A model generated the notes under the pieces. It made no database searches, had not been told where the DNA came from, and saw nothing but the letters and a program-made list of their open reading frames with translations. A DNA stretch of 64,000 nt from an uncultured Myxococcales bacterium (GTDB taxonomy: Bacteria; Myxococcota_A; UBA9042): assembly GCA_903842345.1 (NCBI GenBank), contig CAIMLR010000003.1, positions 62,001 to 126,000 on the forward strand. The letters run 5' to 3'. Shown here piece after piece: positions 1 to 64,000 of this stretch. A program made the position numbers and the translations under genes. Position 1 is the first letter of the stretch. Every line of letters starts with the position of its first letter.

Positions 1-480
1 GCTGTGACGGTCGCCGTGCTCCCGGAAGTGGAAGACACGGAAGTGGAGATTCGCGACCCGGATCTGCGGATTGACACCTATCGCGCGGGCGGCGCGGGCG
101 GTCAGCACGTCAACAAGACGGACTCGGCGGTGCGGATCACCCATTTGCCGACCGGGACGGTTGTGCAGTGCCAGGACGAGCGCAGCCAGCACAAGAACAA
201 AGCCAAGGCGATGATGCAGTTGCGCGCCAAGCTGTACGACCTGTACCAGCAAGAGCGGGCGAAGACGGAAGCGGCGTCGCGCAAGGATCAGGTCGGTTCC
301 GGCGATCGGTCGGAGCGGATTCGCACGTACAACTTCCCGCAGAACCGGCTGACGGATCACCGCATTGGCCTGACGATGCACTCGCTGGATCTGTGCATGG
401 AAGGCGACATCGAGCAGATGGTCCAGGCCATGCAGGCGGCCGAGCGCGCGCGTCTTCTGGCGCAGGAAACGCCAAATTAG
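1..480 (+). CDS. prfA: Peptide chain release factor 1, 3' part (cut by the window start)
   Basis: Ribosome release factor that reads UAA and UAG and triggers hydrolysis of peptidyl-tRNA. The frame is open from the first base, so only the C-terminal part is present. The translation begins with the class I release-factor stretch [10 protein letters not shown], followed by [20 protein letters not shown]. This carries the catalytic GGQ loop, whose Gln is the residue methylated by PrmC in this family. The following [11 protein letters not shown] and [12 protein letters not shown] segments are typical of RF1/RF2. I call RF1 from the overall match of the AVLPE and DLRIDTYRA segments; the codon-recognition motif that separates RF1 (PxT) from RF2 (SPF) lies upstream of the window. 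The stop is 3 bp from the stop of the convergent next gene. Confidence in RF1 over RF2 is high. Confidence 0.95.
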
Positions 481-483
481 GCT

Positions 484-1032
484 TCACGGTCGCGCCGCGT
501 TCAACACGGCTTCGATGACCAGGAGGGCAGCCTCGGCATCGCTGCGCGCTTCCCGACACAGCAGATCGCCTTCACTCACCTGCAGCGCCAGCGATTCAGC
601 CTTGCGCAGCTGATTGAGCTGCAGCGCGATGCGCTCCGCGAGGTGCTCCGCCCGTTCGGCGCGGGCCAGATGCTGATCCGGCACGACGTAGGGCGCAGCC
701 GGCAACCACCACAGCGGCCGCAGGTCCCAGTCCATGCGCACGGCAAAGCCGGTGTCCGTGCCGCTCATCAGGCGTTCCGACAGGCTGGTTGCCCCGAGGT
801 AGTAGCCCGTCTGGTCAAACACGCCGTTGCGCACCGTGACCGACAGCCGCGTTGGCAGGAGCCCGCGAAACCGCGACGGCGGCGCCACGACGCGCGGCGG
901 CGGCGACCGCCCGAGCAGGCCGAGCGCGTGCTGAATTTCCGCCCGCGGCACCTCCGGCAGCGCGCACGGATCCGCCGCGACCTGCGCAGGCGCCAGCACC
1001 CACAACCACATCCACGCCATGCGCCGCACCAT
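484..1032 (-). CDS. Secreted protein of unknown function
   Basis: Function not recognised. I choose the ATG at 1032 (182 aa) because GGAGG lies 5 bases upstream and translation from it gives a clear signal peptide: MVRRMAWMWLWVLAPAQVAA with a likely cut before DPCALPEV. A longer frame starts at 1077 but would place extra polar residues before the signal. The mature protein has Trp/Pro-rich stretches in the middle and an alanine- and leucine-rich, probably helical C-terminal half (about residues 115-180). Two Cys occur in the mature part (near DPCALP and LLCREA), which could form one disulfide bond. It is the last gene of the leftward group that begins at exbB, but 190 bp containing an inverted repeat separate it from the preceding lipoprotein gene. 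Confidence 0.6.
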   Translation of the reverse strand: MVRRMAWMWLWVLAPAQVAADPCALPEVPRAEIQHALGLLGRSPPPRVVAPPSRFRGLLPTRLSVTVRNGVFDQTGYYLGATSLSERLMSGTDTGFAVRMDWDLRPLWWLPAAPYVVPDQHLARAERAEHLAERIALQLNQLRKAESLALQVSEGDLLCREARSDAEAALLVIEAVLNAARP

Positions 1033-1161
1033 CCCGACCTCCAACCGGCAGCCAATGCCGGCGAGAAGCCTGTGCAAACGCCGTGCCAGCCGTGTGAGCC
1101 AAGTGCACTACGCGATTTCAAGGAGTTGCAGAGCGATTTGGCGTGGCAAAAGCCGCCGACG

Positions 1162-1211
1162 CGGTCTCACTTTCAGTCTCAGTACCCGTCCCGGTACCGG
1201 AAGTGAGACCG
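1162..1211. repeat. 11-bp perfect inverted repeat with inner stem and degenerate hexamer repeat
   Basis: Arms CGGTCTCACTT (1162-1172) and AAGTGAGACCG (1201-1211) are perfectly complementary, and an inner stem GTACC/GGTAC lies in the loop. Read on the minus strand the element is a run of six-base units of the form GRKACY (GGTACC, GGGACG, GGTACT, GAGACT and so on). It sits just downstream of the leftward lipoprotein gene ending at 1222. It could be a hairpin terminator, but no T-run follows on either strand. Confidence 0.55.
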
Positions 1212-1221
1212 GTTGCCGCTG

Positions 1222-2523
1222 CTAGTTCGGCGGACAGCCAGGCAGCGGCGGCGTCGTCCGGCATAGCGGATGGCGCTGATCGAGCGGATCGCCGACGTTC
1301 TTGGTTACGGTAACATGCCGCCGGAGCCACGACGTGCCGTTGCGACCGTCGCGCACGACAATCCACAGCGTCAACGTGACCGGCTTCTCGTCGACTTCCA
1401 GGCCCGGCGCGGTGAACGCGTTTTCCGGGTATTCGTCGTAGGAACGGTCCTTGGCCCAGCTGCCGCCCGTCGTAAACCAGGAGAACAGCAGCGTCTCATA
1501 GACCGGCGGCGCGGTCGGATCGGTCGCCTTGCCCACATATTCTTTCGCGGCGCCCGGCCAAATCGGCAGCATCTCAAACGAGTCGCCGGGATGCAGGACC
1601 GGGGTCACGTCCTCGGGCCAGGCGACCAGGCCTGTGTACTTCGGATCCGTCACGTAGGTCTGCGTGTCGCCTTGCAGCGCGCCCAGCGCCTCCACCGCGC
1701 CGTCGTTCAGCGGCCAGTACACGGAGACGCCCGTCAGCGGCGGATTCTGGTCCGGGCACGCGCCGTCCGCGCGCTTGCTGACCTTGGCGGCGACGCGCGC
1801 GCAGTCCGTGTCGTAGGTCCGCCCGTCGCAGCCGCAGACGGGTTGGGTGTCGCACGCGTCGGCCTTGGTGCAGTCCTTGTCCTTGGCGGCGTCAAACGGC
1901 GCGCAAGCATTCGGTGTTGCCGCCGAGACGCTCAGGCGCTTGAAGCCCTGCAGGCATTTGTCGCGGTCGGCGCACGCGGTCGCCAGCGCGGTCTTGGGAT
2001 CGGGGCACTTGCCGCCAAAGAGGCTGGCCTCGGCGACCTGGAACAGGATGTAGCTGTCCGGCAACGACGCGCTGGCCAAGGGATTGCCGCTGGTTGTCGC
2101 GGACTTGCAGGCATCGGTGCTGGTGGCGCTGCTTGTGCTGGGCATTTGCAGGCCGAGCTTGGTGAACACAGCCTGGGCGTGCGACAGCGACGCGAAGACG
2201 TCGGCGATGCCCACTTGCGCGGTCACGTCCGTGCCGAGCGGAATCAGCAATTCGTCGTCGATGCAGCCGTAAGCGCCGTCCTTGGTCCACGTGTACGGGC
2301 AGTAGGCCCACGCGTAGCAGAGCGTCGCGTCGTCGGGCGCGCCGGCCGCCAGAACGGTCATCGTCGTCTCCGCCGTCATCGTGATCGCCGGCGGCTCCGC
2401 GCGGATGCCCAACACGCGCACTTTCGCAGGCACGACGAGGGACGGCGGATCCCAGTTGCCCGCGCACGACGAAAGCAGCGCGGTCAGGACGAGCAGGGCG
2501 GGGGCATGGGAGCGATGATTCAT
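1222..2523 (-). CDS. Kazal-like domain lipoprotein
   Basis: Outer-membrane or surface lipoprotein of unknown role. The start is set at ATG 2523 because MNHRSHAPALLVLTALLSSC is a clean lipoprotein signal with lipobox L-S-S-C (Cys20). The longer frame to 2631 runs into the upstream tonB-like gene. At about residues 235-265 the pattern C-x-PVCGCDGRTYDTDC, with a later Cys in DGAC, is that of a Kazal-type serine-protease-inhibitor fold. The N-terminal region contains several Cys (CYAWAYCPY, GCIDDELL). The C-terminal half is tryptophan- and aspartate-rich, resembling a beta-sandwich. It lies 23 bp downstream of the TonB-family gene in the same direction, so the two are probably cotranscribed. Protease inhibition is possible from the module but is not proven. 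Confidence 0.75.
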   Translation of the reverse strand: MNHRSHAPALLVLTALLSSCAGNWDPPSLVVPAKVRVLGIRAEPPAITMTAETTMTVLAAGAPDDATLCYAWAYCPYTWTKDGAYGCIDDELLIPLGTDVTAQVGIADVFASLSHAQAVFTKLGLQMPSTSSATSTDACKSATTSGNPLASASLPDSYILFQVAEASLFGGKCPDPKTALATACADRDKCLQGFKRLSVSAATPNACAPFDAAKDKDCTKADACDTQPVCGCDGRTYDTDCARVAAKVSKRADGACPDQNPPLTGVSVYWPLNDGAVEALGALQGDTQTYVTDPKYTGLVAWPEDVTPVLHPGDSFEMLPIWPGAAKEYVGKATDPTAPPVYETLLFSWFTTGGSWAKDRSYDEYPENAFTAPGLEVDEKPVTLTLWIVVRDGRNGTSWLRRHVTVTKNVGDPLDQRHPLCRTTPPLPGCPPN

Positions 2524-2546
2524 GGCGACGGTCCACAACACGGGCT

Positions 2547-3329
2547 TCACCGCGAAGGCTTGAATTCTACTGCAAACGAAATGCGATCGCGAAATGGCTT
2601 GCCGTCGCGCGTTCCGGCGTTGAATGCGCACTGGCGGATCTGGGCGATGGCGGCATCGTCAAATGGATCGCCGCCGCCGCGGGCGATGCGAATCTTGTCG
2701 ATGGCCCCGTCGGTGCCGATCTCGAGTGACAGCGTCACTTCCACGACGCGTCCAGCGCCTTCTGCGCCGTCTGGCCATTCAACCCGGCACCGCGACTTGG
2801 GGACCGCGTGCACGATCTCCACCTTGCGCGTCGCCTCGCCATTGCCGTCGCCGTTCTCTTCGTTCTTGGCCGGCGCCTCAACTTTCGGCACAAACCGCTG
2901 CCGCGTATTGCGCTCGTTGGCGTCGACGTTCGGATCGCCCAGCGTATCTTCCTTGCCCGCGTTCACCGCAACGCCCGAACCATCGCTCGCGCCATACGTC
3001 TTGGACAGCACCAGCGGCGCCGGCTCACTCGGCTTCTGCGCCGCTTCCGGCTTGGGCGCCTCGCTCTTGGGCTTGCTCGTCGGCTTTGCCACCGGCGTGG
3101 GCGCTTCAGTCGGCGCCTTCACCGCCGGTTCCGGGCTGGGCGGCTCGACCTTGGGCGGTTCCTTGGGCAGCTCTTTCTTGGGCAGGACGATCTGCTGGTG
3201 AACGGACCGCACCAGCTTCTTGGGATCCGGCGGCGGCATGTGCACAACCACAAGCGTCGACGCCCAGTACGCCAGCGCGCCGTGCAACAGCAGTGAAATC
3301 GCGGTCCCAATGGCCAAATCGCGGTTCAC
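2547..3329 (-). CDS. TonB-family energy-transducer protein
   Basis: Periplasm-spanning transducer working with the ExbB/ExbD (or TolQ/TolR) motor encoded immediately upstream. The start is GTG 3329, preceded by a G-rich GGGGGG site. One N-terminal transmembrane helix (ISLLLHGALAYWASTLVVV, about residues 11-29) anchors it. A long Pro/Lys/Glu-rich spacer (about 40-105) follows, as in TonB and TolA. The C-terminal region (about 165-258) has the TonB/TolA_bind-like pattern: VTLSLEIGTDGAIDKIRI, then DDAAIAQIRQCAFNAG and FAVEFKP. The conserved Cys pair in SRCRVEW and RQCAFN recalls TolA/TonB-like domains of delta-type proteobacteria. Gene order ExbB-ExbD-TonB with gaps of 9 and 15 bp indicates one operon. 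It could equally be called TolA-like. Confidence 0.85.
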   Translation of the reverse strand: MNRDLAIGTAISLLLHGALAYWASTLVVVHMPPPDPKKLVRSVHQQIVLPKKELPKEPPKVEPPSPEPAVKAPTEAPTPVAKPTSKPKSEAPKPEAAQKPSEPAPLVLSKTYGASDGSGVAVNAGKEDTLGDPNVDANERNTRQRFVPKVEAPAKNEENGDGNGEATRKVEIVHAVPKSRCRVEWPDGAEGAGRVVEVTLSLEIGTDGAIDKIRIARGGGDPFDDAAIAQIRQCAFNAGTRDGKPFRDRISFAVEFKPSR

Positions 3330-3344
3330 GGCGCCCCCCGACGC

Positions 3345-3776
3345 TTACGGCGCTTCAATGTCCTGCTCCTTGGTGTTGATCGCCACGTGCTCGACGCCCT
3401 GCAGGCGCACCGCGTCGATCGTCCGGACGACCGTTCCGTGCATCACGCGCCGATCCGCGCTCACCACCGCTTCCACGCCCGGCGTCTCCGCCACGGCCGC
3501 TTTCACGCGCACCGCGAGCGCCGCTTCCGTGACCGCATCACCGTTCACGAACAGCGCATTATCCTTGGTGATCACGATGCTCAGCGGCTTCTGCGGCTCT
3601 TTGGCCGCGCTCGCCGCCTTGGGCAGATCGACCTCGATCACCGGCTTCTTCATCTTCTCGGTCACCTCTTCGTTGGTGAGCATGAAAATGATGAGCAAAA
3701 CCAACATAATGTCGACCAACGGCGTCACGTTGATGTCGGCGATCACGTCATCGTCATTTCCGACTTTGCCAGCCAT
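3345..3776 (-). CDS. ExbD/TolR-family proton-channel subunit
   Basis: Inner-membrane motor subunit that with ExbB/TolQ converts proton flow into motion of the TonB-like partner. The 143-aa length is normal for the family. After a short cytoplasmic segment comes the signature INVTPLVDIMLVLLIIFM (about residues 15-32); the Asp in PLVDIML is the proton-carrying residue of the family. The rest is a periplasmic domain with the characteristic VVSADRRVMHGTVVRTIDAV segment near the C-terminus. ATG 3776 has AGGAGAGG just upstream. It lies between the ExbB-like gene (9-bp gap) and the TonB-like gene (15-bp gap). Confidence 0.93.
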   Translation of the reverse strand: MAGKVGNDDDVIADINVTPLVDIMLVLLIIFMLTNEEVTEKMKKPVIEVDLPKAASAAKEPQKPLSIVITKDNALFVNGDAVTEAALAVRVKAAVAETPGVEAVVSADRRVMHGTVVRTIDAVRLQGVEHVAINTKEQDIEAP

Positions 3777-3785
3777 CGACCTCTC

Positions 3786-4427
3786 CTACGCGCCCGTCTT
3801 GGTCGTCTTCAGGTGCGCCAGCAAGATCGCCGAAAGCGCATCCGTGTTGGCCTGGGTCCGCTTGACGATGGTGCGAAACTGGTTGTAGGCCACGACCGCG
3901 GGAATCGCGACGAAGAGGCCAATCGCCGTGGCGACGAGCGCTTCTGAGATACTGCCCATGATCATCGCCTGGCGGCTCGCGCCGGTTTGGCCTACCTGTT
4001 CTTTCAGGTCGGAGAACGCGCCGAGAATGCCGATGACCGTGCCGAGGAGGCCGATGAACGGCGAGTTGGCGCCGACGGAGCTCAAGAAGTTCAGGAACTT
4101 CTCATACCGCTGTTTCTCCACGGCTTCCTTGGCCGCCATGATTTCTGCAACGGCTTCCGGACCCCGGCGCATCTCGCGCACGCCAGCGAGCACGACCTGC
4201 GCCTCCATGCCCGTGTAGCCGCTCAGCACGTCTTCCGTCGCCTGCTGGCCTTTTTCAAGGGCGGCAAGCACCTTGGGCTGCAGTTCGGCGACCGGGACGC
4301 GGTTCTGCCACAGGAACAGCATTCGCGCGATCGTCACCGCCACCGAGCTGACGCCCAGCACGATCAGCAAAATGAGCACCCAAACGACGCCGATTTCATG
4401 AAACAAATTGGAAAGTTGCTGGGTCAT
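3786..4427 (-). CDS. MotA/TolQ/ExbB-family proton-channel protein
   Basis: Three-helix inner-membrane stator protein that forms the proton channel with the ExbD-like protein. I set the start at ATG 4427 (MTQQLSNLFHEIG, 213 aa) because GGAGAGG lies upstream and this length fits the family; a longer frame reaches 4469. The first membrane helix is VWVLILLIVLGVSSVAVTI. Helices two and three carry the family signature, SFIG-like NSPFIGLLGTVIGILGAF (about residues 130-147) and ISEALVATAIGLFVAIPAVVAYN (about 165-187). The Thr residues of these helices that line the proton path in the family are present. First gene of the operon reading leftward, and divergent from the rel gene across 358 bp. Confidence 0.93.
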   Translation of the reverse strand: MTQQLSNLFHEIGVVWVLILLIVLGVSSVAVTIARMLFLWQNRVPVAELQPKVLAALEKGQQATEDVLSGYTGMEAQVVLAGVREMRRGPEAVAEIMAAKEAVEKQRYEKFLNFLSSVGANSPFIGLLGTVIGILGAFSDLKEQVGQTGASRQAMIMGSISEALVATAIGLFVAIPAVVAYNQFRTIVKRTQANTDALSAILLAHLKTTKTGA

Positions 4428-4785
4428 GATGGTCTTCTGCCTCTCCAAGTTGGCTGCAGCGCGGGCCAATCAGGGCCGCTCGGTCATCGTCCGGTGGGCC
4501 TTGATTGGCCGCATCCCGCGCCACACCTGCAGTTAGATGTAGCAGCGTTGCGATGGATGCGCTCGTCATTGCGCCTGCCGCGAGCGAAGTCGCAGGTCGG
4601 GGGCAGATGGTGAGCGATTGGCTGGCGGCGCAAAGGGCGTCACCGACCGCGAACGACGCGGCAAAATGGTGACAGCGGCGCCGACATTATGCAAGCTCAA
4701 GCCCGGGGCGATGCGTCGGGGTACCAACCGGACCCATCGTGGGGCAGCACAACTCGTGGCTTTGCGACGAGATGGACGGAACAAA
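4428..4785. promoter_or_regulatory. Divergent intergenic region between exbB-like and rel genes
   Basis: The 358 bases hold the 5' ends of two divergent transcripts. The clearest element is an inverted repeat at 4464-4510, listed separately. I see no convincing promoter that fits the TANACT pattern found elsewhere in the window. The frames that run through the region on both strands have no conserved features and look incidental. Confidence 0.5.
4464..4510. repeat. 14-bp inverted repeat upstream of the exbB-like gene
   Basis: Arms GGCCAATCAGGGCC (4464-4477) and GGCCTTGATTGGCC (4497-4510) pair at 13 of 14 positions, and the exception is a G-T wobble. The 19-base loop is not obviously structured. 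It lies about 40-80 bp upstream of the leftward exbB-like start, where an operator or a leader hairpin could act. Confidence 0.55.
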
Positions 4786-7071
<2,286 letters not shown>

Positions 7072-7074
7072 TCG

Positions 7075-8166
7075 CTACTGCTGCGGCACCGGCTGGCCAA
7101 AACGCGCCGAGTTCCGCGGCAGTCGCTTGTAGACGCCGGCGCCAAAGTGCGACTCCACTGCATCGCGATCCCAACGCAGCACCGCGGCGTGCAGCAGGCC
7201 ATCGCGCCACTCCTGCCGCTGACGCTCGGCCATTTGCTGGCATGCCGCCGCGTTCAACTGCGCCAGGATCACCGGATCGGCCTTGCCCGAACGCGTCGGT
7301 TCGCGCGCCGCCAGCAGCACCACGGAATAGCCCCACACGGTCTCGATGGGCTGCGACACGTCGCCCAAATGCGCCGTCTCCACCCACTGCGCAATATTCG
7401 GCTCGCCGGGACGGAAATGACCGCCGCCAAACCCTGGTTCGCCCGCGCGGAAGAAGTCATAGCGCCGCAGTTGCAGCCGCACGTCGCGCGCCGCACCGTC
7501 CGCAACCGCAGCTTCAAACGCGTCCGTCCGCGCGCCTTTGACCGGCGATTGCGCCACCGCAACGTCCGTCACGTCCGCGGCCAGTCCCAGCGGCGGCAGG
7601 GTCTGCCAGTGTGCCTTCAGGCCCTCCGCGAGCTTCTTCATCTGCGGCAGCGTCGCCGCGCGACACGCCGCCAAATCAGCCGGCGGACACTTGTCCGGAT
7701 CGGGACAACACTGCAGCTGCGCATCCCAAATCGCGAATTTCGCCGGGTGTTTGTAGCGCGCCAACTGCTGCATGTAGAGGAGCTTGACCTCGCCGGGATC
7801 CGCTTCACACGTCGGCTCACCGCGCCACACGTTCGCCGCGAAACGCTCCGCCGATTGCCACGGCCGTTCCCCCGGCTTCGGCGTCTCCTTCAGCACGTAC
7901 ATCTCCCGCACCGCCAGCAGATCCTGCGCCGCCAGCACCATCGCCTGGAACGCGGCATCCTCGGGATTCAACGTCGGCGGCAGGCGCGCGAGGCGATCGC
8001 GCACGTGGGAGAGATGCAGCTCAAAGGCGTCGACCTTGCCAACGACGGGATCGGCTTCGACACCGACCGCTGGCGGCTGGGGCGCCGATGCCGCATCGAC
8101 CGGGGCCGACGGCGGCTTGCCACAGGCCACCAGCGCGGTCAGCAGGACGAGGCCAACGGCCTTCAC
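7075..8166 (-). CDS. Parvulin-like (PpiC-type) peptidyl-prolyl isomerase lipoprotein
   Basis: Probable periplasmic foldase attached to a membrane by lipid. The N-terminus MKAVGLVLLTALVACG is a lipoprotein signal with Cys15. The middle (about residues 35-200) resembles the SurA/PrsA-type chaperone arm: helical, with Cys-containing segments (CCPDPDKCPPADLAAC). About residues 225-300 match the PpiC pattern: RRYDFFRAGEPGFGGG, then WVETAHLGDVSQPIETVWGYSVVLL, which is the usual G-x-S-x-P-hydrophobic-x-T-x-x-G-hydrophobic motif at the end of the domain. GTG start; the GTGA overlaps the stop of the ornithine carbamoyltransferase gene by 4 bp, so the two are translationally coupled despite unrelated roles. 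Confidence 0.75.
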   Translation of the reverse strand: MKAVGLVLLTALVACGKPPSAPVDAASAPQPPAVGVEADPVVGKVDAFELHLSHVRDRLARLPPTLNPEDAAFQAMVLAAQDLLAVREMYVLKETPKPGERPWQSAERFAANVWRGEPTCEADPGEVKLLYMQQLARYKHPAKFAIWDAQLQCCPDPDKCPPADLAACRAATLPQMKKLAEGLKAHWQTLPPLGLAADVTDVAVAQSPVKGARTDAFEAAVADGAARDVRLQLRRYDFFRAGEPGFGGGHFRPGEPNIAQWVETAHLGDVSQPIETVWGYSVVLLAAREPTRSGKADPVILAQLNAAACQQMAERQRQEWRDGLLHAAVLRWDRDAVESHFGAGVYKRLPRNSARFGQPVPQQ

Positions 8167-9107
8167 CGTTTGGCCATCAGCGTCACGAGAATCGCCTTCT
8201 GGATGTGCAGCCGGTTCTCCGCCTCGTCAAAGATGATGGAACGCGGACCGTCGCACACTTCCGCGCTCACTTCCTCGCCGCGATGCGCCGGCAGGCAGTG
8301 CATGAAGAGGCAGCCGGCGTTGGCGCGCCGCATCATCGCCTCGTCGACCATGAAGCCCGCGAAGTCGCGCACGCGCTTGTCGTGCTCTTCCTCCTGGCCC
8401 ATGGACGCCCAGACGTCCGTGTAGATGCAATCCGCGCCGCGCACGCCGTTGACGATGTCCGCCGTCACGACGATTTTCGCGCCCGTCTCCTTGCCCAACG
8501 TCTCGCAGCGCGCGACGATCTTCGGGTCCGGCCAGTAGCCCTTGGGCGCCACGATCGTCACGTTCATGCCCGTCGCCGCGCCGACGTCCATCAGCGAATG
8601 CGCCATGTTGTTGCCGTCGCCGACGTAGCACAGCGTCTTGCCGCGCAGGACCGCGGGATCGTACGTGCCCTTGGGGCTCCAGTGCTCAATCAGCGTCTGC
8701 GCGTCGCACATCGTCTGGCACGGATGCTCCAGGTCGGACAGGCCGTTGATGATCGGCACGGTCGCGAACTGCGCGAGTTCTTCCACGATTTCATGGCCAT
8801 AAACGCGTGCCATGATGCCATTGCAGTAGCGACTGATGACCTGCGCGGTGTCGGAAATCGTCTCGCCGCGGCCGATTTGGATGTCAGCGGCGCTCAGGAA
8901 CAGCGCGTGGCCGCCCAACTGGTACATGCCGACTTCAAAAGACACGCGCGTGCGGGTCGACTTCTTCTGGAAAATCATCGCCAGCGTCTGGCCGGCCAGC
9001 GTCTGCCGGTAGTTCTCCGGATGGAGCTTGATGTCGTTGGCGAGCAGCAGGCAGTCGCGGACCTGCGCGGGCGAGAAATCCATCACGGACAGGAAATGGC
9101 GGGGCAT
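8163..9107 (-). CDS. argF: Ornithine carbamoyltransferase
   Basis: Cytosolic enzyme joining carbamoyl phosphate and ornithine to citrulline, or the reverse in arginine breakdown. Start at ATG 9107 with GGAG six bases upstream (314 aa); the frame runs to 9203 without homology. All signatures are present: STRTR (residues 50-54) for carbamoyl-phosphate binding, DLEHPCQ (about 125-131), the central binding segment VGDGNNMAHSLMD, and FMHCLPAHRGEEV near the C-terminus for ornithine binding. The upstream gene in the same direction encodes carbamate kinase, so it could serve as a catabolic arcB; no arginine deiminase gene is in the window. A promoter of the form GTGACG-17-TACACT precedes it, so it can be transcribed independently of the kinase. 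Confidence 0.93.
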   Translation of the reverse strand: MPRHFLSVMDFSPAQVRDCLLLANDIKLHPENYRQTLAGQTLAMIFQKKSTRTRVSFEVGMYQLGGHALFLSAADIQIGRGETISDTAQVISRYCNGIMARVYGHEIVEELAQFATVPIINGLSDLEHPCQTMCDAQTLIEHWSPKGTYDPAVLRGKTLCYVGDGNNMAHSLMDVGAATGMNVTIVAPKGYWPDPKIVARCETLGKETGAKIVVTADIVNGVRGADCIYTDVWASMGQEEEHDKRVRDFAGFMVDEAMMRRANAGCLFMHCLPAHRGEEVSAEVCDGPRSIIFDEAENRLHIQKAILVTLMAKR

Positions 9108-9144
9108 GGCGGGCTCCAGGTCGGCTACAGGCGTCGACGGCGGG

Positions 9145-9173
9145 AGTGTAACGCTTTGCCGGAGCGGCGTCAC
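9145..9173 (-). promoter_or_regulatory. Promoter of the ornithine carbamoyltransferase gene
   Basis: On the minus strand: -35 GTGACG, 17-bp spacer, -10 TACACT (AGTGTA at 9145-9150 on the plus strand), about 38 bp upstream of the start codon. The -10 is identical to that found before gyrA and ugd. Confidence 0.6.
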
Positions 9174-9303
9174 CGTGGGCCAAGGGCTCGTGCACGGACA
9201 CATCGATCAAGTCCCGGCCGTGTGTCGCCGGTTGGATCGCGCAGCGGGCGCTCTTCGCGACCCAGCGACGAGCGTCCGACACTACGGTCATGGCTGCACG
9301 GCG

Positions 9304-10251
9304 CTAGGGGACGATGCGCGTTCCTGACCGACCCGACGCCATGCGGCCCAGATGCGCGACGTCGCCGATGATCGCCGGATGGCCGGTTGCGTGGGTGAAT
9401 TGCAGCGCCGCTTGCACCTTGGGCCCCATCGACCCAGCGGGAAACTGGCCTTCGGCGAGGAACTGCTCGGCCTGCGCGATCGTCATCTGCTCGAGGCGGC
9501 GCTCGGTCGGCTTGCCAAAGTCCAGCGAGACGCGATCCACCGCCGTGACGATGAGCAGCGCGGCCGCGCCCAGCACCTGGCCCAGCAACGCCGCTGTGCG
9601 ATCCTTGTCGATGACGGCCTCCACGCCCACGGTGCGCCCGCCTGGCGCGTGCATCACCGGCACGCCGCCGCCACCGCCCGCGATCACGACGTCCATGCGG
9701 GAGACCATGGCGTCGATCGCCTCGACGTTGAGGATGCCGATCGGCATCGGCGACGCGACGACCTTGCGCCAGCCGCGGCCTGAATCCTCCACCATCTGCC
9801 ATTTTTGCTTGCGCTTGAGCTCACTGGCGCGGTGTGCGGCAAAGAACGGCCCGACGGGCTTTGTCGACTTGGCGAACGCCGGATCCTTGGCGTCGACTTC
9901 CACAAGCGTCAGCACGGTGCCGATCCGCAGCGCGTGGCTCTGGTTGTACAGCGCCAGCTCCAGCAGATACCCCATGGTGCCCTGCGTCGAGGCCACGCAG
10001 GCATCCAGCGGCGCGATCGGCAGCTTGGTCGAGGCTTCCTCGTTGCGGATCAGCTCCTGGCCGACCTGCGGGCCGTTGCCGTGCACGCAGAGCACACGGA
10101 AACCGCGGCGCGCCAAGTTGTGGAGCGCCTTGGCCGCCTGTTCAGCGCGCTTGAGCTGTTGGATGAAGCTGCCGTCGTCCTGCGGCTGCAGGAGCGCGTT
10201 GCCGCCAAAAGCGACGACAACGAGCGGGCGTCCCGAGCCGAATTGCCGCAT
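9304..10251 (-). CDS. arcC: Carbamate kinase
   Basis: Amino-acid-kinase-family enzyme that reversibly phosphorylates carbamate with ATP; in arginine breakdown it makes ATP from carbamoyl phosphate. The 315-aa length is normal. Diagnostic segments: VVVAFGGNALLQP (residues 10-22), CVHGNGPQVGQELIRNE (about 55-71), MDVVIAGGGGGVPVM (about 185-199), VIDKDRTAALLG, and the C-terminal GSMGPKVQAALQFTHATGHPA. It lies upstream of the ornithine carbamoyltransferase gene on the same strand with a 196-bp gap that contains a separate promoter, and 21 bp downstream of the bactofilin gene. The pair suggests use of carbamoyl phosphate for ATP formation, though arcA is not seen here. Confidence 0.93.
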   Translation of the reverse strand: MRQFGSGRPLVVVAFGGNALLQPQDDGSFIQQLKRAEQAAKALHNLARRGFRVLCVHGNGPQVGQELIRNEEASTKLPIAPLDACVASTQGTMGYLLELALYNQSHALRIGTVLTLVEVDAKDPAFAKSTKPVGPFFAAHRASELKRKQKWQMVEDSGRGWRKVVASPMPIGILNVEAIDAMVSRMDVVIAGGGGGVPVMHAPGGRTVGVEAVIDKDRTAALLGQVLGAAALLIVTAVDRVSLDFGKPTERRLEQMTIAQAEQFLAEGQFPAGSMGPKVQAALQFTHATGHPAIIGDVAHLGRMASGRSGTRIVP

Positions 10252-10272
10252 CGGAACTCCGGTCGGTCTGGC

Positions 10273-10806
10273 CTAGAACTTGTGGGGAAGTTCGCCCGAG
10301 GAGCGCGTCGGCTCGCCGGTGAACACGCCGCTCTGGCGCACGGGGGACGAGCTGATCGTCGGGACCGGCTGGCTCTGGGACATCGCGGCCGCCATCGGCG
10401 CGGCGCCGCCCAGGTTCTGACCGAGGCTCGGGGCCGGACGCGGCGCGGGGGCCGGACGGGCGGGCGCGTTGCGATCGTCTTTCGGGGTCGTCATCTGGCA
10501 GGCGCCGTCAAAGAACACGCCCTTGTCGATGTGCAGCGCCGGCGAGGCAATGTTGCCGCGCAGGGACGCCGGAGCGTGCAGCTCAACGCCGTCATTGGCC
10601 GTCACGTTGCCGGTCACGTTGCCGTAGATCTGGACCGTGCCCACGCGGATTTCCGCCTGGACCTGCGCGCCTTCGCCGATGATCAGGTGACCGTCGGTGA
10701 GGATCTCGCCGGTGAAGCGGCCGTCGATGCGCACGCTGCCTTCGAACGTCAGTTTGCCTTGAAAATCGCTGCCTTTACCCAACAGCGCGTTCAGTTCGTT
10801 TGCCAT
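10273..10806 (-). CDS. Bactofilin (polymer-forming cytoskeletal protein)
   Basis: Self-assembling beta-helical filament protein acting in cell shape, polarity or chromosome positioning. Residues about 10-110 contain the bactofilin core of short repeating beta-strands (GKLTFEGSVRIDGRFTGEI, LIIGEGAQVQAEIRVGTV, IYGNVTGNVTANDGVELHAP, GNIASPALHIDKGVFFDGAC). The Pro/Ala-rich C-terminal tail (about 110-177) is predicted disordered, as in myxobacterial BacM-type proteins. ATG 10806 has AGAGG five bases upstream. A TGGTCA-17-TAGACT promoter lies about 80 bp upstream, so it is probably transcribed on its own as well as from the genes behind it. Confidence 0.92.
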   Translation of the reverse strand: MANELNALLGKGSDFQGKLTFEGSVRIDGRFTGEILTDGHLIIGEGAQVQAEIRVGTVQIYGNVTGNVTANDGVELHAPASLRGNIASPALHIDKGVFFDGACQMTTPKDDRNAPARPAPAPRPAPSLGQNLGGAAPMAAAMSQSQPVPTISSSPVRQSGVFTGEPTRSSGELPHKF

Positions 10807-10887
10807 GGTTGCCTCTTGATTTCTGCCAAAATCGGGTTGACGTTCGAGTTCGCGTAGCGCTTGCGGGATGGCGTGCGCGACCTGCCC

Positions 10888-10916
10888 AGTCTAAGGCAAA
10901 AGGTCGTCGCTGACCA
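10888..10916 (-). promoter_or_regulatory. Promoter of the bactofilin gene
   Basis: Minus strand: -35 TGGTCA, 17-bp spacer, -10 TAGACT (AGTCTA at 10888-10893 on the plus strand). It lies between the glycosyltransferase stop and the bactofilin start and implies a leader of about 75 bases. Confidence 0.5.
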
Positions 10917-10931
10917 TACCATAATCGCAGG

Positions 10932-11663
10932 TCAACTCCGCGGACGCGCCATGTCCGCCTTGCCCAGCCGCAGTTTCCACACGTTGACGACGGCCTCGCG
11001 GACGATGCGGCTGTCCATCTTCGACTCGCCGCGCGTGCGATCCGGGAACTGGATGGGGACTTCGCCGACGCTGAAGCCAGCGAGGACCGTGCGCCACGTC
11101 AGCTCGATCTGGAACACATACCCGTTGCTGAGGATTTCCTGCAAAGGCAGCGCTTCCAGGACCTTGCGGTGAAAGCACTTGTAGCCGCCGGTCAGGTCCT
11201 TGAGCGGGAGACCGAGGATCATCCGCGCGTACGTGTTGCCGCCCTTGGAGATCGCGCGGCGCCGCCAGTCCCAGTCCTGCGTGCCGCCGCCGGGGATGTA
11301 GCGCGAGCCGAGCACGAGGTCGTACTTCTCGGCTTTCTTGAGAAATTCCGGCAAGAACCGCGGCTGGTGGGAGAAGTCGCAATCCATCTCGAAGATCAGC
11401 TCGTAGTCGCGCTCGAGCGCCCATTGGAATCCGGCGATGTACGCGCGGCCCAGGCCCTGCTTGCCGGCGCGATGCAGCACGTGGACTTTCGGGTTCTTGC
11501 TGGCGATCTCGTCGGCCAACTGGCCCGTGCCGTCGGGGCTGTTGTCGTCGATGACCAGGATTTCAACGTGCGGAACTTCGGCGAAGACCGCCTCGACCAA
11601 CAGCGGGAGGTTCTCGCGCTCGTTGTAAGTAGGCACACAGATGAGGGTTTTGAGTTGTTTCAC
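10932..11663 (-). CDS. Polyprenol monophosphomannose synthase-like glycosyltransferase (GT2, DPM1 type)
   Basis: Family 2 glycosyltransferase that in this subgroup transfers mannose or a related sugar from a nucleotide sugar to a polyprenyl phosphate, giving the donor for GT-C enzymes. Residues about 8-170 carry the family pattern: ICVPTYNERENLPLLVEAV, VEILVIDDNSPDGTGQLAD, GKQGLGRAYIAGFQWAL, FEMDCDFSHQPRFLPEF (a D-x-D metal-binding motif), then LVLGSRYIPGGG and LKDLTGGYKCFHRKVL. No C-terminal membrane helices are seen, so it is the soluble type at 243 aa. GTG start with GGAAGG upstream, 27 bp after the acyl-CoA synthetase stop, suggesting cotranscription. Possible users of its product are the GT-C proteins near 46.5 and 58 kb. 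Confidence 0.88.
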   Translation of the reverse strand: MKQLKTLICVPTYNERENLPLLVEAVFAEVPHVEILVIDDNSPDGTGQLADEIASKNPKVHVLHRAGKQGLGRAYIAGFQWALERDYELIFEMDCDFSHQPRFLPEFLKKAEKYDLVLGSRYIPGGGTQDWDWRRRAISKGGNTYARMILGLPLKDLTGGYKCFHRKVLEALPLQEILSNGYVFQIELTWRTVLAGFSVGEVPIQFPDRTRGESKMDSRIVREAVVNVWKLRLGKADMARPRS

Positions 11664-11690
11664 GGGTCGCAGCCTTCCAGTTTCGTCAGT

Positions 11691-13571
11691 TCAGTAGTGT
11701 TCGCTGTAGAAAGAGTCCAGCAAATCTTGGTACTTGCGCGTCACTTCCTTGCGACGCATCTTCAGCGACGGCGTCAGGTCGCCATCCTCCACCGTCAAAT
11801 CCCGTTCCAGAATCGCGAATTTCTTGATCGTCTCATAGCTCGCCAGCGTGCGGTTCTTCTCCTGCATGATGCCGTCGATCAGCTTGTAGACTTCCGCGTT
11901 CTGCGTCAGTTCCGCCGTCGTCGCATAGCGAATGCCTTTCTGATCCGCCCACTTGCAGATGCCGTCGTCCTCCAGCGTGACGAGCGCGGTGAGGAACTTG
12001 CGATTGTCGCCGTAGACCATGACCTGGCTGATGAACGGCGCGTTCTTGAGGTGCGCTTCGATGTTCTGCGGCGCTACGTTCTTGCCGCCGGCCGTGACGA
12101 TGATGTCCTTCTTGCGATCGGTGATGCGCAAGAAGCCGTCCGCGTCCACTTCGCCGACGTCGCCGGTGTGGAGCCAGCCGTCGGTCAACGATTCCGCCGT
12201 CGCGTCGGGATTGCGCCAGTAGCCCTGCATGACGTTGCGGCCCTTGATGAGGACTTCGCCATCCTCGGCGATGCGGACCTGCACGCCGGGAATCGGGATG
12301 CCGACGGTGCCGAACTTGAAGTGATCCAAGCGGTTCACCGTCGCGGCGGCGCAGTTCTCCGTCATGCCGTAGCCTTCCAGGATCAGCAGGCCAACGGCGT
12401 GGAAGAATTCTGAGAGCTCGCGCGAGAGCGGCGCCGCGCCGGAGATGAAGCCGCGGACCCGGCCGCCGAAGGCTGCGTGAATCTTGGTGAATACGATTCG
12501 GTTGGCCAATTCATAGCGCACTTTCAGCACGCCAGTCGGCTCCTTGCCGCGCTGGCGCAACTGCGAGACCTCGCGGCCAATCCCCAGCGCCCACTGAAAA
12601 ATCTTCTTCTTGACCGGGCCGCCTGCGTCGACGCCCGCCATGATTTTGGCGTGCGCCTTTTCAAAGATGCGCGGCACGGCGGGCATCACCGTCGGCTGGG
12701 CCTCCGCCATGTCCTGCAGCACCGTGGCGATCGACCGCGGAATCAGCATTTCACACCGCACGTTGACGCAGACGACGTACACAAGCTTGGCAAACACGTG
12801 CGCGAGCGGCAGGAAGAGCAGCAGGCCGTCGTCGTCATGGACGTCAAGCGCCGTTTCACAGGCCTGCGTCTCAAAGACGAACGTGTCGTGGGTCAGGACC
12901 ACGCCCTTGGGCCGGCCCGTCGTCCCGGACGTGTAGACGATTGTCGCCGGCTGATGCGGCTCAATCTGGTCCCGGCGATCGGCGAGCAGGCCCTCGCCGA
13001 TGCTGCGGCCGAGATCGGCGAGCTGCTGCACGGACAACAGCCACGGGTCATCGGGCGCCAGCACTTCGTCCAACCGCACGCGCAGGCGCCCTTGGGCGTC
13101 AGGGCGATCGAGGATGGCGATGTCCTGGATGTAGATGACGCGCTCGAGCTTGGGCAGCTCCGCGCGGTGCTTGACCAGCTTCTCCAGCTGCGCCGGATCC
13201 TCGACGAACACGAAGCGCGACTCGCTGTTTTCCAGCACGAATTGCGCTTCCTCTGACATCGCGGACGGGTAGACGGGCACGGTCACCGCGCCGGCCATGA
13301 GGATCGCCATGTCCGCGAACAGCCACTCGCGCCGCGTGACGGAGACAAGGCCGACGCGGTCGCCGACCTCCACACCCAGCGCACACAGGCCGCGCGCCCA
13401 GATGCCGGACGTGTCCCGCCACGCGCCAAACGTGGTGGGCTGCCAGGTCTCGCCGATCTTGCTGCGCAGGATCTGCTTGCCAGGGCCGGCCTGCACCGAG
13501 CGCTCGAACAGATCGACCAACGTGCGGATGCTTTCCGGGCGCGACGGTTCTGAACCTGGCTTCGCCGTCAT
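11691..13571 (-). CDS. Long-chain acyl-CoA synthetase (AMP-forming)
   Basis: ATP-dependent activation of fatty acids to acyl-CoA. I place the start at ATG 13571 (626 aa): N-terminal family similarity begins at about residue 15 (IRTLVDLFERSVQAGPGKQ), while the longer frame to 14045 is antisense to another gene. ATP/AMP-binding motif YTSGTTGRPKGVVLTH at about residues 185-200; second signature GYGMTENCAAATVNR near 385; DGWLHTGDVGEVDADGFLRITDRKKDIIVT near 450; and the C-terminal catalytic Lys region LTPSLKMRRKEV near 605. Long-chain specificity is inferred from the overall FadD15-like layout. Divergent from the small Cys-rich lipoprotein gene. Confidence 0.92.
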   Translation of the reverse strand: MTAKPGSEPSRPESIRTLVDLFERSVQAGPGKQILRSKIGETWQPTTFGAWRDTSGIWARGLCALGVEVGDRVGLVSVTRREWLFADMAILMAGAVTVPVYPSAMSEEAQFVLENSESRFVFVEDPAQLEKLVKHRAELPKLERVIYIQDIAILDRPDAQGRLRVRLDEVLAPDDPWLLSVQQLADLGRSIGEGLLADRRDQIEPHQPATIVYTSGTTGRPKGVVLTHDTFVFETQACETALDVHDDDGLLLFLPLAHVFAKLVYVVCVNVRCEMLIPRSIATVLQDMAEAQPTVMPAVPRIFEKAHAKIMAGVDAGGPVKKKIFQWALGIGREVSQLRQRGKEPTGVLKVRYELANRIVFTKIHAAFGGRVRGFISGAAPLSRELSEFFHAVGLLILEGYGMTENCAAATVNRLDHFKFGTVGIPIPGVQVRIAEDGEVLIKGRNVMQGYWRNPDATAESLTDGWLHTGDVGEVDADGFLRITDRKKDIIVTAGGKNVAPQNIEAHLKNAPFISQVMVYGDNRKFLTALVTLEDDGICKWADQKGIRYATTAELTQNAEVYKLIDGIMQEKNRTLASYETIKKFAILERDLTVEDGDLTPSLKMRRKEVTRKYQDLLDSFYSEHY

Positions 13572-13737
13572 GAGACTGGAATTGCCGACCACCGAAGCCT
13601 CGTCTTGCGCGGCCAATGCGTTGCCCCGCAGCGCGGCAGTGTCGGACGGACGGGGCTGCGAGCGCAAGGGGCCGACGTTTCTCCGGGCGCAGCCGACTGC
13701 AACCACACACTTCCACACGCGCCTGACGCCCCTGAAC

Positions 13738-13766
13738 TTGCCCGTAACGCGCGCGCCACTTACACT
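13738..13766 (+). promoter_or_regulatory. Promoter of the Cys-rich lipoprotein gene at 13815
   Basis: -35 TTGCCC (13738-13743), 17-bp spacer, -10 TACACT (13761-13766). The start codon is about 48 bp downstream of the -10 box. Confidence 0.55.
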
Positions 13767-13814
13767 GAGCGAGATTGTGGTGCCCAGTGCGCCTTTGGAG
13801 TCGTTGCGGTGACG

Positions 13815-14258
13815 ATGGAAGTGGCCAAAATCTGCAAGTCGCTTTGGCCTTTTGGCCGCGTGAGCGCAGAAAATCCCCAGCGCATTCATGGCGTTGGCTG
13901 GCTGCTCGGCGGCGCATTTGCGGCGATTGCCGTCTCTGGCTGTTCCAGCGCCGGTGCGCGCGCAGAGGGTTTTGGCGAAGTCAGCGAGGAAGATCGCCTG
14001 ACCGTCGACGTTGCGACCAATCGCCAGATGCAGATCGGCTATCAAATTCAGTCGGTTTCGACGTCAGACAATGCGCTGGATTTGTGTTTTGAGATGTGCA
14101 ACCGCTCCTCGGAGAGTTGCCACCTCGCCAACAGCGTCTGCAATATTTCCAAGCGCTATCCGGCAGTCTCGGCGCTCTCCGCCCGCTGCGACGTCACGCG
14201 TGAACGCTGCCGCTCGCACCGCACGAAAGTGCCGCGGCAGTGTCCCTGCGAACTCTGA
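13815..14258 (+). CDS. Small Cys-rich lipoprotein
   Basis: Function unknown. Start ATG 13815 (147 aa), downstream of a good promoter; the frame upstream is antisense to the acyl-CoA synthetase leader. After a basic N-terminus, VGWLLGGAFAAIAVSGCSS is a lipoprotein signal with the acylated Cys at residue 43, an unusually late position, so translation may begin later. The C-terminal part carries eight Cys in a helical arrangement (CFEMCNRSSESCHLANSVCN, then CDVTRERC and CPC). This C-x-x-x-C...C-x-x-x-x-x-x-C spacing recalls small lipoproteins I associate with myxobacteria that combine Cys residues with helices. No enzymatic motif is visible. It stands alone, facing the membrane-protein gene at 14316-15131. 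Confidence 0.65.
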   Translation: MEVAKICKSLWPFGRVSAENPQRIHGVGWLLGGAFAAIAVSGCSSAGARAEGFGEVSEEDRLTVDVATNRQMQIGYQIQSVSTSDNALDLCFEMCNRSSESCHLANSVCNISKRYPAVSALSARCDVTRERCRSHRTKVPRQCPCEL

Positions 14259-14315
14259 TCGCGACTCCGCGCTTCAAAGTTCCAGCAACGCGCTTCAGAG
14301 CCCCAGCAACTTTGG

Positions 14316-15131
14316 CTATTTTTCCAGGGTCGGCCGCAACAGCGCGGAACGGTGCGCCATCGCTTGCACCAAGGCGCCCGGCGCGCCGACTTCCACGAGT
14401 CGACCGCGGCCGCCGTACGGACTGCCGGTCATCATGAGCAGGGACAACACGGCGCAGACGATGAGGCTGCCGGCAGTCAACGTGACGGCTTTGCGCTGAT
14501 CCCAGAATTCCGCAAGCGATTGCGTGATCTCCAGATCGCAGCCGATGGCGTAGCGGCCGATGGCCGTGCCCGCGACGGCGATCAGCACGGCAAAGAGCGC
14601 GGGCGCGGAGACCAGCACATCGGGGTCGTGAATCACGTGGATCCAGAAATCCTCGTCGGGCGGACGGTGCATCATCGCGCTCTGCACGACGTCCAGGATC
14701 CGCAGCATCGTCGAGAGGAAGAACAGCCCGAAAATCAAGCGCTTCACGACCGTGACATAGGTATGGCGGACGTCAGCCGTTGGCGTCGTGGCGACGGCCG
14801 TCAGGCGCGCGGCGGCGAACGTCAACTGGACGACAACGAGGTCCGCGAACAGACCGGAGAACAGCGCGATCGGCTGCGCGTGCGGCCCCGTGAGCTCCTC
14901 GCGGGCGTAGATCGCCGTCACACGCCACGCCCACCACATGGCGGTTGTCATCAGCACCCAGGAGCTCGGCGCGCTCAGGCCAAGCACCCGCGCGATGGGC
15001 GACACTTGCGCCGCGGATTCGCGCGTGAACGCGTCCGAGTCGGAGCGAGCCGGCGTGTGCTGCGCCGCGACGCGAATCGCGTCAGAAGTCTTTGCCGGAT
15101 TTTGTACCGGACTTGGTCGATCCCAGTGCAT
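14316..15131 (-). CDS. Integral membrane protein of unknown function
   Basis: Not recognised. 271 aa with GAGG five bases before ATG 15131. A polar N-terminal 50 residues is followed by about five hydrophobic segments: SSWVLMTTAMWWAWRVTAIY, ALFSGLFADLVVVQLTFAAA, RLIFGLFFLSTMLRILDVV, LVSAPALFAVLIAVAGTAIG and AVTLTAGSLIVCAVLSLLMM. A soluble-looking acidic segment lies around residues 155-170 (HRPPDEDFWIHVIHDPD). No transporter or enzyme signature is seen. It starts 20 bp after the stop of the cysteine-synthase-like gene on the same strand, so an operon is likely, but the context gives no functional hint. Confidence 0.65.
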   Translation of the reverse strand: MHWDRPSPVQNPAKTSDAIRVAAQHTPARSDSDAFTRESAAQVSPIARVLGLSAPSSWVLMTTAMWWAWRVTAIYAREELTGPHAQPIALFSGLFADLVVVQLTFAAARLTAVATTPTADVRHTYVTVVKRLIFGLFFLSTMLRILDVVQSAMMHRPPDEDFWIHVIHDPDVLVSAPALFAVLIAVAGTAIGRYAIGCDLEITQSLAEFWDQRKAVTLTAGSLIVCAVLSLLMMTGSPYGGRGRLVEVGAPGALVQAMAHRSALLRPTLEK

Positions 15132-15151
15132 GGTTGCCTCGTGTCAGACGG

Positions 15152-16150
15152 TCAGACGTCCCAGAGTCGCGTGGAGAAGTACCGCTCGCCAATATCGCAC
15201 AACATCGTCACGATCACGGCTTTTTCGCCGCGCTGGCTCGCTTCCTTGGCGACCCGCAGCGCGTTGGCCACGCAGACGCCGGAGCTTTGGCCGGCGAAGA
15301 GGCCCGCTTTGGCGAGCCGCTGGCTGACTTCCCAGGCCTTGTCGGCGTCGACGTCCCAGGTGCGGTTGGCGAGCGTCGTATCGTAAATTTCCGGAACGTG
15401 ATCGCCAGGTGCGCCGAGCGGCTTCAGCCCTTCCACGCCTGGAAAAGCATCGGGAATCAGCAGTTCGATCGCGACGCTCGGATTGAGCTCCCGCAATCGC
15501 CGGCCAATGCCGGTGATCGTGCCGCCCGTGCCGACGCCGAACACAAAATGGCTGACGCGGCCTTCCGTCTGCTGCCAGATTTCGTTGGCGGTTGTGTCGA
15601 AATGCGCGCGCCAGTTGCCGTCGTTGGAGTACTGGTCGCAGTAGAAGTACTTGTCCGGATTGGCTTTGACGATGCGCCGGACCGCGCGGATCGCCTCGTC
15701 GTAGCCGTCCTGCGCGGACGTGTGGGTGATCTTCGCGCCGTGGGCCGTCAAGCGCTTGAGCCGCTCTTTGGAGGCATTGTCAGGAATCACGATTTCGACG
15801 CCATACCCCAGCGCGCCGCCGATCAGCGCGTACGCGATGCCGGCGTTGCCGCTCGAGCTGTCGATGATCGTCTTGTCGCGCGTGAGTCGACCGTCGGCGA
15901 TCGCCTCGGCCAACATGCGCAGGACCGGGCGATCCTTCAACGATCCGCCCGGGTTGAAGTATTCGACCTTGGCGTAGAGCTCCACGCCGGGATGTTCGGC
16001 GGCAAAACAGTCAATCGGCACCAAGGGCGTGTTGCCAATGAGCCGCAGCGTGGGGACGCGATCGAGCAGCGGCGCGACGATGGCGGGCGGTTCAACGCGA
16101 ACCTCGGGAACGCGGCGCGCGGGGAAATGGGGCAGGGCCGACGACGGCAT
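15152..16150 (-). CDS. Cysteine synthase / cystathionine beta-synthase family enzyme (PLP-dependent)
   Basis: Pyridoxal-phosphate enzyme of the fold-type II beta-substitution family, likely forming cysteine from O-acetylserine (or phosphoserine) and sulfide. The PLP-binding lysine is in EYFNPGGSLKDRPVLRM (about residues 63-79). The substrate-binding loop SSSGNAGIAYA (about 98-108), the phosphate-binding glycine loop GVGTGGTITGIG (about 202-213) and the C-terminal GLFAGQSSGVCVANAL are all present. At 332 aa it is of single-domain length, with no CBS regulatory domain. N-terminal to the core lies an extra 30-residue Pro-rich segment. CysK, CysM and CBS-type enzymes cannot be separated reliably by eye. 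First gene of a two-gene leftward unit. Confidence 0.88.
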   Translation of the reverse strand: MPSSALPHFPARRVPEVRVEPPAIVAPLLDRVPTLRLIGNTPLVPIDCFAAEHPGVELYAKVEYFNPGGSLKDRPVLRMLAEAIADGRLTRDKTIIDSSSGNAGIAYALIGGALGYGVEIVIPDNASKERLKRLTAHGAKITHTSAQDGYDEAIRAVRRIVKANPDKYFYCDQYSNDGNWRAHFDTTANEIWQQTEGRVSHFVFGVGTGGTITGIGRRLRELNPSVAIELLIPDAFPGVEGLKPLGAPGDHVPEIYDTTLANRTWDVDADKAWEVSQRLAKAGLFAGQSSGVCVANALRVAKEASQRGEKAVIVTMLCDIGERYFSTRLWDV

Positions 16151-16333
16151 GGGGCAAGGTCCTCACATTCAGGCCATTCAGGTCAGCCCGCGGCGTCAGA
16201 CGGCGCGGGGCAGCGTCGGTAGCTTCAACGGCGGTCCGGAGTGTGTCAACCGCAGTGGCCGGTGCCGATCCGGGTCGCGCGCTGCGGCCGTGCCATCTCC
16301 GGGGCGTCGCGACACCAGCCCCCCGGTTCCCGC

Positions 16334-16361
16334 TTGCGATGGCCGCGCGGCGTGGTAGGTT
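16334..16361 (+). promoter_or_regulatory. Candidate promoter of the eCIS-core gene
   Basis: -35 TTGCGA (16334-16339), 16-bp spacer, -10 TAGGTT (16356-16361), 16 bp before the start codon of the gene at 16378. The same -10 hexamer occurs before the matrixin-like gene at 18665. The short leader makes the assignment tentative. Confidence 0.35.
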
Positions 16362-16377
16362 CGCGGATCGAGGGAAC

Positions 16378-17088
16378 ATGGCGACGCGACGCAAAAATCC
16401 ACCTTCGCAGCCGCCGTTGCCGGACGCCGTGAATCCTGCGCAGCAGGCCGGCGAACTCGGAATGCAGCTTGCCGCGACGCGCTCGGAGCAGATCGGCGCC
16501 GATCTGGCGGATCGCTACGCCGCGATCGGTGCGCGGTGGCTGGCTGACGCGCTGCCGACTCGCCTGGACAACGACCTGATCGAACGCTTGGCGGGGCAGG
16601 GCTTTCGCCGCGATCGCCTCGCGGACATCCGCGTTCACCGCGGTTCGCGCGCGCAGGCGGCCGCCGATGCCCTGGATGCGCGGGCGTTTGCCGTTGGCGA
16701 CGGCGACGTGTTTTTCGCCCCGGGTCAGTACGACCCATCGACGCCGGAAGGCCGCGCCGTCATCGCGCACGAAGTCGCCCACGTGGCGCCGCCGTCCCCC
16801 GCAGGCGCAGGCGCGGCGGCGATGCCGGTGCTCAATGAACGCCGCCGCCGCGATGGCGCAAGCGACGGTGAGGCAGAGGAACGCGTCGCGCGGCAAGCGG
16901 AAGCGCGCGTGTTTGCAGAAGAGTCCCGAGGGGGCGCGCCAGAAATGGCAGCGTCCCCGGTTGCCGCCAGTGCGCCAGCGGCACGGGTGGCGCCCAAGCG
17001 CATCGATCCGCATGTGCTGGAAAGCAAGGTCCTGGCGATCCTGGAGCGCCTGCAGCGCACGGAAGGCGAGCGTTCAGGCAATTTCTAG
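16378..17088 (+). CDS. eCIS core domain (DUF4157) protein, orphan
   Basis: Start ATG 16378 with GAGGG upstream (236 aa); no signal peptide. Residues about 85-140 match the DUF4157 or eCIS-core pattern: ADIRVHRGSRAQAAADALDA, then ARAFAVGDGDVFFAPGQYDP and TPEGRAVIAHEVAHV. The last segment holds a HExxH zinc motif (HEVAH). In known families this domain marks proteins associated with extracellular contractile injection systems, often fused to toxin domains. Here only about 95 residues follow: acidic and Ala-rich, then a short helical tail (LESKVLAILERLQRTEG). No recognisable toxin domain and no sheath, tube or baseplate gene are in the window, so a role as effector, adaptor or free-standing protease is open. 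It converges on the HExxH gene across 72 bp. Confidence 0.75.
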   Translation: MATRRKNPPSQPPLPDAVNPAQQAGELGMQLAATRSEQIGADLADRYAAIGARWLADALPTRLDNDLIERLAGQGFRRDRLADIRVHRGSRAQAAADALDARAFAVGDGDVFFAPGQYDPSTPEGRAVIAHEVAHVAPPSPAGAGAAAMPVLNERRRRDGASDGEAEERVARQAEARVFAEESRGGAPEMAASPVAASAPAARVAPKRIDPHVLESKVLAILERLQRTEGERSGNF

Positions 17089-17160
17089 CCGTTCCGACCC
17101 GACATCCCGGCATTGACCCGGAGCCAGATTTTTTTGCGTCTCCGGTCGCGGCATGCACGC

Positions 17161-18519
17161 TCAGTCGTGTTGTTCCGCCAGCTCGCTCAGGTCCGCGCCA
17201 TCCGTGCGATCCGGCCAGCGCGACGCCTCGTACGTCCGGAAATGCTCGTCCAGTGCCTGCATTTCGGCAAACATCCCCTGACCCGCCGCCGTGGCCTGCG
17301 CGTTGCCCAGCACAGTTTCAGCGCCGGCGCGGTTGATGTGGATAATCTTGCGGAACCGCTCATTCCAGAACGCGTTGAGCGATTCCGGCCGACCGGCGCG
17401 CGCCATTTCTTCATACAGGCGCGCAATCGGCTGGAACGCGTGAACCGCCAGCACCACGCCGTGCAACGGCCGCGGATCCGGCCGCACCGGCGACGGGTAC
17501 AGCGGGGACCACGCGTTGTGCAGCAGCGGATCGAGGCGGAAGGCGGCATTGATCTTGTTGTGCTGGAACTCGTGCAACACCGCTTCAGTCATCGTCATCT
17601 GCTGCGGGTGTAACGTGAGGTAGATGAGGCCAATCGCCTCCTGAAAGCTCGCCGACAGGTGCTTCTGCTCGTCGTAGCCAACCGGCACGAAGAGCCGCAT
17701 GCACAGGCGAATTTCCTCACCGACGAGCGGCAAGTGCGCGTCGATCGCCGCGATCGCCTGCCGCAGGGATTCCAGCCACTCGGTCGGATCGCGCCCGCCC
17801 AAGTCGAGTTGGTTGCCGTTCTTGTCCGGATGCGCCTCAAAATTCGCCAGCGGATTGTTGTCCGTCAGCGCCAGGAACACGCCCGGAACAATCGTCAGGT
17901 ACGGGTGCTCGACGTCCGCGGGCAGACCCAGCCCCTGTCGGTGCTCCAGCCACTTGCCATCGGGGCGCAGGGGCAGCGCCTGGGTCTGCATGCCTTCGTG
18001 CACCGTCAGCACGTGCGGCCGGAACGTCAGCGCGGTCACGACTTCATGCGGGCGCAACAGCAGGTTGGCCGTCGGCGAGCGCAGGACCGGAAAATGGCCT
18101 TGCGGATCGCGGCCGATCGTCACGCCCGCGGGCGGCAACTCGCCGAGCGCGGCCAATTCCAGCAGCACCAGCGCGCACAATTCGCGAAGCCACGTGTTGA
18201 GGAGCACGGAATCCGGAATGCCGGCCAACTGGCGCTGGATGCACTCCACGAGCACGGACACCGTCGGCTGCCGCACCACGTGCAGCGCTTTGCGCGGATC
18301 GCGCTGGCCCGCCGCGCGCAGGGCTTGGCACGTCCGGTCGTACAGCGCGCGGTTGTGATTCGCCACCGCCGCCAGCGGCACGCGCGCCAAATCATGCAGC
18401 ACGCGCTGCCAATAGGCGTTCAGCACACGGCGAAAGGTTCGCGTGTCGCCGTTTGGAATTGTGAGGTCCGGCAAGTCCAGACCGGGCATTGTGTTCATTT
18501 GCGTCGCGATGGCAGCCAT
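17161..18519 (-). CDS. HExxH-motif peptide-modification-type protein
   Basis: Cytosolic protein resembling the HExxH domain family found with ribosomally made, post-translationally modified peptides. ATG 18519 has GGAGG five bases upstream (452 aa). The key segment is TEAVLHEFQHNKINAAFRLD (residues 311-330) with the zinc motif HEFQH at 316-320. It is followed by DPLLHNAWSPLYPSPVRPDPRPLHGVVLAVHAF, which shows the family's conserved YPSPVRPDPRPLHG stretch and a further His that could be the third ligand. The first 200 residues are helical and His/Arg-rich. Related domains occur fused to or beside radical SAM maturases; here a radical SAM gene lies 1.1 kb away. No precursor peptide was recognised. 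Catalysis is inferred from the motif only. Confidence 0.75.
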   Translation of the reverse strand: MAAIATQMNTMPGLDLPDLTIPNGDTRTFRRVLNAYWQRVLHDLARVPLAAVANHNRALYDRTCQALRAAGQRDPRKALHVVRQPTVSVLVECIQRQLAGIPDSVLLNTWLRELCALVLLELAALGELPPAGVTIGRDPQGHFPVLRSPTANLLLRPHEVVTALTFRPHVLTVHEGMQTQALPLRPDGKWLEHRQGLGLPADVEHPYLTIVPGVFLALTDNNPLANFEAHPDKNGNQLDLGGRDPTEWLESLRQAIAAIDAHLPLVGEEIRLCMRLFVPVGYDEQKHLSASFQEAIGLIYLTLHPQQMTMTEAVLHEFQHNKINAAFRLDPLLHNAWSPLYPSPVRPDPRPLHGVVLAVHAFQPIARLYEEMARAGRPESLNAFWNERFRKIIHINRAGAETVLGNAQATAAGQGMFAEMQALDEHFRTYEASRWPDRTDGADLSELAEQHD

Positions 18520-18572
18520 GGGCGCCTCCTGCAGCGATCCTACCAGCAGATCGGCGCGCTGTATCGGCCCTT

Positions 18573-18606
18573 TGTCACGGGTTCACCCGCGACGCGCTGT
18601 CACGGG
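18573..18606 (+). repeat. Direct repeat TGTCACGGG with an internal small dyad
   Basis: TGTCACGGG occurs at 18573-18581 and again at 18598-18606, 25 bp apart. A short inverted repeat CGGGT/ACCCG spans 18579-18590. The repeats end four bases before the -35 box of the candidate promoter of the gene at 18665 and lie about 55-90 bp upstream of the divergent HExxH gene. Two-site regulator binding is possible. Confidence 0.4.
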
Positions 18607-18609
18607 CCC

Positions 18610-18638
18610 TTGCCATGGGCGGGCGCGCTCGGTAGGTT
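18610..18638 (+). promoter_or_regulatory. Candidate promoter of the matrixin-like gene
   Basis: -35 TTGCCA (18610-18615), 17-bp spacer, -10 TAGGTT (18633-18638), 27 bp before the GTG start at 18665. Confidence 0.45.
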
Positions 18639-18664
18639 GCAGCAGCAGCAGCGGCGGAGCGAAA

Positions 18665-19708
18665 GTGCAGCGGAAATCTTGGATCAGGCACGGCATCTGG
18701 GGCGGGCTCATCGCCGGCGCGATGTGGGGCAGCGCGGCGTTTGCCGCCGAGCCCGATCTCACGACCTCGGTCAGCTTGGCCAGCTGCGATTGCCAACGCG
18801 GCCCCGACGGCCTTTGCCGCCGCTGGTTGCGCAATGACTTGAGCTGGCAATTGTACGCGCCGGACGCGCCGGGCACCGGGCCGAGCAACGACGACCTGGA
18901 GCGCGCGATCCTCGACGCATTTGCCAGCTGGCAAGGCCTGAGCTGTCACGTTTGTTCGGCTTTTGGCACGTTGCCGCCGCTGCCCAAGGACATCACGGAT
19001 ACCGCGTTGGCGCGGCCCAATGGCGACACGGGCTGCATCGCGACCGCGTGCGACGCCAATCCGCTGGGCCTGGATTTCAGCTATGGCGGGCGCAGCGCGG
19101 TGCCGCTCCTCTCCTCGAACTGTCCGGCTGGGCAATCGGCGGCGCTGTGTGCCGGCGCGGCGGAAAACTCGAGTCAGATTGCGTTTCTGCGCAGCGACGC
19201 CGAGTGGCAACTCTCCAAGCTGATTGTCAGCACAACCTACCTGACGACGGCGCACGACGGCCACATCCTCGACGCCGACATCCTGCTGCGCAACACGACC
19301 AACGTCTACTGTTACGGCACGTGCGAAGTCGCGCAGTGGGACGTGCGGGCGGCGCTCATCCTGGAGCTGGGCAACGCCATTGGTCTGGGCACGGCGGTGG
19401 CGCTGAGCGGTCCGCCGACGCCCGAGACGCCGCAGCCGGGTGACGGGGCGGCGCTGCCGACGTACGTGGCGCCCCAGCTCGCAACGTGCGCGTGCCTGAC
19501 CTACCGCTATTCGACCCATCAGGAGTTCTGCCTGCCGCCCGACACGTCGTTCAGTTGCGACGCCGGACCGCAGCGGCCGCTGCCGCATGCGCCGGGTGAC
19601 GCGCGGTGGCTGTTGCTGGTGGTTGGACTGGTCGTTGGCCTGGTGTTCGCGCGCCATCGCCGTCAGCGGAACGGTTTGAACTCGTCCGTGCCCCAGCGCC
19701 GGGCATAG
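18665..19708 (+). CDS. Degenerate matrixin-like secreted protein with C-terminal membrane anchor
   Basis: Start GTG 18665 with GGAG five bases upstream (347 aa); it opens a signal peptide (IWGGLIAGAMWGSAAFA, then AEPD). The body has a Cys-rich front (SCDCQRGPDGLCRRW, SCHVC) and then a segment laid out like myxobacterial matrixins: HDGHILDADILLRN, then QWDVRAALILELGNAIGL (to residue 241). In active matrixins the second segment reads HELGHxxGL-x-H. Here positions equivalent to the first two His are Leu and Asn (LELGNAIGL, residues 233-241), and no third His follows, so zinc binding and protease activity are probably lost. The C-terminus has one hydrophobic helix (WLLLVVGLVVGLVFA) followed by RHRRQR, a typical cell-surface sorting anchor. 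Its 3' end overlaps the convergent radical SAM gene by 46 bp. Confidence 0.7.
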   Translation: MQRKSWIRHGIWGGLIAGAMWGSAAFAAEPDLTTSVSLASCDCQRGPDGLCRRWLRNDLSWQLYAPDAPGTGPSNDDLERAILDAFASWQGLSCHVCSAFGTLPPLPKDITDTALARPNGDTGCIATACDANPLGLDFSYGGRSAVPLLSSNCPAGQSAALCAGAAENSSQIAFLRSDAEWQLSKLIVSTTYLTTAHDGHILDADILLRNTTNVYCYGTCEVAQWDVRAALILELGNAIGLGTAVALSGPPTPETPQPGDGAALPTYVAPQLATCACLTYRYSTHQEFCLPPDTSFSCDAGPQRPLPHAPGDARWLLLVVGLVVGLVFARHRRQRNGLNSSVPQRRA

Positions 19709-20649
19709 GCTTCACTCACGCCGGGACAGGTGCCAAACGCTTGGCAGGTGCGGCAGGTTTCCGCGTAGCAGCCCAATTCGGCTTCAATGTGGGCAATCGG
19801 GTAGAGGCGGTCGCCGGTGAGATCGTCGAGGTAGTGCGTCTCGCCAAAGCCGGATCGGCTCATGTTGCGGGCGCGCGGGTCGTCGATCGCGCACGGTGGA
19901 AACGATTCCAGATGCCATGTGAGGTTGATGGCTTCGCAGTCCTCAACAAAAGCGCGAACTTCGTCCTGCACGTCGCTGTAGCGCAACTCGATGCCGGGCC
20001 AACCGCCGCCGCGGCCGACGGTCGTCGGAAAGCAGACCTTGAGCTCGATTTCGTGGCCCCAGCGCGCGACGGTCCAGTTGAGGTAATCGCGCAGATGCAT
20101 GTGGTTGAGCGTCGTCAGCACGAGGTTGAGCATCACGGGCACGCCCGCGCCGACGAGCGCGTCAATCCCGGCGATGATCTCCCCGTGGCCTTTGGCCGTA
20201 ACGCCGCTCACCTCCTGTGAGACTTCCGGAATATGGCTGTGCAGCGAAATGATGGCGCGCTGCAGGCCCTCGTCTACGGCGCGATCGGCAAAACCGACCT
20301 GGGCGAACGTCCGGCCGTTGCTGTTGATGTCCCAGAGGAGGCCGCGCTCGCCGAGTCGCTTGACGACCGACCAGAACGCGGGGTGGCTCGTCGGTTCGCC
20401 GCCGGTCACGACCACGCGCTTCATGCCTTGCGCGGCGAGCCAATCCACCCGCTTGAGCAGTTCATCCTGCGGCGTCAGCCACGCTTCCGGTCGGCCGGAG
20501 TTGGAGCACATCGGGCAATGGTTGTTGCACGCTTCGCCTAGCCGAAAAAGCGAAATGCTGCGCGGCGTTACCGGCAAAGTCGGCGGCGTGCGGCGGCGCA
20601 TGAGGCGAGGGCGGGACTGGTGGACGGGCAGGGTCATCTTGCCCAGCAT
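19663..20649 (-). CDS. Radical SAM protein with C-terminal Cys cluster
   Basis: Iron-sulfur enzyme that cleaves S-adenosylmethionine to start radical chemistry. The cluster motif CNNHCPMC is CxxxCxxC (Cys 41, 45 and 48 when starting at ATG 20649). It is followed by the family's GGEPTSHPAF segment and conserved strands (ISLHSHIPEVSQEVSG, VMLNLVLTTLNH). The C-terminal part contains further Cys (FPPCAIDD, ELGCYAETCRTCQAFGTCPG), like the auxiliary-cluster region of SPASM/Twitch radical SAM proteins. Start is uncertain: ATG 20649 and 20637 both lack a good ribosome-binding site, and a TTG frame extends to 20709. Substrate unknown; peptide modification is inferred only from the nearby HExxH gene. 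Confidence 0.8.
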   Translation of the reverse strand: MLGKMTLPVHQSRPRLMRRRTPPTLPVTPRSISLFRLGEACNNHCPMCSNSGRPEAWLTPQDELLKRVDWLAAQGMKRVVVTGGEPTSHPAFWSVVKRLGERGLLWDINSNGRTFAQVGFADRAVDEGLQRAIISLHSHIPEVSQEVSGVTAKGHGEIIAGIDALVGAGVPVMLNLVLTTLNHMHLRDYLNWTVARWGHEIELKVCFPTTVGRGGGWPGIELRYSDVQDEVRAFVEDCEAINLTWHLESFPPCAIDDPRARNMSRSGFGETHYLDDLTGDRLYPIAHIEAELGCYAETCRTCQAFGTCPGVSEAYARRWGTDEFKPFR

Positions 20650-20667
20650 GCCGGAGGCGCGGCGGAG

Positions 20668-20696
20668 TCGCCAGTCAAAATACAATCTGCTAAACT
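20668..20696 (+). promoter_or_regulatory. Promoter of the DUF6918-like gene
   Basis: -35 TCGCCA (20668-20673), 17-bp spacer, -10 TAAACT (20691-20696), in the only AT-rich patch between the divergent genes. The start codon is 31 bp downstream of the -10 box. Confidence 0.5.
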
Positions 20697-20726
20697 GAGG
20701 TCCGCTCAACGCAACGACGAGGCACC

Positions 20727-21167
20727 ATGGCGACCCTACAAGACACGCTCCTGACCGCGACCAACCGCCCCAAGCTGGTGCGCGACTGTTCCGGCCTCAT
20801 CGACGAAGAAGTCGGCAAGAAGGGCGGCTTGTCCGGCCTCGCGATCAAGGGCGCGTTCGCCACGGTCAAGGCGGTCAAGCCGGGCTTCATCGACGGCGTG
20901 ATCAGCATGTTGCTCGACGAATGGGTCGGCAAGCTCGAAGGTCATTTCACGCGGTGGGAAGAGGGCGGCAAGATGGGCACCTTTGGCGCGGCGTGCACGC
21001 GCGACGCCACCGGCGTGGCCGAGAAACTGCTGGAAGTCACCGATGCGCGCGCCCGCAAGGCCGATCCGAAGATCGCCTCGCTGTACGGCAAGCTGCGGCC
21101 CAACGCGAAGGACCACGTCGTCACCGCGGTGCCGGGTCTGGGCCGCATCATCGACAAGTACCTGTAA
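20727..21167 (+). CDS. DUF6918-like conserved small protein
   Basis: 146 aa, no signal peptide or membrane segment. The sequence follows a pattern I associate with the DUF6918 family: TNRPKLVRDCSGLIDEEVGK, then KGGLSGLAIKGAFATVKAVK and GKMGTFGAACTRDATGVAEK, with LLEVTDARA and a C-terminal KDHVVTAVPGLGRIIDKYL. It appears to be an all-helical protein. The biochemical role of that family is not known to me. Preceded by a fair promoter (TCGCCA-17-TAAACT), divergent from the radical SAM gene, and convergent with the Cys-cluster gene (6-bp gap). Confidence 0.65.
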   Translation: MATLQDTLLTATNRPKLVRDCSGLIDEEVGKKGGLSGLAIKGAFATVKAVKPGFIDGVISMLLDEWVGKLEGHFTRWEEGGKMGTFGAACTRDATGVAEKLLEVTDARARKADPKIASLYGKLRPNAKDHVVTAVPGLGRIIDKYL

Positions 21168-21173
21168 AAACGC

Positions 21174-21746
21174 CTACGGCGGCTCGTCCGGCAGCGCCGC
21201 TTCCTGCGGCAGGCACAGGGCGATTTCTTCCGCAAAAACGTCGCGCATCCGCCGCTGCGTGGGCCCGCCTTGCTGGCAGTCCGCGCCGGGATGGTGTTTC
21301 GCGCTCTCGTAGTCCACTTGCACCGTGCCGTCTGAACGCAGAATCGGGTAGGTCGCGCAGTCAAATGGCTTGAGGCCAGGCCACGGCAGTCCCGCCTCAT
21401 CCGACGCCATTTGCAGCGAACACTTGTGATCGGCGCGGACGAAGATGCAGCCTTGCCGCCCCGAGCCATCGGCGCGGGAACCCACCGCGGTCGGCAGGCC
21501 GATTCCGCTGGCAAAATCAGCGGTCTCCAGCGTCTCATCGCCAAACCACAGATCCTCGTTGTCCGCGTACTCCGGCGCCATGAACGGACGCACGGTCTCG
21601 GCGGCATCGAGCACGCGCTGGACGTGGCGCAGATCGACCCAAATGCCATTGACGCAGCACGCGCCGCCGCAGACGTGGAGTTCGCAGCGCTCGCCGCGGG
21701 CGGTGCGCCAGAGGCTCTTGTCCAGTTTGGGAAGCGGTTCAGCCAT
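21174..21746 (-). CDS. YkgJ/DUF3109-type cysteine-cluster protein
   Basis: Small soluble protein, 190 aa, probably binding zinc or an iron-sulfur cluster. Cysteines are arranged as in the YkgJ/DUF3109 group: CELHVCGGACCVNGIWVDL (about residues 21-39), GCIFVRADHKCSLQ (about 99-112), LKPFDCATYPI (about 125-135), and later Cys in DCQQGG and ALCLPQ. The spaced hydrophobic segments between them (VQRVLDAAETVRPFM) also match. The reaction catalysed is not established for this family. It converges on the DUF6918-like gene and is transcribed away from the giant lipoprotein gene. No good ribosome-binding site was seen before ATG 21746. Confidence 0.75.
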   Translation of the reverse strand: MAEPLPKLDKSLWRTARGERCELHVCGGACCVNGIWVDLRHVQRVLDAAETVRPFMAPEYADNEDLWFGDETLETADFASGIGLPTAVGSRADGSGRQGCIFVRADHKCSLQMASDEAGLPWPGLKPFDCATYPILRSDGTVQVDYESAKHHPGADCQQGGPTQRRMRDVFAEEIALCLPQEAALPDEPP

Positions 21747-21796
21747 GGGGGCAGTCTGACGGCAACCGGACCAAGTGGAAAGTGGCGTGATTCAGC

Positions 21797-21825
21797 TTGC
21801 ATCGGCACCGCCAAAACGGTACTCC
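21797..21825 (+). promoter_or_regulatory. Candidate promoter of the giant NHL lipoprotein gene
   Basis: -35 TTGCAT (21797-21802), 17-bp spacer, -10 TACTCC (21820-21825), 43 bp before the start codon. Weak match at both boxes. Confidence 0.35.
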
Positions 21826-21868
21826 GCCATGGTGCTTGGATTGTGTGCGGCGGATGCGGGGCGGGATG

Positions 21869-24800
21869 ATGAATCGTTGGACAATTCTCCTGTTGGCGCT
21901 GGGGCTTGGCGCATGTGGAACCGCGGTCGATCCGGCCCATGGCGGCGTTGCCGACGCCAGTGAAGACGCCAGCGGCGACATCGGTGTGGCGGATGCCGGT
22001 GATCTGGCCAGTGGCCAAGGTGACGGGGCGCTGGGCGACACGTTCGTCCCGGACACGCCGGATGCCGTGGCGCCTGACGCCGACGCGACGGACGATGCCC
22101 TGACCGACGCCGCTGACTTGGCGGACGGGTCAGATGCCGAACTCGACGCCGCGCTTGACGCGGACGCGCTGGACGACGCGCAGACGGACGCGCAAACGCC
22201 CGACGCTGAGACCGACGGTGAGACCGATGCGCTGAAATTGGACCTGCCGCTGCTGCAGGACGTTCCGCTGTTGCCCGATGTGCCCGACGTCTCCGACGTG
22301 CCGGACGTGCCCGACGTGTCTGAGCCTGACGTTGAACTGCCGGACGTCCCGCCCGATTTGGGGCCGCCTGACGTGCCAGCCGCCGATCTGGGGATCGCCG
22401 ACGTGCCCGACATTGCCGACGTGCCCGACGTGATGGATTTGCCAGATCTGATCGACGTGCCGTTGGTGCCGGACGTGCCCGACGTGCCGGACCTTGTCGA
22501 CATCGTCGACGTGCCGGACGTGCCCGATCTCGCGGATATCGCCGACGTGCCCGATCTGCCCGATCTGCCCGATTTGCCCGATGTCCCGGACATCGCGGAC
22601 ATTGCGGACATTGCGGACGTGCCTGACGTTCCCGATGTGCCCGACGTCCCGGACGTGCCGCCTGACACCATCGCCGACGATCTCGGTCCCGATGACACCG
22701 GTCCCGTGGACACTGGTCCGGTCGACACGGGTCCGGTTGACACTGGCCCCGTGGACACTGGTCCCGTTGACACTGGTCCCGTGGACACTGGCCCGGTCGA
22801 CACTGGCCCCGCCGACACTGGTCCCGCTGACACTGGCCCCGACGCGGATGCGGACGTCCCGCCCGCTTGCGTGCCCACCGGCAATGGCGTGGAGTACTGC
22901 GACGGCATCGACAACGACTGCAACGGCTTGACCGACGAAGGCTCGTGTGACGACGCCAACGTCTGCACGACCGACACGTGCACGCCGCTGGGCTGCGACT
23001 ACACGATCGCCAACGGGCCCTGCAGCGACGGCAACGCGTGCACCGTCCCGGATGCCTGCAACGGCGGCTCCTGCATCGCCGGCAGCCCCAAGGTCTGCAC
23101 GCAAGCCTCGCAGTGCCACACGCCCACGTGCGACGTCGTCAGCGGGAACTGCACGGAGATCCCGGTGGTCGGCAAGATTCCCTGCGTCGACACCAACCCG
23201 TGCACGACGAGCGAATACTGCGTGGTCGGCGTGTGCACTGGCCTCGTCATCACCAACTGCGACGACGCCAACGTCTGCACGGACGACTCCTGCGATTCCA
23301 CAGGCGGCTGCGTCCACGTCTACAACACGCTCGCGTGCAGCGACGGCAACAACTGCAGCAAGCCCGACCAGTGCAGCAAGGGCGGCTGCATCGGCGGCCC
23401 GATCTTCAGTTGCGACGACAGCAATGTCTGCACCGTGGATTCCTGCAACGCGAGCGGCGGGTGCGACCACGTCGCGGTTGCCGACACGACCTTGTGCAAC
23501 GCGGACAGCTCCGAGTGCACCGTGGGCGACAAGTGCAAATCGGGCGTCTGCACGCCCGGAACCGCCAAGGTCTGCGACGACGGCAACGTCTGCACCACGG
23601 ACTCCTGCGCCAAGGCGACCGGCACGTGCGTCTTCCTGGCCAACAGCAGCTCCTGCAATGACGGCAACTTGTGCACAAGCCCGGATCAGTGCGCGATTTC
23701 CGGCCTGTGCATCGGCGTCGTGATCTCCTGCAACGACGGCCTTGTATGCACGACCGACAGCTGCGACATGGCGACCGGGAAGTGCAAGAACATCAACGTC
23801 GTTGGCGCGGCGTGTGACGACGGCAACGCGTGCACAAGCGGGGACGCGTGCGACAGCGCGGCCGCGTGCATCCCGGGCAGCGTCAACGCGTGCGAGGACA
23901 ACAACGCGTGCACCAGCGACGCTTGCGTGAGCAAGGCCTGCACGCACACCAACCTGACGACTGCGTGCAATGACAACACGGTCTGCACGACGGGCGAGAT
24001 GTGTGTGAACGCGGTGTGCTCGCCGCCGTCGGTCGCGCAAGTCAGCACGCTTGCGGGATCCGCCCTCGCGGGCTTGAAGGACGGCAAGGGCACGGCGGCG
24101 CAGTTCAGCAGCCCGCGCGGCTTGGCCCAGGACAGCGGCGGCACGATCTGGGTCGCGGACACGGGCAACAACGCCATTCGCAAGGTCGCGCCCGACGGCA
24201 CAGTGACGACCGTCGCGTGCACGTTTGCGGACACGCCGGCCAGTTTCAGCAGTCCGCAGAGCATCGCGCTCGCCAGCGACGGCACGCTGTGGATCGCGGA
24301 CACCGGCAACCACCGCATCCGCAAGCGCGCCACGGACGGCACGGTCACCACGTTGGCTGGCAGCGGCACCGCGGCGTTCGCCGACGGCAAGGGCGCCGCC
24401 GCGTCGTTCAGTTCGCCGTACGGCGTCGCCATCGGCCCCGGCGGCTGGCTCTTCATCGCGGACCGCGGCAACAACCGCATCCGGCGCATCTCGCCCGATG
24501 GCAACGTCACCACGCTCGCGGGCAGCGGCACGGCAGGATCGGCGTCCGGCACCGGCGCGGCCGCCAGCTTCAACGCGCCAAGCGGCATCGGCATCGGCAC
24601 CGGCGGCACGATTTTCGTCGCGGACTATGGCTCCAGCTTGCTGCGCGCGGTCACGGCGTCCGGCGTCGTCAGCACGTTGGCCGGCAGCACGAACGGCTAC
24701 GGCGACGGCGCGTTGCTCACCGCGAAGTTCAGCAACCCGATCGGCGTCTACATCACGCCCACAAGCGTTGGCCTCGCCGTCGTCGACACGGGCAACAACC

Positions 24801-27412
24801 GCGTGCGGTATGTCGCCAGCAACGCTGTCGCCACGGTTCTCGGCAGCACGTCCGGCTTCCAGGACGGCGGCTCGGACGTCGCCAAGTTCGCCGCGCCGCA
24901 ATCGCTCGTGATTTCGTCGGTCGGCGCGGTCGTGATCGCGGACACCGGCAACAACCGCATTCGCTTCGTGGTCATGCAGCAGACCGCGTGCGATGACGCC
25001 AACCCGTGCACCATTGACGTCTGCGACCCCGTCAAGGGCTGCACGTTCACGGCCGCGGCCAACGGCGCCGTCTGCACGGACAACGACGCGTGCAGCACGG
25101 GCGACGCGTGCACCTCGGGCGTGTGCACGGCCACGAGCAAGAACTGCGACGACGCCAACCTCTGCACGGATGACGTCTGCGACCCGGTCACCGGAACCTG
25201 CGGCCACAACAGCAACAGCGTGAGCTGCTCGGACGGCAACGCCTGCACGCTTGGCGACATCTGCACCGGCGGCACCTGCACGGCTGAACCCGGGACCGTC
25301 GCGACGCTCGCGGGCCAGCCACTCACCGGCAGCGCGGACGGCCTTGGCGCCGCAGCCAGCTTCAGCGGTCCGCGCCAGATGTGGAGCGACGGCAAGGGCG
25401 GCGTTTACGTCGCGGACACCGGCAACAACAAGATCCGCGACGTCGGCAAGGATGGCTCGGTCGCCACGTTCGCCGGCAGCGGCACGAGCGGCAGCAGCGA
25501 CGGCGGCATCGTGAGCGCGACGTTCAAGGCGCCCCAGGGCGTCACCGTCGACAACACCGGCAACGTCTGGGTCGCGGACACCGGCAACAACAAGCTGCGG
25601 GAAATCACCGGCGGCTTTGTCAGTTCGCCCGTGGGCACCGGCACGGCGGGCTGGAAAGACGGCGCGGGCGGCAGCGCGCAATTCAACGCGCCCCAAGCCA
25701 TCGCCGCCGACACGAACGGCAACCTGTTTGTCGCGGATACCGGCAACCACCGCATCCGCAAGGTCAAGCCGGACGGCACCGTCAGCACGCTCGCCGGCAC
25801 GGGCACGGCGGGCTTCAAGGACGGCGCCAACACCATCGCGCAGTTCTCCTCGCCGTCTGGCGTCGCCGTCGACGGCTTCCACAACGTCTACGTCGCGGAC
25901 ATGAACAACTACCGCATCCGCAAGGTCACGCCGGACGGCACGGTCAGCACCGTCGCCGGTTCGGGCAGCATCGGCCAAGCGGACGGCGCCGCGCTTTCCG
26001 CGACGTTCAACCAGCTGGGCCAGATCGCCTTTGATGCCAGCGGCAACCTCTGGACTGTCGACCACGGGACCCACCGCATCCGCAAGCTCAGCGCCGGCGG
26101 CACGGTCAGCACCCCGTTCAGCGCCACGGGCGGCGGCTTCAAGGACGGCGTCGCGACCGCCGCGCTGTTCTCCAGTCCGTACGGCGTCTGGGCGCTCAGC
26201 GACGGCACCCTCCTCGTTGGCGACGCCAGCAACAACCGCATCCGCAAGCACGCGCCAACCGCTGTCCTGTGCGGCGACGGCAACGACTGCACCACGGACA
26301 CCTGCGATCCCGCGACCGGGACGTGCGGCAGCAGCAACCTCGCCAACGGCGCGACCTGCCAGGGCGGGGATCCGTGCAGCGTCAGCAAGACGTGCGCCAG
26401 CGGCGTCTGCGGCGGCGGCTCGGTCAAGACGTGCAGCGACGCCAACGTTTGCACCGTGGACGCGTGCGACAGCGCCAGCGGCGCGTGCGCCTGGATGCCC
26501 GCGGCCACCTGCCAAGCCGTGCGCCGCGTCTTTGTCACAAGCGGCACTTTCACCGGCGCGCTCAGCGGTTTGACCGGCGCGGACAGCCAATGCCAGAGCG
26601 CCGCGGCCAGCAAGGCGTTGGGCGGCACGTGGAAAGCGTGGCTCAGCGACGCAACGGGCAGCCCCGCGACGCGATTTGACCAAGCCGGCGTGCCGTATTG
26701 GCTGCTCGACCGCACGCAGATCGCCAGCAATTGGGCCGATTTGACGGATGGATCGCTCGCGGCGCCGATCAGCCTCGACGAAACCGGCAAGACGCCCGCC
26801 GTCGCCGCGACCGGCACGAGCTGCTTCACCAACCCGATCCGCGTCTTCACCAACACCAGCCAGAACGGCACGGCGTTCTCCACCGCGGTCGCGGACACGT
26901 GCAACGCCTGGACGTACAACGGCAGCAACCTCACGGCGTACCACCAGCTCGACGGCTACGGCGACTTCAGCAACAACCAGTGGACAGAAGGCTGCGCCAA
27001 CGACTATTGCGACCGCGTGAGTCACCTCTACTGCTTTGAACAGGCGGACACCCTGGTGCTGAAGACGAGCGGCTACCACACCAACGGCAAGTTCTTCGTC
27101 ACCAACGCGACCTACGCGGGCGACTTCAACGCCGCGGGCGGCTTCTGCACGGCGCTTCTCGGGCAGACAGCCTACATCGCGAGCACGTCCGTTTTCCTGC
27201 CGGACACCGAGCCCTACACCGTGTGGGACGGCAACGGCGCGGCGAGCAGCACGTCCGTCAACTGTTCACTGTTCAGCAGCAGCCTGTCCGCGCAGAGCGG
27301 TGTCGGCGTCCAGGGCGGCAGCACGCCGTGCAACGTCAGCCGCGCGGTCGTCTGCAGCACCGACCCGAACGATTGCAGCGGCGGTTCAACGAACTGCGGC
27401 TTGTGGGACTGA
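21869..27412 (+). CDS. Giant lipoprotein: Asp-rich repeats, Cys-rich repeats and two six-bladed NHL propellers
   Basis: Cell-surface lipoprotein of 1,847 aa, function unknown. ATG 21869 (another ATG sits one codon earlier) opens MNRWTILLLALGLGAC with the acylated Cys16. Then in order: an acidic region (about 20-135); DVP repeats (about 136-270); DTGPV repeats (about 276-324); a MopE-type motif CDGIDNDCNGLTDEG (about 342-356); about 13 disulfide-rich units of the form CDDGNxCTxDxC (to about 715); six NHL blades (about 720-1040), each with a D-x-G-N-N-R-I-R core; four more Cys units; six more NHL blades (about 1145-1465); three Cys units; and a C-terminal region with two related segments (FVTSGTFTGALSGLTGADSQ near 1553 and FFVTNATYAGDF near 1743) resembling DUF1554. 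NHL propellers usually bind proteins or glycans. Isoaspartyl dipeptidase follows after 5 bp. Confidence 0.85.
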   Translation: MNRWTILLLALGLGACGTAVDPAHGGVADASEDASGDIGVADAGDLASGQGDGALGDTFVPDTPDAVAPDADATDDALTDAADLADGSDAELDAALDADALDDAQTDAQTPDAETDGETDALKLDLPLLQDVPLLPDVPDVSDVPDVPDVSEPDVELPDVPPDLGPPDVPAADLGIADVPDIADVPDVMDLPDLIDVPLVPDVPDVPDLVDIVDVPDVPDLADIADVPDLPDLPDLPDVPDIADIADIADVPDVPDVPDVPDVPPDTIADDLGPDDTGPVDTGPVDTGPVDTGPVDTGPVDTGPVDTGPVDTGPADTGPADTGPDADADVPPACVPTGNGVEYCDGIDNDCNGLTDEGSCDDANVCTTDTCTPLGCDYTIANGPCSDGNACTVPDACNGGSCIAGSPKVCTQASQCHTPTCDVVSGNCTEIPVVGKIPCVDTNPCTTSEYCVVGVCTGLVITNCDDANVCTDDSCDSTGGCVHVYNTLACSDGNNCSKPDQCSKGGCIGGPIFSCDDSNVCTVDSCNASGGCDHVAVADTTLCNADSSECTVGDKCKSGVCTPGTAKVCDDGNVCTTDSCAKATGTCVFLANSSSCNDGNLCTSPDQCAISGLCIGVVISCNDGLVCTTDSCDMATGKCKNINVVGAACDDGNACTSGDACDSAAACIPGSVNACEDNNACTSDACVSKACTHTNLTTACNDNTVCTTGEMCVNAVCSPPSVAQVSTLAGSALAGLKDGKGTAAQFSSPRGLAQDSGGTIWVADTGNNAIRKVAPDGTVTTVACTFADTPASFSSPQSIALASDGTLWIADTGNHRIRKRATDGTVTTLAGSGTAAFADGKGAAASFSSPYGVAIGPGGWLFIADRGNNRIRRISPDGNVTTLAGSGTAGSASGTGAAASFNAPSGIGIGTGGTIFVADYGSSLLRAVTASGVVSTLAGSTNGYGDGALLTAKFSNPIGVYITPTSVGLAVVDTGNNRVRYVASNAVATVLGSTSGFQDGGSDVAKFAAPQSLVISSVGAVVIADTGNNRIRFVVMQQTACDDANPCTIDVCDPVKGCTFTAAANGAVCTDNDACSTGDACTSGVCTATSKNCDDANLCTDDVCDPVTGTCGHNSNSVSCSDGNACTLGDICTGGTCTAEPGTVATLAGQPLTGSADGLGAAASFSGPRQMWSDGKGGVYVADTGNNKIRDVGKDGSVATFAGSGTSGSSDGGIVSATFKAPQGVTVDNTGNVWVADTGNNKLREITGGFVSSPVGTGTAGWKDGAGGSAQFNAPQAIAADTNGNLFVADTGNHRIRKVKPDGTVSTLAGTGTAGFKDGANTIAQFSSPSGVAVDGFHNVYVADMNNYRIRKVTPDGTVSTVAGSGSIGQADGAALSATFNQLGQIAFDASGNLWTVDHGTHRIRKLSAGGTVSTPFSATGGGFKDGVATAALFSSPYGVWALSDGTLLVGDASNNRIRKHAPTAVLCGDGNDCTTDTCDPATGTCGSSNLANGATCQGGDPCSVSKTCASGVCGGGSVKTCSDANVCTVDACDSASGACAWMPAATCQAVRRVFVTSGTFTGALSGLTGADSQCQSAAASKALGGTWKAWLSDATGSPATRFDQAGVPYWLLDRTQIASNWADLTDGSLAAPISLDETGKTPAVAATGTSCFTNPIRVFTNTSQNGTAFSTAVADTCNAWTYNGSNLTAYHQLDGYGDFSNNQWTEGCANDYCDRVSHLYCFEQADTLVLKTSGYHTNGKFFVTNATYAGDFNAAGGFCTALLGQTAYIASTSVFLPDTEPYTVWDGNGAASSTSVNCSLFSSSLSAQSGVGVQGGSTPCNVSRAVVCSTDPNDCSGGSTNCGLWD
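22276..22676 (+). repeat. DVP-type Asp-Val-Pro protein repeat region
   Basis: Encodes a long run built from DVPDVPDL-like units with occasional ADI and DL variants. Codons differ between neighbouring units (gtg, gtc or gtt; ccc, ccg or cct), so it is a protein-level repeat with diverged DNA. It probably forms an extended acidic stalk between the lipid anchor and the folded domains. Confidence 0.8.
22694..22840 (+). repeat. 15-bp tandem repeat encoding DTGPV/DTGPA
   Basis: 147 bases: seven DTGPV units, two DTGPA units and a final DTGP. The third codon positions vary from unit to unit while the peptide is constant. Placed between the DVP stalk and the Cys-rich part of the lipoprotein. Confidence 0.9.
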
Positions 27413-27417
27413 AACTT

Positions 27418-28581
27418 ATGATTCTGCTCAAAAATGCTGAAGTGTACGCGCCGCAGCGCTTGGGGCGTCGGGACCTGCTGGTGGCGGGCGGCAAGGTCGT
27501 TGCCTTGGCGGAACGGATGGATGCGCCGCACGGTTGGCCGGTTGAGGTCGTGGACCTGCACGGGCAGATCGTGATGCCCGGGCTGATCGATGGCCACACG
27601 CACCTGACGGGCGGCGGTGGCGAAGCGGGGGCGGCGACGCGCGTGCCATCGGTCCAGTTGACGCACCTGACGCTGGGCGGCGTGACGACGGCGATTGGCC
27701 TGCTGGGCACGGATGCGCGCACGCGGACGATCGCGGAACTGCTGGCGTGCGCGCGCGGCCTCAGCGAATTGGGCTTCAATGCGCTCTGCTACACCGGCAG
27801 CTATGAAGTGCCGCCGACGACGCTGACCGGCTCCGTGCGCGGCGACATCGTGCACATTGACCGGATCGTGGCGTGCGGGGAAGTCGCGCTGTCCGACCAT
27901 CGCTCCTCGCAGCCGACTTTTGACGAGCTTGTGAAGCTCGCGGCCGATTGCCACGTCGCGGGCATGATGACCGGCAAGGCCGGGCTGCTCCACTTGCACA
28001 TGGGCGACGGCAAGCGCGGCCTGCAGTTGATTCAGCGCGCGTTGGACGAGACGGAACTGCCGCCGCGGACGTTCCATCCGACCCACGTCAACCGCCAGAA
28101 GTGGCTGTGGCAGGACGCGAAGGCGCTCGCGCGGCGTGGCTGCACAGTGGACGCGACGGCGTTTCCCGCGGATGACGACTCACTTTCCGCTGCCCAGGCC
28201 ATGGCCGATTGGCTCGACTGCGACATGCCGCGCGACCGCCTCACGATCAGCTCCGATGGCGGCGGCTGCCTGCCGACGTTTGACGGCGACGGCGTGCTGC
28301 TGCACATGGACGTCGGCCGGAGCGCTGCGCTGCTCGAGGAGATCCGCGTGCTGGTGCAGGATGGCCGGGCGCTGGAAGACGTGCTGCCATTCGCGACGAG
28401 CAACGTCGCCAGGCTGTTCCGTTTGGCGCAGAAGGGCCACATCGCCGTGGGCGCTGACGCCGACCTTGTGGTGCTGACTTCCACGCATACCGTCCAGCAC
28501 GTGCTCATTGGCGGACAGTGGTTCGTGCGCGATGGCGTCGCCACCCGTCGCGGTTTGTTCGAGCGAAGCGACACAGTGTGA
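27418..28581 (+). CDS. iadA: Isoaspartyl dipeptidase (beta-aspartyl dipeptidase)
   Basis: Amidohydrolase-fold metalloenzyme that hydrolyses beta-aspartyl dipeptides left after breakdown of proteins with isomerised Asp/Asn. Start ATG 27418 (387 aa, normal for IadA), 5 bp after the stop of the giant lipoprotein. The first metal-binding motif is MPGLIDGHTHLTGGGGE (His60 and His62). Family segments GGVTTAIGLLGTD (about 95-107), ALCYTGSYEVPPTTLTGS, the metal-binding HLHMGDGKRGL, PTHVNRQKWLWQDA and the catalytic SSDGGGCLPTFDGDG near 275 are all present. No signal peptide, so cytosolic. The frame upstream of 27418 overlaps the lipoprotein and is incidental. Coupling to an Asp- and Gly-rich surface protein may be meaningful. 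Confidence 0.92.
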   Translation: MILLKNAEVYAPQRLGRRDLLVAGGKVVALAERMDAPHGWPVEVVDLHGQIVMPGLIDGHTHLTGGGGEAGAATRVPSVQLTHLTLGGVTTAIGLLGTDARTRTIAELLACARGLSELGFNALCYTGSYEVPPTTLTGSVRGDIVHIDRIVACGEVALSDHRSSQPTFDELVKLAADCHVAGMMTGKAGLLHLHMGDGKRGLQLIQRALDETELPPRTFHPTHVNRQKWLWQDAKALARRGCTVDATAFPADDDSLSAAQAMADWLDCDMPRDRLTISSDGGGCLPTFDGDGVLLHMDVGRSAALLEEIRVLVQDGRALEDVLPFATSNVARLFRLAQKGHIAVGADADLVVLTSTHTVQHVLIGGQWFVRDGVATRRGLFERSDTV

Positions 28582-28627
28582 GACGTTGTGAGACATTCGC
28601 GAGACACTTCCGAGACAATGTGAGACA
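28577..28627 (+). repeat. Five helically phased GAGAC boxes
   Basis: GAGAC begins at 28580, 28590, 28601, 28612 and 28622, spaced 10, 11, 11 and 10 bp. The units resemble (T)TGTGAGACA. The run starts in the stop codon of iadA. One unit per helical turn places every box on the same face of the DNA, as in arrays bound by oligomerising regulators. Confidence 0.65.
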
Positions 28628-28698
28628 CTGGCGTGTTGGCTCGGGAATCCGGGTGCGGCGCGCGATCACAGATTAGCATTGCCATTGCGGCGAATTTA

Positions 28699-28716
28699 CA
28701 GATTCGCCAGAATCTG
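28699..28716 (+). repeat. Perfect 7-bp hairpin
   Basis: Arms CAGATTC (28699-28705) and GAATCTG (28710-28716) with the 4-base loop GCCA. No T-run follows, so it is not a classical terminator. Confidence 0.5.
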
Positions 28717-28816
28717 GCACGCAACGTGCAATGTCTCCATGCAGATGGCGCGTGCCCCACCGTGCGCCATGCTCTGGGTTGCTACAGCGCTCCACGTTCG
28801 AGCCTGTTCGACCTCG

Positions 28817-28938
28817 CGCTGCGTGCCCCGATCACGCAGCGGAGTGACCTGCCCCACACGGTCGCTCCGTAGTGAAGCGCCGGCCGGCCCCACACTGGCC
28901 GGCGCTTCGCTCCGCGGCTCCTCGCTCCGGCGTGTGGG
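28817..28938 (+). ncRNA. Candidate structured RNA: three tandem hairpins with GCCCC loops
   Basis: Hairpin A: CGCTGCGT/ACGCAGCG (28817-28824, 28834-28841), loop GCCCCGATC. Hairpin B: CGGAGTGACC/GGTCGCTCCG (28840-28849, 28860-28869), nine Watson-Crick pairs and one G-U, loop TGCCCCACAC. Hairpin C: AGTGAAGCGCCGGCC/GGCCGGCGCTTCGCT (28871-28885, 28897-28911), 14 Watson-Crick pairs and one G-U, loop GGCCCCACACT. B and C share AGTGA/TCGCT in the stem, with the wobble at the same place, so they look like copies. The segment CGTGTGGG (28931-28938) can pair with loop B. It could be a leader of the HEAT gene, a small RNA or a repeat element. Transcription is not shown. Confidence 0.45.
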
Positions 28939-29039
28939 TTGGCGACTCCCGTTCATCCCTCGACGGCAAGGCTACCCGCGCGCGCGCCTTTCGCGCTACA
29001 CTGTGTGGGCTGCTGGCTGGGTCCGGCGACAGGTTGCTC

Positions 29040-29780
29040 ATGTCTTCCCACGCCACGATTTTCCGCGAAGTGCGCAGCGCGGACGCCGACGCTTGCGCGC
29101 GTGGCCTCCGCCGCGTGACGCAAATGCTCGCCACGGATTCCGTCCACGGCAAACGGCCGGCCGATTGGCAAGCCCAGCGCGACGCCCTGGCGGAACTGGA
29201 GCCGCGCTTCCTGGAGTTGGCGACAGGTGCTGACGATGTGCTGCGCGAGCTTGTGGCGGACCTTCTGGGTGCGTGGCTGGGCGATGCGGCGCGCAACGCG
29301 CTGTTGGTGCTGGCTCGCGATGGCGCTGAACGTGTGCGCGCGTCGGCCGTAGGCGCGCTGGAGTCCTGGCCGGAGAGCCCCGAGGCCCGCGAGGCAGTGC
29401 TGGACGGCGCGCAGTCCAACAAGTGGACGATCCGCATGCGCGCTGCCCGCGCCCTGTACGCGTTTGAGGGCCCGGAGATCGTCGACGCGCTTTTTACCGC
29501 GCTCGTCGACGACGACAGCTACGTGCGCCAGGGGGCCGCCGACAGCCTCGCCCGCCGCCCGCTGCCGGAGTTTCACACGCGCCTGCGTCGTCTCGCTGAC
29601 TACCCCATGCCGCACATGCTCGACGCCGCGATGGACCTCTTTGGCACGATCGGCAATGCGGAGGACGCGGCGTTCCTCGCCAAGACGGGCTCGTGGCTCA
29701 ACCTGTCGCAGCCGAGCTTTGTCCGCGCCTGGGCGCGCAAGGCCGCCAAACGCATCCGCGCGCGGCTCGCGATTCGCTAA
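29040..29780 (+). CDS. HEAT-repeat protein
   Basis: Start at ATG 29040 (246 aa); the longer frame to 28872 runs through the hairpin region and is unlikely. From about residue 60 onward the protein is a solenoid of helical pairs typical of HEAT repeats: VLRELVADLLGAWLGDAARN, LLVLARDGAERVRASAVGAL, AVLDGAQSNKWTIRMRAARAL, ALVDDDSYVRQGAADSLA, each with the Ala-hydrophobic pattern and D-x-x-V-R turns. No signal peptide or catalytic motif. Such proteins usually serve as binding scaffolds. It lies 14 bp before the DedA gene on the same strand, so cotranscription is likely. Confidence 0.72.
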   Translation: MSSHATIFREVRSADADACARGLRRVTQMLATDSVHGKRPADWQAQRDALAELEPRFLELATGADDVLRELVADLLGAWLGDAARNALLVLARDGAERVRASAVGALESWPESPEAREAVLDGAQSNKWTIRMRAARALYAFEGPEIVDALFTALVDDDSYVRQGAADSLARRPLPEFHTRLRRLADYPMPHMLDAAMDLFGTIGNAEDAAFLAKTGSWLNLSQPSFVRAWARKAAKRIRARLAIR

Positions 29781-29794
29781 ATTCGGGGTGTGAA

Positions 29795-30460
29795 ATGGAA
29801 CATCTGCTCGAAGTGCTGCGGGTTTGGCTGACCGCCTTTGATGGCTTGACCGTCTACGGCGTCTGCTTCGGCGTGCTCCTCCTCTGCGGGTTTGGCCTGC
29901 CCGTGCCCGAGGACGTGACGCTCCTCATCTGCGGCTATCTCACCTACGAGTCCATGCCGGACGGTTCGCCGCGGCCCCACGTCCACATCATCGCGTCGTT
30001 GCTCGTCGGCCTCGCCGGCGTGCTGATCGGGGATTCGACGATGTTCATGTTGGGGCGGCGTTTTGGCGAGCGCCTGCGCACTGTACGGCCGTTTTCCTAC
30101 ATCCTGGGCCACGGCCGGCTGGAGCAGACCGAGGAATTCCTCCAGAGCCACGGCCCCAAAGTGCTCTTTTCCGCGCGCTTCACGCCGGGACTCCGCTCCG
30201 CCGTCTTTTTTTCCAGCGGCGTGCTGAAGATTCCGTTCAAGACGTTCCTCTTCTATGACGGCATGGCGGCGATGCTCAGCGTCCCGGCGCTGGTGCTTTC
30301 CGCGTGGTATTGGGGCGCGGAGTTCAAGAGCGTGCTGATCAAGGCCCGGCGCACGGAAAATGGCGTGCTCATCGGGCTGTTGGCGATTGGATTGTTGTTG
30401 CTGGGGCGCTGGGCGTGGAAACGCCGCAAGAAGGCGAAGGAAGCGGCTGCGCTGAAATAG
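29795..30460 (+). CDS. DedA/VTT-family membrane protein
   Basis: Inner-membrane protein of the DedA (SNARE-associated/VTT) family, members of which flip phospholipids or undecaprenyl phosphate. Start ATG 29795 (221 aa). Helix GVCFGVLLLCGFGLPVPEDV carries the family's GLPVPED motif (about residues 35-42). The middle region has FSARFTPGLRSAVFFSSGVLKIPFKTFLFYD (about 123-153) with the conserved Arg and Pro of the re-entrant loop. The last hydrophobic helix is GVLIGLLAIGLLLLGRWAW, ending in a lysine-rich tail. The gene ends 3 bp from the convergent aminotransferase gene. Confidence 0.88.
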   Translation: MEHLLEVLRVWLTAFDGLTVYGVCFGVLLLCGFGLPVPEDVTLLICGYLTYESMPDGSPRPHVHIIASLLVGLAGVLIGDSTMFMLGRRFGERLRTVRPFSYILGHGRLEQTEEFLQSHGPKVLFSARFTPGLRSAVFFSSGVLKIPFKTFLFYDGMAAMLSVPALVLSAWYWGAEFKSVLIKARRTENGVLIGLLAIGLLLLGRWAWKRRKKAKEAAALK

Positions 30461-30463
30461 CGG

Positions 30464-31681
30464 TCAGTTCAGCCGGTCCGGATACGCGGCCAAGCCCGCC
30501 GCCAGCACCTCGCACGCCCGCTGCAGCTTGGGCACTTCCAGCACGTAGGCCGCGCGCACCTGGTTCTTGCCGAGGCCCGGCGTCGCGTAGAAGCCATCCG
30601 CTGGCGCGAACATCACGGTCTCGCCGGCCAACTGGAACGTCTCCAGCAGCCAGATGCAGAACTTTTCGGCGTCCGGCACCGGCAGCTCGACCATCAGGTA
30701 GAACGCGCCCGCCGGCGTCGCCGCGCGCACGCCCGGGATCGCGCACAGGCCCGCAACGAGCGCATCGCGGCGCCGCTTGTAGTCGGCGATGTGTGCGTCG
30801 GTCTCCGATTGCGGCGTTTCCAGCGCGGCAAGCGCGGCAAATTGATCCACGACCGGTGGGGACAGCCGCGTCTGGGCGAATTTCAGCGCCGCGGCGTAGA
30901 TCTCCGGATTGCGCGTGACCAGGCAACCGACGCGGGCGCCGCATGCGGAATAGCGCTTGGACACGGAGTCGATTTGGATCGCGCAGCTCTCCAGGCCAGG
31001 CTGCCACAGGACCGACGGCGCGCGGCCGCTGCCGTCGTATACGAAATCGCGGTAGACCTCGTCGCTCACGAGGAAAACGCCTGCGTCGCGGCACACTTCG
31101 CCGATGGCGCGCAGGTTGGCGGCGTCCATGACCGCGCCGGTCGGGTTGCCGGGGCTGGAGATCAGGAGCGCGCGCGTCTTGGGGCCAATCGCCGCACGGA
31201 CTTGGTCCGCGGAAAGCGCAAATCCGTTGCTCGAGGAAGTCGTGATGGCGCGCGTCTCCACGCCGAGGATCTGGGCAAAGCCCTTGTAATTTGGGTAATA
31301 CGGCTCCGCGACGAGAATTTCCTCGCCGATGTCGCACGTCGCCGCGATGGCGAATTGCAGCGCCTCTGACCCGCCGACGGTCACGAGCACTTGCGACGGC
31401 AGGATCGCGGGAATCGCCGAAGGCTGTGTCAGGCTATTGTAATAATTGGCCAAAGCCGTGCGATAGGCGGCGCTGCCTTCGGACGCGCCGTAGGCCAGGA
31501 CTTTGTCGTCAAAATGCCGATACGCCTCCAGCATCCGCGGCGGCGTCGGAATATCGGGCTGGCCAATATTCAGATGAAACACACGCATTCCGCGCGCTTT
31601 GGCAGCGTCGGCATAGGGCGAGAGACGCCGAATCGGGGAGGCTTGGGCATTTTTGCCGCGAAGCGAGGGGTGCAGAGCCAT
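30464..31681 (-). CDS. PLP-dependent aminotransferase, class I/II
   Basis: Fold-type I aminotransferase, likely acting on an aromatic or acidic amino acid. ATG 31681 (405 aa) is chosen with GGTGG upstream over a GTG at 31693. Landmarks: YGASEGSAAYRTALANYYN (about residues 65-83), QVLVTVGGSEALQFAI for cofactor phosphate contact, LISSPGNPTGAVMD with the conserved Asn, VSDEVYRDFVYDG with the Asp and Tyr contacting PLP, and SVSKRYSACGARVGCLV with the Schiff-base Lys. The conserved substrate-carboxylate Arg is probably in the C-terminal VRAAYVLE segment. Substrate specificity cannot be read from the sequence. It ends 3 bp from the DedA gene. Confidence 0.9.
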   Translation of the reverse strand: MALHPSLRGKNAQASPIRRLSPYADAAKARGMRVFHLNIGQPDIPTPPRMLEAYRHFDDKVLAYGASEGSAAYRTALANYYNSLTQPSAIPAILPSQVLVTVGGSEALQFAIAATCDIGEEILVAEPYYPNYKGFAQILGVETRAITTSSSNGFALSADQVRAAIGPKTRALLISSPGNPTGAVMDAANLRAIGEVCRDAGVFLVSDEVYRDFVYDGSGRAPSVLWQPGLESCAIQIDSVSKRYSACGARVGCLVTRNPEIYAAALKFAQTRLSPPVVDQFAALAALETPQSETDAHIADYKRRRDALVAGLCAIPGVRAATPAGAFYLMVELPVPDAEKFCIWLLETFQLAGETVMFAPADGFYATPGLGKNQVRAAYVLEVPKLQRACEVLAAGLAAYPDRLN

Positions 31682-31758
31682 GGCGCGATCCACCTGCCGA
31701 CGGGGGGGCCGGGACGGCGATCGTGCCCCAGATCGTGAATTCCGGCAACCCCGCGGGC

Positions 31759-32205
31759 CTACTGCTCGGTCGGCTGGCGATCCAAACTCTGCAGGAATGC
31801 GACCAAATCGCGGCGCAGGTCAAAATGCAGGTTCACCATGGCGATGGCGTGCTCGCCCTCGTGCACGGTGCCCCAGAGCGTCGTCGCGGTGTACAGCGGC
31901 CGCAGGAGGCTCGGGTGCTTGGCGCCGCGAAACAGCAGCGTGCGCCCGTCGTTGGCGGCGAATGTGAACTCGTAGTCCACGCGGCGCGGACGGACCCAAC
32001 GCATGCGCAGCGCGCCGCCGATCGGCACCTGGTCGGCCAGCCGGTCAAAGCTCGCGCTGCCGGTCATCTCGGCGACGACCTCTTCAACCTTGCCGCGCGG
32101 GCGGGGCAGCGCAACGTTGACGGTCACCTCGCAGATGCGCACGTCATCGGGCGTTTCGACAAGGAAATAGCTGCCGCGCAGCGTCTCTGTGTAGTGGAGG
32201 CTCAT
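31759..32205 (-). CDS. Small conserved protein, possible steroid-oxidase accessory-type domain
   Basis: 148 aa from ATG 32205; the start is uncertain because no ribosome-binding site is evident and a TTG frame extends upstream into the next gene. The sequence (MSLHYTETLRGSYFL, then ASFDRLADQVPIGGALRMRWVRPRRVDYEFTFAANDGRTLLFRGAKHPS) resembles a small beta-rich domain I associate with GMC-type steroid oxidases and patatin-like proteins, with its T-E-T-x-x-G-x opening and a later T-T-L-W-G-T-V-H segment. That resemblance is a recollection of pattern and is tentative. No signal peptide. It lies 13 bp downstream of the triple-thioredoxin-fold gene on the same strand, so it may be the last gene of that operon. 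Confidence 0.5.
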   Translation of the reverse strand: MSLHYTETLRGSYFLVETPDDVRICEVTVNVALPRPRGKVEEVVAEMTGSASFDRLADQVPIGGALRMRWVRPRRVDYEFTFAANDGRTLLFRGAKHPSLLRPLYTATTLWGTVHEGEHAIAMVNLHFDLRRDLVAFLQSLDRQPTEQ

Positions 32206-32218
32206 GGATGGGGGTGTC

Positions 32219-34105
32219 TCATGGCTGGCAATCCGCAGGAGCGGACGGCGGGGAAGGATCGTCGCGGACAAAGCGCACTGCGCGCTCCAAGCGGGACTCG
32301 TCGAGGGGACCTTGGTACAGCCGGTCGCCGATGTAAATCACCGGCTCATCGCGCATGTCCAGACGCAAGCGGGCACGCCAGACGGCGCGGAGGGCGTCCT
32401 GAACTTCCGGGGTAGCAGCGGTATTCTGCAGTGTGGGCAGGTCGAGCTTGGCCTTTTTCACGGCAATTGCCATCGTTGACCATTCATTTGGCTTGTCCAG
32501 ATTGAACAGCGCTTCCGCCAATTCCAGGCCTTTGCCCAGCCGGGTCGCGGCGAGAATCGCCTCCCCGGACGGCGACTTGCCCGGCTCCGCGCCGTGCGGA
32601 ATCGCCGCCAGCGTCAGCCGAATCGGCGCTTCCTTGGACTGCACGAGCCGCCGCAGCATGAAGAAGGCCGCCCGCGAGTGTGGACTGCGGAAATCAACGA
32701 AGAGCGCCACCGGCTGCCCGGATTTGCCCATCGTCGGCAGGACGGGCAGGGCGTCCGGCGGCTCGGGCGCGGCCAGATCGAGCTCGGCATCCTGCAAAGA
32801 CCGACCCTGCGCCACGAGGCTGGCATAGACCGCGGCGGGCTTGCCCGGCAGCGATTTGCACTCCGCGCGCAAATCCGCCAGCGCGGCATGCAGCCCGTCA
32901 TCGCCCGCGCGACCCAGCCACCGCCGACCATTGACGAAAATCGTCCCCGGCGCCGCTTCCGTCCGCCGCGCCAAATCCGCGGCAACTTGCAGCCAGGCGG
33001 TGGTCGCTGGCGCATCGGCCGTCTTGCGCACCGTCGCTGGGTCCAGCCCGAGCGCCGTGAGCTTGGCCTCCACGTCGTCCGCGCGTGCCGCCTTGCCGGC
33101 CAAATCGCGCAGCAGCGTCAACGCCTTGGGTGGCGCAGTCAGCACCGCCGCGGCCAGCCACAGCGCCAGCGGCGGCGTCGGCGACTTCCAGGCCCGGTGC
33201 GACTCCGGCAGCAGCAGCTTGGCGACAATGCGGATGTCCGCGCGCCCCGCCTTGGCTTCCTCCAACTGCATTTGGAGCAGCGTCGCGAGCTCCTGAAGCT
33301 GCCACGGATGCGTCGGGTCCAGAAACAGCACCACCGTCAGCGGCGCCTCCGGGCCAAACGCCAAATCGCCTTCCGCGACCGGCACGCGCCACCGCGGACC
33401 AAGGCAACCGTGCGGCGACGGATTCACCGGCTGCAGGGCGCGTCCCAGCCGCAACGCATCCAGCGCCGCCACAAACTCCGGCGCCTGCCGCAGCATCCCG
33501 ATGCGCTCCAGATCCGCGGCTGTGCCTCCCTCGGCGCGATCGCGCAGCGCCCGCGCGCGCGCGGTCTGCAACGCCCGCTGCAGGCTCTCTGGGTGCGGCA
33601 CGCCGCTCAGTCCGCGGCCGTTGATCAGCGCCGACGGCGTGGTGCGAATGCCCATCGCCAGGCCCGCCTGCTGCTCACGCGCCACCTGCGCCGCTACGGC
33701 CGGATCGTTCCGGGTCTGGTCAAACGCCGCGACGTTCAGCCCCGCCGCCACCGCCGCTCGCCCGATCGCCGTCGGATCGGGCGTCGCTTCCCGCATCAGC
33801 GCATCGATGAACGCGAGCTCCTTCTCCTGCGCGCGGGCCGCCACCGCCGCCACCGCGGCCGGCATCGCCAGCGGGTGAATGCTCAGCGGCAGGTGTTGCA
33901 CAACGAGCGCGACGTCCGGCGTTCGTTGCAGCGCCTCGCGCACCAGCGGCCACGCCTGCCGGGAGTAGGGGCACGCGAGATCGAGGAAGAACCGCGCCGT
34001 CACAAGCGTCCGGGCGGGCGCCTGCGCGGGCGGCGGCGTCTGGGCACGCACGAGCGCGGGCGCGAGCACGAGGGGCAACAACAAGGAGAGCAATCGCAGC
34101 TTCAT
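32219..34105 (-). CDS. Periplasmic triple DsbA-like thioredoxin-fold protein
   Basis: Exported protein, 628 aa, with signal peptide MKLRLLSLLLPLVLAPALVRA. ATG 34105 has GAGGGG upstream that overlaps the stop of the preceding gene. Three consecutive DsbA-like domains can be traced. Domain 1 (about 33-180) has CPYS at the active-site position (Cys45) and a cis-Pro loop MGIRTTPSALINGR. Domain 2 (about 245-420) reads LDPTHPWQL where the active site should be, with no Cys, and GTIFVNGRRW as its cis-Pro-like loop. Domain 3 (about 465-600) reads VDFRSPHSR, again without Cys. Active DsbA needs CxxC, so at most one thiol remains; a chaperone, isomerase-like or scaffold role fits better than oxidation. 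Partner gene upstream has the same layout. Confidence 0.8.
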   Translation of the reverse strand: MKLRLLSLLLPLVLAPALVRAQTPPPAQAPARTLVTARFFLDLACPYSRQAWPLVREALQRTPDVALVVQHLPLSIHPLAMPAAVAAVAARAQEKELAFIDALMREATPDPTAIGRAAVAAGLNVAAFDQTRNDPAVAAQVAREQQAGLAMGIRTTPSALINGRGLSGVPHPESLQRALQTARARALRDRAEGGTAADLERIGMLRQAPEFVAALDALRLGRALQPVNPSPHGCLGPRWRVPVAEGDLAFGPEAPLTVVLFLDPTHPWQLQELATLLQMQLEEAKAGRADIRIVAKLLLPESHRAWKSPTPPLALWLAAAVLTAPPKALTLLRDLAGKAARADDVEAKLTALGLDPATVRKTADAPATTAWLQVAADLARRTEAAPGTIFVNGRRWLGRAGDDGLHAALADLRAECKSLPGKPAAVYASLVAQGRSLQDAELDLAAPEPPDALPVLPTMGKSGQPVALFVDFRSPHSRAAFFMLRRLVQSKEAPIRLTLAAIPHGAEPGKSPSGEAILAATRLGKGLELAEALFNLDKPNEWSTMAIAVKKAKLDLPTLQNTAATPEVQDALRAVWRARLRLDMRDEPVIYIGDRLYQGPLDESRLERAVRFVRDDPSPPSAPADCQP

Positions 34106-34114
34106 GGCGCCCCC

Positions 34115-36130
34115 TCAGTGCGTGCCGAGCAGCCGGCGGATGGCCGGCCGCAGCGTGTCCGCGGAAATGCCGTTGGCCGGCTGGAACAGGTGACCATCCA
34201 GGAACACCGTCGGCGTTCCGCGCACGCCGGCCTGCTCGCCTTGGGCGCGCTCCGCCTGCACGGCTTGGGTCCACTGGTGCTGTGCGAGCGCGCTTTGCAA
34301 CGGCCGATCCTTCAGGCCCGCCTCGCGCGCCGCCTGCCCAAGCGAGCGATCATCCAGCAAATCGACGCGCCTCGCCAGTGCCGCTACAAAAGGCCAAAAC
34401 TTGCCCTGCCGCCGCGCTTCCTGCCCTGCCTCCGCAAGCTGCTCCGCCAGCGGATGCACGGTCGTTTGCGGTGAATCCAGCCACGCGATCTTCAGGCGAC
34501 CGGGCATTTCCTCGTCCAACTGGCGCAGGTGCGGCCAGAGCCGCGCGGTGAACGGGCATTGCAGGTCGCCAAAGACGACGATCTGCACCGGCGCCCCCGG
34601 CAGGCCTTGCACCGCCGCGTGGCTGAGGTCAAACGCGTGGACTTCCGGCCCGAGCGCGTCCAGCAGCTTGCCTTTGCCGGTCAGCGCGTCATAAAGCGCC
34701 GCCTTCGCGATGCCGGTCGCCTGCAGCGCCGCCGCTTTCTCGGTCTGCTCAGCCACTGCCGCCTGCACCGCGGTCTGGGTGAGTGCTGGCACCTGCACGC
34801 CGTTGGCATAGAGCGCGGCAAAGCCGTTCACGCCCAGCTCCGCGGCCTGCTCCACATCTGCGTCGATCCGCTGTTTTCCGCTGTGCGCCGCCAGCGCGGT
34901 GTTGAAACGGCTCGCGTCGAGGCCAAGCTGCACGCCCGCCCGCAGCACGCTCGCCTGGGTCAACGGCTGGGGCGCCGCGAGAAGCTGACGGAGGAACGGC
35001 GCAAATTGCGCCTGCTCGCGCGCCGCTTCCAGCGCTTCCGCGGCCATCCGCGCCAGCGGGTGAATCGGCCGCGGCAGGTGCTTGATGACGAGCCGCACGT
35101 TGGGCTGCGTCGTGGGCAACTGCACGAGCCAGGGCAGGATGGCCGCCGTCTCCTGGGCAAACAGGTCCAGAAACAGCACAAGCGTGACCGGCGCATCGCT
35201 CTCGCCCAGTTGCGGATCGTCGGCGCGCACGAGGACGCGCCACACCGCGACGTCCGTGGTTGTCGATCCCGCCGGCAAGAGCAGCGCGCGTTGACCGCCA
35301 AACGCCGGATCAAGCGCCGCGGGTTTGACCTGTGCCGTCGCCACGCCGCTCGCCCGCGCCAAACCGCTCACCATGGGCACCGGCTGGGGCGGTGCGGGCT
35401 GCGCACGTTCGATGTAGCGTTCATAGCTGATCAGCAGCTTCTCAGCGTTCTGCGCGACCCGCGCGTGCACGAGCTTCAGCGGCTGCGCGCCCGCCGACTG
35501 CAGGATCGCCGTCTCCGCGATTTCATGGCGCACCGCCGCCGCCAGCGTCGCCAACGACTGTTGCCCTTGGAGCAGCGCGCCGTTGACCAGAAAACTCGGC
35601 GTGCCCGTGATGCCCAGCGCATGGCCAATCGCGACGTCCCGTGCCACACGCGCTTGCGCGCCAGGACCCTCCACGGTCGCGACGAACTTCCGCGCGTCCA
35701 GCCCCGACTCGACCGCCCACGCGATCAGCGCGTCGCGCGACGGCGCGGCATCCGGCTGCAGCCATTTTTGCCAGAAAGCGGGAAAGGCGTTTTGCTCCGC
35801 CGCCGCCACTGCCGCGCGCGCCACGACGACGCTCTCCGGATACAAATCCATCGGCAGGTAGAAGACGCGGACGCGAACTTGCGTGGGAAACTGCGCCACC
35901 AGGTCGCGCAGGATCTGGCCTTCCTGACGGCTGTAGGGACAGGCAAAATCGACAAAGGCGAGCAGTTCAACGGGCGCGTCCGCGGCGCCAAAAGCCGGAG
36001 TCTCCAGCGCGGGCGGCGGCGGCGACTGCGCGGGCATGCGGCACGCGCCCAACCCAAACGTCAGCAGCAACGCCAAGCGCAGCGCAAGCGGGTGCAGCAG
36101 CGGAGGTCGGCTTGTGCGCGGACGGTTCAT
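34115..36130 (-). CDS. Triple DsbA-like thioredoxin-fold lipoprotein
   Basis: Lipid-anchored paralogue of the next gene, 671 aa. ATG 36130 gives MNRPRTSRPPLLHPLALRLA followed by LLLTFGLGAC, with lipidated Cys30; the frame beyond 36130 has no conserved features. Domain 1 (about 52-190) carries VDFACPYSRQE (Cys64) and the cis-Pro loop GITGTPSFLVNGA. Domain 2 (about 270-430) has LDLFAQETAA in place of the active site and no Cys. Domain 3 (about 510-665) carries GDLQCPFTARL (one Cys near residue 525) and GVRGTPTVFLDGH. No domain has the second Cys of CxxC. The gene starts a leftward operon behind a TTGACC-18-TACCCT promoter, and the second triple-domain protein begins 9 bp after its stop. Confidence 0.82.
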   Translation of the reverse strand: MNRPRTSRPPLLHPLALRLALLLTFGLGACRMPAQSPPPPALETPAFGAADAPVELLAFVDFACPYSRQEGQILRDLVAQFPTQVRVRVFYLPMDLYPESVVVARAAVAAAEQNAFPAFWQKWLQPDAAPSRDALIAWAVESGLDARKFVATVEGPGAQARVARDVAIGHALGITGTPSFLVNGALLQGQQSLATLAAAVRHEIAETAILQSAGAQPLKLVHARVAQNAEKLLISYERYIERAQPAPPQPVPMVSGLARASGVATAQVKPAALDPAFGGQRALLLPAGSTTTDVAVWRVLVRADDPQLGESDAPVTLVLFLDLFAQETAAILPWLVQLPTTQPNVRLVIKHLPRPIHPLARMAAEALEAAREQAQFAPFLRQLLAAPQPLTQASVLRAGVQLGLDASRFNTALAAHSGKQRIDADVEQAAELGVNGFAALYANGVQVPALTQTAVQAAVAEQTEKAAALQATGIAKAALYDALTGKGKLLDALGPEVHAFDLSHAAVQGLPGAPVQIVVFGDLQCPFTARLWPHLRQLDEEMPGRLKIAWLDSPQTTVHPLAEQLAEAGQEARRQGKFWPFVAALARRVDLLDDRSLGQAAREAGLKDRPLQSALAQHQWTQAVQAERAQGEQAGVRGTPTVFLDGHLFQPANGISADTLRPAIRRLLGTH

Positions 36131-36219
36131 CGGCAACCCGGGTTGTGCCTGTGCCTGCGACGTGCGCGCAGGCGACAACGCGCAATGAAAACCGTTCAGG
36201 CGAGCGGCTTCCAGTGGGC

Positions 36220-36249
36220 AGGGTAAGGGCCGGTTCGCGGTCCGGTCAA
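36220..36249 (-). promoter_or_regulatory. Promoter of the triple-DsbA operon
   Basis: Minus strand: -35 TTGACC, 18-bp spacer, -10 TACCCT (AGGGTA at 36220-36225 on the plus strand). About 90 bp upstream of ATG 36130, and downstream of the rarA stop. Confidence 0.55.
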
Positions 36250-36313
36250 GGCAAACGCGGTCCGTGCAACAGTTCGGAACGCTATCGTCACAGACGTTCA
36301 CGCGAGGCGACGT

Positions 36314-37672
<1,359 letters not shown>

Positions 37673-37691
37673 GGGAGGTTTTCGCGTTGCG

Positions 37692-38612
37692 TTAGGCGTC
37701 AGCGCGCCAGCCGTGCTTGATGGTCAACACCGGGCAACGGGCATTCTTGATGACGTGCTCGGACACGCTGCCGAGCAGCGTATTGCGCACCGCGTCGCGG
37801 CCAATGGACGGCAACACGATCAAGTCGGCATTTTGCCGGTCGGCGTAGAGCATGACGCCTGACCCCGGCTTGTTGTCTTCCACGAGCTGCCAGCGCGCCG
37901 GAACCCGTTGAATAGTATGGGCGATGTCCGACAAACGCGCCTTGAGCTTGGCGCGAATCTGGTAGCGCAAATCCTTGGGCAGCAGGATTTCTCCCTCCGG
38001 CGTGCGCAGAATCTGCTCCTTGATGGGCTCGATGACGTGCACGACGTCCACGACACCGCCCATTTCCGCGGCAAAGTCTTCCGCGGCGCCCAAGCTCGCC
38101 GGCGGCGTCCCTTCCAGGTCCACGGGATGCACGATCCGGCGGAAATCCGCCCACGGCTCAGGGCGCTGCGCACAGCGCTCATTCACCGTCAGCACCGGAA
38201 CGGCGGTGTCGCGAATCACGCGCGCCACGGTCGAGCCCAGCACGCGGCCGGTGAACTCGTGCTGGCCCTGCGTCGGGATCACGCACAGGTCCGCGGAGAA
38301 TTCGTTGAGCACGTCGATGGTGATGTCGAAAAAGCTGCCCACGCGGGTCACAATCTCCGCATCGACGCCGAGCGCGCGCAGGGCGGCTTGCGCTTCCAGC
38401 AGGGACGGCATCGCGCGGTCGCGGTCCGCCTGGTCGATCATGGTCCGCAGCTTGGCGGCTTCGCCTTCCAGATAGAACAGCTCGCTTGAGCCGCGGACCG
38501 CGTGGAAGATCCAAACCTTGGACTGGAAGGTCGTGGCGATGCGAGCGACCGGGGCGTAGGCCTCCTTGGTCACTTCGGCCAGGTCGGTCAAGAGCACGAT
38601 ACGTTCAAACAT
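37692..38612 (-). CDS. Tandem universal stress protein (two UspA domains)
   Basis: Cytosolic nucleotide-binding stress protein, 306 aa from ATG 38612 with AAGGA about nine bases upstream; frames reaching 38747 cross the promoter. Domain 1 (about 1-145) opens with FERIVLLTDLAEVTKEAYA and ends with CVIPTQGQHEFTGRVLGSTVARVIRDTAVPVLTV. Domain 2 (about 155-300) opens with FRRIVHPVDLEG and ends with IVLPSIGRDAVRNTLLGSVSEHVIKNARCPVLTI. The G-x2-x...GS motif that contacts ATP in the family is visible in both. A TACACT -10 box lies 36-41 bp upstream. It is transcribed towards rarA, 20 bp away. Confidence 0.88.
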   Translation of the reverse strand: MFERIVLLTDLAEVTKEAYAPVARIATTFQSKVWIFHAVRGSSELFYLEGEAAKLRTMIDQADRDRAMPSLLEAQAALRALGVDAEIVTRVGSFFDITIDVLNEFSADLCVIPTQGQHEFTGRVLGSTVARVIRDTAVPVLTVNERCAQRPEPWADFRRIVHPVDLEGTPPASLGAAEDFAAEMGGVVDVVHVIEPIKEQILRTPEGEILLPKDLRYQIRAKLKARLSDIAHTIQRVPARWQLVEDNKPGSGVMLYADRQNADLIVLPSIGRDAVRNTLLGSVSEHVIKNARCPVLTIKHGWRADA

Positions 38613-38647
38613 CTCGTTTTTTCCTTGCGGCATCGCTCCGCCCGGCG

Positions 38648-38676
38648 AGTGTAACTGGCGACGCGATCTTTGCAAA
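38648..38676 (-). promoter_or_regulatory. Promoter of the tandem universal stress protein gene
   Basis: Minus strand: -10 TACACT (AGTGTA at 38648-38653 on the plus strand) with TTTGCA 17 bp upstream (or TTGCAA at 16 bp) as -35. It gives a leader of about 30 bases. Confidence 0.5.
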
Positions 38677-38678
38677 GG

Positions 38679-38707
38679 TTGACAGATAAGCCCCTTCCGG
38701 CTACCAA
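38679..38707 (+). promoter_or_regulatory. Candidate promoter of the small lipoprotein at 38832
   Basis: -35 TTGACA (38679-38684, perfect consensus), 17-bp spacer, -10 TACCAA (38702-38707, weak). It lies back-to-back with the stress-protein promoter. The leader would be about 120 bases. Confidence 0.4.
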
Positions 38708-38831
38708 GCACCTCGTCTTGCGCAGCGTGCTCGCAACGGGTGCCCATGCGCGACGTGATTTATCAGGCAGGCACGCGGCCGCGGCGGTCGCTTCCGTCTG
38801 TTCGACCGGCCCTAACCTCTCGGAGTTTACC

Positions 38832-39053
38832 ATGTTCCACCGCGCTCTTTTTGCTTGCGTTTCCCTCTTTGCTGTCTGCGCCATCAGCGGTTGCCATCAC
38901 GATGCCGTGAAGGAAGACGCGGCTCCGGCTCCGGCCGCCGCTCCGGCTCCCGCTCCCGCGCCGGCTCCGGCTCCCGCCCCGGCTCCGGGCACCTGCGCCA
39001 CGGACGCGGACTGTGGTGGCCACGGCCGCTGCATGCACGGCACCTGCCGCTAG
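38832..39053 (+). CDS. Very small lipoprotein with Ala-Pro linker and EGF-like Cys tail
   Basis: 73 aa from ATG 38832, with GGAG six bases upstream. MFHRALFACVSLFAVCAISG ends at the lipidated Cys21, followed by HHD. A run of Ala-Pro pairs (about residues 30-55) makes a stiff spacer. The tail GTCATDADCGGHGRCMHGTC contains five Cys in an EGF- or dickkopf-like spacing. Function unknown; the design suggests a surface-exposed knob on a stalk. The 233 bp downstream contain a hairpin before the next gene. Confidence 0.7.
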   Translation: MFHRALFACVSLFAVCAISGCHHDAVKEDAAPAPAAAPAPAPAPAPAPAPAPGTCATDADCGGHGRCMHGTCR

Positions 39054-39095
39054 TTGCGCGGTTGGTGACTTTGTGCTGACTTGAGGATTCCGTTG

Positions 39096-39135
39096 GTCGT
39101 CGCGCATTTGCCCTCCGGGTCATTTGCGCGGCGAC
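39096..39135 (+). repeat. 11-bp inverted repeat downstream of the small lipoprotein gene
   Basis: Arms GTCGTCGCGCA (39096-39106) and TGCGCGGCGAC (39125-39135) pair at ten positions with one T-G wobble, loop 18 bases. It sits 43 bp after the stop codon. No T-run follows, so it may be a hairpin terminator of unusual type or an mRNA 3'-end stabiliser. Confidence 0.4.
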
Positions 39136-39286
39136 CGGCGGCATCAGTCCTGCCAAGAGTTCCTGTCCGGCAACGCGGCAACGCGCGCTGCGACAATTCG
39201 GGGCGTCTGTGGCGGTCGTGTACAGTTTGACGAAAGCCGGGTCCATGCGATCCGGAAGCAGCCGGTCCTTCCGGCGGAGGTTTGTG

Positions 39287-40114
39287 ATGCACATGCAGCG
39301 CTTCAATTCGATTCTCGCTCCCTTCTGCAGTGCTGCGGCGCTCGTGCTCGCGACCCTCGCGCTTTTGGCGACCGGCTGCGGCCCCGCGTACCCGAACTGC
39401 GAAACGGACACGCATTGCAAAGCCAAGGGCGAGTATTGCGTCGACAGCAAGTGCGCGCAGTGCCGTCTCGACAGCCACTGCCCCGGCGCGGGCACGGACA
39501 TCTGCGTCTCCTGCGTCGCGGGTGCCTGCGGTCGCAAAGCGGACTGCTGCACCAACAAACTCGATTGCGGCACCGGCAAGCAGTGCCTCGCCAACAAGTG
39601 CGTCGCGGAATGCACCAGCGACGTGCAGTGCCCGGCCGGCCAGAAGTGCCTCGCGGGCTCTTGCCTGCTGCCGGAAGGCGCGGCGGACGGCGCGGCGTGC
39701 GCGGGCGACAAGGACTGCAAGAGCGGCCAGTGCGTCAAGGGCAAGTGCGTCGGCGGCGGCGGTGCCGGCCAGGTTGACTGCGCCAAGCTCGACCCGGCGT
39801 ATTTCGACTTCAACGAGTACACGCTCTCCTCGACGGCGCAGAACACCGTGAGCGCGTCAGCCAAGTGCCTGAAAGAACGCAACGTCACGTCGGTCACCAT
39901 CGAAGGCCACTGCGATGAGCGCGGCACGGACGCGTACAACATGGAGCTCGGCAATCGCCGTGCCAAGGCCGTGCGCGAGTACCTGAAGACGGTCGCGCCC
40001 AAGGTCAACGCCAAGACCATTTCCTACGGCAAGACCAAGCCGGTCTGCACGGAAGAAAATGAGTCCTGCTGGAGCCAGAACCGCCGCGCCGAGTTCCGCG
40101 CCAAGGGCAAGTAA
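39287..40114 (+). CDS. Pal-like OmpA-family lipoprotein with Cys-rich insert
   Basis: Outer-membrane lipoprotein that binds peptidoglycan through its C-terminal OmpA domain. ATG 39287 has GGAGG six bases upstream (275 aa). The signal region AAALVLATLALLATGC gives the lipidated Cys. Between the anchor and the OmpA domain (about residues 35-155) lies an unusual Cys-rich region of about 20 Cys in repeated D-x-x-C-x-x-G-x-x-C-x-x-x-x-C units. The OmpA domain (about 165-272) shows YFDFNEYTLSSTAQN, VTIEGHCDERGTDAYNMELG, NRRAKAVREYLKT and the final NRRAEF. The first segment matches Pal's YFDFD-type motif. It is followed after 5 bp by a CpoB-like gene, as in Tol-Pal operons, but TolB is not present. 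Confidence 0.87.
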   Translation: MHMQRFNSILAPFCSAAALVLATLALLATGCGPAYPNCETDTHCKAKGEYCVDSKCAQCRLDSHCPGAGTDICVSCVAGACGRKADCCTNKLDCGTGKQCLANKCVAECTSDVQCPAGQKCLAGSCLLPEGAADGAACAGDKDCKSGQCVKGKCVGGGGAGQVDCAKLDPAYFDFNEYTLSSTAQNTVSASAKCLKERNVTSVTIEGHCDERGTDAYNMELGNRRAKAVREYLKTVAPKVNAKTISYGKTKPVCTEENESCWSQNRRAEFRAKGK

Positions 40115-40119
40115 TCAAA

Positions 40120-41223
40120 GTGTTTCGCTTTTCCCCGCTGCTGTTTCTGGCCCTGACGGGCTGTATCGCGACGACCACTGACGTCGATCGCGTCTCGCAG
40201 CGCGTGGCTGAACTGGAGCGCGTCAATTCCAGCGTGATGGCAGAAGCGGGCGCCGAGACCAAGCGCCTGCAGAATCTTGCGGCGCAGGTAGAAGACGCCA
40301 ACAACCAGCTGCGGGAAATGCTGGCCAAAGCCGGCGCGCGGATTGCGGAGAGCGATCGGTCGCTACAGAAGCTGCGCGGCGAGCTGGAAGTGATTGTCCA
40401 CCGGCTGGATGCACTGGAGCGGATCGGCAGTTCCGGGCAGCAGTCGATTACGGAAGTGCGCGGGCGCCTGAACCAGCTCATCGCGGACCTGCGGGATCGC
40501 GCGGGGATTGCCATTCTCGCGCTGCCGACGGATTTGCCGACCGACGCGGATGGCTTTGTCAAAGCGACCGACAAGGCGCTGGCCGACGGTGACGTGCGGT
40601 TGGCGGCGGCGTTGGCGTCTGAATGCCAGAAGCGCTATCCGGCGACTGAGGCGTGGGGGCAGTGCGGTCTCGTCGTGGGCCGGATCGCCGCGCAGGAGCA
40701 GCGCTACGTGGAAGCGCTGAAGCAGTTCCAAGCGGTGCACGACGGCCTGGGGGGCAAGCCAACGATCGCCGTGGCGCAGTCGCTGGTGGAAGTTGCGCGC
40801 ATCCTGGAGATGCAGGGCAAGTGCGGCAAGGCCGTGCAGGTCTGGACCTACATGGCCACGGAGATGCCCAAGGTGCCGCAGGCCAAGCTGGCCAAGCCGG
40901 AAGTGGCGCTGATCGCCAAGCGGTGCAAGGAAGGCGCGGGCGCGTCGGACAAATCTGCGCCGGGCGAGAAGCCGGCTGACGGCGCGACGGCGAATCCGCC
41001 GGCCAAGGCCGAAGACAAGCCCGTGGATCTGCCAGAAGCCGTGACCGGCGACAAGGCCGGCGCCAAGCCAGCGAAGTCGGCTGAAGGGCTGAAGCCCGCC
41101 GCACCGGTCAAGCCGGCGGTGGGGCCAGCAAAGCCCGCGCTGCCTGCGCCTGCCAAACCGGCTGCAGTCAAGCCAGCCGCGCCGGCGAAGCCCGCTGCCC
41201 CCGTCAAACCCGCCGCCAAGTAA
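40120..41223 (+). CDS. CpoB/YbgF-like lipoprotein with Lys-Pro-Ala tail
   Basis: Periplasmic lipoprotein, 367 aa from GTG 40120. MFRFSPLLFLALTGC gives a lipobox with Cys15. Residues about 20-125 form a predicted coiled coil (DRVSQRVAELERVNSS, LQKLRGELEVIVHRLDALERI), as in the N-terminal trimerisation region of CpoB. About 140-270 contain TPR-like helices (AWGQCGLVVGRIAAQEQRYV, EALKQFQAVHDGLGGKPTI, AQSLVEVARILEMQGKCGKAV). The last 90 residues are a low-complexity KPA/AKP tail, possibly cell-wall associated. It lies 5 bp behind the Pal-like gene, which supports a role in coordinating Tol-Pal with envelope growth. This is by analogy. Confidence 0.75.
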   Translation: MFRFSPLLFLALTGCIATTTDVDRVSQRVAELERVNSSVMAEAGAETKRLQNLAAQVEDANNQLREMLAKAGARIAESDRSLQKLRGELEVIVHRLDALERIGSSGQQSITEVRGRLNQLIADLRDRAGIAILALPTDLPTDADGFVKATDKALADGDVRLAAALASECQKRYPATEAWGQCGLVVGRIAAQEQRYVEALKQFQAVHDGLGGKPTIAVAQSLVEVARILEMQGKCGKAVQVWTYMATEMPKVPQAKLAKPEVALIAKRCKEGAGASDKSAPGEKPADGATANPPAKAEDKPVDLPEAVTGDKAGAKPAKSAEGLKPAAPVKPAVGPAKPALPAPAKPAAVKPAAPAKPAAPVKPAAK

Positions 41224-41282
41224 TCTCCTGAACTGACTGCGTCGGCGCTGCACGTTGCGGTCGCCGTGGGTCTGGATGTGCC

Positions 41283-43235
41283 ATGTCGACCTCAGTTCCC
41301 GCGCTCACTCCGTTGCACTACGTTGGCCCGTGGCAGGCGATCGTCGTCGGCGGCGGCCACGCGGGGTGTGAAGCGGCGTTGGCCTTGGCGCGCGGCGGCA
41401 TGCCGACCCTCCTGTTGACGCAAAACGTCGACCGCATCGGCTGGATGAGCTGCAATCCGGCAATCGGCGGGATTGGCAAGTCGCACCTCGTGGCGGAAAT
41501 CGATGCGCTGGGCGGGGAGATGGCGCGCGCGGCCGACAAGTCCGGCGTGCATTACAAAGTGCTGAACAGCTCCAAAGGTCCGGCCGTGCGCGCGCTGCGG
41601 GCGCAATGCGACAAGCTGGCCTACGCGACGGCGATGCGGCGGACGCTGGAGCAAACGCCCGGGCTGACCATCAAGCAGGGCGACGTGCGCCGGCTGTGGC
41701 TGCAAGGTGAGGCGCTGGCGGGCGTGGAGACTTCTGCGGGACTGCAGTTTGCCGCGCAGGTGGTGATCCTGACTGCGGGGACGTTCATCGGTGCGGTCTG
41801 CCATACCGGGGAAGCGCAGAGCGTTGGCGGGCGAGCGGGCGATACGTCGACGCTGGGACTGGGCGACCAACTGCGGGCGCTGGGCGTGCGGACGCTGCGC
41901 CACAAGACGGGGACGTGCCCGCGTTTGGACGGCCGGACCATCGACTGGAGCCGCGTGCAACCCGATCCCGGGCTGACTCCGCCGCCGCCGATGGCCCGCA
42001 ACGGTGGCGGGGCGCTGCTCCCGCAAATGCCGTGCCACGTGACCCACAGCAATGCGGCGACGCACGCGGTCATCCGCGCGAACGTCCATCGCTCGCCGCT
42101 CTTTGGCGGTGTGATTGAGGGCGTGGGGCCGCGCTATTGTCCGTCGATTGAGGACAAGGTCATCCGCTTTCCGCAGCACGAAACGCACTACATTTTTCTG
42201 GAGCGCGAGGGCTGGCAGACCGATGAAATCTACGTCAACGGCCTCTCGACAAGCCTGCCGGCAGATGTGCAATTGGCGATGGTGCGCTCGCTGCCCGGGC
42301 TGGAGCAGGCTGAAATCGTGCGGTTTGGCTACGCGGTTGAGTACGATGCGATTGACGCCCGCCAGCTTTGCCGCGACTTGATGCTGCCGGCGCTTCCGGG
42401 TCTGTACTTCGCCGGCCAGGTCAACGGCACGTCGGGCTACGAGGAGGCGGCGGGGCAAGGGATTGTCGCAGGCATCCAGGCGCTGCTGCGGCTGCGCGGT
42501 GAGCCCGTGCTGACGCTCTCGCGCACGGAGAGCTATCTGGGCGTGATGGTCGATGACCTCGTGTCCCGCGGCGCTGAGGAGCCGTACCGGATGTTCACGT
42601 CGCGCGCCGAGCATCGCCTCGTGCTGCGGACCAGCAATGCCGATTTGCGGTTGACCGCGCTCGGCCGCGCGCTGGGGCTGGTGGACGACGTCGCGTGGCA
42701 GCATTTCCTCGACCGCCGCGAACGGCTGGATGGCCTCGTGGCGGCGCTGCACGCCGTGACGGTCAAGCCGGACAAGGCGATCACCGCGCTCGTGGAGTCC
42801 TGGGGCGGCGGAACGCTGATTCAACCGGCGACGCTGGGGCAACTCCTGTGTCGGCCGGAAGTGACGCTGCTGCAGCTCGCGCAGTTCCTGCCGGCGCACA
42901 TCGATTTGGCGCAGTTTGACGCGGACGATCAGGAAGAGGTGACGACGCAGGTGCGCTATGCCGGCTACGTGGAGCGCGAGCGCTTGCGGCAGGCCAAGGC
43001 GCAGAAGCTGGAAGCGCAGCTGTTTCCGGCCAACGTCGACTTCACCGCGATCAGCGGCCTGTCGCGCGAAGCGATGGATTGCCTCGTGCGGGCGCGACCC
43101 CAGACGCTCGCGCAAGCCGCGCGCGTGCCGGGCGTTACGCCGGCGTCCGTGCAGGTGCTGAGCTTCTGGCTGGCGGGACCGCGGCGGTTGCGCGGCAACG
43201 CGGCGGGCAGTGCGGCCTTGCCAAACGAAAGTTGA
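41283..43235 (+). CDS. mnmG: tRNA uridine-34 5-carboxymethylaminomethyl modification enzyme
   Basis: FAD-dependent enzyme that with MnmE installs the 5-carboxymethylaminomethyl group at the wobble uridine of certain tRNAs. ATG 41283 (650 aa). The dinucleotide-binding motif VVGGGHAGCEAALALARGG (about residues 21-39) is followed by the family-specific RIGWMSCNPAIGGIGKSHLV and KVLNSSKGPAVRALRAQCDK. Further landmarks are GTFIGAVCHTGE, LGVRTLRHKTGTCPRLDG, LPGLYFAGQVNGTSGYEEAAGQGI and the C-terminal EQ-type region RPQTLAQAARVPGVTPASVQVL. Length and features are normal. MnmE and RsmG, often neighbours, are not in the window. Confidence 0.95.
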   Translation: MSTSVPALTPLHYVGPWQAIVVGGGHAGCEAALALARGGMPTLLLTQNVDRIGWMSCNPAIGGIGKSHLVAEIDALGGEMARAADKSGVHYKVLNSSKGPAVRALRAQCDKLAYATAMRRTLEQTPGLTIKQGDVRRLWLQGEALAGVETSAGLQFAAQVVILTAGTFIGAVCHTGEAQSVGGRAGDTSTLGLGDQLRALGVRTLRHKTGTCPRLDGRTIDWSRVQPDPGLTPPPPMARNGGGALLPQMPCHVTHSNAATHAVIRANVHRSPLFGGVIEGVGPRYCPSIEDKVIRFPQHETHYIFLEREGWQTDEIYVNGLSTSLPADVQLAMVRSLPGLEQAEIVRFGYAVEYDAIDARQLCRDLMLPALPGLYFAGQVNGTSGYEEAAGQGIVAGIQALLRLRGEPVLTLSRTESYLGVMVDDLVSRGAEEPYRMFTSRAEHRLVLRTSNADLRLTALGRALGLVDDVAWQHFLDRRERLDGLVAALHAVTVKPDKAITALVESWGGGTLIQPATLGQLLCRPEVTLLQLAQFLPAHIDLAQFDADDQEEVTTQVRYAGYVERERLRQAKAQKLEAQLFPANVDFTAISGLSREAMDCLVRARPQTLAQAARVPGVTPASVQVLSFWLAGPRRLRGNAAGSAALPNES

Positions 43236-43305
43236 TCAGGTACTTCCGCCGCAGTCGTCACAGCACGTTTGGCTGGGGCGGTTGCCATTTCATCAGGAGT
43301 TTCCC

Positions 43306-44136
43306 ATGAGCCTGTTTGCCAAGTCCCTGTCGCTCCGCCTCGGCGCGGTTGCGCTGTCGTTCGCCGTCCTGGCGACGGGTTGCGAGAAGAAAGAAGCTGT
43401 CACCGCCGCCGCGGCTCCCGAAACGCCGCCGCCTGCCGCTGCACTTGCGGAAGCTGCCAAGCCCGTTGAAGCGCCCAAGCCGGCTGAAGCCGCGCCCGCG
43501 CTCGCTCCGACGGTTGCTCCGGCTGCTGCGCCCGCGGCCGCGCCGGCGGATCCGAACCAGAATCCGGCGCTGCACGATCCGACGAAGGCCACCGAAAAGG
43601 CGCCCGATCAGTTCAAGGTCAACTTCAAGACGACCAAGGGCGACATCGTCATCGAGATCAAGAAAGAATGGTCGCCGCTCGGCGCGGACCGCTTCTACAA
43701 CATGGTCAAGATGGGCTACTTCAAGGACATCGCGTTCTTCCGCGTCGTTCCGGGCTTCATGGCGCAATTTGGCATCCACGGCGACCCGACGGTCAATCAG
43801 GTGTGGAAAGACCTGGGCATCCAGGACGAGCCGGTCAAGCAGTCCAACAAGAAAGGCTGGCTGACGTTTGCCAAGAAGGGCCTGCCGAACTCGCGTTCCG
43901 TGCAGTTCTTCCTCAACCTCGTGGACAATCCGAACCTGGATGGCATGGGCTTTGCGCCGTTTGGCATGATCGTCAAGGGTCAGGACGTGCTGGACAAGAT
44001 CAACGGCGAATATGGCGAAGGCGCGCCGCGCGGTCGCGGTCCGGACCAGATGCGCGTGCAGACGCAGGGCAACGAGTACCTGAAGAAAGAATTCCCGAAC
44101 CTGGATTACATCCTCTCGGCTGAAGTGGAGAAGTAG
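43306..44136 (+). CDS. Cyclophilin-type peptidyl-prolyl isomerase lipoprotein
   Basis: Periplasmic proline isomerase attached by lipid, 276 aa. AGGAG lies six bases before ATG 43306. MSLFAKSLSLRLGAVALSFA continues to VLATGC with the lipidated Cys26, then an Ala/Pro-rich linker (about 30-100). The cyclophilin fold follows: FKTTKGDIVIEIKKEWSPLG, ADRFYNMVKMGYFKDIAFFR with the conserved Phe-Arg pair, VPGFMAQFGIHGDP, and SVQFFLNLVDNPNLDGMGFAPFGMIVKG. The catalytic Arg of FFRVVPGF and the Q-F-F pocket residues are present, so it is likely active. It is followed directly by a Cys-rich lipoprotein gene and may help fold exported proteins. Confidence 0.92.
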   Translation: MSLFAKSLSLRLGAVALSFAVLATGCEKKEAVTAAAAPETPPPAAALAEAAKPVEAPKPAEAAPALAPTVAPAAAPAAAPADPNQNPALHDPTKATEKAPDQFKVNFKTTKGDIVIEIKKEWSPLGADRFYNMVKMGYFKDIAFFRVVPGFMAQFGIHGDPTVNQVWKDLGIQDEPVKQSNKKGWLTFAKKGLPNSRSVQFFLNLVDNPNLDGMGFAPFGMIVKGQDVLDKINGEYGEGAPRGRGPDQMRVQTQGNEYLKKEFPNLDYILSAEVEK

Positions 44137-44847
44137 TTGCGGCTCAGCGGCGTATGCGCGCTCAGCTTCCTTGCCGCTTGTACATCGCCGACGGCTGTGT
44201 CAAGTGCTTGGAATGACGCGCATTACGCCGCAGCGCTCGCGCTCCTGCAATCCTGTTCTGGCGACGCGACCCTGGGGCCTCTGCTCTTGACGCCCGGCCG
44301 CGACCGCTACGAAATCGCCACGCACCAAATCCAGACCTGCCTCAACGCTGCGAACGGTTGCGGCGCGGTTGAGACCTGCTTCGGCCTCGTCGTCACGCAG
44401 GACCCGACCTGCCAGCCCGGCTGCGACGGCGACAGCGCCATCACGTGCCGCACCAACTTCCGCTCGACGCTGAACTGTGCTCGGTTCGGCGCGACGTGCG
44501 TTGCCGGCGCGTGCGTCGATCCGCCCGGGAGCGTCACGCCCGACGGCGCGCTCACCTGCGAGGACAGCGTGACGCCGACCTGCCTCGACGGCGCCACCTG
44601 GCACGTGTGCGGCGCCAGCGTCGCCTGCGACAGCCGCCTCAGCGGCAGCACCTGCAGCGGCGGACAATGCATCCTCGGCACCGCGTGCAGTCCCGGCAAG
44701 TTCCTCGACGGCCTCGCGTGCGCCGGCAAGGCGCTCCGCGTCTGCGTTGCCGGCCGCATCGAGCAGGTCGACTGCACCGCGCTAGGCTTCACCGGCTGCG
44801 ACCCGTTCACGCGCGGGTGCAGCCCCAACCCGTTGTTGGCCCCATGA
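44137..44847 (+). CDS. Cys-rich lipoprotein
   Basis: Start TTG 44137, directly after the isomerase stop, supported by GGAG six bases upstream and by the signal LRLSGVCALSFLAAC (lipidated Cys15). 236 aa with about 25 further Cys (for example CQPGCDGDSAITCRTNF, CARFGATCVAGACVDPPG, CEDSVTPTCLDG). The pattern of a repeated L-x-x-G-x-x-C-V-x-G-x-x-x-x-x-x-D-C unit resembles short disulfide knots. No enzyme motif. The gene overlaps the next by ATGA, so four genes (isomerase, this one, the TPR protein and the membrane glycosyltransferase) form one tight unit. Confidence 0.72.
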   Translation: MRLSGVCALSFLAACTSPTAVSSAWNDAHYAAALALLQSCSGDATLGPLLLTPGRDRYEIATHQIQTCLNAANGCGAVETCFGLVVTQDPTCQPGCDGDSAITCRTNFRSTLNCARFGATCVAGACVDPPGSVTPDGALTCEDSVTPTCLDGATWHVCGASVACDSRLSGSTCSGGQCILGTACSPGKFLDGLACAGKALRVCVAGRIEQVDCTALGFTGCDPFTRGCSPNPLLAP

Positions 44848-46457
44848 AAAAGCTCGCACTCCTGTTGCTCCTGGTGCCCGTGCTCGCGTTGGCCAAGCCC
44901 AAGGCCAAGCCGTCGGCGCCGCTCCTGTCGCCGATTCGGTCCTTTGCGGGTGCGGATCTGGTGTGGTCGCTGCATGGCGAGCGCGTGCTGGGGCCGGAGT
45001 CCGCGGTGGTGATTGATCGCCTGGTGTCCCAGCCAGCGGGGCTGGGTAACGGCTGTACGATCGGCGATCTGACGCTCAAGGCGCGCACGGTTGAAGTGCA
45101 GGTCAAGTGCGCCGACGGGCCGCACCTCGCGCTGGCGAAGCTGACCGAAGGGCTGCCGTTCACTGTGGAACTTTGGCCCGATGCCGGCGAGGCGTACGCC
45201 GGAGTGCGCGATGAACTCGCTCAGCGCTTCAACGCCCACGCGGCGGAGATTCCGTTTGGCGCGGCGCGCGTGGCTGCGGGCGATGCCGGCCAGGTTGCCG
45301 CAGAGTTGGCGCCTTGGCATGCGGCGTCCACGGCACTTCTGGCTCAAGATCTGGCCAACGCCGCGACGGCGGTGGATCGCGGCATTGCGCAGGGGCCAGC
45401 GGCGCTGTCCGCGACGGCGGAGAATCGCCTCAAAGCGGCGGCGATTCTGACGGCAGTGCTGCGGGCAGAGGGCAAGGATTGGAAGGTCAAGGTCAAGCCG
45501 TTTCTCGCCGCGTCCCTGAAGGGCGCGTCCGTTGCCGAGGAATTGGCGGCGCGCGTGCTGCTGGGCAAGGCGCCGGATGCAGTCCATGTGGCCCTGGCGT
45601 GCGCGGCGGAGGCTGTGCCGTGTGACAACGCGCCGGTTGTGGATGCCCTGATCGCGGTTGGGCGTGCCGGCGACGCGGCCGAAGTGCTGGCGCCGCGCGC
45701 GGCCAAGCCGGATGCGCCGCTGGAGACGCTGCGCCTGACGCTTGGCGTCGCGGAGCTGGCGGGCAATCAACCGCTGTACCAGCAGCTTGCGACGCGCCTG
45801 ACGCAGCTGCGTCCCGATGACCTGCTCGGGTGGGACAACCTTGTTGCGGCGTACCTGCGGGCCGGCGATGCGCGCGCGGCGTTGCAGACTTTGCTGCAGG
45901 TGCCAGGCAAGGTCGCGGACGCGCCGGAGTTGCTTGTGCAGGTGGGCGCGCTCGTCGATGCGCTTTGGGATTTTGGCACGCCCGAGGCACTGTCACTGGA
46001 GCAACGCGCGGCGCTGCTGGCCTTGGCGCAACCGCCGCAGTCCGCGACCCGGCAACTGCTGCTGGCGCTGGCCGATGGCTGGCTGGGCAGGTTGGAAGGC
46101 CTCGACGCGCGGCTCGCGGTCCTGCCGGCGCAGCCGCACGTGGCGGCGTGGCGCGCGTGCGTGGCGCTGGCGGAGCATCGGCTGGACGACGCGCACAAGC
46201 TGCTCGATCCGCTCCAAGGCGAGGCGTTGACCGAGCCCCTGGTGCTCGCGGCGCAGTTGGAGATGGCGCTGCAGGACCCGGAAGCGACGGATGTCCGCAT
46301 CGACGAACTGCGCAAGGCGTGGCTGGCGGCGGAAGTGCGCCATGGCCGACTGGGACGCAGCGCGCGGAGCCAACGTTGGGAAGTCGCGCTGGAACTGCGC
46401 ACGTGGGGGCTGGAGCCGCCGGTGCGTTGGCCGTTGACGGGGCGCCTCGGCCGATGA
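44844..46457 (+). CDS. Secreted helical-repeat (TPR-like) protein
   Basis: 537 aa from ATG 44844, overlapping the previous stop by ATGA. Signal peptide MKKLALLLLLVPVLALA, then KPKAKPSAP. From about residue 95 to the end the protein is a chain of Ala/Leu-rich helical pairs with TPR-like spacing (ELAPWHAASTALLAQDLANA, AAEVLAPRAAKPDAPLETLRL, LYQQLATRLTQLRPDDLLGW, NLVAAYLRAGDARAALQTLL), suggesting protein-protein interaction in the periplasm. No catalytic motif. Tight coupling with the membrane glycosyltransferase behind it suggests they may work together in envelope assembly, but this is context only. Confidence 0.6.
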   Translation: MKKLALLLLLVPVLALAKPKAKPSAPLLSPIRSFAGADLVWSLHGERVLGPESAVVIDRLVSQPAGLGNGCTIGDLTLKARTVEVQVKCADGPHLALAKLTEGLPFTVELWPDAGEAYAGVRDELAQRFNAHAAEIPFGAARVAAGDAGQVAAELAPWHAASTALLAQDLANAATAVDRGIAQGPAALSATAENRLKAAAILTAVLRAEGKDWKVKVKPFLAASLKGASVAEELAARVLLGKAPDAVHVALACAAEAVPCDNAPVVDALIAVGRAGDAAEVLAPRAAKPDAPLETLRLTLGVAELAGNQPLYQQLATRLTQLRPDDLLGWDNLVAAYLRAGDARAALQTLLQVPGKVADAPELLVQVGALVDALWDFGTPEALSLEQRAALLALAQPPQSATRQLLLALADGWLGRLEGLDARLAVLPAQPHVAAWRACVALAEHRLDDAHKLLDPLQGEALTEPLVLAAQLEMALQDPEATDVRIDELRKAWLAAEVRHGRLGRSARSQRWEVALELRTWGLEPPVRWPLTGRLGR

Positions 46458-47806
46458 AGCCGCTGGCCCGCAACCTCGCGCCGGTCCTCGGCGTTGTCGC
46501 GCTGGCGTGCGGTTGGCTGTGGCTGCAGTGGCCGCAAATTGCGTTGCAGCCCGGGGATGAGCCACTTTACATTCTGGACGGCCAGCGCCTGCTGGACGGC
46601 GCCGCGCTGTATCGCGACGTCTTCCTCGCGCATCCGCCGCTGCGCGCCTGGCAGACCGCGGCGGTTCTCGCCATGGGCGCGCCGCTCGGCTGGGCCAAGG
46701 TGTTCTCGCCGCTCGCGACCCTGACGGCTGCGCTCCTGACGTGGCATTTCCTGCGCCGCGCGGCCGATGACCGTACCGCGCTGCTGGCCGCGGCCCTGCT
46801 CCTGTGCGCCAACGTCGTGCTCCAGCACGGCGCGCAGTTTGTCGGCGTCGAGCAGGCGCTGAGCGCGGCCGTCCTCGCCACGGTGCTCGCGCTCGCCCAT
46901 CGTTGGCTGCTGGCCGGTCTGTGCCTTGGCCTGGCGTCGCAATGGGCGCTGCACGTCGGCCTCCTCGCGCTGCCCATGCTGTTCTGGGCGTGGCAGGACC
47001 GCGCGCTCCGGCCATTCGTGCTTGGTCTCACGTTGGGACTTCTGCCGCTGGCGTTTGAGCTCGTGTGGTTTGGCGCGCCGATGCGCGACCAGGTCCTGGT
47101 CTATCACGTCCGCAAGGTCAGCCAGATGGCGGTGACGCGGACCCCGGCGCGGATCTGGCCGTTCGTCCTGGCGCATCTGCCGCTGCTGCTCCTGGCGCTC
47201 GTCGGCGTGTGGCGCGGCCCGGTGCTGGCCCGCCGGCTGGGGTTCGCGGGGCTGGCGGCGCTCGGCCTGCTGCTCCTGTGGCCGCGGCTGCAAACGTACT
47301 ATTTCCTGCTGCCCATTCCGTGGCTCGCCATGGCCGCGGCGTTGACGTGGCACGGGCTGCCCGCCGTGTGGTTGCGGCGCGCCCTGTTGCTGGGTCTCGC
47401 GCTCGCCGCCGTGCCGTCCGCGCGTGACGCGTTGGACCGGCGCGCGCGCGGGTTGTTGGTCCAGCCGGAGATGACGCGTCTCGCCGCGCAGGTCCAGACG
47501 CTCGCGGCGGGTTCGCCGATCTGGGGCGACGGCGCGCTCGTGCCGCTCCTCGCCCTGCGCACGGGCCTGCCTGTCGCGTTGGGCGATACGGATTTGAATG
47601 CCCAGCGTTTTCTGTCGGGCGCCACGGCGCCGGACGCCCATCTGACCGCGGTGCTGGCGCAAAAACCGCTGATTGTGCTGGTCCCGCGCCATGGCATTGA
47701 TCAAGTCCCGGCGTTTCACGAGCGCCTGCTGCGCGATTGCGACGTGGTCGGGCAATTCGACGCGCCCGCCGCAAACTTCGCCGGACTGTTGCTTCGCCCC
47801 CGTTGA
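46454..47806 (+). CDS. GT-C-type membrane glycosyltransferase (ArnT/PMT-like)
   Basis: Polytopic membrane protein of 450 aa from ATG 46454, overlapping the previous gene by ATGA. The extracytoplasmic loop after the first helix reads [20 protein letters not shown], then [13 protein letters not shown]. This is the D-E-x-x-Y...G...YRD...H-P-P-L layout of GT-C enzymes that use polyprenyl-phosphate sugars; the acidic pair is the catalytic site in the family. About nine to eleven hydrophobic helices follow, then a short soluble end ([19 protein letters not shown]). Likely substrate donor would be made by a DPM-type synthase such as the one at 10932-11663. Acceptor unknown. Confidence 0.68.
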
Positions 47807-47832
47807 ATTGCGCGCGCAGCCTCGGCTACTCT
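47803..47832 (+). promoter_or_regulatory. Candidate promoter of purEK
   Basis: -35 TTGAAT (47803-47808), 18-bp spacer, -10 TACTCT (47827-47832), about 37 bp before ATG 47869. It lies at the stop of the preceding gene. Confidence 0.4.
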
Positions 47833-47868
47833 TCCCGCCCCCATCGGCAGGGGATTGGGACCATCGCC

Positions 47869-48351
47869 ATGGAACATCCGCAAGTCGGCATCATCATGGG
47901 CAGCCAGAGCGATTGGGAGACCATGCGCCACGCGGCTGAAATGCTGACGGAGCTGGGCGTCCTGCACGAGTGTCGCGTGGTTTCCGCGCACCGCACGCCG
48001 GATCTGCTGTTTGAATACGCTGAGGGTGCTGCTGCGCGCGGGATCTGCGTCATCATCGCCGGTGCCGGCGGCGCGGCGCATCTGCCGGGCATGACGGCGG
48101 CCAAGACGCTCTTGCCGGTCCTTGGCGTGCCGGTCCAGTCCAAGGCCCTCAACGGCCTGGATTCCCTCCTTTCCATCGTGCAGATGCCCAAGGGCGTCCC
48201 GGTGGCGACGCTTGCAATCGGCAACGCGGGCGCGGCCAACGCCGGGCTGCTGGCGGCGCAGATTCTCGCCATCAACGACGCGGCCTTGCGTGTGCGCCTG
48301 CAAGCGCGGCGTGACGACGAAGAGCGGCGCGTGCGGGAGACCGAGCTGTGA
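47869..48351 (+). CDS. purE: N5-carboxyaminoimidazole ribonucleotide mutase
   Basis: Purine biosynthesis enzyme converting N5-CAIR to CAIR. ATG 47869 (160 aa, typical of class I PurE). [20 protein letters not shown] (residues 7-26) carries the phosphate-binding GSxSDW motif. [17 protein letters not shown] (about 38-54) carries the essential His. [28 protein letters not shown] and [19 protein letters not shown] complete the family pattern. The next gene, purK, starts inside its last codons (GTGA overlap). Pairing with PurK indicates the bacterial two-step route, not the single-step class II enzyme. Confidence 0.96.
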
Positions 48352-49496
48352 AAACCGCGGCCATCGTCCCAGGCCAGACGCTCGGCATCCTCGGCGGCGG
48401 TCAACTCGGCAAGATGATCGCCATCGAAGCGCGGCGCATGGGCTACCGCGTCAAGGTGCTGGACCCAGACACGGCGTGCCCGGCGTCAGAAGTGGCGGAA
48501 GTGGTGCAGGGCGCGTGGAGCGACCCGACGGCGGCGCTTGAACTGGCAATGGGCTGCGACGTCCTGACGCTGGAGACTGAGCACGTGCCGTACGCGGTGC
48601 TGGCGGAAATCGAACGCATCCGGCCGCTGCGGCCGTCCGCGCAGGTCCTGCGGACAATCCAGGATCGCTACGATCAGCGACATTTCCTGCACCGGCACGA
48701 CTTGCCGCAGACGCGGTGGGCCAACGTCGAGAGCCTCGCGCAGCTGCGGGCGGCGCTCCCGGACATCGGCGTGCCGGCGATTCTCAAGCGGCGGACGGGC
48801 GGGTATGACGGTCGCGCGCAGGTGCGCATCTACGCGCCCGACGAGGCCGACGCGGCTTGGCAAGCCCTGGGGCAGGCGCCGTGCATCCTGGAGGCGTTCG
48901 TCGATTTCACCGCGGAGTTGTCCGTTGTGCTGGCGCGTTCCGCGCAGGGCGAGATTCGCTTCTTCGCGACGGCGGAAAACGTGCACAAGCAGGGCATCCT
49001 GCACACGACGGTTGCGCCGGCGCGGTTTTCCCAGGGGACCCGTGCGCGTGCGGAGGATCTCGCAACGCGTGCCGCGGTGGCCTTGGAGATCGTAGGCGTG
49101 CTCACGGTCGAGTTTTTCCTGACCCGTGATGACGCGCTGCTCATCAACGAGATGGCGCCGCGCGTGCACAACAGCGGCCACGTGACGCTCGGCGCGTGCG
49201 TGACGTCGCAATTTGAACAGCAACTGCGCGCCGTCTGTGGCCTGCCGCTCGGTTCGCAGCACCAACACGCGCCCGCCGCGATGGTCAATCTGCTGGGCGA
49301 CCTGTGGGCCAAGGGCGAGCCGAATTTCATGGCGATCCTGGCGGAGCCGCGGGCGCACTTGCATCTGTACGGCAAGCGCGTGGCCCATCCCGGGCGGAAG
49401 ATGGGCCACATCACGGTGCTGTCCAACGATACGGACGAGGCGCTCGCGGTTGCGGAGCGGCTCCACGGCCAACTCGTGCGGGCGGCTGAAGGCTAG
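48348..49496 (+). CDS. purK: N5-carboxyaminoimidazole ribonucleotide synthetase
   Basis: ATP-grasp enzyme that carboxylates aminoimidazole ribonucleotide with bicarbonate, supplying PurE. GTG start 48348 with four-base overlap (382 aa). N-terminal [24 protein letters not shown] (about 9-32), then [11 protein letters not shown], the ATP-grasp segment [19 protein letters not shown] (about 140-158) and [36 protein letters not shown] (about 245-280) with the metal-binding Glu and Asn. Its stop (TAG, 49494-49496) overlaps the stop of the convergent gene at 49493 through a shared CTAG. Confidence 0.96.
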
Positions 49497-50563
49497 AACG
49501 TGCAAGCCGCCTGGCATGCGACCATGGTGGCAAAGACCTGGTTGCACTGTTTGCCGCAGCCACAGCCGCTGGCGGTGACGCAGGTTTTGCCGTCAAAGAC
49601 GTAGCCGACGACCATCGCGCACGCGCCAAAGCTGTTCGGGTCGACGGTGGGGCAGCTGTCCGGTTGGGTCGTGCACGTGCCGGCTTTGTCGGCGACGAGG
49701 CACATCGCGCCGCACGGGCAGACGTTGGCGCCCTTGCACGTGCCGGTGCCCTTGGGGCAATCGCTGTCGATCCAGCATTCGCCGGCTTTCAATTCAGCCT
49801 GGGACTTGCACTTGTCTGGGCCGTGGACGCAGGAATCGCCCGCGGCGCAGCTTGTGCCGTTCGCGCAGCAGCCGCCCGGTTTGTCGATGCAGCTGCCCAT
49901 CTTGTCGGCGACAAGGCACATCGCGCCGCACGGGCACACGCTCGCGCCCTGACACGTGCCGATCTTGCAGTCATCGTCGCTCCAGCACTGGCCGCCCATG
50001 CTGGCGTGCGGCTTGCACTGGCTTTTGCTGATGACGCACTGCTCGCTGTTGAGGCAGCCGCCCTTGTCGCCGCCGCAGCACGTTCCGGCGTTGTCGCTGC
50101 ATTTGCCGACCAACCAACCGACGCTGCAGTCCGCGGTGCACGGGCACACGAACGCGCCTTCGCACTTGCCGCTCGTGCAGTCGCCGTCCTTCCAGCATTC
50201 GCCGGCTTTGGGCAGCGGCACGCAGTCTTTGCCGGGGATGCACACGGTGTTTGCCGGGCAGGCTTTGTCGTTTTGGCAGCAGCCGTTGTCGACATCCGGG
50301 GTGATCGGCACGTCGGGCGGGCCAACGTCCATCGTGCCCGTGTCGCCCGTTCCGGTATCGGCGGCGTCAGTCGCGCTGTCAGGAAAGGCGTCAACTTGCT
50401 GCAGTTCATTGTCGATCGTGTCCGTCCCGACGGCGTCAACCAACGCGTCCGTGCCACTCACGTCGGCGATCGCATCTGCCGCTGCGCCGTCCGTGCCCGT
50501 GTTGGATCCGCAGGCGGAAAGGACGAGGCTGAAGACGAGAGAGCCAAAGAAAATGCGCTGCAT
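49493..50563 (-). CDS. Lipoprotein with Cys-rich repeats and a Kunitz-like C-terminal domain
   Basis: Surface lipoprotein, 356 aa. ATG 50563 has GGAGG five bases upstream. MQRIFFGSLVFSLVLSAC gives the lipidated Cys18. An Asp/Thr-rich linker (about 22-92) follows. Then come three repeats of about 60 residues (AGECWKDGDCTSGKCEG; GGQCWSDDDCKIGTCQG; AGECWIDSDCPKGTGTCKG), each followed by xVCPC and a later Cys pair. The C-terminus (about 310-356: SFGACAMVVGYVFDGKTC, then [24 protein letters not shown]) has the Cys and aromatic spacing of the Kunitz/BPTI fold, in which the loop binds serine proteases. A protease-inhibitor or adhesion role is possible. It shares a divergent promoter region with the PncC/CinA gene. 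Confidence 0.78.
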   Translation of the reverse strand: MQRIFFGSLVFSLVLSACGSNTGTDGAAADAIADVSGTDALVDAVGTDTIDNELQQVDAFPDSATDAADTGTGDTGTMDVGPPDVPITPDVDNGCCQNDKACPANTVCIPGKDCVPLPKAGECWKDGDCTSGKCEGAFVCPCTADCSVGWLVGKCSDNAGTCCGGDKGGCLNSEQCVISKSQCKPHASMGGQCWSDDDCKIGTCQGASVCPCGAMCLVADKMGSCIDKPGGCCANGTSCAAGDSCVHGPDKCKSQAELKAGECWIDSDCPKGTGTCKGANVCPCGAMCLVADKAGTCTTQPDSCPTVDPNSFGACAMVVGYVFDGKTCVTASGCGCGKQCNQVFATMVACQAACTF

Positions 50564-50586
50564 GGGAGCCTCCAAGACTTGAGTTC

Positions 50587-50615
50587 AGGTTAGGCGACGC
50601 AGGTGCTTGCAGCAA
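50587..50615 (-). promoter_or_regulatory. Promoter of the Kunitz-like lipoprotein gene
   Basis: Minus strand: -35 TTGCTG (50610-50615), 17-bp spacer, -10 TAACCT (AGGTTA at 50587-50592 on the plus strand), 24 bp from the ATG at 50563. The -35 lies in the palindrome shared with the opposite promoter. Confidence 0.5.
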
Positions 50616-50617
50616 GC
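50605..50617. repeat. Palindrome GCTTGC-A-GCAAGC at the shared -35 of two divergent promoters
   Basis: Perfect six-base arms around a single A. Both opposing -35 hexamers (TTGCAG rightward, TTGCTG leftward) overlap within it, so one protein binding here could control both genes. Confidence 0.6.
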
Positions 50618-50636
50618 GGCCCGGGACCGATACGCT
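50607..50636 (+). promoter_or_regulatory. Promoter of the PncC/CinA gene
   Basis: -35 TTGCAG (50607-50612), 18-bp spacer, -10 TACGCT (50631-50636), 18 bp before ATG 50654. Confidence 0.45.
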
Positions 50637-50653
50637 CGCACGGCGAGGTGAAG

Positions 50654-51190
50654 ATGCCGGTGGCACTGCGCGACGAGGACCTGATGACACAAGCCATCGC
50701 GCACGCCGCGGCGACGCTCGACGCTTTGCAGGCCATTGGCGCGACGGTCGCGACCGCGGAATCGTGTACGGGTGGCCTGATTGGCCATCTGCTGACGGAA
50801 GTGCCCGGCGCGAGCCAAAGCTTCCTCGGCGCGGCCGTCGTGTATGCCAACGCGGCCAAGGAGGCGATTCTCGGCGTCGATTCCGGGCTGCTGCAAACCC
50901 ATGGCGCGGTCAGCGAACCCGTGGCGCAAGCCATGGCCGATGGCGCGCGTCAGCGATTTGCCAGTAGCGTCGCAGTGGCGACTTCGGGCATTGCCGGTCC
51001 GGACGGTGGCACGGCACACAAGCCGGTTGGCACGCTGTGTCTCGCGCTGAGCGCTGCCGAGGGCAGCCGCGCCTGGACTGTGCATTTCCCCGGCCTTACC
51101 CGCGCCGCGTTCAAGCGCGCAGCCGCGGACGCCGCGCTCGCCGCCGTACGCGCGTGGGCGCAAGCTGGTCACAGCGCGTCTCCGGACTGA
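50654..51190 (+). CDS. Nicotinamide-nucleotide amidase, PncC/CinA C-terminal type
   Basis: Enzyme of NAD salvage that deamidates nicotinamide mononucleotide. ATG 50654 with GAGG five bases upstream (178 aa); the frame extends to 50603. The family signature TVATAESCTGGLIGHLLTEV is at about residues 32-51. ASQSFLGAAVVYANAAKEAI and the later SVAVATSGIAGPDGGTAHKP, then VGTLCLAL, complete the CinA C-terminal pattern. The N-terminal CinA half is absent, so it corresponds to a stand-alone PncC. Its 3' end overlaps the convergent Asp-rich lipoprotein gene by 22 bp. Confidence 0.9.
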   Translation: MPVALRDEDLMTQAIAHAAATLDALQAIGATVATAESCTGGLIGHLLTEVPGASQSFLGAAVVYANAAKEAILGVDSGLLQTHGAVSEPVAQAMADGARQRFASSVAVATSGIAGPDGGTAHKPVGTLCLALSAAEGSRAWTVHFPGLTRAAFKRAAADAALAAVRAWAQAGHSASPD

Positions 51191-51525
51191 GTCGCATCCA
51201 CCGCAACGTCGATCGTCACTTCGCCAGGAATGTCAGCGGTCGCACTGTCCGGAAGGGTGACGGCGTCGCTGCCGTACGCATCAGACGCATCGGCAGGCGC
51301 GGCATCTGCGCCACCGGCGGTCACTTCGCTGGAGAACTGGTTGCCCGCATCGGTCACGCCGCCCGTCCCGCCCTGGGCATCGTCGGCTTTGCCGGCCATG
51401 TCTGTGTTCGTGGAGGACTTCTCCGGTGTCGGCACCGGATTGACCATGCAACTGCCCAGCGACGCGCAAAGCAGCATCAGCAGGAACCGGCTGGGAGGGC
51501 GAGCATTGGGGGCAAAATGCGGCAT
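51169..51525 (-). CDS. Small Asp-rich lipoprotein
   Basis: 118 aa. ATG 51525 has GAGG five bases upstream. PPSRFLLMLLCASLGSCMVN supplies a lipobox (L-G-S-C, Cys26) after a basic start. The mature part is low-complexity, rich in Asp, Ala, Thr and Gly (GGADAAPADASDAYGSDAV), with no folded domain visible, resembling only the linker part of the larger lipoproteins in the window. It may be a remnant of a longer lipoprotein or a simple surface spacer. The 12-bp inverted repeat lies just upstream of its start. Confidence 0.6.
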   Translation of the reverse strand: MPHFAPNARPPSRFLLMLLCASLGSCMVNPVPTPEKSSTNTDMAGKADDAQGGTGGVTDAGNQFSSEVTAGGADAAPADASDAYGSDAVTLPDSATADIPGEVTIDVAVDATQSGDAL

Positions 51526-51545
51526 GAATACCTCAAGAGAGAGCA

Positions 51546-51585
51546 GACCCGAACTGGCCGAGGCGCACCCGGACCAGTTCGGGTC
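51546..51585. repeat. Perfect 12-bp inverted repeat upstream of the small Asp-rich lipoprotein gene
   Basis: Arms GACCCGAACTGG (51546-51557) and CCAGTTCGGGTC (51574-51585), loop 16 bases. It ends 21 bp upstream of the leftward start codon, in its leader or promoter. No T-run follows on either strand. Confidence 0.6.
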
Positions 51586-51690
51586 GGTCCAGACTCAGGC
51601 TTATTGCCAAGCAAACACCGTGCCAGCACGCGCGGCAAATGCAAGCCCATGCGCATCAGCGGGTTTCGCCCAATCGTCACGCGTGGGCTC

Positions 51691-51718
51691 TTGGGCGCGT
51701 GTTGAGATTTCCTACACC
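51691..51718 (+). promoter_or_regulatory. Promoter of the kinase/enhancer-binding fusion gene
   Basis: -35 TTGGGC (51691-51696), 16-bp spacer, -10 TACACC (51713-51718). A dyad follows directly (51720-51736), over the expected transcription start. Confidence 0.5.
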
Positions 51719-51719
51719 C

Positions 51720-51736
51720 TGTGGCAATCTGCCACA
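51720..51736 (+). promoter_or_regulatory. Operator-like dyad TGTGGCA-ATC-TGCCACA
   Basis: Perfect 7-bp arms around ATC. It lies immediately downstream of the -10 box and about 28 bp before the start codon, where a bound repressor or the gene's own product would control the start of transcription. It is not a sigma-54 promoter: the GG and GC doublets are not at -24/-12 spacing. Confidence 0.6.
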
Positions 51737-51764
51737 CATGCGGCTCCTGCCGCCGGAGCGTCCG

Positions 51765-54700
51765 ATGCCCCACTGGCTTCACCGGCAACCAGAACGGCTT
51801 GCGCAACTCGCCGCGCACGTGTGGACCGCGCGTTGGCCGGGCGAGACGAACGCGACGCTCATTGCCAAGGACGCGCGGGCAGATGATGTGCACGCCCTCG
51901 ACCGCGAGTGGCGCGCGCTGCTGGCGGTGCCGTCCGATCGGCTGCCGGAGCCCGTGGCCTTGACGTGCGACGCCCAGGGAATCGCTCAGACGCTCTGGCT
52001 GCGGCTGCGCGCGGGTCAGCCGCTGGACCTGGCGCTGCGTGGCGAAAAAGCGCCGGCGCTCCTAGAGCTTGCCCGGCAGTCGGTGCAGGCGCTGGCGGCG
52101 GTCCATGCTGCGGGGCTTGTGCACGGCGATTTGCATCCGGGCAATCTGCTCGTCGACAACGCCGGGCGTGTGACGCTGCTCGATCTGGGGCTCGCGGGCG
52201 AGCCGTCGCAGATGTCGGCGGGCTGTGGCTTTCCGCCCTGCGCCGCGCCCGATCGGCTCGCGGGTCAGGCCTTGGACGTGCGCGACGACCTGTTCTCCCT
52301 GGCGATGGCGCTGTGGCTCGCGCGCGGATGGCCGGCGCCCTACCGCGACTATCCGGCGATTCGCCCGACGTCCGCCAGTCGTCCGGAATTGCCTCCCGAT
52401 CCGGGTGCTGATGCGCCGCTCGTGCACATCCTCGCGGGGTGGCTGGCGGTCGATCGCGCGCACCGACCGGCCGATGCGGAACGTGCGTTGCGGCAATTGA
52501 CGGACTTGGCGGAGGTCGATGCAGCCGCGGACGTGGCATCGCGCGTCGCCGATCTGCGGGCGCTGATCGGCCGACCGCTGGCGTGGTCTTCGCACTTGCC
52601 GGTGCCCGAGCTGGCCAAGGACGCGACGCTGTGGCTTGTGGGCCCGCGGGGCAGCGGCCGAACATCGCTCCTCACGCGGATTGCCGCCGATGCCCACGCG
52701 CGCGGCCAAGCCGTCGTGGCGGTGGACAGCAGCGCGCTCCCCAATCTCGTGGCGCGGCTCGCGGGCATCCTGCAGCCGGTCGGGTTCTCCGGGATGGCGG
52801 ATCCGCTTGGTCAGGAAACGGCGCGCTGGCGGTTGCTCTGGGCGTCCTTGCGCGTGGAGATGCCAGCGGGCGGGCTGCTGCTTGTTGACGACGTCGAGCG
52901 GCTGCCGCAACCGGCGCGTTTGGCGCTGGAGCAGGGCGAGCTCGCCCCGAGCGTGCTGGCCAGCGACGATGCCCCGGAAGGGGCGCTGCGTTGGCAGATG
53001 CCGCAAGCGGCGGAAGCCGAAGTCGCGGTGGCGTTGAGCCGGGCAGCTGGCGGTCGCGAGTGGGATGCGGCGCTCGTGCAAGCGTTGGCGGCGGCTGTCG
53101 GTGCGGAGCGGGCGCTGATCTGGCCGCTGGCCGGGCTGCTCGTCGAGTACAACATGGCGGTTCCGACGGCGGGTCGCCTGGAGATCGCCGCGGGGCTGAA
53201 TCCGCAGCAGGCGGTTTCCCAAGTGCTGCTTCGCCAGCGCCGCCTGAACCTGCCGACTCCGCGCACCTGGCCGCTCTGGGCGGAGCTGGCGGTGCGGCCG
53301 CTGCACGCAGTCCTGCCGCTGGCGGAGATGGCGGCAATTCCGACGGAGGACGCGGTGTTGCTGCGGCGGCTCCCGGAAGGCGTGGCGCTGGCTTCCGCGG
53401 CAGTGCGGACTTTCCTGCGCAGCCAGCTGCCGGGCTCGGTGCTGGCGCCCGTCGCGGTGAAGGCCGCGCAGCACGCGGAGGACAAGGACGCGCGGACGCA
53501 GTTGCTCCTCGACGCGATGAACTGGGGCGCGCAAGTGCGGCTGGACGGCAATGCGGTTGCCGACGCGATTCAGACGCGGTTGCTGCGCGGCGAGGCGGCG
53601 GAGTCGGCGGCGATGGCCGAGACGTGGCTCAAACAGGCGCCGGCGGACCACCCGGCGCTGGTGCGCATTACGGCGCTGCAACTGCGCGGTCTGGCGCTTG
53701 CGGGTGCCGACGCGCTGACGGCCAAGATCGCCCAGCTTTCAGCGAGCCTGCGCGCCACGGCGGAGGTGCGTCTGGCGTTGGCGGAGGCGGCGTTCCGGCG
53801 CGGCGACTATCCTGCTTGCCGTGAAGTGGCCTTGGAAGTGGCGGCGGACGCCCGCGTGGATGTGCGCGCGGCGGGGCAGCTCTGGCTGGCGTTTGCCGCG
53901 ACGTGGCAGGGCGATCGCCCGGCGGCGCAGGAGGCCGTGGCGACCGGGCTGGCGATGGCGAACGCGGAGACGGCGCCGTTCTTTGCCTATCTGGCGGCGC
54001 TCGGAAAGTACTACTCGGGCGAGTTGGCGGCCGCGGTCGGGCAGTTTGAGTCGCTGTGGCATGACGCCGCGCTCCAGGATTCCGCGCTGCACGCTGCGGC
54101 GGCGAGCGGGCTGGGCTTGTGCGCGCAACGGCGCGGGGACCTGCCGCAGGCGCGGACGTGGTATGAAACGGCGCGTCAGGCGGCCGAGCGATCAGGCGAC
54201 CGGTTGCGCGCGCTGAACATGGCCATGAACGTCGCAACGCTGGACCACGAGCAGGGCGACCTGGGGCGGGCGCTGGCGGCCTATGATCACATCGTCGCAG
54301 CGGGACGGCGCGCGACGAACGCAGGCGCGCTGGCGCGCGCGCTGGGCAACCGCGGCAATCTGCTGTCCCAGCTCGGCCAGGATGAGCGGGCGCGCAAGGA
54401 TCTGGACGACGCGCTGACGTACTACGAAGCGCAGAAGAACGGCTACCTGGCTGGCAACGCGCTGTGCGTGCTCGCGGAGTTGGCGCGGCGCGCGGGTCGC
54501 TGGCCAACGGCGGAGCGGCAACTGGCGCGGGCTGAGGCCGACCTGCGGCAGGCCAACGCGGTGGCGGAGCTGCTGGAGATCGAGTTGGAGCGTGGGGAGT
54601 TGTTGCGCATTTCCGGCCGGACCGCGCAGGCGCAGGCGCTTGGTGCCGCCGCGACGGTGACGGCAGCGCAGTTGGCATCACCCGAGCTGGAGGCGCGCGC

Positions 54701-56645
54701 CGCGTGGCTGCTCGGCCGCCTGGCGCTGGATCGCCCGGATGCGGGTCGACAGCAGTGGCAGCAGACAGCGGAGGCGCTGCACGACGCGCTGCGGAAAGTT
54801 CCTGAAAGCAAGCCGCTGCTGCGGATTGGCCTGATGGCGGACCTCGCGCGCGCCCGGGCGTGGCACGGCGATTGGCAAGTCGCGGTGGCCTTGGCGCGTG
54901 ACGGCCTGGCGCGCTTTGACGCCATCGCCGCGACGTTGACGCCGCACGATCGCCAGCTCTTTGCCCACGGCGCCGCCCATGGTGCGACGCGCTTGCTCCT
55001 CTCCGTTCTCAGCCAACTGCCGGATACTGCGAGCGCTTCGTCTCTGCCCGCGCCGCACGCGCTGGCGCCGATTCTCGCCATCAACCGCCGCATGGGCGCC
55101 GAGCAGGAATTGCAGCCGCTTCTGGAAATCGTCATGGATTCCGCGGTGCTGCTGACGGGCGCTGAGCGCGGTTTCTTGCTCCTGGACCACGACGGCGCGC
55201 TGAACGTGATGGTGGCGCGCAACCTGGACCGCGAGAACCTGCGCAAGGCGGCGCTCAAGTTGAGCTGGGGCATCGCGCGGCAGGTTTTCCAGGCCGGCGA
55301 GCGAATCCTGACGACGGATGCTTTGCAGGATGAGCGGTTTCGCAGCCAGGCGAGCGTCCATCACGGCAGCCTGCGGTCGATCCTGTGCGTGCCGATGGCC
55401 TGGCAGGGTCGGCCGATTGGCGCGTTGTACGTGGACAATCGCTTTACTGCGGGGGCTTTCTCGCCCGAGCACGCGGCGCTGCTGGAGGCGCTTGCCGATC
55501 AGGCGACGATCGCCGTGGAGCACGCGCGTGTGGTAGCCGGTGAGCGGCAGGCGCTTGAAAAGCTGCAGCAAAGCCGCGCGGAGGTGCAGGATTTGGCCGA
55601 GCGACTGCGCGAGCGGCTCGACCAGACGGAGCACGCGCTGGACGATGCCCGCGCCGAGCTTGTGGCGCAGCGGCTGGATGTGCAGCGGCGCAGCGACTAC
55701 AGCCAGATCCGCGGTGAGAGCCCGGCGCTGCTGCGGCTGTTCGGCCTGATGGATCGCGTCCGCGACCATGATTTTCCGGTGCTGGTGTGCGGTGAATCGG
55801 GCACGGGCAAGGAGCTTGTGGCGCGCGCCATTCACTTCACCGGGCGCCGCAAGCGCGGGCCGTTCCTCGCCATCAACTGCGCGGCGTTGCCGTCCACGCT
55901 GCTGGAATCCGAACTTTTTGGCCACGTGCGCGGCGCGTTTACCGGCGCGGTGCTTGACCGCAAGGGCCTCTTTGAGAGCGCGGATGGCGGCACACTCTTC
56001 CTCGACGAGATTGGCGAGATGCCGCTGGAGATGCAGCCCAAGCTGCTGCGCGTGCTGCAATCGGGTGAGCTGCAGCGGGTCGGCGACACGCGGACGCGCA
56101 AGGTCGACGTGCGCGTGGTGGCGGCGACGCATCGCAACCTGCCGGAGATGGCGGAGCACGGTCAGTTTCGCCAGGACTTGCTGTTCCGGTTGCGGGTCAT
56201 TGAGCTGCAGATTCCGCCGCTGCGTCAGCGGCTGGACGACATTCCGCTGCTCGTCGAGCATTTCCTCACGGAGAATCGCAAGCTGGGCATTGGCCAAGTG
56301 GAGCGGTTGACGCCGGGCGCGCTGCGGCGGCTGCGGGAATTTTCCTGGCCAGGCAACGTTCGGCAGTTGGAGACGGTGCTGAAGAGCGCGGGGCTGTTCG
56401 CGTCGGGGGATGTCATTGACGTGGCCGACGTGGAGCCGCTGTTGACGCGCGACAAGCCGCAGGAAGCCGGCAATGGCAAGAGTGAGGGCTGGTGGAAGAC
56501 CGCGCCGCTGGACGAAATCATCCGCCGCGCAGTCGCCGAGCGTGTCGAACTCTCCGGCGGCAACAAGCGCCGCGCCGCGGAGAGCCTGGGCATCGACCGC
56601 ACGACGCTCTACGCCCGCCTCCGCACCCCCGAGTCCGACGCATGA
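51765..56645 (+). CDS. Ser/Thr kinase - STAND NTPase - TPR - GAF - sigma54 activator - Fis HTH fusion
   Basis: Very large cytosolic regulator, 1,626 aa, from ATG 51765 with GGAG six bases upstream. Kinase domain (about 1-250): invariant Lys in LIAKDA (about 35), catalytic loop HGDLHPGN (about 120-127), DLG metal motif (about 140); the glycine-rich loop is poorly formed. STAND-type NTPase: Walker [12 protein letters not shown] (about 291-301), Walker [15 protein letters not shown] helices (about 640-1060). GAF (about 1103-1256: [39 protein letters not shown]), then a coiled coil. Sigma54 AAA+ core: Walker A GESGTGKE at 1343, GAFTGA at 1390, Walker [17 protein letters not shown]-terminal Fis-type helix-turn-helix [20 protein letters not shown]. 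The GAFTGA loop implies real contact with sigma54. A Ser/Thr kinase gene overlaps its end by ATGA. Confidence 0.88.
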
Positions 56646-57601
56646 CGCTGGCTTGGCCGACGCCGCTCCATTTTGGCCCGTGGCTGCTGGATGCGCGCCT
56701 CGGCCTGGGCGGCACGAGCGAAGTCTGGCGCGCGCGGCATGTGGACAAGCCGGGCGAGTTCGCGCTGAAGCGGCTGCTGCCGATATTCCGCGACGATGCG
56801 ACGGTCAACGCGCTGTTCCACCGCGAAACGCGGTTGCTGCAACTGCTGGACAGTCCGCGGCTGCCTCGGCTGCTGGCGCGTGGGACCTGCAATGACATCC
56901 CCTGGCTGGCGATGCCGCTTTACGCTGGCGCGTCGCTGCGCGCGCTGCTCCACGACGGGCCGATGTCCACGCACGAGGCGTATTGGCTGGCGGCTGAGCT
57001 GGCGGAGGCGCTGGCTGACCTGCACGCCGCGGGCGTGGTGCACTGCGACGTGTCGCCCGGCAACGTGCAGATCACGCGCGACGGCCAGGTCGTGCTGCTG
57101 GACCTGGGCATCGCCCAGCGTCTGGGCGCCGACGAGCCGCTCGACACCTTGGCCCTGCGCGGCAAGTCGCCGTACCTCTCGCCCGAGCAAGTGGCGCGGC
57201 AACCGCTGGATGCGCGGAGCGATCTCTTCGCGCTCGGCAGCGTGCTCGTGGAACTGCTGACGGGAACGCCGCCGTTTGCCCGGCCCGAGCGGTCGGCGAC
57301 GTTGGCAGCGGTGCTGGCCGTGGCGTGGCAGGGGCCGATGCGGCTGCCCGAGGCCGTGCGGCCGCTCGTGGTGGCGCTGCTTGCGGCGGTGCCGGGGCAG
57401 CGGGCGGACTCAGCACGCGCGTTGGCGCGCCAACTGCGCGGTCTTGTGGCGGACGTGCCCAGGGCACGCGCGCAGGTGATCGCGCGGGTGGCGGCGGTGC
57501 CGCTGCGCGTGGAAGCGCCGATTTGGCAGGCAGCGGAGCTGCGCGGCGAACCGGTGACGAATCCGGGAATGGACGCGGGGGCGACGGTCGCGGAGCGCTG
57601 A
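56642..57601 (+). CDS. Serine/threonine protein kinase
   Basis: Cytosolic Hanks-type kinase, 319 aa from ATG 56642, overlapping the previous stop (ATGA). Glycine loop LGLGGTSEVWRARHVD (about 20-35), Lys in FALKRLLP (about 44), catalytic loop VVHCDVSPGNVQ (about 130-141) with Asp and Asn, metal motif LLDLGIAQ (DLG instead of DFG), activation segment and LRGKSPYLSPEQVARQPLDARSDLFALG, which is the canonical APE-like SPEQ and Asp. The catalytic loop lacks the Arg of an RD kinase, so activation-loop phosphorylation may not be needed. No membrane helix. It probably acts on, or is assisted by, the upstream fusion protein, whose own kinase domain lacks a good glycine loop. It ends 3 bp from the convergent gene. 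Confidence 0.9.
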   Translation: MTLAWPTPLHFGPWLLDARLGLGGTSEVWRARHVDKPGEFALKRLLPIFRDDATVNALFHRETRLLQLLDSPRLPRLLARGTCNDIPWLAMPLYAGASLRALLHDGPMSTHEAYWLAAELAEALADLHAAGVVHCDVSPGNVQITRDGQVVLLDLGIAQRLGADEPLDTLALRGKSPYLSPEQVARQPLDARSDLFALGSVLVELLTGTPPFARPERSATLAAVLAVAWQGPMRLPEAVRPLVVALLAAVPGQRADSARALARQLRGLVADVPRARAQVIARVAAVPLRVEAPIWQAAELRGEPVTNPGMDAGATVAER

Positions 57602-57604
57602 CGC

Positions 57605-59362
57605 TCACATCCCCATCACGCCGGTCTCGTGCACGATCACCGTGCGTTGCGTCGACGGCGGCGGCACCAGATGGACATCAGCCCCATGCCATTGCAGGAA
57701 CACGAGCCCCTCGAGCGGCTCGTCAAACTCGAACTCGACCTGCGTCACGCCCTTGGCGGTCGCTTTTTCCACGCGGGCGCGCAGGTGCGGCACGTCCAGG
57801 ATGTCGCCCGCCTTGGGCATGCGCGCCGGATCCATGATGAGCTGCTCGGGCTGGGTTGAGAGCAGCGGCGCGCCGAGCGCCTCCAGCCGAATGCGATTGG
57901 CCGCCGTGCGCGTGACGGCGACGGCGTCGATGGACACCGCCAGCGTGTTGAACTGCCGGGGCAGCGTCAGCCCGGACGAGGCCATCAGCGACGGCAGGTA
58001 GAAGCTGAGCACGGGATCGGGCGCGGCCAGCATCACAACGTGCTTGCCGCCCAACTGCACCAACGTCGGCGACGCTGCGAGCTTGGCCATTACCGGCGCC
58101 TGAATGGCGATGGCCAGGCTGATGGCCACCATCATGAACGGCGACCAAATCAGGTGGATCCACACGAGCGCGCCGCGGCCAAGGCGCGCAAGACGGAGCC
58201 GCGGCTGGGCGGCGAGCAGGTCGCGCAGACCGAGGAGCAGCATCGCCACGAGCGCCGCGGAGACGAGGCTGGGCGCCAGCAACGTGCGCTGCGATGGCCA
58301 CGTGGAGGCCGGCGGAAAGAGCGCGAGCGCGCCGCCCAACGCGAGACCCGGCCAAGCGCGCGCGTCGTGGGAGTCGAGAGGCAGGCGTCGCAAGCCGCGC
58401 ACCACCAACGCGACGCATGCGACGCTGGCGAGCGCCATGCCCCAGGTCAGCGGCGGCGACAGGACGGAAATCTCCACCGGCAGGCTGGCAAACAACGCGC
58501 CAGCCAGCGACGGCACGCGGTGGATCGCCTGCGTGAGATAGCGGAGCGTGTCGGCGCCCGGATCGAGGTATGCACCTGACGCCGCCGCGCCGTAGCCATG
58601 GGTCTTGTAGTAGATCGCCCACACGGCGAGCACCGCGCCGAGCGGCGCCAGATGCAGCAGCGTCAGCAGCTTGGGTTTGCGGCCCAGCGCCACGGCGACC
58701 CAGATGCACGCCACGCCCAACGCCGTTTCGCCGCCGCACAGGCCGATGCCAAACAGCAGCGGCGCGGCGATCTTGCCGGGCAGCCAATCCTCGTCCTCGG
58801 CGCGCAGCCAGGCCCAGAAGCCGAGCATCGCCGGCACCATCGAGACCCACGCGTTGCGGTTGGACAGCCAGGCGCTCGCCGTCCAGTGCGATTCGTCGAT
58901 GGCGTAGAGCAGCGTCGCCAGCGCCGCAGTGCGCGCAGCCAGCAGCCGCCGGAAAATTGCCCCGGAGACCGCGATGCCCGCCGCCTGCCAAGCCAGGCTG
59001 TGCAGATGCTGCAGCCACGCGTGCGGCCCCAGGACTTTCTCGTCGAACATATGCGTCAGCGCGGAGAGAGGCCGGAAGAAGTTGAGCTTCAGGTCCGGCA
59101 GCGTCCACCAGCCGTAGCCGTATTGCGTGCGGGCCATGACGTCCGCCTTCACGCCATTGCCGAACGTGAACAGCGAGCCCAGCCCGGGATGGTGAATCGG
59201 AATCCGCCCGAGAATCGCGGCGCGGTGAATCCAATCGTCCAGCCACCAGCCAGAAAACACGGTGGGCAGGCAGAGCAGGGTCGCGAACAGGATGCCATTG
59301 CGGACCGGCCGCTTGACGCTCCACTTCATGAACCGTTCAGGCAGCGCGCGCCAGTCGCTCAT
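57605..59362 (-). CDS. Large polytopic membrane protein, possible GT-C glycosyltransferase
   Basis: 585 aa from ATG 59362, with GAGG upstream. After a short cytoplasmic N-terminus a helix GILFATLLCLPTVFSGWW leads into an outward loop WWLDDWIHRAAILG (W-x-D-D pair), then FFRPLSALTHMFDEKVLG. These features resemble the acidic site and loop order of GT-C-type enzymes. About ten further hydrophobic helices follow, and a soluble C-terminal part (about 480-585) is a beta-rich periplasmic domain. Sugar and acceptor are unknown; it could be a related membrane protein of another kind. It lies 85 bp downstream of the gyrA stop on the same strand and may be cotranscribed. Confidence 0.6.
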   Translation of the reverse strand: MSDWRALPERFMKWSVKRPVRNGILFATLLCLPTVFSGWWLDDWIHRAAILGRIPIHHPGLGSLFTFGNGVKADVMARTQYGYGWWTLPDLKLNFFRPLSALTHMFDEKVLGPHAWLQHLHSLAWQAAGIAVSGAIFRRLLAARTAALATLLYAIDESHWTASAWLSNRNAWVSMVPAMLGFWAWLRAEDEDWLPGKIAAPLLFGIGLCGGETALGVACIWVAVALGRKPKLLTLLHLAPLGAVLAVWAIYYKTHGYGAAASGAYLDPGADTLRYLTQAIHRVPSLAGALFASLPVEISVLSPPLTWGMALASVACVALVVRGLRRLPLDSHDARAWPGLALGGALALFPPASTWPSQRTLLAPSLVSAALVAMLLLGLRDLLAAQPRLRLARLGRGALVWIHLIWSPFMMVAISLAIAIQAPVMAKLAASPTLVQLGGKHVVMLAAPDPVLSFYLPSLMASSGLTLPRQFNTLAVSIDAVAVTRTAANRIRLEALGAPLLSTQPEQLIMDPARMPKAGDILDVPHLRARVEKATAKGVTQVEFEFDEPLEGLVFLQWHGADVHLVPPPSTQRTVIVHETGVMGM

Positions 59363-59446
59363 CGGTCCTCAGCTTGGCTTGTCCTGCGCAGCAGCCCGGT
59401 AGGGCCACGCGCCGGCGAACGTGTGTCGGCGCGCGCAACCCGGCAG

Positions 59447-62053
<2,607 letters not shown>

Positions 62054-62089
62054 GTAGGAACTCCGGGGCTGCCGGCTGAAGGGGCTAGG

Positions 62090-62118
62090 AGTGTACGCCG
62101 AATTGCGTCAAACGTCAA
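62090..62118 (-). promoter_or_regulatory. Promoter of gyrA
   Basis: Minus strand: -35 TTGACG (CGTCAA at 62113-62118 on the plus strand), 17-bp spacer, -10 TACACT (AGTGTA at 62090-62095), 36 bp before the start codon. This is the best-formed promoter in the window. Confidence 0.7.
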
Positions 62119-62255
62119 CGCCGCGGGCGGCCGGTCATGCGCGATAACCTCTTGAAAAGACGCGTTTCGTTCGCGGCCGCGGCGCCGGTCGACCGCGCGT
62201 TGGGGATGGGTGGCAAACAGTTGCGCCTGGACGCGTAACAATCCGCCGTCGCCGG

Positions 62256-62285
62256 TTGACCCAACCGCGCGGCCAACCGTACACT
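62256..62285 (+). promoter_or_regulatory. Promoter of ugd
   Basis: -35 TTGACC (62256-62261), 18-bp spacer, -10 TACACT (62280-62285), about 50 bp before ATG 62337. Same -10 as gyrA on the opposite strand. Confidence 0.65.
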
Positions 62286-62336
62286 GCGGCCCCTTTCAAG
62301 GGCGCGATCCTGTCGCCCAGCTGGCTGTGAGACGTC

Positions 62337-63638
62337 ATGAAGATTGCTGTTATTGGCACTGGTTATGTTGGTTTGGTCGCGGGCGCTTGCTTTGCTCATA
62401 GCGGCAATCACGTCACGTGCGTGGACATCGACGTCAACAAAGTCGAGCGTCTGCGTCGCGGGGAGATCCCGATTTTTGAGCCGGGCTTGGACGAGCTCGT
62501 GCTGAACAACGTGGCGCACGGCCGGCTGCAGTTCACCAGTTCGACGGCGGACGCGGTCGCGGGTGCGCAGGCGGTGTTCATCGCCGTGGGCACGCCGCCG
62601 CAGGAAGACGGTTCGGCGGATTTGTCGCGCGTCCTGCAAGTCGCCCGCGCGATTGCCGACAGCCTGACGGACTATGCGGTCGTTGTGACGAAGTCGACCG
62701 TGCCGATTGGCACGAACGCGAAGGTGCATGACATCCTCGCGGCGCACGCCAAGCAGCCGTTCGACGTCGCGTCCAACCCGGAATTCCTCAAGGAAGGCGC
62801 GGCGCTGGACGATTTCCTCAAGCCGGACCGCGTCGTCATTGGCACGGCGACGGACCGGGCGCGTGCGGTGCTCCACGAGCTGTACCTGCCGTTTGTGGAG
62901 AGCCCCGAGCAGATCCTGTTCATGGACATCCGTTCGGCGGAGATGACCAAGTACGCTGCCAACGCGATGCTCGCGACGCGCATCTCCTTCATGAATGAAG
63001 TCGCCAACCTGTGCGAAAAGGTCGGCGCGGATGTGACGGAAGTGAAGCGCGGCATTGGCACGGACAGTCGCATCGGCCTGGCGTTCCTGAACGCCGGCAT
63101 CGGCTACGGCGGCTCGTGTTTCCCCAAGGATGTCAAGGCGCTGATGATGACGGGCCGTCAAAACGGCTTCGCGATGGAGATCCTGTCGGCGGTCGAGTCG
63201 GTCAACGACCAGCAGAAGTCGGTGCTCGCGCGCAAGGTCCAGGAGACTTTTGGCGCACAGGTCGCGGGCAAGCGGATCGCGCTGCTCGGTCTTGCGTTCA
63301 AGCCGGACACCGATGACATGCGCGAGGCGCCGTCGCTCGTGATCGCCCGGACGCTGACGCGCGATGGCGCGCACGTTGTGGGCTACGATCCGGTCGCGAC
63401 GGAGACCGCGCAGGTTGAACTGGGCGACATGATTGAATATGTCGGCAGCTGGCAGGAATGCGTCAAGGACGCCGATGCGATCCTGCTCGTGACGGAATGG
63501 CGTGAACTGCGCGGCATCGCGCCCGCGGAACTCGCGGCGGCGACGAAGTGCCGGCTGGTGTTTGACGGTCGCAACGCGCTTGAGCCGGTGGCGATGCGCG
63601 CCGCGGGTTTCTCGTATCACGCCATGGGGCGTCCGTAG
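62337..63638 (+). CDS. ugd: UDP-glucose 6-dehydrogenase
   Basis: NAD-dependent enzyme oxidising UDP-glucose twice to UDP-glucuronate, a precursor of envelope and capsule sugars. ATG 62337 (433 aa). N-terminal NAD motif MKIAVIGTGYVGLVAGACFA. The segment STVPIGTNAKVHDIL and SNPEFLKEGAALDDFLKPDR (about 142-161) match the family. The catalytic Cys lies in GIGYGGSCFPKDVKAL (about 254-269). The C-terminal UDP-binding domain begins KRIALLGLAFKPDTDDMREAPS (about 312-333). GTGAGACG just before the start includes the GAGAC box seen at 28.58 kb. Convergent with the partial gene at the window end. Confidence 0.95.
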   Translation: MKIAVIGTGYVGLVAGACFAHSGNHVTCVDIDVNKVERLRRGEIPIFEPGLDELVLNNVAHGRLQFTSSTADAVAGAQAVFIAVGTPPQEDGSADLSRVLQVARAIADSLTDYAVVVTKSTVPIGTNAKVHDILAAHAKQPFDVASNPEFLKEGAALDDFLKPDRVVIGTATDRARAVLHELYLPFVESPEQILFMDIRSAEMTKYAANAMLATRISFMNEVANLCEKVGADVTEVKRGIGTDSRIGLAFLNAGIGYGGSCFPKDVKALMMTGRQNGFAMEILSAVESVNDQQKSVLARKVQETFGAQVAGKRIALLGLAFKPDTDDMREAPSLVIARTLTRDGAHVVGYDPVATETAQVELGDMIEYVGSWQECVKDADAILLVTEWRELRGIAPAELAAATKCRLVFDGRNALEPVAMRAAGFSYHAMGRP

Positions 63639-63694
63639 GCGCTCCAAGCGGCGCGCGACGCTGACCGGTGATCGACTGGATGTGACCGGGAGCC

Positions 63695-64000
63695 CTACGC
63701 GGCGACGCTGACCTGCACCGGTTCAAAGCGCGCGCCAACCGCCCAGGTCTCCAATTCGCCGGCGTCGGCGGCGACAAAAAAGCGCTCGATCCAGTCGAAC
63801 ATCTCCTCGGTCGTCTGCGCGCGCATCGCCCGCTCGCGCAGCAGCGAGCCGAATTCCATGCCCTTGGTCATCCGCGCGAGCACCTGCTTGAGCCGGCCGG
63901 GAATCGCGTGCTCCGGGATGCGCTCGGCCGCCATCTCGGCAAAAGCCCGCAGCACCCGCAGCCGCTCGGCGCCATCGACGACGCGCTCCGGCTTGCCCTG
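63695..64000 (-). CDS. Protein of unknown function, 3' part (cut by the window end)
   Basis: Partial gene. The leftward frame is open from 64000 to the stop at 63695, giving the last 101 residues (QGKPERVVDGAERLRVLRAF... to VSVAA). A start is not visible; an in-frame GTG at 63955 is internal to a run without stops and should not be taken as the true start. The sequence is helical and charged (LKQVLARMTKGMEFGSLLRE, EEMFDWIERFFVAADAGELE) with no signal peptide, membrane helix or motif I recognise. It converges on ugd across 56 bp. Confidence 0.55.
   Translation of the reverse strand, partial: QGKPERVVDGAERLRVLRAFAEMAAERIPEHAIPGRLKQVLARMTKGMEFGSLLRERAMRAQTTEEMFDWIERFFVAADAGELETWAVGARFEPVQVSVAA

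Follow-up and report, generated by a model that had tools for sequence, protein, structure and literature searches.

The window analysed here is a stretch of 64,000 nucleotides from uncultured lake Myxococcota; where the records of relatives carry names, they are of uncultured Myxococcales assembled from metagenomes. A repeat array, a promoter and five hairpins lie between two same-strand genes, in DNA with a GC content of 67%, and are given below together with their neighbours (two-sided pairs are base pairs changed on both sides yet still paired).

27418..28581, + strand: isoaspartyl dipeptidase gene (iadA-like; TIGR01975 above cut-off), upstream neighbour, outside the RNA
28579..28627, + strand: five (T/C)GAGAC(A/G) direct repeats, candidate activator (enhancer) sites, kept in all five genus members
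28715..28732, + strand: sigma-54 -24/-12 promoter TGGCACGCAACGTGCAAT, fitting the TGGCACG-N4-TTGCW consensus
28742..28911, + strand: predicted small RNA of five helices (covariance model matches, 62 pairs, two-sided changes)
28745..28770, + strand: hairpin 1, ATGGCGCGTGCCCCACCGTGCGCCAT, with the loop GUGCCCCACC region; three two-sided pairs
28777..28813, + strand: hairpin 2, loop of (C)CCGUUC type, its stem least regular in the source species; three two-sided pairs
28817..28841, + strand: hairpin 3, CGCTGCGTG / CACGCAGCG, loop CCCCGAU; one two-sided pair
28842..28867, + strand: hairpin 4, loop CUGCCCCACACG, the best-conserved part, with 25-26 of 26 bases identical in each relative
28871..28911, + strand: hairpin 5, 16-18 pairs, loop CCCCACAC; six two-sided pairs
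29040..29780, + strand: HEAT-repeat protein gene (Pfam HEAT_2), downstream neighbour, outside the RNA

A sequence-only reading of this stretch had reported three tandem hairpins, A, B and C, and these are present as described (hairpins 3, 4 and 5); the set was incomplete, lacking hairpin 2 and also hairpin 1, whose loop is the same. The claim of a structure beyond chance has held up well, since the folding stability has a z of -4.3 against dinucleotide shuffles, none of 200 being equally stable. Across the full 64 kb, both strands included, a search also found exactly four hairpins of at least 8 pairs with GCCCC in the loop, all of them inside 167 bases at this locus, while shuffled whole windows gave 0-3 each, dispersed across the 64 kb. 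Conservation ends at hairpin 5, which has no U-tract on its 3′ side and is probably the 3′ end of the RNA, as a terminator or a stabilizer. The loop-complementary tail CGTGTGGG does exist at 28931-28938, but outside the conserved RNA, past its 3′ end, and the relatives lack it, so that the proposed pseudoknot or switch with the loop of hairpin 4 is not sustained. Likewise, the AGTGA/TCGCT match between the stems of B and C, once taken as a sign that one was copied from the other, is no evidence of duplication because the relatives do not share it, C being GGTGAA...TTCACC in two of them.

The fold was then compared across the genus in an alignment of five sequences and 172 columns, a small set for covariation. 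The consensus comprises five helices and 62 pairs, and 97% of its cells are paired across the five sequences, a figure biased in favour of the structure since the structure was derived from the same five sequences. Thirteen pairs have changed on both sides and are still paired, which none of 500 shuffles reaches and of which a control with slid partners leaves 1-3. The sequence-only reading had named a lack of compensatory changes in relatives, and likewise copies scattered beside unrelated genes, as outcomes that would refute it; neither applies here. The occurrence of two-sided changes in four of the five helices is stronger evidence than the percentage paired; hairpin 4, which is almost invariant, has none. 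The stretch is thus structured, and it is also non-coding, in that indels and stop codons leave no reading frame intact across the five genus members.

While the stems vary with compensation, the C-rich loops stay fixed, which points to the loops as the likely working part of the RNA. Such loops are carried by four of the five hairpins (GUGCCCCACC, CCCCGAU, CUGCCCCACACG and CCCACAC). The loop GUGCCCCACC of hairpin 1 is constant in the genus except for one base in G001, and CCCCGAU of hairpin 3 and CUGCCCCACACG of hairpin 4 are invariant in the five genomes.

In a whole-genome search the stretch was found in all four other genomes of the genus at 80-85% identity, with no credible match outside the genus. 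A covariance model of the RNA, a kind of search that had been suggested, matched the five genus members with E values of 1e-22 to 1e-33, one copy each; when run over 22 genomes of the family and 52 of the class it matched within the genus only. The region 3′ of iadA in other genera holds no counterpart of the RNA, plasmid and viral sequences gave no match to it, and the source genome has no second copy elsewhere. One match in Bryobacteraceae from the DNA scan was discarded as chance, as it lies inside an apparent diaminopimelate decarboxylase gene. In all five genus members the RNA follows the isoaspartyl dipeptidase gene, and conservation comes in blocks (array, -24/-12 element and RNA), the spacers and the downstream region being near random. 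An inert palindromic repeat of the REP kind, or a chance structure in GC-rich DNA, would account for adjacent palindromes, and 67% GC favours hairpins in general; a REP-like family, however, needs scattered copies, and none were found. Against the single copy per genome, the compensatory changes, and a promoter and position fixed in five genomes, neither the repeat family once envisaged nor a chance origin retains any appreciable probability.

What follows the RNA is less constant. The next gene on the 3′ side is the HEAT-repeat gene in the source genome and in G004; in G001 and G002 the two are separated by more than 1 kb of other genes, and in G003 two other genes come before HEAT, on a contig starting with the other half of hairpin 5. 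The HEAT gene has its own conserved promoter-like box TTTCGCGCTACACT (TACACT, 28997-29002), kept in all relatives even where genes intervene. The variable downstream gene and this separate box argue for the hairpins being an independent gene and not a leader. An element in the leader or 3′ untranslated region of an adjacent protein gene, acting as an attenuator or switch, would suit the position between two same-strand genes, but it would have to contend with a sigma-54 promoter of the RNA's own after iadA, with other genes that take up roughly 1 kb or more ahead of HEAT in each of G001, G002 and G003, with the box in front of HEAT and with a tail complement that is not conserved. We regard such an element, including a leader of the HEAT gene (a leader having been among the earlier suggestions), as very improbable. 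The G003 assembly is itself split in the loop of hairpin 5, the two halves of the stem lying at the ends of contigs C167 and C321.

The promoter core TGGCACGNNNNGTGCA, with 12 bases from GG to GC, is present directly upstream of the RNA in all five genus genomes; its flanks are poorly conserved, and the predicted RNA starts right behind it. From the usual 12-base spacing after the -12 element, the start is predicted at about 28741, a few bases 5′ of hairpin 1. Further upstream, the TGAGAC repeats are spaced 10-11 bases apart, the first overlapping the iadA stop codon, and in four of the five genus members 108-109 bases separate the end of the array from the -24 element. Judged by its sequence, the combination of array and promoter is the layout of a textbook activator-dependent sigma-54 promoter, the conserved array supplying the predicted activator sites. 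With its own sigma-54 promoter, compensatory changes, a single copy per genome and a fixed position, the reading of window positions 28742-28911 as a stand-alone small RNA gene, with a predicted transcript of about 170 nt, is well supported, and the earlier suggestion of a small RNA has therefore stood. It is a new small RNA family of a known general kind and of narrow range, confined to one genus.

In the Gammaproteobacteria, sigma-54 promoters with upstream activator sites drive the small RNAs Qrr, GlmY/GlmZ, CrcZ and NrsZ. The RNA described here resembles them in this promoter architecture, but it differs from them in sequence and fold and has no Rfam match. Qrr (PMC10162802) and GlmY/GlmZ (PMC7073468) are reported to be sigma-54-dependent.

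The array is not restricted to the RNA. A triple TGAGAC pattern matched 13 times across the five genus genomes (reversed-pattern control, 0), and all 13 matches lie at three kinds of locus, namely the RNA, comM/yifB (assigned via TIGR00368) and a gene for a predicted secreted protein located near rplM. At each kind of locus a sigma-54-like element stands 3′ of the array, in some cases with a weaker -12 part, against a background for the sigma-54 promoter pattern of 0.02 per 300 bases. Three genus genomes have comM/yifB behind such an array and promoter. The secreted protein (LVISEIQ..GEFVEVVNL) is encoded behind a TGAGACC array and a sigma-54-like promoter at six loci, its gene occurring in this setting in all five genus genomes and, as a relative, in G005; in the source genome the array is slightly looser, again with a sigma-54 element. 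The one secreted protein tested had no match in Pfam, and its reading as lamin-tail-like, made by eye, was dropped.

Since the activator motif is common to the RNA, comM/yifB and the secreted-protein gene, the RNA probably responds to the signal that governs the other two. A common activator for all three is likely, but the comM and secreted-protein arrays read TGAGACC, have 9-10 base steps and lie nearer the promoter, whereas the array of the RNA reads TGAGACA, and these differences in variant, step and promoter distance leave a single shared activator less than certain. We know of no sigma-54 control of comM. In other bacteria comM is a natural transformation gene, and the shared signal is possibly linked to DNA uptake. 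PilR, suggested as the activator by the TGTC in the reverse complement, was set aside because the pilA sites differ; in the source genome pilA has a sigma-54 promoter and TGACA/TGTCA palindromes without a TGAGAC array. Of roughly 20 sigma-54 activators encoded in the source genome, the closest activator domain lies about 27 kb from the RNA. The pilB-pilC-pilS-pilR-pilA cluster is found at one contig end of the source genome (7000-7644 of locus L211, G000:C27), where TGTGACAAAAAGTGTCAC-type palindromes precede the pilA sigma-54 promoter and the pilA leader has complementary C-rich and G-rich stretches.

From these features we propose the following mode of action. A bacterial enhancer-binding protein would recognise the TGAGAC array at 28579-28627 and loop to the sigma-54 polymerase at 28715-28732, which, once activated, would make a transcript of about 170 nt from near 28741. 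The transcript is expected to fold into five stable hairpins that expose C-rich single-stranded loops, hairpin 5 closing and stabilizing the RNA. These loops could be repeated seeds for pairing with G-rich stretches of mRNAs, namely ribosome-binding regions, and the pairing would lower translation of the target mRNAs. On the precedents of 6C/B11 and Pxr discussed below, we propose a trans-acting small RNA that would pair via several equivalent C-rich loops. The exact complement of loop 4 was not found conserved at a ribosome-binding site among 87 GTGTGGGGCA sites; most of these sites lie within reading frames, where they encode Val-Trp-Gly; the sites were clustered by homology, and the conserved ones, for example in an apparent rplM, are such codons. 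Since this initial target scan was negative, the pairing step is one that we infer. As a whole, the explanation as a sigma-54-driven, activator-array-controlled, five-hairpin trans-acting small RNA pairing through repeated C-rich loops is the one we consider likely.

The negative target scan also fits a sigma-54-dependent RNA that pairs with no mRNA and instead titrates an RNA-binding regulator through identical loops, as CsrB/RsmY-type RNAs do. Like them, the RNA here repeats one loop motif within one molecule, and invariant loops also agree with this layout. The CsrB/RsmY motif, however, is GGA, needed by CsrA, whereas the loops here have GCCCC, and we know of no established C-loop-binding protein of the titrated-regulator type; titration thus seems unlikely. 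Less probable still is that the RNA acts as a sponge or a decoy towards a different small RNA with G-rich seeds. Repeated CCCC loops could act as bait, and a loop complement, GTGTGGG, lies nearby in the source genome, but it is not conserved, and no partner RNA is known to us.

Close to the proposed pairing RNA, and on present evidence from the same phylum, is Pxr of Myxococcus xanthus and relatives (Cystobacterineae). Pxr has a sigma-54 promoter and, upstream of it, an enhancer-binding region; the RNA consists of consecutive stable stem-loops, the first with a C-rich loop (ancestral positions 13-33, ending GGTTCCCCCC) in which a C-to-A change abolishes function, in a host without Hfq (PMC5568312, PMC5684412). 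Pxr gates multicellular development, and its direct binding targets were called unknown as late as 2025 (PMC11928866). The RNA here shares the sigma-54 promoter with candidate enhancer sites, the consecutive hairpins and the C-rich loops, which are present and invariant. In contrast to the three stem-loops and about 110 nt of Pxr, it has five hairpins and about 170 nt; it adjoins iadA and the HEAT gene, whereas Pxr adjoins its activator gene pxrR/nla19; and Pxr is known only from Cystobacterineae. No sequence resemblance between the two was seen, but no pxr locus was at hand for comparison, as an 18-base string from a published pxr primer occurred in none of 379 genomes of the phylum.

In the actinobacterial 6C/B11, C-rich hairpin loops pair with G-rich ribosome-binding regions, and the RNA is reported to act without an RNA chaperone (PMC10470900). 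The likeness lies in stable hairpins displaying C-rich loops; 6C/B11 differs in having two C6 loops, in its phylum and in not being known as sigma-54 dependent. Rfam yielded nothing credible, whether searched at gathering score or with E values up to 10, and no weak match was 6C. With five hairpins instead of three, no neighbouring pxrR and no Rfam match, the RNA is not classed as Pxr or 6C; we propose that it may work like both and yet belong to neither.

A second candidate occurs in one genome of another genus of the same family, G008 (contig C165, reverse strand, about 1500-1890), where a TGAGACA array and a near-consensus sigma-54 element stand with a multi-hairpin intergenic stretch. The element TGGCACGCAACGTGTT agrees with the source promoter in its first 14 bases and has T for C at -12. 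Several hairpins there have runs of 6-8 C as loops, with a z of -5.1, and neither the covariance model nor Rfam matched the stretch. By its sequence it may be either a very diverged relative or an independent RNA built on the same plan. The same plan of sigma-54, activator array and C-rich loops in an unrelated-looking RNA suggests that the plan is general. Tentatively, and with rather less than even confidence, we extend this to the idea of a recurrent class in Myxococcota, in which sigma-54 activators switch on RNAs of several hairpins with C-rich loops (the RNA here, that of G008 and Pxr), in the present case within a comM/DNA-uptake-like regulon.

Small RNAs of the Myxococcota are barely charted, and the RNA in uncultured relatives gives a comparative handle on the function of C-rich loops. 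Should such a recurring class be true, it would offer a second, independent route to how Pxr-type RNAs find their targets. The shared TGAGAC array ties the RNA to comM, so that both regulon and activator can be tested directly. Upstream of iadA, window positions 21797-27412 encode a predicted secreted protein of very large size, which contains long (DVPDVPDL)n and DTGPVDTGPV repeats as well as CxxxNxCTTDxC repeats and NHL-like repeats.
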